Below are positions 1 through 24,303 of a stretch of 24,303 nucleotides of DNA, in pieces. The translations under genes were made by a program, and so were the position numbers. This DNA is from Proteiniphilum sp. (lineage in GTDB: Bacteria > Bacteroidota > Bacteroidia > Bacteroidales > Dysgonomonadaceae), in assembly GCA_012728465.1 (NCBI GenBank), contig JAAYFB010000453.1, forward strand, positions 1-24,303, given 5' to 3'. The notes under the pieces are model-generated. The model did not search any database, was not told where the DNA came from, and was given only the letters and a program-made list of their open reading frames with translations. The first letter of the stretch is position 1, and every line of letters begins with the position of its first letter.

Positions 1-843
1 AAAATCATTGCAAAAATCGAAAATCAAGAGGGCGTAGATAATGCTGAAGAGATTATCAAGCATGCATACGGCATCATGGTGGCTCGTGGCGACTTAGGAA
101 TTGAGGTTGCTCAGGAAAAAATTCCTGCAATACAGCGCAATCTTATTCGTCAATCTATATTAAACAACAAACCAGTCATCGTAGCCACTCAAATGTTACA
201 CTCGATGATTGAAAACCCTCGCCCAACGCGTGCCGAGATTACCGATATTGCTAATGCTATCTATTACAGAACGGATGCCATAATGCTAAGCGGCGAAACG
301 GCTTACGGAAAATATCCAGTTGAGGCCGTTAGAACCATGACAAAGGTGGCAGCCGAATCGGAAAGAACAAAATTGGCCGAAAACGATATCCGCATACCTT
401 ATGCTCACGACGACATCGAGGTTACGTCCTTCTTAGCTAAGCAAGCTGTGAAATCGGCAGGCCGTTTAAATACTCAGGCCATCTTTACGGATAGCCACAC
501 TGGGCGCACGGCACGTGTGTTGGCAGCATTTCGTGGCCGAAAGCCAGTTTTTGCAATGACCACCACTAGCCGTCTTGCTCGCGAGCTTGCTTTGTCATAT
601 GGTGTTTGGGCCGAATATATGCCAGGCAAAGGAATTGACAACACGAAGGAGAGCCGCCGTGCATATTACACTGCTGCAATCAGAAAATTGCTGGATGCAA
701 ATATGATTAGCGAAAGCGATCGCATTGCATATCTGGGTGGTAGCTTTGGCGAAACTGGTGGAACTACATATTTGGATATTAGCGAAGTTGGCAAAGTGAT
801 TGAGGCAAAAGATAAATATAACTTGCCCGACTATACAATGTAG
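1..843 (+). CDS. pyk: Pyruvate kinase, C-terminal part (5' end outside window)
   Basis: Pyruvate kinase makes pyruvate and ATP from phosphoenolpyruvate and ADP at the end of glycolysis, in the cytoplasm. The reading frame is open from base 1 and runs 280 codons to TAG at 841-843, so the N-terminal part, roughly 200 residues by family length, lies upstream. Visible family signatures are KIIAKIENQEGVDN at the very start, the active-site segment GIMVARGDLGIE (residues 24-35 of the fragment), the region MLHSMIENPRPTRAEITD, and TDAIMLSGETAYGKYPVEAV. The C-terminal allosteric domain follows, including TDSHTGRTARVLAAFRGRKP. An internal ATG at 76 is not the real start, because conserved sequence precedes it. 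The next gene begins 45 bases downstream on the same strand, so co-transcription is plausible. The family identification is secure; only the 5' end is unknown. Confidence 0.97.
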   Translation, partial: KIIAKIENQEGVDNAEEIIKHAYGIMVARGDLGIEVAQEKIPAIQRNLIRQSILNNKPVIVATQMLHSMIENPRPTRAEITDIANAIYYRTDAIMLSGETAYGKYPVEAVRTMTKVAAESERTKLAENDIRIPYAHDDIEVTSFLAKQAVKSAGRLNTQAIFTDSHTGRTARVLAAFRGRKPVFAMTTTSRLARELALSYGVWAEYMPGKGIDNTKESRRAYYTAAIRKLLDANMISESDRIAYLGGSFGETGGTTYLDISEVGKVIEAKDKYNLPDYTM

Positions 844-888
844 AGATGCATTGGTGCAAAATACTAAAATCACAAAAGTGATTGGCTA

Positions 889-1527
889 ATGGATGATAAT
901 TTACTTAGTGAGTATCTTCATGATCATATCGAAGCTGAGCCCGAGTGGCTGAAAGCTATAGCACGAAATGCGCAAGTAAAATTGCTGCACGGCGATATGA
1001 TATCGGGACATCTTCAGGGTCGATTTCTGAAGATGATTACTCAAATGATTAATCCAACGCAAATTCTGGAGCTGGGTACCTTTATAGGATATTCGGCTCT
1101 CTGTTTTGCTGAGGCTTTGGATGATGCAGGCGTAGTTCACACAATTGAAATTGATGATGAACTCGAAGATTTGATAATTAACAACTTGGCAATGTCACCT
1201 CATGGTGGCAAAGTAAATCTTCACATAGGTGATGCTATGTCTATCATAGGCCAATTTGAAGATAATTTCTTTGAACTAGCCTTTGTGGATGCCGATAAAA
1301 GACTTTATTGGGACTACTTTGAAGCTCTTTTGCCCAAATTGGTTAGTGGTGGCTTCGTAATTGTTGATAATACTCTTTGGCACGGAAAAGTTGTGGAGCC
1401 AGTCAAAAGTAATGATTGGCAAACGAAAGCTATAATAGAGTTTAATGAGCGGTTGGCAAATGACAAACGTGTTGAGAAGGTAATATTACCTATGCGTGAT
1501 GGAATAACATTAGTAAGGAAAAAATAA
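889..1527 (+). CDS. Class I SAM-dependent O-methyltransferase (COMT/CCoAMT-like)
   Basis: Predicted cytoplasmic methyltransferase that moves a methyl group from S-adenosylmethionine to a small-molecule hydroxyl. The 212 residues match the length of bacterial caffeoyl-CoA/catechol-type O-methyltransferases. The SAM-binding glycine motif is ELGTFIGYS (residues 61-69), followed by an acidic strand end HTIEID (84-89) that would hold the ribose. FVDADK (132-137) and the DN pair at 160-161 fit the divalent-metal site of the cation-dependent subfamily. The ATG at 889 gives the usual N-terminus. It sits between pyk and rbfA, 4 bases before rbfA, so it is probably in their operon. The substrate cannot be told from sequence, and location beside rbfA does not by itself imply an RNA target. 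I am sure of the fold and family, unsure of the role. Confidence 0.9.
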   Translation: MDDNLLSEYLHDHIEAEPEWLKAIARNAQVKLLHGDMISGHLQGRFLKMITQMINPTQILELGTFIGYSALCFAEALDDAGVVHTIEIDDELEDLIINNLAMSPHGGKVNLHIGDAMSIIGQFEDNFFELAFVDADKRLYWDYFEALLPKLVSGGFVIVDNTLWHGKVVEPVKSNDWQTKAIIEFNERLANDKRVEKVILPMRDGITLVRKK

Positions 1528-1531
1528 ATAG

Positions 1532-1867
1532 ATGGAATCAAATAGACAACAAAAGATAAACCGATTGATACAGAAAGAGCTTAGTGATATATTTTTGCTT
1601 GAAACCAAAAAAATGCGCGGAGTGCTAGTTTCAGTAACCAATGTGCGTGTAACACCCGACCTAAGTTTGGCGTATGCATATCTTAGCATCTTCCCATCCA
1701 GTCAGGGCAAGGAGCTTATGGAAAATATCAACGGCAATGTGAAGAGTATTAGATACGAATTGGGCAAAAGAGTAGGTAAGCAATTGAGAATTGTGCCCGA
1801 TTTGCAATTTTACATCGACGATTCGCTCGATTATATTGAGAATATTGATAATTTGCTAAAGAAATAA
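1532..1867 (+). CDS. rbfA: 30S ribosome-binding factor A
   Basis: RbfA is a small KH-fold protein that binds the 30S subunit and helps mature the 5' end of 16S rRNA; it matters most in the cold. The 111 residues match the family length. The start (ESNRQQKINRLIQKELSDIF) is the typical helical opening, followed by the segment VLVSVTNVRVTPDLSLAYAYLSIF, and the end ELGKRVGKQLRIVPDLQFYIDDSL is the conserved C-terminal signature, with IDNLL closing the protein. It begins 4 bases after the O-methyltransferase stop and ends 6 bases before the permease start, so these genes are almost certainly co-transcribed. Nothing is odd about it. Confidence 0.96.
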   Translation: MESNRQQKINRLIQKELSDIFLLETKKMRGVLVSVTNVRVTPDLSLAYAYLSIFPSSQGKELMENINGNVKSIRYELGKRVGKQLRIVPDLQFYIDDSLDYIENIDNLLKK

Positions 1868-1873
1868 ACAATT

Positions 1874-3103
1874 TTGAACCTTTCCCTATTCATAGCGAAG
1901 CGATATCTGTTCTCAAAAAAATCGCACAATGCCATTAATATCATTTCATTGATTTCGGTGTGTGGCATTGCAATTGCCACAATGGCTATGGTGTGTGTGC
2001 TGTCGGTGTTTAATGGTTTTGGGGGCATAGTCGAGGGCATGTTTAGTGCCTTTGACCCCGATTTGAAGATTACGCCAAAGGCAGGAAAGGTTTTTAACTA
2101 TGATAACGATACCTTCAAGCAGGTATTGAGCAATCCTTCAATTCAAATGTTCTCCGAATCGCTCGAGGAGAATGCAATTTACGAATTTGGCGACAATCAG
2201 GTGCCCGTGATTGTGAAGGGAGTATCGCAAGAGTTCCAAATAATGTCGGATATGGATAAGTTAATGCTTGATGGCAACTTTAAATTATCTGAAGATGTAG
2301 TGGATTACACTGTTCTGGGCGCTGGCCTAGCCATGTCGCTTGGTGCACGTTCTGGATTTATGGATCCTATTAAGATTTATGCACCCAAGCGCGATGTTCG
2401 AGTCAACCTTGCAAACCCTGGAGCTGCCTTTACAGATGTAAATGTTATGATTGGGGGGATATTTAGCCTCAATCAGCCCGAGATAGATGAACAAATGGCC
2501 ATTGTCCCCATAAATTTGGCTCGTGAGCTCTTTAGATATGATAGCGAGGTCACTTCGTTGGATATTAATATAATTCCCAATGCATCTGTGAAAAAGGTGA
2601 AAGATCAGATTCAGTCCATAATTGGTGATGATTACGTTGTGCAGAACAGATACGAGCAGCAAATACAGTCGTTCAGGATGTTACAGATTGAAAAATGGGT
2701 AACTTTTCTGATTCTTGCTTTTATTCTTCTTATTGCAGCCTTCAATTTAGTGGGATCGTTGTCGATGTTGATTGTTGAGAAGGAAAATGACATCAACAGC
2801 CTAAGAAATATGGGTGCAAACAATAGCCTTATTGCAAATATATTCTTGTTCGAAGGTTGGTTGATTGCTTTTTGGGGAATAATATCGGGTATAATCATTG
2901 GATTGGTGTTGTGCTTGCTGCAACAAAATTTCGGATTGCTCCGTTTGGGCAGTGATGTGTCGGGTGTATATATCGTGGATGCTTATCCAGTGATAGTACG
3001 CCTCTGGGATGTGGCCATTGTGTTTGTAGTGGTGAGTTTGATTTCTATTTTAACCGTGTTTTATCCCATTAATAACTTAAAGAAAAAACTTAATAAGATA
3101 TGA
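1874..3103 (+). CDS. LolC/LolE-type ABC transporter permease (FtsX/MacB superfamily)
   Basis: Inner-membrane permease related to LolC/LolE, which with a LolD ATPase extracts lipoproteins from the inner membrane for delivery to LolA. The 409 residues show the standard plan: one N-terminal membrane span (about 19-49), a large periplasmic domain (about 50-270), and three C-terminal spans (about 276-302, 323-350 and 373-398). The opening RYLFSKKSHNAINIIS is typical of Bacteroidetes members. The start is TTG at 1874; no ATG lies nearby at the right place and the encoded N-terminus is the expected one. No LolD-like ATPase is in the window, so it would be supplied from elsewhere. Its stop overlaps the ugd start by 4 bases (ATGA). 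Family membership is firm; Lol function rather than another ABC export role is inference. Confidence 0.87.
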   Translation: MNLSLFIAKRYLFSKKSHNAINIISLISVCGIAIATMAMVCVLSVFNGFGGIVEGMFSAFDPDLKITPKAGKVFNYDNDTFKQVLSNPSIQMFSESLEENAIYEFGDNQVPVIVKGVSQEFQIMSDMDKLMLDGNFKLSEDVVDYTVLGAGLAMSLGARSGFMDPIKIYAPKRDVRVNLANPGAAFTDVNVMIGGIFSLNQPEIDEQMAIVPINLARELFRYDSEVTSLDINIIPNASVKKVKDQIQSIIGDDYVVQNRYEQQIQSFRMLQIEKWVTFLILAFILLIAAFNLVGSLSMLIVEKENDINSLRNMGANNSLIANIFLFEGWLIAFWGIISGIIIGLVLCLLQQNFGLLRLGSDVSGVYIVDAYPVIVRLWDVAIVFVVVSLISILTVFYPINNLKKKLNKI

Positions 3104-4416
3104 GAATAGCTGTTGTTGGCACAGGCTATGTAGGATTAGTATCGGGTGCTTGTTTTGCGGAGATGGGCGTTGATGTAACCTGTGTAGATATTGATGAGGC
3201 TAAGATTGAGGGACTCAAAAATGGCGTCATACCTATTTATGAACCAGGATTGAAAGACATCGTTGTCAGAAACCATCAAGCAAATCGTTTGCAATTTACC
3301 ACCAGTCTCGTTTCGGTAATTAATGATATGGATATTATCTTCATTGCCGTTGGCACCCCTTCTGGTGATGATGGTGACGCCGATCTTAGTTATGTGTGGA
3401 ATGTTACCAACACCATTGCTGACAGCATTAACAAATCGCTACTTATTGTTACCAAAAGCACAGTACCCATTGGCACAACACACGAAATTAAGGATAGGAT
3501 AGAGAAGAGACTTGAAGAGCGAAAAATGAGTCATATAAAATTTGATATTGCTTCTAATCCCGAATTTTTGAAAGAAGGTGCTGCAGTGGAAGATTTTATG
3601 AGCCCCGATAGAGTAGTAGTGGGTGTAGAAAGTGAAAATTCTAAAGAAATAATGACTAGACTGTATCGTCCGTTCTTATTGAATAACTTTAGAGTTATAT
3701 TTATGGATATCCTCTCGTCCGAAATGACAAAATATGCCTCTAATGCTATGCTTGCCACTCGTATCAGCTTTATGAACGATATTGCTAACCTTTGCGAACT
3801 CACAGGAGCCGATGTAAATATGGTTCGGCATGGCATCGGAAGTGATTCTCGCATTGGAAAGAATTTTTTATATCCTGGTTGTGGATATGGTGGTAGCTGT
3901 TTTCCTAAAGATGTGCGGGCAATAATAAAAGTTGCCGAGAAAATAGGCTACGAGATGAAGTTGCTTAAGGCTGTGGATGAGGTTAATAATAATCAGAAAC
4001 AGATTTTGTTTCAAAAGTTATCAGATTTCTTTGATGGTAACATTTCTGGCAAAACAGTCGCTGTGTGGGGGTTGTCATTCAAACCAGGCACCGACGATGT
4101 TCGCGATGCACCATCATTAGAGTTAATAAATAGTCTTTTAGAAGCGCAGGCAAATGTTAGAGTGTATGACCCCGCAGCTATGGGCGAAGCAAGAAAAGAG
4201 TTAGGCGATAAATTATTTTACGCAAAAGACATATACGATGCTGCTAACAATAGCGATGCATTGATTGTTCCTACCGAATGGAAGGAGTTTAGACTACCCA
4301 ATTGGGAAATACTAAAAAAAATAATGAAAACCCATCTAGTTATTGATGGTCGAAATATATATAGTAGAAAAGAGCTTACTGGCTTTGGCTTCGAGTATAT
4401 GGGCATAGGTCAGTAG
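3100..4416 (+). CDS. ugd: UDP-glucose 6-dehydrogenase
   Basis: Oxidises UDP-glucose to UDP-glucuronate with two NAD+, supplying precursors for capsule, exopolysaccharide or LPS sugars; cytoplasmic. The 438 residues match the family. The N-terminal Rossmann motif is VVGTGYVGL (residues 5-13), then the TKSTVPIGTT and NPEFLKEGAAVEDFMSPDR segments. The catalytic cysteine lies in GCGYGGSCFPKD, Cys267 by codon position. The C-terminal domain has VWGLSFKPGTDDVRDAPS, which binds the nucleotide sugar. Its ATG overlaps the stop of the preceding permease gene (ATGA), pointing to translational coupling. No other sugar-nucleotide or glycosyltransferase genes are near. A UDP-N-acetylmannosamine dehydrogenase would be the closest alternative, but the motifs fit Ugd better. 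Confidence 0.95.
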   Translation: MRIAVVGTGYVGLVSGACFAEMGVDVTCVDIDEAKIEGLKNGVIPIYEPGLKDIVVRNHQANRLQFTTSLVSVINDMDIIFIAVGTPSGDDGDADLSYVWNVTNTIADSINKSLLIVTKSTVPIGTTHEIKDRIEKRLEERKMSHIKFDIASNPEFLKEGAAVEDFMSPDRVVVGVESENSKEIMTRLYRPFLLNNFRVIFMDILSSEMTKYASNAMLATRISFMNDIANLCELTGADVNMVRHGIGSDSRIGKNFLYPGCGYGGSCFPKDVRAIIKVAEKIGYEMKLLKAVDEVNNNQKQILFQKLSDFFDGNISGKTVAVWGLSFKPGTDDVRDAPSLELINSLLEAQANVRVYDPAAMGEARKELGDKLFYAKDIYDAANNSDALIVPTEWKEFRLPNWEILKKIMKTHLVIDGRNIYSRKELTGFGFEYMGIGQ

Positions 4417-4447
4417 CATAACAAAGTAAGAATATTTTATCATAAAT

Positions 4448-5074
4448 ATGAATTTAATAGATGTGCTAAATTGGCGTTATGCTGCCAAAAGAATGACAGG
4501 AGATATAATTCCAAAAAGTGATTTACATCAAATACTTGAGGCTATAAGATTAGCACCCAGTTCATATGGACTACAGCCTTTTAGTGTAACAATGGTGGAG
4601 AGTAGGGATAAATTAAATGAGATTTACGAAAAAGCGTCGCCGCAGCCGGTGCTGAAACAGTGCTCGCACCTATTGATTTTTAAAGCTAGAACTAGGATTG
4701 ATTCTGAGTTAGTGGAAGGTTATCTTGAGGATATGGCAAAAGCACGAAATGCGACTGAAGAACAAGTAGAAGGTACACGCAAAAGGATAGGTAGCATTCA
4801 AAACAATCCTTCTTTCAATAGATTAAGTTGGTCCATGCGCCAGGCTTATATTGCGTTAGGCTATGGTACTTTTGCCGCTGCACAGTTAGGTATCGACTCA
4901 ACGCCAATGGAAGGATTTGATGTGGATGCATTAAATAATCTTTTAGGACTAGACGTTGAAAAAGAGAGGGCAGCTGTAATGCTTGCCTTAGGATATCGTA
5001 GCGAAGACGAAGATCACTCCATAAAATATGCAAAAGTGAGAAGATCACCCGAAAAAATGTTTGAGATAATATAG
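4448..5074 (+). CDS. NAD(P)H-dependent nitroreductase-family flavoprotein
   Basis: Predicted FMN enzyme of the nitroreductase superfamily (NfsB-like), which passes electrons from NAD(P)H to nitroaromatics, quinones or related acceptors in the cytoplasm. The 208 residues fit the family. The N-terminal segment WRYAAKRMTGD carries the basic residues that usually contact FMN phosphate. RLAPSSYGLQPF (residues 35-46) is the second FMN-contact signature, and the helix around SWSMRQAYIALGYGTFAAAQLGIDS is typical of the dimer core. The C-terminal LALGYRSEDEDHS is the usual family end region. It begins 31 bases after ugd with no clear promoter and ends just before the 5099-5143 terminator, so it is likely the last gene of the pyk-ugd transcript. 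Physiological substrate unknown. Confidence 0.9.
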   Translation: MNLIDVLNWRYAAKRMTGDIIPKSDLHQILEAIRLAPSSYGLQPFSVTMVESRDKLNEIYEKASPQPVLKQCSHLLIFKARTRIDSELVEGYLEDMAKARNATEEQVEGTRKRIGSIQNNPSFNRLSWSMRQAYIALGYGTFAAAQLGIDSTPMEGFDVDALNNLLGLDVEKERAAVMLALGYRSEDEDHSIKYAKVRRSPEKMFEII

Positions 5075-5098
5075 ATTATCTCAACGAAAAGTTGAATA

Positions 5099-5143
5099 AA
5101 AAAAGGGCAACAAAATAATAGTTAATTTTGTTAGCCCTTTTTT
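5099..5143. terminator. Bidirectional Rho-independent terminator
   Basis: The arm AAAAAAGGGCAACAAAAT (5099-5116) is the inverse complement of ATTTTGTTaGCCCTTTTTT (5125-5143) except for one bulged A at 5133. The loop is 8 bases. The A-run on the left and T-run on the right give a U-tail in both directions. It lies between the convergent nitroreductase and histone H1-like genes and should serve both. Confidence 0.9.
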
Positions 5144-5162
5144 GTTTGTTTGATTGCTACAA

Positions 5163-5336
5163 TTATTTCGAAGCCTCAATTGAAGCTTTGCGAAAAGCTT
5201 TAAGTAATTTCTCTAATTCTAAAGAAGCTTTACGTGCACGGGCACCTGCTGCTTTGTTGTTTGCTCCTACTTGTAAATCTGCGTTCGTTTCGAAAGCGTT
5301 GATTTGCTCTTTAATGTTGTTTACTAATTCTTGCAT
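5163..5336 (-). CDS. Histone H1-like small basic protein (Hc1 family)
   Basis: A 57-residue protein read from ATG (5336-5334) to TAA (5165-5163). It begins MQELVNNIKEQINAF and contains NNKAAGARARKASLELEKLL (residues 26-45) and FRKASIEASK at the end. Opposite charges alternate through what looks like one long helix, with about a dozen Lys/Arg residues. This layout is that of the short histone H1-like (Hc1, Pfam PF07432) proteins of Bacteroidetes, thought to bind DNA non-specifically as nucleoid proteins; I infer that role from family likeness. It has its own strong promoter (5363-5393) and shares the terminator at 5099-5143, so it is a stand-alone transcript. The clean frame, promoter and terminator make it a real gene despite its size. 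Confidence 0.88.
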   Translation of the reverse strand: MQELVNNIKEQINAFETNADLQVGANNKAAGARARKASLELEKLLKAFRKASIEASK

Positions 5337-5362
5337 AACTCTAAATTTTTTTTAAATCATGG

Positions 5363-5393
5363 CAAAGATAACAGTTTCATTTATACCACAAAA
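5363..5393 (-). promoter_or_regulatory. Bacteroidetes-type promoter of the histone H1-like gene
   Basis: On the minus strand TATCTTTG (5370-5363) matches the -7 consensus TAnnTTTG exactly. TTTTG (5393-5389) stands 18 bases upstream as a -33 element. The ATG is 26 bases downstream of the -7 box. The rest of the 383-base gap 5337-5719 holds only this promoter and the one for the DUF1080 gene; I see nothing else in it. Confidence 0.75.
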
Positions 5394-5641
5394 GTATGAG
5401 TGATTTTTTTTTGTAAAAATGTTGCTTATTTCCCCATTTTATCGCTTAGATAAGCCCATTGCTGATAAAAAACTATACTTAGAGAATACCTAGAAGAGTA
5501 AATTGGAGTGTTTTAGAGTGTTGATGTTCATAAATGAAAGATAGTTTGTCTTCTCTTTTCTATTATGTAAGTAGCTTTCGGTAATAATATTTAGATTGTT
5601 AATACTTTTTTAAGTGAATTTCTTTACTAGCAATAAAACGC

Positions 5642-5671
5642 TTGTTGTTTCTATGATTATTTATATCTTTA
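5642..5671 (+). promoter_or_regulatory. Probable promoter of the single-domain DUF1080 gene
   Basis: TTG (5642-5644) is followed after 19 bases by TATCTTTA (5664-5671), which matches the -7 consensus TAnnTTTG in all but the last base. The predicted start of transcription leaves a leader of about 40 bases before the ATG at 5720. The one mismatch lowers confidence. Confidence 0.5.
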
Positions 5672-5719
5672 CATATTCGTTGTTTTAAATACATACAACC
5701 TATTAATGTAAACATCATT

Positions 5720-6487
5720 ATGAAACTAATTAGTCTATTCACACTTTCATTTTTACTCGTCTCACTTTCTTTATTTTCACAAGAAAGCAAATATCCAAAG
5801 CAGGCTCCTATGAAGCCCGAAATGTCAGAATATTGGACGCCTCAGCCAAAAGTAGTTACACCAGCTCAAACACCCGAAACTATACTAGTTGCGCCATCAG
5901 ATGCGATAGTATTATTTGATGGAAGCGATTTGTCGATGTGGGAAAACTCTGAAGGAAAACCTGCCGAGTGGACCATTGGTGACGGATTCTTTACGGTGAA
6001 GAAAGGAAAAGGAATTATTAAGACAAAACAGCTGTTTAATGACTTTCAGTTACATATAGAATGGCGTATTCCTGAAGGTATAGAGGGTAAAAGTCAAGGC
6101 AGGGGCAATAGTGGTGTTTTTTTACAAGGTCATTACGAGATTCAGATTCTTGATTGCTACCAAAATGAAACATATGTCAATGGCCAAACTGGAAGTGTTT
6201 ACAAACAAACTCCTCCTTTAGTAAATGCGATGCAAAAACCTGGAGTTTGGAATACTTATGATATTATTTACAACGCACCTACATTTACAAAAGACGGCAC
6301 ATACCGTACGCCTCCCACCGTAACTGTATTGCAAAATGGTGTTTTGTTGCAAAATCATACCACAATCCTAGGTACAACAGAATATATTGGCTTCCCAAAA
6401 GTTAAAGAACATGGAGCAGGACCCATTATTCTACAAGATCATGGTGATGCAGTTAGCTTTAGAAATATATGGATTAGAGAGTTATAA
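5720..6487 (+). CDS. Secreted DUF1080 (3-keto-disaccharide hydrolase-like) protein
   Basis: A 255-residue protein with an N-terminal Sec signal (a hydrophobic run at about residues 3-19 ending LFSQ) and one DUF1080 domain, Pfam PF06439, from about residue 65 to the end. Landmarks are LFDGSDLSMWEN, the core RGNSGVFLQGHYEIQILD and the C-terminal strand GPIILQDHGDAVSFRNIWIR. The fold is a concanavalin-like beta sandwich. Characterised relatives cleave 3-keto-glycosides; that this one does so is inferred. A Pro-rich linker (about 25-60) joins signal and domain. It may be released to the periplasm or surface; I see no lipobox. It has its own promoter and no immediate operon partner, but a double-DUF1080 protein with an oxidoreductase lies 5 kb downstream. 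Often annotated as GH16-like, which I think is less apt. Confidence 0.87.
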   Translation: MKLISLFTLSFLLVSLSLFSQESKYPKQAPMKPEMSEYWTPQPKVVTPAQTPETILVAPSDAIVLFDGSDLSMWENSEGKPAEWTIGDGFFTVKKGKGIIKTKQLFNDFQLHIEWRIPEGIEGKSQGRGNSGVFLQGHYEIQILDCYQNETYVNGQTGSVYKQTPPLVNAMQKPGVWNTYDIIYNAPTFTKDGTYRTPPTVTVLQNGVLLQNHTTILGTTEYIGFPKVKEHGAGPIILQDHGDAVSFRNIWIREL

Positions 6488-6539
6488 GTATATACACTAT
6501 ATAGCTCTTGAAAATTGCTATACGTAATATTGTTCGTTC

Positions 6540-6570
6540 TTTGCTACAATAAATGTATTGTTGTAGCGAA
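6540..6570 (+). other. Hairpin without U-tract after the DUF1080 gene
   Basis: TTTGCTACAA (6540-6549) pairs with TTGTAGCGAA (6561-6570) over ten positions with one T-G wobble, leaving an 11-base loop that can pair further. It lies 53 bases past the DUF1080 stop. No T-run follows, so it is not a standard Rho-independent terminator; it could stabilise the 3' end of the mRNA or assist Rho-dependent termination. Confidence 0.35.
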
Positions 6571-6647
6571 GAATGCGCTAAAGTTCCTAACTTTATCCAT
6601 TTCCCCAACTCTTTATCATTAAAAACACACAACATCTTTTTTTTTTG

Positions 6648-6655
6648 TACTTTTG
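6648..6655 (+). promoter_or_regulatory. Probable promoter (-7 box) of the PASTA-rluD-ddl operon
   Basis: TACTTTTG matches TAnnTTTG exactly. No convincing -33 TTG is seen 19-21 bases upstream. Transcription would begin near 6660, right at the in-frame TTG at 6663, which is one reason to place the translation start at the ATG at 6684. Confidence 0.5.
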
Positions 6656-6683
6656 TCAATAATTGAAAACTCAAACATTTTAT

Positions 6684-7358
6684 ATGAATAAAAAGGCAAA
6701 AACAAAAAGACCTATTTCTGACAGCATTCTGCTCAATATCTTAGCTATTGGAGTGGTAGGTGTTTTATTGGTGATTCTAGCTTTATTGTTTCTAAATATA
6801 TACACTCGTCATGGCGAGAATATCGTGGTTCCAGAATTGAAAGGACTGCAAGCCGATGAAGCGCAAATTATGCTAAAATCGAAAGGATTGAATGTTGAAA
6901 TAGTAGATTCTATCTTTAAAAGTGATGCTGTGCCTGGATCTATTATTGATCAAACACCCAAGCCTAGTAATAAAGTGAAGAAGGGAAGAAATATTTATAT
7001 TACAATACATTCATACAATCCACAGCAAATATCTATTCCCGATCTAGTTGATTATTCGTCACGTCAAGCTCTGTCCCTATTGAACTCCATTGGCTTTAGT
7101 GATGTTATTATTGAGGAGATTCCTGCTGAGTATAGCGGCTTAGTTATCTCGGTCAAGTATAGAGGTAGAACACTTGTGGCAGAAGAGTCAGTGCCTTTAG
7201 GACATACACTAACGCTAGTTGTAGGAAAAACTATTGATCAAGACTCATTAAGTACCGATCAGGATTATATTATACCAAATAGAGAGTTGAGGAGTGGATC
7301 TGTTGACAATGATAATATGTCGTCCACAAATAATAATATGGATGATTCCTTTTTTTAG
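6684..7358 (+). CDS. PASTA-domain membrane protein
   Basis: A 224-residue bitopic inner-membrane protein: a short basic cytoplasmic start (NKKAKTKRP), one membrane span at about residues 15-38, then two PASTA repeats in the periplasm (about 46-112 and 116-185) and an Asn/Asp/Ser-rich tail. The repeats show VVPELKGLQADEAQIMLKSKGL and IPDLVDYSSRQALSLLNSIGF, typical PASTA openings. PASTA domains bind peptidoglycan stem peptides or unlinked muropeptides in serine/threonine kinases and penicillin-binding proteins; there is no kinase or transpeptidase part here. The frame could start at a TTG at 6663, but the ATG at 6684 sits at a proper distance from the promoter. It is 6 bases before rluD, and linkage with ddl suggests a cell-wall role, which is inference. 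Confidence 0.85.
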   Translation: MNKKAKTKRPISDSILLNILAIGVVGVLLVILALLFLNIYTRHGENIVVPELKGLQADEAQIMLKSKGLNVEIVDSIFKSDAVPGSIIDQTPKPSNKVKKGRNIYITIHSYNPQQISIPDLVDYSSRQALSLLNSIGFSDVIIEEIPAEYSGLVISVKYRGRTLVAEESVPLGHTLTLVVGKTIDQDSLSTDQDYIIPNRELRSGSVDNDNMSSTNNNMDDSFF

Positions 7359-7364
7359 ACTAAA

Positions 7365-8438
7365 GTGAAAGATCTGGATTATATGGATGACTCGCTCGAT
7401 GATAATGACGAGTGCATAGGTGATAACTCGCAAAATCAGCAGATGTATGAGCATCACCGATTTGTAGCCGATAAAGGGCAAGGATTGATGCGTATAGATA
7501 AGTTTTTGTCTATTAGAATAGAGGGTATATCTAGAAGCTTAATACAAAAAGCTGCTGCTGCCAATTGCATATTGGTAAATGATTTGCCTGTAAAGTCGAG
7601 CTATAAAGTTAAGCCCCTAGATGTAGTATCGTTGGTTATGGATCGTCCTCGTAGAGAGCTTGAAATAATACCTGAGAATATACCACTCGACATTGTTTTC
7701 GAAGATGATGACTTGATGGTAGTAAATAAACCTCCAGGCATGGTGGTTCATCCAGGGCATGGCAATTATACAGGCACATTAGTAAATGCTCTTGCCTATC
7801 ATTTGCAATATGAAGTGGGTATGGATATGGATGACCCACGGTTAGGATTGGTTCATCGAATTGACAAGGATACTTCTGGACTTTTATTAATAGCTAAGAC
7901 CGAAGATGCTAAAATCAATCTTTCGAGACAGTTTTTTAATAAAACTACAAAGCGAAAATATGTAGCTCTAGTGTGGGGTAATATAGAACAAGATGAGGGT
8001 ACGATTGAGGGCTATATTGGTAGAGATATAAAGAATAGACTTATTATGAATGTATTTGAAGATGCATCCCAAGGCAAGCAAGCAATCACTCACTATAAAG
8101 TTATTGAAAGGTTTGGTTATGTTACTCTTGTGGAATGTATTTTAGAAACAGGTAGAACGCATCAAATTAGAGTTCATATGAAGTATATCGGTCACACATT
8201 GTTTAATGATGAACGTTATGGAGGCAATGAAATACTTAGAGGCAATCGATTTGCAAAGTATAAGCAATTTGTTTTTAATTGTTTTGATTTATGCCCTCGT
8301 CAATGCTTACATGCCAAGACATTAGGATTTATTCATCCAAGAACTGGAGAGGAAATGATTTTTGAAAGCGAACTGCCAATGGATATTAAAAACGTGATAG
8401 ATCGTTGGAGAACTTATGCATCTACAATAGAGGAATAG
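7365..8438 (+). CDS. rluD: RluD-family 23S rRNA pseudouridine synthase
   Basis: Isomerises uridine to pseudouridine in 23S rRNA; RluD targets helix 69 in E. coli. From a GTG start it has 357 residues: a low-complexity acidic N-terminus, an S4 RNA-binding domain (about 41-100, MRIDKFLSIRIEGISRSLIQ), and the RluA-family catalytic domain. The catalytic motif is GLVHRIDKDTSGLL with Asp167. LETGRTHQIRVHM is the second family signature. An ATG at 7383 would drop six residues and is an equally possible start, since the region before the S4 domain is not conserved. It begins 6 bases after the PASTA gene. RluD versus RluC or a paralogue is judged from the S4 domain and motif only, so the site modified is not certain. 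Confidence 0.9.
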   Translation: MKDLDYMDDSLDDNDECIGDNSQNQQMYEHHRFVADKGQGLMRIDKFLSIRIEGISRSLIQKAAAANCILVNDLPVKSSYKVKPLDVVSLVMDRPRRELEIIPENIPLDIVFEDDDLMVVNKPPGMVVHPGHGNYTGTLVNALAYHLQYEVGMDMDDPRLGLVHRIDKDTSGLLLIAKTEDAKINLSRQFFNKTTKRKYVALVWGNIEQDEGTIEGYIGRDIKNRLIMNVFEDASQGKQAITHYKVIERFGYVTLVECILETGRTHQIRVHMKYIGHTLFNDERYGGNEILRGNRFAKYKQFVFNCFDLCPRQCLHAKTLGFIHPRTGEEMIFESELPMDIKNVIDRWRTYASTIEE

Positions 8439-8462
8439 ACAATCAAAGTATAATAATATAGA

Positions 8463-9455
8463 ATGAAAAAAAATATTGCTGTTGTTTGGGGTGGATACTC
8501 TTCCGAAAAAGAGGTTTCGGAAAAGAGCGCTCGTGGTATTTATTCATTTATCGACGGAAGTAAGTATAATGTATATAAAGTCAGAATAGACTCAAAAGAG
8601 TGGGTGGCTGAATATAATGATGAGTATTTGGCAATTGATAAAAATAACTTTAGTTTCAGTAATAAAGACATAAACATAAGGTTTGACTTCGCATATATCA
8701 CCATTCATGGTACTCCAGGTGAGGATGGCCTGCTACAAGGATACTTTGATATGTTAGGAATCCCTTATTCAAATTGTGGAGTGTTGGCATCTGCCCTGAC
8801 ATTCGATAAGTTTATCTGTAATAACTATCTTAAATCCTTTGGATTTAATGTGGCTGAGTCGATAGTACTTCGAGCAGGCGACAAATATGATGCCGAAGAA
8901 GTAATAGAAAAGCTAAATCTTCCTTTATTTGTAAAGCCTAATTCAGGGGGCTCAAGTTTTGCAACAACAAAAGTAAAGGAAAAATCGCAATTAGAAGCTG
9001 CAATCTCTGAAGCGTTTGCTGAAGCATCAAATGTTATTATTGAGAGCTTTATTTCGGGAATAGAACTTACTTGCGGAATGTACGAAGGTGCAAATGGTCT
9101 TCAGTATTTGCCTTTGACAGAAGTTGTAACAGAGAATGAATTTTTCGACTATAACGCAAAATATAAAGGAGAGGTTGACGAAATTACTCCTGCTCGTATT
9201 TCTGCAGATCTAACCCTTGAAATACAGCGAATGACCGAACGAATTTATAGACTAGTAGATGCAAAGGGAATTATTAGGGCAGACTATATAGTTTCTGACA
9301 ATGTGCCAATGCTGTTGGAAGTGAATACAACTCCAGGGATGACAGAGACTAGTTTTATTCCTCAGCAAATTGCTGCTGCGGGTTTAAACATTATGGAGGT
9401 AATGACTGATATTATAGAGTATGAATACGCTAAAAAAGCAATTCTAAATAAATAA
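8463..9455 (+). CDS. ddl: D-alanine--D-alanine ligase
   Basis: Joins two D-alanines with ATP to give the terminal dipeptide of the peptidoglycan stem; cytoplasmic, target of cycloserine. The 330 residues fit a Ddl with the ATP-grasp fold. The N-terminal motif is VVWGGYSSEKEVSEKSA, the substrate loop is HGTPGEDG (residues 82-89), the ATP-binding strand is FVKPNSGGSS (156-165), and the metal and active-site segment is EVNTTPGMTE (286-295). It starts 24 bases after rluD, and its stop shares one base with the next start (TAATG). The order PASTA - rluD - ddl - acyltransferase is, from general knowledge, a familiar Bacteroidales arrangement. No vancomycin-resistance-type partner genes are present, so this is the housekeeping enzyme. 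Confidence 0.96.
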   Translation: MKKNIAVVWGGYSSEKEVSEKSARGIYSFIDGSKYNVYKVRIDSKEWVAEYNDEYLAIDKNNFSFSNKDINIRFDFAYITIHGTPGEDGLLQGYFDMLGIPYSNCGVLASALTFDKFICNNYLKSFGFNVAESIVLRAGDKYDAEEVIEKLNLPLFVKPNSGGSSFATTKVKEKSQLEAAISEAFAEASNVIIESFISGIELTCGMYEGANGLQYLPLTEVVTENEFFDYNAKYKGEVDEITPARISADLTLEIQRMTERIYRLVDAKGIIRADYIVSDNVPMLLEVNTTPGMTETSFIPQQIAAAGLNIMEVMTDIIEYEYAKKAILNK

Positions 9456-10615
9456 TGACTATGGAGAGATATAAACTACAAAACTTTGATGATATACGCC
9501 CAGTTCATGATAGTGAGGTGACAAACGTTATTTCTGGTTTGCTTAAAGATGTTAGTTTTAGAAGAGCTGTTGAGCCTTTAGTTGCTCCATTGACGTGGGA
9601 GATGTTTTCGGGGGCAATGATGTCTTGCAAAACAATTTATGAATTTCAGCGAAACATAATATACCCCTTCATGAAACAAATTATCGCAAAAACTACAGAC
9701 GGAGTTTCCGCAGTAGGTATTGATAATTTGAAGAAAGAAGAATCATATCTTTTTATCTCTAACCATCGTGATATTGTTTTGGATGCAGCATTACTAAACA
9801 TTATGTTTTTTGATAATGACAGAAATACTTCGGAAATAGCAATAGGTGATAATTTACTCATTTATCCTTGGATTACCGATTTGGTTAGACTAAATAAAAG
9901 TTTTATAGTCAAGCGTAAGGTATCAATACGTGAGATGCTTGCCACTTCAAAGCAGTTGTCAGAGTATATATATGACACAATCAATAGAAGAAATCAATCA
10001 ATATGGTTGGCACAAAGGGAGGGTAGATCTAAGGATTCAGATGATAGAACACAAGGAAGCTTATTAAAAATGTTGACTTTGTATGATAGAACTGAACCAT
10101 TGAAGGCACTACAAGCATTAAATATCGTGCCATTAGCATTGTCGTATGAGTATGACCCTTGTGATTATCTTAAAGCAAAGGAGTTTCAACAGAAGAGGGA
10201 TAATCCTGAGCATGTAAAGAGTCAGTCAGATGATATCGAAAATATGCGTACAGGCATCACTGGATACAAGGGGAAGGTGGTATTTAGTTTTGGGAATCCG
10301 ATTAATGAAAAGTTAGAAGAAACTACAGATAATGTAGAGAAATCTGATGTATTATCTTTTGTATCTAAATCTATCGACACTGAAATATTTAGAAGCTATT
10401 ATTTCTTCCCCATTAATTGGGTTGCTTATGATATGATGATGGGAACAATAAATCATTCCGATAAATATAGTGATTCAGATGTTGAAAACTTCAATAGTTA
10501 TTTAGATAGACAAATAGATAAAATAGATTTACCAAATAAGGATTATAACTTTCTTCGTGGGAAGATAATTGAGATGTATGGCAATACAGTAAAGAATCAA
10601 TTGTCAGTTAAATAA
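9455..10615 (+). CDS. Glycerolipid acyltransferase (1-acylglycerol-3-phosphate acyltransferase-like)
   Basis: Predicted membrane-associated acyltransferase of the PlsB/PlsC superfamily, transferring a fatty acyl chain to a glycerolipid or similar acceptor. The 386 residues exceed classic PlsC (about 240). Catalytic block I reads NHRDIVLD with His104 and Asp110, an HX5D spacing rather than the usual HX4D. A later block, WLAQREGRSKD (residues 184-194), takes the place of the FPEGTRS motif, and VPLALSYEYDPCD lies in the block IV position. There is no obvious transmembrane helix. The ATG at 9455 overlaps the ddl stop; a second ATG at 9461 is possible. The acceptor is unknown: lysophosphatidate, an ornithine-type lipid or another molecule could fit. 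Operon position supports an envelope role. Confidence 0.78.
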   Translation: MTMERYKLQNFDDIRPVHDSEVTNVISGLLKDVSFRRAVEPLVAPLTWEMFSGAMMSCKTIYEFQRNIIYPFMKQIIAKTTDGVSAVGIDNLKKEESYLFISNHRDIVLDAALLNIMFFDNDRNTSEIAIGDNLLIYPWITDLVRLNKSFIVKRKVSIREMLATSKQLSEYIYDTINRRNQSIWLAQREGRSKDSDDRTQGSLLKMLTLYDRTEPLKALQALNIVPLALSYEYDPCDYLKAKEFQQKRDNPEHVKSQSDDIENMRTGITGYKGKVVFSFGNPINEKLEETTDNVEKSDVLSFVSKSIDTEIFRSYYFFPINWVAYDMMMGTINHSDKYSDSDVENFNSYLDRQIDKIDLPNKDYNFLRGKIIEMYGNTVKNQLSVK

Positions 10616-10637
10616 TAAAGCTCACTTATAAATTAAT

Positions 10638-11264
10638 ATGGGTTTGAGGCGTGTATTATATTTGATGTTATTTTCTTTATTCGCTCTTGGTTGCAGTAAA
10701 GAGGGGGTAGAACGTATGGATGATTTCTTATTAGATTTTGCTACTGTAAATAAATCTTCCGGTAAAACATACTTTATTCTAGATAACTATAGAGTTCTTG
10801 TTCCTACCATTGAGCCCACTCAATCGTGGAATGAAGGACAACGAGTAGGGATAAACTATACACTTCTAAATGGAGACACAATTAAAATTAACTCTGTGTC
10901 AGAAATATATACTGGACAATTGAAGTATATTGATGAGGAAGAAGAAATAGAAGATGATCCTATAAAAATTGAAAGTGTTTGGGTAGGGGGTAGTCATCTT
11001 AATATTATCTTTTATGCAGAATATTATGATACACCTCACATTATTAAGTTGTTTTATAATATAGATGATAATTCAGAGGCAAAATTATATCTTAGCTATT
11101 CTAGAAATGGCGATTCGCCAGGTTACTCCAAAAAAATGTATGCTTCATTTAATCTTGCTTATATTCAGTCCGAGTCAGAGGATAGTACTCCCTTTAAGTT
11201 ATCTATAAATACTTTTGCTGGATTGAGAGTGTATGAGTTTGCAGTATCGGGAAAGAGACGATAA
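10638..11264 (+). CDS. NigD-like lipoprotein
   Basis: A 208-residue predicted lipoprotein. The signal peptide (about residues 1-18) ends LFALGC, giving a lipidated Cys19 followed by SKEG. The mature part begins with an Asp-rich segment, then YFILDNYRVLVPTIEPTQSWNEGQRVGINYTLLNGD, which resembles the N-terminal domain of NigD-like proteins of Bacteroidetes, a family of exported lipoproteins of unknown biochemical role. The rest is predicted beta-rich, including YIDEEEEIEDDP (about 97-108) and a C-terminal strand. It starts 22 bases after the acyltransferase and is probably the operon's last gene. The name comes from a gene near a bacteriocin locus, but nothing here suggests bacteriocin production. 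Function unknown; the family call is by resemblance. Confidence 0.7.
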   Translation: MGLRRVLYLMLFSLFALGCSKEGVERMDDFLLDFATVNKSSGKTYFILDNYRVLVPTIEPTQSWNEGQRVGINYTLLNGDTIKINSVSEIYTGQLKYIDEEEEIEDDPIKIESVWVGGSHLNIIFYAEYYDTPHIIKLFYNIDDNSEAKLYLSYSRNGDSPGYSKKMYASFNLAYIQSESEDSTPFKLSINTFAGLRVYEFAVSGKRR

Positions 11265-11447
11265 TAGTTTATTACAATCATAATGGGAGATGTAGGTTTA
11301 TACATATGATGAGTTGGCTATAAATAATGGCTACTGTCAGGTATGTTTTGAGTGATTTCAATAGCATAAAAAAACACTTGTAAAAGTAAATTTTATGTTT
11401 TAGTCATTATTAACTCTATGCATCTGCGAGGTTAATATTATTATACA

Positions 11448-11455
11448 TACTTTTG
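11448..11455 (+). promoter_or_regulatory. Possible promoter of the oxidoreductase-DUF1080 operon
   Basis: TACTTTTG matches the -7 consensus exactly, but no -33 TTG is seen at 19-21 bases, and the leader to the ATG at 11602 would be about 140 bases. The whole 337-base gap 11265-11601 holds this box, a weak short hairpin near 11379 and a 12-codon ATG frame at 11538-11576. I see no strong terminator after the NigD-like gene. Confidence 0.4.
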
Positions 11456-11601
11456 TTGACGTGCACATGCATTATGTCGTATTTACAGTAATTCGCTATG
11501 CCTATCGCTGGTTCGTATCATAGGTAAATTATTAATTATGCATGACAAAATAGAGGACTTCCTAAAAGAACAATGAAATACAAAAATAATATTTTCATAC
11601 T

Positions 11602-13038
11602 ATGACTACAAGAAGAGATTTTTTAAAAAGCGCTGCTATGGCTTCAGCTGGCTTAGCAATTGGTGGCATTAGTACAAAAGCTAACGCTACAAGGACAAAT
11701 GCTGCTAGTTATAGCAGAATCGTAGGCTCGAACCAAAAGGTGAACTTGGCTTTTATAGGAGTTGGAAATCGTGGTTGGGAAATCATGAATGATTTTGCCA
11801 AGACAGACTTAGCAAATGTTGTAGCACTATGTGATGTTGATTTGGGCGCAAAGCATACTACCAATGCATTAAATAAATATCCTAATGCGAAGCGATTTAA
11901 AGATTTCAGAACCATGTTTGATAAAATGGGCAACGAAATTGAAGCTGTTGCAATTGCTACACCTGACTTTGCTCACTTTCCAGCGGTAATGATGTCAATT
12001 AAAGAGGGTAAGCACGTATATGTAGAAAAGCCAATGGCTAGAACCTTTAATGAGGTGGAGCTAATGATGAAGGCTGCACGTAAATACCCAAACGTTGTTA
12101 CCCAAATGGGTAATCAAGGGCACTCTGAGGCTAATTATTTCCAATTCAAAGCTTGGAAAGAAGCTGGGATCATTAAAGATGTTACAGCAATTACTGCTCA
12201 TATGAATAACCCAAGACGTTGGCATGGCTGGGATCCAAAGATTACAAAGTTTCCTGCAGCGGAGCCAATTCCAGAAACATTAGATTGGGATGTATGGTTA
12301 TCGGCACAATCTTATCATGATTTTAATAAAGATTTTCACTATGGTCAGTGGCGTTGTTGGTACGACTTTGGTATGGGTGCACTAGGTGACTGGGGTGCAC
12401 ATATTATAGATACTGCGCATGAGTTTTTAGATTTAGGCTTGCCTGAGGAGATTAGCCCTATAATGCTAAAGGATCACAATGATTTCTTCTTCCCAATGTC
12501 GAGTACTATTGAATTTAAATTCCCAAAACGTAAGAAGATGCCTCCTGTAACTATCACTTGGTATGACGGTGTAGATAATATCCCGGCTGTACCAGAAGGA
12601 TATGGTGTAAGCGAATTAGATCCTAATATCCCAACAGTGGGAGGCGGAAAGATTCAGCCTGCTAAATTAAACCCAGGAAAAGAGATTTATAGTAAGGACT
12701 TAACCTTCAAAGGTGGATCGCATGGAAGCACACTAAGCATTATCCCCGAAGAAAAAGCAAAAGATATGGCTAAAAAGCTTCCAGAAGTTCCAAAGAGCCC
12801 ATCTAATCACTTTGCAAACTTCTTGTTGGCATGTCAAGGTAAAGAGAAGGCGCGTTCACCATTTGAGATTGCTGGTCCTTTGAGTCAAGTATTCTGTTTG
12901 GGTGTTGCTGCTCAAAGATTCAATAAAAAGATCATCTTCGACAGAAAAACTAAAACAGTTACGAACGATGCATTTATTAACGCATTCCTTACTGGTGAAC
13001 CACCACGTAGAGGATGGGAGGACTTCTACATTGTATAA
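11602..13038 (+). CDS. Tat-exported Gfo/Idh/MocA-family oxidoreductase
   Basis: A 478-residue NAD(P)-dependent oxidoreductase with a twin-arginine signal: [16 protein letters not shown] at residues 2-17, cleavable after about residue 29 (ANA). The Rossmann motif is [13 protein letters not shown] (about 48-60), followed by CDVD at the end of the second strand and the family motif EKPMAR (about 142-147). The C-terminal domain carries [21 protein letters not shown]. Tat export implies folding with bound cofactor in the cytoplasm, as in glucose-fructose oxidoreductase, then action in the periplasm. Relatives oxidise or reduce sugar hydroxyls. The next gene, encoding two DUF1080 domains, begins within 36 bases, so I infer this enzyme forms a 3-keto-glycoside that its partner cleaves. 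Substrate unknown. Confidence 0.88.
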
Positions 13039-13073
13039 TAATGAAAAAACAAAAAAAGATACATAATATAAAT

Positions 13074-14435
13074 ATGAAAAAATATAGCTTGCTAATTTTA
13101 GCTTTAGTTGTTGTGTTTACAGCAACTGCACAAGAGCCTAAGTGGCAGTCATTATTTAATGGTCGAAACCTAAGTGGATGGACTAAATTGAATGGTGATG
13201 CCGAATATAAGGTGAAGGATAAAACCATAATTGGTATTTCAAAAACAAAGACGCCTAATACTTTCCTTTCTACAAAGAAAAAGTATGATGATTTTATTCT
13301 TGAGTTTGATTTTAAAGTTGAGGATGGCTTAAACTCGGGAGTTCAGTTTAGAAGCCATAGTCTAAAAGAATACAACAATGGACGAGTACATGGTTATCAA
13401 TTCGAGATAGACCCATCAGACCGTAAGTGGACAGGTGGGATATATGACGAAGCACGTAGGGGTTGGTTGTATCCTTTGACTAATAACAAAACTGGAGGAG
13501 ATGCCTTTAAAAACAATGAGTGGAACAAAGCACGTATTGAGGCTGTTGGTACTTCTATCAGAACTTGGGTAAATGGGGTGTTATGCTCTGATTTGCTTGA
13601 TGATGGAGATTCAGAGGGATTTATCGCACTACAAGTGCATGGAATAGGTAATAATGAGAAGCTAGCTGGCAAAACAGTGTCTTGGCGTGATATTCGTATC
13701 TTGACTAAAGATGTGGAAAAATATAGAACTGCTGTTACTAACGAGAACGTTGCTCAGATTAATAATATTGACAATACTGTTTCTGAAAGAGAAGCTAGAG
13801 ATGGCTGGAAGCTTCTATGGGATGGAAAAACATCTAACGGGTGGCGTGGAGCTAAGTTAGATGAGTTCCCAGCAAAAGGATGGACTATGGATAATGGTTT
13901 GCTTAAAGTCCATAAAAGCGATGGTGGCGAATCAACAAATGGTGGTGATATAGTAACTACTCGTCCTTACAAAAACTTTATGCTTACAGTTGATTTCAAA
14001 ATTACAGAGGGAGCAAATAGTGGTATAAAGTATTTTGTAGATACTAATCTGAATAAAGGTGCTGGCTCAGCAATTGGATGTGAATTCCAAATATTGGATG
14101 ATGAGAAGCATCCTGATGCTAAGCTAGGAGTAAATGGAAACAGAAAGCTGGGTTCATTATACGACCTTATTGCTGCACCAACAAATAAACCTTTCAAGAA
14201 AGGTTCATTTAATACTGCTCTGGTTATTGTGAAAGGTAATCACGTTGAGCATTGGTTGAATGGGGTGAAAATTATTGAGTATGACAGAAATACTCAAATG
14301 TGGGACGCGCTAGTTAAATTTAGCAAGTACAAAGATTGGCCTAACTTTGGTAATGCAGAAGAAGGGCTTATACTATTGCAAGACCATGGTGATGAAGTGT
14401 GGTTCAAAAACGTTAAGATTAAAGAGCTAGACTAA
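13074..14435 (+). CDS. Secreted protein with two DUF1080 (3-keto-disaccharide hydrolase-like) domains
   Basis: A 453-residue protein with a Sec signal (hydrophobic run about residues 4-18, cleavage near TAQ at 18-20) and two DUF1080 domains. Domain 1 spans about 24-215 with [20 protein letters not shown] and [20 protein letters not shown]. Domain 2 spans about 250-453 with [28 protein letters not shown] and the end [20 protein letters not shown]. Domain 1 lacks the QDHGD form, reading QVHGIG, so the copies may differ in activity. Earlier starts at 13041 and 13014 would put extra residues before the signal; the ATG at 13074 gives a normal one. It follows the Gfo/Idh/MocA gene directly. Cleavage of 3-keto-glycosides is inferred from the family. 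Confidence 0.87.
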
Positions 14436-14462
14436 GTAAAGATATATCAATTTGATATTATG

Positions 14463-14493
14463 AAGGCTGTCTCCGTGGTGGGGCAGCTTTTTT
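14463..14493 (+). terminator. Rho-independent terminator of the DUF1080 operon
   Basis: AAGGCTGTCTC (14463-14473) pairs with the stretch ending GGGGCAGCTTT (about 14480-14490) with three G-T wobbles, followed by a run of T to 14493. It lies 28 bases past the stop codon. Confidence 0.72.
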
Positions 14494-14519
14494 ATGTTGA
14501 GCTAATTTCTATTCAATCA

Positions 14520-14552
14520 AAAAGCCGCCCCTACATATCAGGAGCGGCTTTT
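14520..14552. terminator. Bidirectional terminator between DUF1080 operon and lpxH
   Basis: AAAAGCCGCCCCT (14520-14532) and AGGAGCGGCTTTT (14540-14552) form a 13-position stem with one mismatch and a 7-base loop. A and T runs flank both sides, so it works for lpxH on the minus strand and as a second stop for the plus strand. Confidence 0.88.
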
Positions 14553-14577
14553 ATATACTTGCACGTAATAATATCGA

Positions 14578-15324
14578 TTATCCGTCAAATTTCTCAAGCC
14601 TTACATCGCCATCCTCATCAAGCACAGCATATGAGAAGTGACTTATCCAGTCGCCAAGATGTATGACATGAGTTTTATCATTAAGCTTAAAGTCTAGAAC
14701 AATATGTCGATGACCGAATATGAAGTAATCAATATCAGGTTGTTTCTTGACTTTCTCTTTTGCAAACTTGATTAGAAACTCTTTGTCTTCTCCCAAAAAA
14801 TCGGCAATGGCACCGCTTTCTCTGCTATGACTCGACCATGCATGTGCAAGCGCCACAGTCCATCGTGGATGAATGCCAGCAAAGAAAAACCTTAGCACTT
14901 TACTATGAAATATCTTTCGTAATATCTTAAATGATAAAGAGTCATCTCCCAATCCGTCACCGTGGGCAATAAATAGGTGTTTGCCGTTGATTGTTGCTAT
15001 AATTGGAGCATGGTGTATTATTAGTCCACATTCGTTTTGTAGATAATCTGTGAGCCATATGTCGTGATTTCCAATAAAGAAATGCACATCTATGCCTGAG
15101 TCGGTTATCTCTGCCAGTTTGCCTAGCACTCGTGTGAAGCCACGGGGTACTACTTTTTTGTACTCGAACCAATAGTCGAAAATATCACCAACCAAATAGA
15201 TGGAGTGGGCGTCTTGCTTAGCAAAGTCTAAGAAACGACATAGCTTACGCTCAGTATCTGTTGGGTTGACATGGAACTTAGATCCAAGATGGGCGTCTGA
15301 AAGAAAATATACCTTTTTATCCAC
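14578..15324 (-). CDS. lpxH: UDP-2,3-diacylglucosamine diphosphatase
   Basis: Hydrolyses UDP-2,3-diacylglucosamine to lipid X and UMP in lipid A synthesis, at the inner face of the cytoplasmic membrane. The 248 residues carry the calcineurin-type metallophosphatase motifs in order: SDAHLGS (Asp10, His12), GDIFDYWFEY (Asp47), GNHD (85-88), AHGDGLGD (His121) and GHRH near the C-terminus. The length and the DYWFEY segment fit LpxH or LpxH-like enzymes rather than generic phosphoesterases. It is the last gene of the radC - sufT-like - lpxH operon, 10 bases after its neighbour, and ends just before the 14520-14552 terminator. It shows that the organism makes lipid A and so has a Gram-negative envelope. 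Confidence 0.9.
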   Translation of the reverse strand: MDKKVYFLSDAHLGSKFHVNPTDTERKLCRFLDFAKQDAHSIYLVGDIFDYWFEYKKVVPRGFTRVLGKLAEITDSGIDVHFFIGNHDIWLTDYLQNECGLIIHHAPIIATINGKHLFIAHGDGLGDDSLSFKILRKIFHSKVLRFFFAGIHPRWTVALAHAWSSHSRESGAIADFLGEDKEFLIKFAKEKVKKQPDIDYFIFGHRHIVLDFKLNDKTHVIHLGDWISHFSYAVLDEDGDVRLEKFDG

Positions 15325-15334
15325 AAATACTAGT

Positions 15335-15652
15335 TTACATAAATCCTAATTCAAGCAATGCCTCTTCGCTCATCATTGATCTGTCCCATGATGGTTCGAA
15401 TGTAAGCTTTAGATCCACACTATTTACTTCATCTATAGAATCTACTTTCATTTGCACATCCATTAATATAAAATCGGCAGCAGGACAGCTAGGCGTGGTA
15501 AAGGTCATTTCGATTATCACGTTGTTTGCGTCATCAATATCTATGTCATAAATTAATCCTAAGTCGTAAATGTTAACGGGTATTTCGGGGTCGTAGCATG
15601 TTTTAAGCATCTCTACCACCTTATCTTGTAATTTTTGTAATTCGTCGTTCAT
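15335..15652 (-). CDS. DUF59/MIP18-family iron-sulfur assembly protein (SufT-like)
   Basis: A 105-residue cytoplasmic protein consisting of one DUF59 (MIP18) domain. Conserved features are YDPEIPVNIYDLGLIYDIDI (residues 20-39), the strand IIEMTFTTPSCPAADFI with the family cysteine (Cys56), and EPSWDRSMMSEEALLELGF at the end. Relatives SufT and CIAO2/MIP18 help deliver iron-sulfur clusters to target proteins, and the same domain begins many Mrp/ApbC carriers. No other suf genes lie in the window. It sits between radC and lpxH with gaps of 17 and 10 bases. Which clients it serves cannot be told. The domain call is firm, the name SufT is by resemblance. Confidence 0.87.
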   Translation of the reverse strand: MNDELQKLQDKVVEMLKTCYDPEIPVNIYDLGLIYDIDIDDANNVIIEMTFTTPSCPAADFILMDVQMKVDSIDEVNSVDLKLTFEPSWDRSMMSEEALLELGFM

Positions 15653-15669
15653 TATCTTTGTTTTTATAT

Positions 15670-16359
15670 TTAAATTATTCCGTTGTCAGCGTAGCTATAA
15701 TAGGTTTCGCCACAAACTATTATATGGTCAAGAAGCTCAATATCCATCCATCTTGCTGCCTCTTTAAGTTTCTTTGTTAATGCAGTATCTTGTGGGCTTG
15801 GCGTGCAGTTTTCGGATGGGTGATTGTGTCCTAAAATTATTCCACTAGCGTAATGATTGATAGCTTCTCGCAATATCAATCTAATATCTACCACTGTTCC
15901 CGAAATTCCACCTCTGCTCACTTGCATTGTAGCTACCACTTTGTTTGATCTATCTAATATCAATGCCCAAGTCTCCTCGTGGTTTAAGTCGGATAGAATG
16001 GGGAAAAACTGTGAATAGGCATCTTTTGAGGAAGTTATCTTTTTTTTGTCTGGAATTTCCTCTAGTTTTCTTCGCCTACCTAGTTCTAGCGATGCTATAA
16101 TGTTGATAGCCTTAGCGGGTCCAATGCCTCTAAAGCCATTTACCAAATCGTTAACGCTTAACTTAGCCAAATTGTTGATATTATTGTCCGATTTGTGAAG
16201 AATTTTCCTACTCAGTTCTACAGCACTTTCGTTGTCATTTCCCGAACCTATTATAATAGCCAACAGCTCTGAGTCTGTTAATGCATTAACGCCTTTTTGC
16301 ATCAATTTCTCTCTTGGTCTATCTTCCTCTGCCCAGTTTTTAATACTACCGCTTTTCAT
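15670..16359 (-). CDS. radC: RadC-family JAB/MPN-domain protein
   Basis: A 229-residue member of the RadC (UPF0758) family. It opens with the typical IKNWAEEDRPREKLMQKG, has a helix-hairpin-helix region around GFRGIGPAKAINIIASLELGRR (about residues 73-94), and a JAMM metal-binding motif ILGHNHPSENCTPSPQD (about 175-191) with both histidines, the serine and the aspartate in place. The family was first linked to DNA repair, but that role has been questioned; the JAMM fold suggests a metalloprotease-like or nucleic-acid activity that is not settled. It is the first gene of the minus-strand operon with sufT-like and lpxH, under the promoter box at 16387-16394. It is a complete chromosomal copy, not the shorter phage or plasmid type. 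Confidence 0.93.
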   Translation of the reverse strand: MKSGSIKNWAEEDRPREKLMQKGVNALTDSELLAIIIGSGNDNESAVELSRKILHKSDNNINNLAKLSVNDLVNGFRGIGPAKAINIIASLELGRRRKLEEIPDKKKITSSKDAYSQFFPILSDLNHEETWALILDRSNKVVATMQVSRGGISGTVVDIRLILREAINHYASGIILGHNHPSENCTPSPQDTALTKKLKEAARWMDIELLDHIIVCGETYYSYADNGII

Positions 16360-16386
16360 ACTCTAATACATAAAGTTAATCGTGCA

Positions 16387-16394
16387 CAAAGATA
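16387..16394 (-). promoter_or_regulatory. Promoter (-7 box) of the radC operon
   Basis: On the minus strand TATCTTTG (16394-16387) matches TAnnTTTG exactly, 27 bases before the radC ATG. A TTTG lies upstream but with a 24-base spacer, longer than usual. The 554-base gap 16360-16913 contains this box, the repeat array and the efp terminator; I see no gene in it. Confidence 0.6.
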
Positions 16395-16553
16395 AATAAA
16401 AAAGGGTCGATAGCTAATCAAATTCATAGTATAAATGTACATCATAGTTATTCGTCTTGTGGCGTGGATGTGTATTTTATTTTTGGGGGATTATTTCCGT
16501 GTAGAATGTATGGGTTAATAAAATTTGAAGTATTCTTTCTATATGATATGTAT

Positions 16554-16822
16554 GACTGAAAAACTTTTTAGTAGTTCCCGACGTACGGAAAGTATGTCTA
16601 AACGGTTTTTTTGGGATCCAAGACGTACGGAAAGTAGCCTAAAAAAGTTTTCAGACTTACTTTCCGTACGGAAAATAGCCTATAAAAGTTTTCAGAGCTA
16701 CTTTCCGCACGGAAAATGGCCTGAAAAAGTTTTCAGAGTAACTTTCCGCACGGAAAGTAGGGTTAAAAAAGTTTTCAGACTTACTTTCCGTACGGAAAAT
16801 AGGCTGAAAAAGTTTTCAGAAT
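16554..16822. repeat. Array of six 41-42-base imperfect repeats with nested palindromes
   Basis: The core CG(T/C)ACGG begins at 16582, 16624, 16665, 16706, 16747 and 16789, so units are 42, 41, 41, 41 and 42 bases apart. In the last four units the core is the centre of a palindrome, ACTTTCCGTACGGAAA or its C-for-T variant; in the first two the left arm is degenerate (GACGTACGGAAAGTA). Between cores lies a second dyad, best preserved as CTGAAAAAGTTTTCAG after units 4 and 6. Only a partial copy of that dyad precedes unit 1. The unit length is not a multiple of three, which argues against coding. The array lies between the radC promoter and the efp terminator. Confidence 0.9.
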
Positions 16823-16851
16823 ACTCCAAAAGGTGGTTTTTAAAATCAAAA

Positions 16852-16876
16852 AAGGCATTGATATTTTCAATGCCTT
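16852..16876 (-). terminator. Rho-independent terminator of efp
   Basis: AAGGCATTGA (16852-16861) and TCAATGCCTT (16867-16876) form a perfect 10-base stem with a 5-base loop. The A-run just before 16854 gives the U-tail on the minus strand. It lies 37 bases past the efp stop. Confidence 0.88.
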
Positions 16877-16913
16877 AATATTTGTATGTTGCAACATGTT
16901 GTAGTTGAGCCTG

Positions 16914-17477
16914 TTATTTTGCTCTTTCTACATATGCGCCTGTTCTAGTGTCTATTCTTATTTTTTCACCCGTATCGATGAAAAGCGGAACACGAACTTC
17001 TGCTCCAGTTTCCACAGTAGCTGGCTTAAGTGCGTTAGTTGCAGTGTCGCCTTTAATACCTGGCTCCGTATATGTTATTTCAAGAACAACGTGAGCTGGC
17101 ATCTCAGCCGTAAGTATAGTTTCGCTTTCAGCGTGCATTTGCACTTCCACTATGTCGCCTTCTTTCAGAAATTGAACACCATCTATCTGTTCTGCTGGGA
17201 TTGGAATTTGTTCGAAAGTTTCAGTATTCATGAAGTTGTATCCCATATCATCTTGATATAGGTATTGATATGGGCGACGTTCGATGCGCACCTCGTCAAT
17301 TTTTACTCCCGCATTAAATGTTTTATCTAAAATGCGTCCTGTGGTTACGTTTCTTAGTTTTGTTCTAACGAAAGCTGCACCTTTACCTGGTTTTACGTGA
17401 AGAAATTCAACAATAAAAAAGTATTGTCCTTCCAGGTCGATGCACATTCCGTTTCTAATATCTGCTGTTGTTGCCAT
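16914..17477 (-). CDS. efp: Translation elongation factor P
   Basis: EF-P binds the ribosome between P and E sites and relieves stalling at consecutive prolines. The 187 residues match the family. Domain I carries the tip loop [13 protein letters not shown] with Lys32, the position modified in many bacteria; the loop is of the KPGKG type. [12 protein letters not shown] and [10 protein letters not shown] belong to domain II, and [18 protein letters not shown] [18 protein letters not shown] with [21 protein letters not shown] forms domain III. It has its own promoter (17514-17545) and terminator (16852-16876), so it can be expressed alone, though read-through from the NCS2 gene upstream is possible. 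I see no gene for a lysine-modifying enzyme in the window. Confidence 0.96.
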
Positions 17478-17513
17478 AAATTAATGAATTGATATAAACT
17501 ATTATTATTGTCG

Positions 17514-17545
17514 CAAAAGTACTTATAATCATTTGACTTGACAAA
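17514..17545 (-). promoter_or_regulatory. Bacteroidetes-type promoter of efp
   Basis: On the minus strand TTTG (17545-17542) is followed after 20 bases by TACTTTTG (17521-17514), an exact match to TAnnTTTG. The leader to the ATG at 17477 is about 30 bases. The -33 element begins 6 bases past the NCS2 permease stop, leaving no room for a terminator between them. Confidence 0.8.
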
Positions 17546-17551
17546 TAATAG

Positions 17552-18862
17552 CTACATAAGGTTCATTCCCTCAAGAACTAACTTAATTATAAACAGAACA
17601 AAAATTACCCACATAGTAGCTGATATTTGTTTAAATCTTCCGTTTATTGCTTTCAATAACACAAACGAAAGCATACCAAACACAATACCCTGTGCTATGC
17701 TATAAGCAAATGGCATCATCACAATTGTTAAGAAAGCTGGAAGTGCCTCTGTCATGTCATCAAAATTGAGGCTTACCACTGATGATATCATAAATAGTCC
17801 CACTAAAATAAGTGCTGGAGCTGTAGCCGATGCTGGAACCATCAAAAATATAGGGGCAAAAAATAGTGCTAATAAGAACATGAATGCCGTAGATAGCGAC
17901 GTAAGTCCAGTGCGTCCTCCCGAGGCTACACCCGATGCACTTTCCACGTATGATGTAACAGTGCTGGTTCCGAGCATGGCTCCGAATGTGGTTCCTAATG
18001 CGTCGGCAAATAGTGCATTTCTTATTTGAGGGAAGTTGTCATTCTCGTCCATTAAGTTTGCCTTCTTTGCTACTCCAAGTAGAGTTCCCAGCGTGTCGAA
18101 TAGGTTTACAAATAGAAATGTAAAGACAACTATCAACATGTCAAAAGTGAATAAATTGTGCCATTCAAACTTCATTAATACTGGCGATATGCTAGGAGGC
18201 AGAGCGATTAAGCTTCCTTCGGGGAATGTAACCAAACCAAGAATTGCTGCAAATGCGGTGGATACGGCAATACCGATAAGAAACGAGCCATGTATATTTT
18301 TGTAGTGAAGCACCGCCATCACTATCAATCCTAGTAGTGCCACCCAAATGTGTGGGTTGGACATCTCGCCTAGTGTCAACATTGTATTCTCATCTTTAAT
18401 AATCAATCCAGCATTTTGCATTCCTATTAGTGTGATGAAAAGTCCAATACCTACAGGAATGGCATCCTTTATGGTTTTAGGTATGCTTTGCACTATTAGC
18501 TCTCTAATATTGAAGAATGTAAGTAGCAAAAATATAATACCCTGTATAAAAACTGCCGTAAGTGCCATTTGCCAGGAGTAGCCCAAGCCTAACACTACAG
18601 AGAATGCAAAGAAAGTGTTGAGCCCCATGCCAGGAGCAGCTGCAATAGGTATGCGCGCAATAAGTGCCATACATATAGTGCCCACAAAACTAGCTATTGC
18701 TGTGGCCGTAAATAGTGCTGAGCGGTCCATGCCTGCAGCACTCAATATGTTGGGGTTTACAATCAGGATATATGACATAGTAAGAAAAGTGATCACCCCC
18801 GCCATTACTTCTCTTTTTACATTTGTGTCGTGCTCCTTTAGTTTGAAGAATTTATTTAACAT
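17552..18862 (-). CDS. NCS2-family purine permease (AzgA/PbuG-like)
   Basis: Inner-membrane symporter for nucleobases, most likely hypoxanthine, guanine or adenine. The 436 residues are almost wholly hydrophobic and fit the 14-span UraA/AzgA fold. Signatures of the AzgA/PbuG branch are VMAGVITFLTMSYILIVNP at the start, AAPGMGLNTFFAF (about residues 73-85), the FVNLFDTLGTLLGVA segment and TSTVTSYVESASGVASGGRTG, which holds substrate and proton-coupling residues in the family. It lies 21 bases downstream of the DUF5020 outer-membrane gene and is surely co-transcribed with it. Exact base preference cannot be read from sequence. A uracil or xanthine permease is less likely given the AzgA-type motifs. 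Confidence 0.92.
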   Translation of the reverse strand: MLNKFFKLKEHDTNVKREVMAGVITFLTMSYILIVNPNILSAAGMDRSALFTATAIASFVGTICMALIARIPIAAAPGMGLNTFFAFSVVLGLGYSWQMALTAVFIQGIIFLLLTFFNIRELIVQSIPKTIKDAIPVGIGLFITLIGMQNAGLIIKDENTMLTLGEMSNPHIWVALLGLIVMAVLHYKNIHGSFLIGIAVSTAFAAILGLVTFPEGSLIALPPSISPVLMKFEWHNLFTFDMLIVVFTFLFVNLFDTLGTLLGVAKKANLMDENDNFPQIRNALFADALGTTFGAMLGTSTVTSYVESASGVASGGRTGLTSLSTAFMFLLALFFAPIFLMVPASATAPALILVGLFMISSVVSLNFDDMTEALPAFLTIVMMPFAYSIAQGIVFGMLSFVLLKAINGRFKQISATMWVIFVLFIIKLVLEGMNLM

Positions 18863-18883
18863 TGCTATATAGTATATTTATTG

Positions 18884-19609
18884 TTAGAAGTTCCACTTAG
18901 TAGCTAGAGTAGGGATAGCATAGAATTTGTTCTCTGTAAACTTGTTTACAAAGTTATAGCTAAGCTCTATCTCGCTTCCAATCGAGAAGTTGTCTGTAAT
19001 ATTATACCATATTTGAGGCTCGCTCAAGAGAACAATGTTCTTGCCTTTTGCCTCTGGACCTTTAGTAAACTGCTTGTCCTCTGTCCAAAGATCAAGAAAT
19101 CCTCCTAGTGATAACTTACCGTTTACAAGGGTAGCGTTCCATGTTACTGTCCATTGTGCATCATGGCTCAATTCACTAAAAGCGTTTAGCTTGTAGGCCA
19201 CATATGTGCTCATATTAAATTGACCCAATTGAAATGGATACTGTGCACCAGCCAAATATGCACCAGGTATCGAAAAGCCTGCACCAGTGCCTTTTATCAA
19301 TCCTAGCCCACCATTGTACTCGATGTGCGGCATTACAGGGAAGTCTTTGATTTTAAATGCACGTGCTATCTCTGTATATGCAAGACCTGGGTTCATTTTG
19401 TTGAAATTTAAATCAACATCCGCAAACATGAAAGTATGTCCCCATTTGTCGGGTTTAAACATCTCGAATGTAGCGGTTAGATAGCTCGATTGTGAGGCTT
19501 TGTTGCCATAAAGAGCATGACGTGAATCAAAATGAAGTTGTAAATTTTGTGAGAAGGCAGTTAATGTTGTAGTCATCAATACGGCCAAAATGCATAGTTT
19601 GCGAAACAT
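18884..19609 (-). CDS. DUF5020 outer-membrane beta-barrel protein (Tsx-like)
   Basis: A 241-residue exported protein with a Sec signal (hydrophobic run about residues 5-18, cleavage near AFSQ). The rest alternates polar and aromatic residues in short strands, and the C-terminus is KWNF, the terminal aromatic expected of outer-membrane barrels. It resembles the DUF5020 family of Bacteroidetes, which is distantly like the nucleoside channel Tsx: LQLHFDSRHALYG near the N-terminus and FKPDKWGHTFMFADVDLN are the best family segments. It is the first gene of an operon with the NCS2 purine permease, so I infer it admits nucleosides or bases across the outer membrane. A weak -7 box TATTTTCG lies at 19668-19661. 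Barrel location is well supported, substrate is not. Confidence 0.78.
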   Translation of the reverse strand: MFRKLCILAVLMTTTLTAFSQNLQLHFDSRHALYGNKASQSSYLTATFEMFKPDKWGHTFMFADVDLNFNKMNPGLAYTEIARAFKIKDFPVMPHIEYNGGLGLIKGTGAGFSIPGAYLAGAQYPFQLGQFNMSTYVAYKLNAFSELSHDAQWTVTWNATLVNGKLSLGGFLDLWTEDKQFTKGPEAKGKNIVLLSEPQIWYNITDNFSIGSEIELSYNFVNKFTENKFYAIPTLATKWNF

Positions 19610-19751
19610 GTTTTTAAGTTTGAAAGTTTTATAAAATATGTAGTTGATTATATTAGGGCGCGAAAATAATGAAAATGATTATAAAAAGTAAATAAAAGTA
19701 TTGCTTTCTTATCTTTTGTATGATATCTTTTATATTTATCACTTAAAGTTG

Positions 19752-19759
19752 TATTTTTG
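19752..19759 (+). promoter_or_regulatory. Promoter (-7 box) of cysS
   Basis: TATTTTTG matches TAnnTTTG exactly, 32 bases before the cysS ATG. The expected -33 TTTG is not clear. The box lies in the divergent gap between cysS and the DUF5020 gene. Confidence 0.6.
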
Positions 19760-19791
19760 TCAGTTCACAAAAACTCAACTTTATATTAATT

Positions 19792-21270
19792 ATGCAAGAC
19801 AGTAAACCCAATTCATTGGTAATTTATAATACTCTAAGTCGTTCAAAGGAACCATTTGAGGCCATTAATCCCCCATTTGTTGGGATGTATGTTTGTGGGC
19901 CCACAGTTTATAGCGATGTCCATTTGGGCAATAGCCGCACCTTTATTTCATTTGATATCATATATAGATACCTACTTCACTTAGGATACAAAGTGAGATA
20001 TGTAAGAAATATAACTGATGCTGGGCATCTTGAAGGTGATAACGATGAGGGCGATGACAAGTTTGCAAAGCGTGCCAAGCTCGAACAGCTCGAACCTATG
20101 GAGATAGTTCAGAAATATACAGTTGGTTTTCACAATGTGTTGAGAGCATTTAATACACTTCCACCAAGCATCGAACCAACTGCAACAGGACATATCTTAG
20201 AGCAGATTGAGATGATTAAAGAAATCATTAAAAATGGATATGCTTATGAAGTTGATGGTACTATATACTTTGATGTAGAAAAGTATAGTCAAGAGTTCAA
20301 CTATGGTGCCTTGACCAACCGAAAGCTTGAGGACTTGCTTGAAGGCACACGTGAGCTGGACGGACAAGATGAAAAAAGAGGTCGTTTAGATTTTGCTCTT
20401 TGGATAAAGGCAAAGCCTGAAACTCTTATGAAATGGCCTTCGCCATGGGGTTGGGGTTTTCCTGGTTGGCATATCGAATGTTCGGCAATGAGTTCTAAAT
20501 ATTTAGGAGAGACATTTGATATTCATGGTGGTGGTATGGATTTGCAGGCTACACATCACACCAATGAGATTGCACAATCTCAAGCTTGTAGTAATGTCGA
20601 TCCTGTAAAATACTGGGTTCATACTAATATGCTTACAGTGAATGGCGTTAGGATGTCTAAAACTGCAGGTAATGGATTTTTGCCCGAAGAACTATTTACA
20701 GGTAATCATCGTTTACTAGAGCGTGGATATTCTCCAATGACAGTTCGCTTTTTTATGTGTCAGTCACACTACAGAAGTACACTAGATTTCTCTAACGAGG
20801 CATTGCAAGCTGCAGAAAAAGGCTATAAGAGACTAATGGAGGCAATTAGCAAAATTGATAAAATAGAGCCTTCTGATACTTCATCTGTAAGCATTGATGA
20901 AATCAAAAATAACTGCTATGCAGCAATGAACGATGATTTTAATACTCCTACACTTATTGCGCACTTGTTTGATTCTGTTAGGGTAATAAATTCGGCAATT
21001 GACAAAACTGAAACATTAACGTCTGATGATATTGTAGCATTGAAGACTCTGATGAGCACATTTGTATTTGAGGTGCTTGGATTATTGGATGAAGCTGATG
21101 CAGGTGTTGGTGGTGAGGTGATTGATGGACTAATGTCTTTGATTTTAGATATACGTAAGTCTTCTCGCGAAAAGAAAGACTGGGCTACTTCTGATCTTAT
21201 CCGTGATCAACTACAAAAGTTGGGTGTTCAGGTTAAGGATACTAAAGATGGCACCGAGTGGAGACTTTAA
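19792..21270 (+). CDS. cysS: Cysteine--tRNA ligase
   Basis: Charges tRNA-Cys with cysteine using ATP; class I synthetase, cytoplasmic. The 492 residues fit the family. The first zinc cysteine is in YVCGPTVYSDVHLGNSRT (Cys35), where HLGN (44-47) is the HIGH motif. GWHIECSAMSSKYLGETFDIHGGG holds further zinc and cysteine-site residues. The KMSKS loop reads RMSKTAGN, with Lys290 in the catalytic place; the first Lys and last Ser of the motif are changed to Arg and Thr. The C-terminal helical domain (about 340-492) includes the typical RKSSREKKDWATSDLIRDQL and GVQVKDTKDGTEWRL end. It has its own promoter. A single intact copy with no fusion. Confidence 0.97.
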   Translation: MQDSKPNSLVIYNTLSRSKEPFEAINPPFVGMYVCGPTVYSDVHLGNSRTFISFDIIYRYLLHLGYKVRYVRNITDAGHLEGDNDEGDDKFAKRAKLEQLEPMEIVQKYTVGFHNVLRAFNTLPPSIEPTATGHILEQIEMIKEIIKNGYAYEVDGTIYFDVEKYSQEFNYGALTNRKLEDLLEGTRELDGQDEKRGRLDFALWIKAKPETLMKWPSPWGWGFPGWHIECSAMSSKYLGETFDIHGGGMDLQATHHTNEIAQSQACSNVDPVKYWVHTNMLTVNGVRMSKTAGNGFLPEELFTGNHRLLERGYSPMTVRFFMCQSHYRSTLDFSNEALQAAEKGYKRLMEAISKIDKIEPSDTSSVSIDEIKNNCYAAMNDDFNTPTLIAHLFDSVRVINSAIDKTETLTSDDIVALKTLMSTFVFEVLGLLDEADAGVGGEVIDGLMSLILDIRKSSREKKDWATSDLIRDQLQKLGVQVKDTKDGTEWRL

Positions 21271-21298
21271 AAAAGTAAGTCCATAATAGTGTCAGCTC

Positions 21299-21409
21299 TT
21301 TGCGTTATGCTTGCTTATGGCACTTGTCATTTGCTCTGTGTTGACGCAAAACTCAATAAATGATGTGATTTTGAACTCTATAATTTGTAGAGTATTATTT
21401 TGAAATCAC
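21299..21409. repeat. Inverted repeats in the cysS-yaaA gap
   Basis: Two dyads occur. First, TTTGCGT (21299-21305) and ACGCAAA (21344-21350), separated by 38 bases. Second, a nested one: outer arms GTGATTT (21365-21371) and AAATCAC (21403-21409) around inner arms ACTCTA (21375-21380) and TAGAGT (21388-21393). The second ends 21 bases before the yaaA ATG, where an operator or structured leader could sit. No U-tract follows, so neither is a standard terminator. Confidence 0.6.
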
Positions 21410-21430
21410 CAACATTAGATAATATATATA

Positions 21431-22192
21431 ATGCAAATAATAATGTCGCCCGCTAAATTGTTAGATTTTAGTGGCGAAGATAAACAAGTAGAAACTACTA
21501 CACCGAGATTTGAGGAAATGACAAATCAATTGATAGAGGTTTGTCAAAAGCTATCTGTTGATGAGATAAAGAGTATAATGAAAGTGAACCATGATATTGC
21601 TAATAACGCATATGGTTGGTTTCAATCATTCTATTCAAACACTGTGCCCACACGTGCTGCTGCACTTGGATATAATGGTATAGCTTATAAGGGTCTAAAT
21701 GCTCATGACTTTAATAAGTCAGATATTGAGTATGCTCAGAGTCATCTCAATATTGTTTCGGGATTGTGGGGAATGTTGCGTCCATTTGATTTAATAAAAC
21801 CATATAGGCTAGAGATGGTTCGTAAAATACAACCTGAAGGTTATCGTAGTCTTTATGAATTTTGGAAAGAGGCTCTTAATAATCATCTATCTGATAGTTT
21901 GGATACTGATGAAAAAGTGATTATCAATTTGGCTTCGAATGAGTATTCGAAAGTGCTTAATAAATCACTTCTTCCTAAAGGTACAAGAATAATTGATATT
22001 GTTTTTCTTCAGCAACAAGGAGATAATTTCAAACAAATAGTAGTTCATAGCAAAAAAGCACGAGGTATGATGTCGCGCTTTATAATTAAGAACAAACTTG
22101 TAATTGCCGAAGAGGCAAAATCATTTGATTACGAAGATTATTTCTTTTACCCTCATCTTTCTGAAGAAAATAAGTGGGTCTTCGTAAGATAA
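21431..22192 (+). CDS. yaaA: Peroxide stress protein YaaA (DUF328)
   Basis: A 253-residue cytoplasmic protein of the YaaA/UPF0246 family. In E. coli YaaA belongs to the OxyR response and lowers free iron during peroxide stress; its fold has a DNA-binding look. Family segments seen are MQIIMSPAKLLDF at the start, FQSFYSNTVPTRAAALGYNGIAYKGL, VSGLWGMLRPFDLIKPYRLEM and the motif INLASNEYSKVL, with VVHSKKARGMMSRFII near the end. The ATG at 21431 gives the expected N-terminus; the ATG at 21443 would cut it short. It is followed 19 bases later by the NSS transporter gene and preceded by unusual dyads at 21299-21409, which may take part in its control. Confidence 0.94.
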   Translation: MQIIMSPAKLLDFSGEDKQVETTTPRFEEMTNQLIEVCQKLSVDEIKSIMKVNHDIANNAYGWFQSFYSNTVPTRAAALGYNGIAYKGLNAHDFNKSDIEYAQSHLNIVSGLWGMLRPFDLIKPYRLEMVRKIQPEGYRSLYEFWKEALNNHLSDSLDTDEKVIINLASNEYSKVLNKSLLPKGTRIIDIVFLQQQGDNFKQIVVHSKKARGMMSRFIIKNKLVIAEEAKSFDYEDYFFYPHLSEENKWVFVR

Positions 22193-22211
22193 TCACATCA
22201 ACGATTATTAT

Positions 22212-23546
22212 ATGAGAGAAAAAAGATCTCAGTTTGGCTCCAAACTAGGTATGATTGCAGCCGCAGCTGGCTCTGCAGTTGGATTGGGCAATATATGGCG
22301 TTTTCCGAGCGAGACGGCAGATGGTGGTGGTGCTATTTTTATTTTAGTGTACATATTTTGTATTCTATTGTTTGGAGTTCCATTGATGGTTGCCGAGTTT
22401 TTATTAGGCAGATCATCAAGAGCCAATGCAGCAGGAGCTTTTCACAAACTAGCTGCTGGCACTCAATGGAAATGGGTGGGGCGAGTAGGAGTTTTATCAG
22501 GATTTGTAATTCTTGGTTTCTACATGGTGGTGTGTGGATGGACGCTAGATTATTTTTTTCAATCTATAACGGGCAACATTGTTAATGCGACAGATTTTGG
22601 TGCTCATTTTTCATCACTGCTAGATAATAAGATAAAGCAAATATTATTGATGCTAGTATTTTTGTTGCTCACAGCATATTTTATTTATGCAGGGGTGCAA
22701 AAAGGGATAGAGTCGTCGGCCAAGGTTATGATGCCACTACTTTTTCTTCTATTAATTGTGATGTCAATTCGTGCAATGACCTTGAATGGGGCAGGTGAGG
22801 GATTAGCTTTCTTGTTCAAACCTAATTTGGCTGAAGTGAAGTCCACAGTATTTATTGATGCAATGGGACAGGCTTTCTTTTCCTTATCTCTTGGAATGGG
22901 GTGTATGTTGACCTATGCATCATATTTTAATAAAGAAACTAATCTAATAAAGACATCTATTCAGGTCTCCATACTTGATACTATTGTAGCATTAATGGCG
23001 GGTATAATAATATTCTCGTCCGCGTTTGCACTCACAAATAATACTGATACTATTGTGTCGGAGCTAGTGGCTGGAGGTCCAGGGTTGTTGTTTATCACCA
23101 TTCCCGATCTTTTTAATCAAATGCCAGGCTCTGCTATCTGGTCGTCTTTGTTTTTCTTATTGCTTGCTATCGCCGCACTTACCTCTACAATATCATTGAT
23201 GGAGGTAGTTACTGCATACTTGCTAGAGGAATATAAAATGACTCGCAAGCGAGCACTTCAGTATATTGTTAGCGGGGTATTTGTGCTAGGTGTATTTTCT
23301 GCAATATCATCCGGGTTCTTTAATTTTTTAGATATCATATCAGCTAAGTTTATGATGCCAATTGGTGGACTCTTTATATCTTTGTTTGTGGGTTGGTATC
23401 TAGATAAAAAAATAATACAAGTAGAGATAACCAATGATGGCAGTCTTAGATTTGGTATAGGGTTCTTAAAAGCATATAGTTTTATACTTAAGTTTTTAGC
23501 ACCTGCTGGCATATTGGTTATTTTCCTTTATGGATTGTTAGGTTAA
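22212..23546 (+). CDS. Sodium-dependent transporter, NSS (SNF) family
   Basis: A 444-residue inner-membrane symporter of the neurotransmitter:sodium symporter family (LeuT fold). The start SQFGSKLGMIAAAAGSAVGLGNIWRFP (about residues 6-32) is the classic first span, with unwound segment residues that hold substrate and sodium. Further hallmarks are GGGAIFILVYIFCILLFGVP and MVAEFLLGR in span 2 and QAFFSLSLGMGCMLTYASY in span 6. About 11 spans are predicted, as in many bacterial members. Bacterial relatives carry amino acids such as leucine, tryptophan or tyrosine, but the substrate here is unknown. It follows yaaA by 19 bases and is likely co-transcribed, a link with no obvious functional reason. 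Confidence 0.92.
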   Translation: MREKRSQFGSKLGMIAAAAGSAVGLGNIWRFPSETADGGGAIFILVYIFCILLFGVPLMVAEFLLGRSSRANAAGAFHKLAAGTQWKWVGRVGVLSGFVILGFYMVVCGWTLDYFFQSITGNIVNATDFGAHFSSLLDNKIKQILLMLVFLLLTAYFIYAGVQKGIESSAKVMMPLLFLLLIVMSIRAMTLNGAGEGLAFLFKPNLAEVKSTVFIDAMGQAFFSLSLGMGCMLTYASYFNKETNLIKTSIQVSILDTIVALMAGIIIFSSAFALTNNTDTIVSELVAGGPGLLFITIPDLFNQMPGSAIWSSLFFLLLAIAALTSTISLMEVVTAYLLEEYKMTRKRALQYIVSGVFVLGVFSAISSGFFNFLDIISAKFMMPIGGLFISLFVGWYLDKKIIQVEITNDGSLRFGIGFLKAYSFILKFLAPAGILVIFLYGLLG

Positions 23547-23581
23547 GATGATATTTTGCACCTATAGTTCCTAAATCATTG

Positions 23582-23613
23582 TTTTGTCACTCCACATTAA
23601 ATCATTATTTTTG
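23582..23613 (+). promoter_or_regulatory. Bacteroidetes-type promoter of aroA
   Basis: TTTTG (23582-23586) is followed after 19 bases by TATTTTTG (23606-23613), an exact match to TAnnTTTG with ideal spacing. The leader to the ATG at 23635 is about 15 bases. This is the best promoter match in the window. Confidence 0.85.
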
Positions 23614-23634
23614 TAGAAAATATATACTTAGTAC

Positions 23635-24303
23635 ATGCAATACAAAATATATTCTCCAAATAAATTAAATGTCTCTATTGATTTACCTGCATCAAAAAGT
23701 ATTAGTAATAGAATACTAATATTGAATGCACTAAGTTTAAATCAAAATCCAATAGATAATCTTTCCGATTGTGAAGACACTCAAGTATTAATTGATGTGT
23801 TTAACTCCGATTCTAATGAATTTGATGTAAGAGCTGCTGGTACTGCTATGCGATTTCTTACAGCATTTCTATCGGGAGTGGATGGAGAGTGGATATTGAA
23901 AGGATCAAAACGAATGCACGAACGACCAATTCATCCGCTAGTTGACACACTTGTGTCTCTAGGAGCTGATATAGAGTATTTGGAAAATAGAGGCTTCCCT
24001 CCATTAAAAATAAAAGGTAAGAAGCTAAATGGGGGAGAGGTTTATGTGTCTGGGAGTATAAGTTCTCAATTTATTTCTGCCTTAATGATGGTAGCACCAG
24101 TAATGAGAGATGGATTAACTTTGCATATTCAAGATGAAATAATATCAAAACCATATATCCATTTAACTGCAAAGTTGATGGAGGAATTTGGTGTTAATGT
24201 AAAATGGGATGATGATAAAATTCAAATAAAGCCACAAGCATATAAACCTATAAAATATAGAGTGGAGCCTGATTGGTCGGCAGCATCTTATTGGTATGAG
24301 ATG
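23635..24303 (+). CDS. aroA: 3-phosphoshikimate 1-carboxyvinyltransferase (EPSP synthase), N-terminal part
   Basis: Joins phosphoenolpyruvate to shikimate-3-phosphate in the shikimate pathway to aromatic amino acids; cytoplasmic, the glyphosate target. 223 codons are present and the frame is open at the window edge, about half of the usual 400-430. The N-terminal substrate loop is LPASKSISNR (residues 18-27, Lys21). AAGTAMRFLTAFLSG is the second signature, here with Ala for the Asn of the usual NAGTAMR form, as is common in Bacteroidetes. RMHERPIHPLVDTL follows, then SGSISSQFISALMMVAP, which lines the shikimate-3-phosphate site. The start is fixed by the promoter and the conserved opening. 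Confidence 0.95.
   Translation, partial: MQYKIYSPNKLNVSIDLPASKSISNRILILNALSLNQNPIDNLSDCEDTQVLIDVFNSDSNEFDVRAAGTAMRFLTAFLSGVDGEWILKGSKRMHERPIHPLVDTLVSLGADIEYLENRGFPPLKIKGKKLNGGEVYVSGSISSQFISALMMVAPVMRDGLTLHIQDEIISKPYIHLTAKLMEEFGVNVKWDDDKIQIKPQAYKPIKYRVEPDWSAASYWYEM

Follow-up and report, generated by a model that had tools for sequence, protein, structure and literature searches.

The gap between radC and efp in this Proteiniphilum genome contains a short core, CG(T/C)ACGG, that is repeated six times at almost constant intervals, and the question raised by this locus is what such an array is and why its spacing should be so regular. Within the window (the whole stretch analysed, 24,303 nucleotides), the six cores start at 16582, 16624, 16665, 16706, 16747 and 16789, with core-to-core steps of 42, 41, 41, 41 and 42 bp; both positions and steps reproduce exactly those given in the initial annotation of this DNA. 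Four of the six cores were said to lie inside a palindrome, and TTTCCG[TC]ACGGAAA does enclose four, starting at 16661, 16702, 16743 and 16785. With up to one mismatch permitted, this pattern gave 8 matches on the two strands (4 places) in the window, compared to a mean of 0.01 and a maximum of 1 when the window was dinucleotide-shuffled 100 times. A second dyad described between these A cores was also recovered. This B dyad, with the general form CTGAAAA-N2-TTTTCAG, alternates with the A cores, being perfect (CTGAAAAAGTTTTCAG) at 16721 and 16804 and variant at 16556, 16598, 16639, 16680 and 16763 (by eye). As the A and B centres are about 20.7 bp apart, i.e., two helix turns, the dyads of the array form a lattice, with one dyad per two turns of the helix. 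TRF gave periods of 41, 42 and 83 for the array, and the units are tandem and head-to-tail. The features of the locus are the following.

15670..16359, minus strand: radC, flanking gene (Pfam PF04002, PF20582)
16456..16819, plus strand: complete dispersed element, from the limits of inter-copy homology; left end approximate
16456..16575, plus strand: degenerate head, 41-42 periodicity kept, in the register of the other copies (profile/alignment of copies)
16556..16571, unstranded: B dyad CTGAAAAACTTTTTAG (by eye)
16582..16588, unstranded: A core 1, CGTACGG, left half of the palindrome degenerate (core pattern)
16598..16613, unstranded: B dyad variant CTAAACGGTTTTTTTG (by eye)
16613..16619, plus strand: GGGATCC signature unit, position common to most copies (copy alignment)
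16624..16630, unstranded: A core 2, CGTACGG (core pattern)
16639..16654, unstranded: B dyad CTAAAAAAGTTTTCAG (by eye)
16661..16674, unstranded: A dyad 3, TTTCCGTACGGAAA (palindrome pattern search)
16680..16695, unstranded: B dyad CTATAAAAGTTTTCAG (by eye)
16702..16715, unstranded: A dyad 4, TTTCCGCACGGAAA (palindrome pattern search)
16721..16736, unstranded: B dyad CTGAAAAAGTTTTCAG (by eye)
16743..16756, unstranded: A dyad 5, TTTCCGCACGGAAA (palindrome pattern search)
16763..16778, unstranded: B dyad TTAAAAAAGTTTTCAG, within the fourth unit (42 bp) (by eye)
16785..16798, unstranded: A dyad 6, TTTCCGTACGGAAA (palindrome pattern search)
16804..16819, unstranded: final B dyad CTGAAAAAGTTTTCAG, right end of the element (by eye and copy alignment)
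16852..16876, minus strand: terminator-like hairpin 3' of efp, separating efp from the element (hairpin search)
16914..17477, minus strand: efp, elongation factor P, flanking gene (Pfam PF01132, PF08207, PF09285)

As far as tested, the gap is free of genes, as had been proposed: the only ORF overlapping the array (16525-16878, plus strand, 117 codons) has no Pfam match. A coding repeat was rejected for the same reason and because unit lengths of 41, 42 and 43 are mixed; intermixed 41- and 42-bp units make a coding repeat impossible. The periodic array is present where it had been placed, but the periodicity reaches further left, to about 16456. Homology between copies begins about 157 bp before the GGATCC unit and ends at about the last CAG, and the orientation is that of the other copies, with the degenerate head on the left and the crisp dyads on the right. 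The nearest genus-named relative of RadC is from Petrimonas (80%), followed by Proteiniphilum and Fermentimonas, among the 120 relatives listed, which makes a member of the Dysgonomonadaceae the probable source. In congeners, a hairpin of different sequence was seen by eye at the place homologous to 16852..16876.

A search of the whole genome with the array found 28 stretches that match it, spread over 14 contigs (the window's included), and this rules out a unique locus. The efp-radC array is one of about a dozen copies of an intergenic element of approximately 365 bp, which is built of about nine 41-42-bp units, the left ones degenerate, with two alternating dyads. Single units scattered at random spacing, which the initial annotation had named as the outcome that would undo the phased binding-site idea, were looked for, and whole phased elements were found dispersed instead; loose single-unit matches in the genome occur at about the chance level (reversed-pattern control). 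Contigs C3 and C179, which share 96% identity along approximately 517 bp, may represent a single region seen twice, and the copies on C3, C263 and C357 are truncated by contig ends. The copies are intergenic, overlapping ORFs in two cases only (117 and 73 codons), and the genes around them are convergent, tandem or divergent, with no constant context. No match to the element was found in phage and plasmid records at the search sensitivity used.

The aligned copies share one order of units, including the GGGATCC signature unit, and a fourth unit of 42 bp with [CT]TAAAAAA is present in 7/7 six-core copies (C3, C263, C191 and C357 were left out of the comparison of unit signatures). The right end can be read in 11 copies, of which seven have six crisp cores (six by script plus C55, whose diverged first core is visible in the alignment), four have fewer (C253, C291, C179 and C191) and none has more; the right end is a B dyad in eight of them, and the shorter copies lose units on the right side. 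The absence of any copy with more than six crisp cores disfavours ongoing growth, and unit signatures are positional; the suggestion that the array grew by unequal copying from one end was thus rejected. The decay toward radC that had been described is not special to the efp-radC locus, as the other copies with a preserved left side decay at the same positions. Units within an array are more alike than units of different arrays (36 units from 10 copies; permutation p = 0.0002; units left of the GGATCC anchor dropped, C3, C263, C191 and C357 left out), which implies some local homogenisation, so that repeat turnover acts too. In the C218 copy, a degenerate unit-like stretch was seen by eye past the right end, which is therefore not wholly clean.

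The same genome carries a second repeat family of the same build, represented by C303 and C308 (450 bp, 82% identical). In L060 (3670-4118) and L054 (105-553), its palindromic cores are about 41.6 bp apart, and the family is too diverged for TRF; one unit in L054 is, by eye, a long near-perfect hairpin. More arrays, with periods of 21 and 42 and units that are partly similar by eye, are located in L331 (247-311) and L345 (83-221).

Comparison with congeners suggests how the element came to lie here. The efp-radC gap is 559 bp in this genome vs 95-115 bp in all eight congeners in which radC was found (nine were compared, one of them without a radC match). Similarly, the C218 copy lies in a 492-bp gap between convergent genes, a gap of 27-42 bp in 7/7 congeners having both genes. 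With two loci about 450 bp longer than in congeners, the element was, by parsimony, probably inserted at efp-radC. The borders of the two filled/empty site pairs are A-rich, without a clear target-site duplication by eye. No significant match to the element was found in any of the nine congeners, some of whose assemblies are incomplete (in three of the nine, 23 bp matched with E about 0.09), and TTTCC-N4-GGAAA pairs at 40-43 bp were absent from 100 other genomes of the family. On these searches, the element appears to be species-restricted.

Across its copies, the element has kept its length while its letters have drifted. All 50 recognised core steps in 13 copies were 41 bp (26), 42 bp (23) or 43 bp (1). 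In the head, to the left of the crisp part, mean pairwise identity is 44-59% in 30-bp windows; despite this low identity, the copies keep a common register out to about −160. When shifts of up to 20 bases were permitted, offset zero was the best fit to the profile of the other copies for 10/12 copies in each of three head windows, for 11/12 in the next window and for 12/12 in the crisp window, compared to 0/12 in the flank control. The misses were C366, with a constant 1-bp shift corresponding to one insertion, C291, in two windows, with an unrecognisable head, and C437, by 1 in one window; C55, C191 and C222 were in register with a head score near zero.

Gap openings gave a similar picture. 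In the head, there were 0.5 gap openings per 100 substitutions (11 copies compared in 55 pairs gave 20 openings and about 3,750 substitutions, at a mean identity of 0.59), while the control, the efp-radC spacer of seven congeners and thus a single locus, had 9.3-13.4 (mean identity 0.70-0.73). Trimming of the head stretches to equal length favours few gaps, and the register test, which permits shifts, agrees with the count; C291 (head unrecognisable), C3 and C357 (contig ends) and L203 (gap the same as in L204) were left out. The helical phasing originally proposed from one array is therefore strengthened, with every recognised step at 41-43 bp and with about 20 times fewer gap openings for each substitution than one ordinary spacer of the genus shows. 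Intrinsic curvature was probed through the AA/TT power at 10.4, which was raised in 8/8 copies tested. It was likewise raised at 13.8, 20.75 and 41.5, so these signals look like harmonics of the repeat.

As phasing is supported, cooperative protein binding remains the leading reading. We put at about even the chance that the element works at the DNA level, as a dispersed platform on which the dyads keep helical register so that a candidate protein can bind them cooperatively. The dyads would all face the same way on the helix; a putative dimeric or otherwise dyad-reading protein would bind them cooperatively; the bound protein would form a local nucleoprotein platform, serving as a roadblock, an insulator or a nucleoid anchor; and phase-breaking indels would be purged by selection. 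Phase selection in DNA would account for the length conservation, for the fixed element and for the irrelevance of strand and gene context, and a cooperatively binding dimer would be its simplest agent.

The rival that survives best is a neutral palindromic minisatellite: arbitrary sequence would be duplicated by a ruler of about 21 bp, one array would then have dispersed, and phasing would be a by-product. Dispersed bacterial minisatellites of the MIRU-VNTR and cyanobacterial LTRR type consist of tandem units of about 40 bp in intergenic regions at many loci. The element resembles them in having intergenic tandem units of this size at many loci, but differs from them in its shared unit order, its unit maximum, its strong length conservation and its two alternating dyads. 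The occurrence of the same step in other genomes bears on this rival.

A scan of GTDB species for TTTCC-N4-GGAAA pairs at a preset 40-43 bp gave at least 106 stretches, of which 80 were listed as loci and all read by script. Long runs at 41 or 42 occur in Bacteroidota (e.g., L076, L084, L091, L132, L142 and L143), and there are also matches, a number of them at 40 or 43, in Paenibacillus, Verrucomicrobia, Marinobacter and others. As heptad repeats in proteins may underlie some arrays of the 21/42 kind, e.g., L094 in a 440-codon open frame, we relied on free-spacing searches. The 21-bp TTTCC-N4-GGAAA arrays in L079, L083, L094, L117, L147 and L149 possibly encode heptads FPxGK/N in some frames. 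In L090, L103, L104, L114 and L138 (Paenibacillus/Paenibacillaceae), tandem hairpin units of 40-42 bp abut, by eye, a GGAGG-like ribosome site and an ATG, and these units could possibly be a 5'-leader repeat. In a Parabacteroides array (L142, 7105-7416), the second dyad swaps both arms together by eye (CCCC/GGGG, CGTC/GACG): GTCCCC..GGGGAC and GTCGTC..GACGAC co-occur with a broken hybrid, as if symmetry were kept and not sequence.

With spacing left free between 18 and 48, TTTCC palindromes were found in 4 of 295 Bacteroidales genomes (own genome included), AAACC palindromes in 4 and TTTGG palindromes in none. TTTCC as a class-wide motif was rejected, as AAACC matches equally many genomes (4/295 each). 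Outside the own genome there were at least ten arrays or pairs; among the matches listed, nine are at 21 or 41-43 (one of them, in G305 at 43, a lone pair where TRF reported no array), and the exception is a single pair at 33 (G286). Viral contigs served as a control of presumed chance pairs, and 6 of their 28 pairs fell in 20-22 or 41-43, where spacings distributed uniformly over 18-48 would give 5.4. At the level of the phylum, 2/395 genomes matched, the own genome included, the other match being at 40.

Repeat families with periods of 15-60, grouped by shared 12-mers from TRF output, fell at 20-22 or 41-43 in 28 of 32 cases, in a sample that was partly selected. The own genome had two families in 268 kb (periods 41/42 and 42) on contigs partly picked for bearing the element; G128 had seven in 400 kb (21, 21, 21, 23, 23, 41 and 42); and G250, another member of the Bacteroidales (L289-L308), had 19 in 260 kb, all at 20, 21, 41 or 43, many with 8-17 copies. 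G128 and G250 had been picked for their free-spacing palindrome matches, which biases the prevalence upward. In twenty other Bacteroidales, unselected and represented by one stretch each, four families were found in 260 kb (16, 20, 22 and 54), two of them at the preferred step. The congener G002 had a single family in 400 kb, with period 24, which the tally of 32 omits. Arrays were dropped when their period was outside 15-60, when they had <2.5 copies or <55 bp, or when they were of low complexity; coding arrays stayed in. Dyad symmetry is barely present in the units of G250 (Fisher p = 0.047); what the families have in common is thus the step and not the dyad, and dyadic units as a universal feature were rejected.

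The minisatellite explanation thus gains from the 28 of 32 sampled families that keep the step whatever their sequence, and also from the within-array homogenisation, the inconstant gene context of the copies and the nine congeners without a significant match. For the 19 barely dyadic families of G250, a ruler blind to sequence is a better fit than a single protein with sequence specificity. Such a 21-bp duplication ruler explains the variety of families better, but not the depletion of indels: a ruler acting at birth leaves unexplained why indels should later be about 20-fold rarer at a mean identity of 59%, and also why six crisp cores are the maximum in 11 copies. For these reasons, we consider a purely neutral origin possible, if on the unlikely side. 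Both may hold, with arrays born with a 21-bp step and a few of them recruited as platforms.

Somewhat more doubtful is a non-autonomous mobile element, which a trans-acting transposase would move after recognising the B dyad at its end, perhaps by a rolling-circle mechanism. The two loci longer than in congeners, the B dyad at the right end of 8/11 readable copies, the cutting of shorter copies on the right and the lack, by eye, of a clear target duplication are in line with it. However, it leaves the phase constraint unexplained, and no partner of the Y1_Tnp type (PF01797) was found, with 0 matches in the own genome, an assembly 89% complete, while 5/14 control genomes were positive. This reading is compatible with the platform explanation, and both may be true together.

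Several known repeats invite comparison in this respect. REPs are described as palindromes of 20-40 bp (PMC3733652), and BIMEs as sets of REPs at regular intervals and of alternating orientation to which proteins bind (PMC2817692). Like REPs, BIMEs and REPINs, the element is dispersed, intergenic and palindromic, but it forms a whole of about 365 bp where those palindromes are given as 20-40 bp, and its dyads have, by eye, no constant GTAG or CGTC tag: the letters adjoining the B dyad vary (GTAG, ATAG, ATGG, GTAT, AAAG and others), with no constant CGTC. A GTAG-type REP/REPIN with a RAYT was rejected, as the Y1 transposase is absent from the contigs of this genome (89% complete). CGTC-type REPs are reported from Bacteroidetes and are said to lack a dedicated transposase (PMC3733652), so the absence of Y1 does not exclude that type. 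The enterobacterial RU-1, RU-2 and RU-3, described as 103-168 bp long, located in multiple intergenic regions and compared to MITEs (PMC2759123), are also small and found in multiple intergenic regions, but the element is internally periodic, and neither a terminal inverted repeat other than its periodic dyads nor a clear target duplication was evident. No published description of 21/42-bp quantised arrays in Bacteroidales was recognised among the open-licence PMC papers listed, including PMC3733652, PMC2267715 and PMC12306157.

A structured RNA, the other possibility raised at the outset, fared worst. Compared to shuffles, the two strands folded with z of −7.8 and −12.4, yet strong folding on both is what inverted repeats give either way. 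To the right of the anchor, Watson-Crick pairing was found in 224/252 cells of the B stems and 205/276 of the A stems; the G-U departures numbered 15 on the plus strand vs 8 on the minus strand in A stems and 6 vs 18 in B stems (cores left of the GGATCC anchor dropped; C3, C263, C191 and C357 left out). As these leanings of the A and B dyads are opposed, strand-specific RNA selection was rejected, and no compensatory changes were seen by eye in the stems of the element family. A known RNA family was rejected as well, with no Rfam match at the gathering score in the window; below that score there were 15 matches at the array, the best to a plant-type microRNA precursor (46.5 of 211 bits, E 3e-7), which an inverted repeat may produce. 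A transcribed hairpin array, acting as an sRNA, an mRNA end stabiliser, a terminator or an attenuator, is thus very improbable, since besides these points a terminator-like hairpin stands between efp and the array, divergent gene contexts occur, and a phasing of 41-42 bp is not something that RNA hairpins require.

In bacteria, intergenic repeats are as a rule judged by their sequence and are often deemed selfish or neutral. To our knowledge, the nucleoid proteins of Bacteroidales are poorly known. We tentatively propose, at rather less than even probability, that there is a general class of phase-locked intergenic arrays in Bacteroidales, comprising genome-specific families that would share one ruler of about 21 or 41.5 bp (two or four helix turns), set by a conserved DNA-coating protein or by an enzyme of duplication that counts turns of the helix instead of letters; the element in the window would be a member that has been dispersed as a fixed form of about nine units. 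The conserved quantity here is length in helix turns, across unrelated sequences and in several genomes. If this is true, nucleoprotein sites specific to one face of the DNA, or a duplication process that measures length, would be findable from sequence alone.
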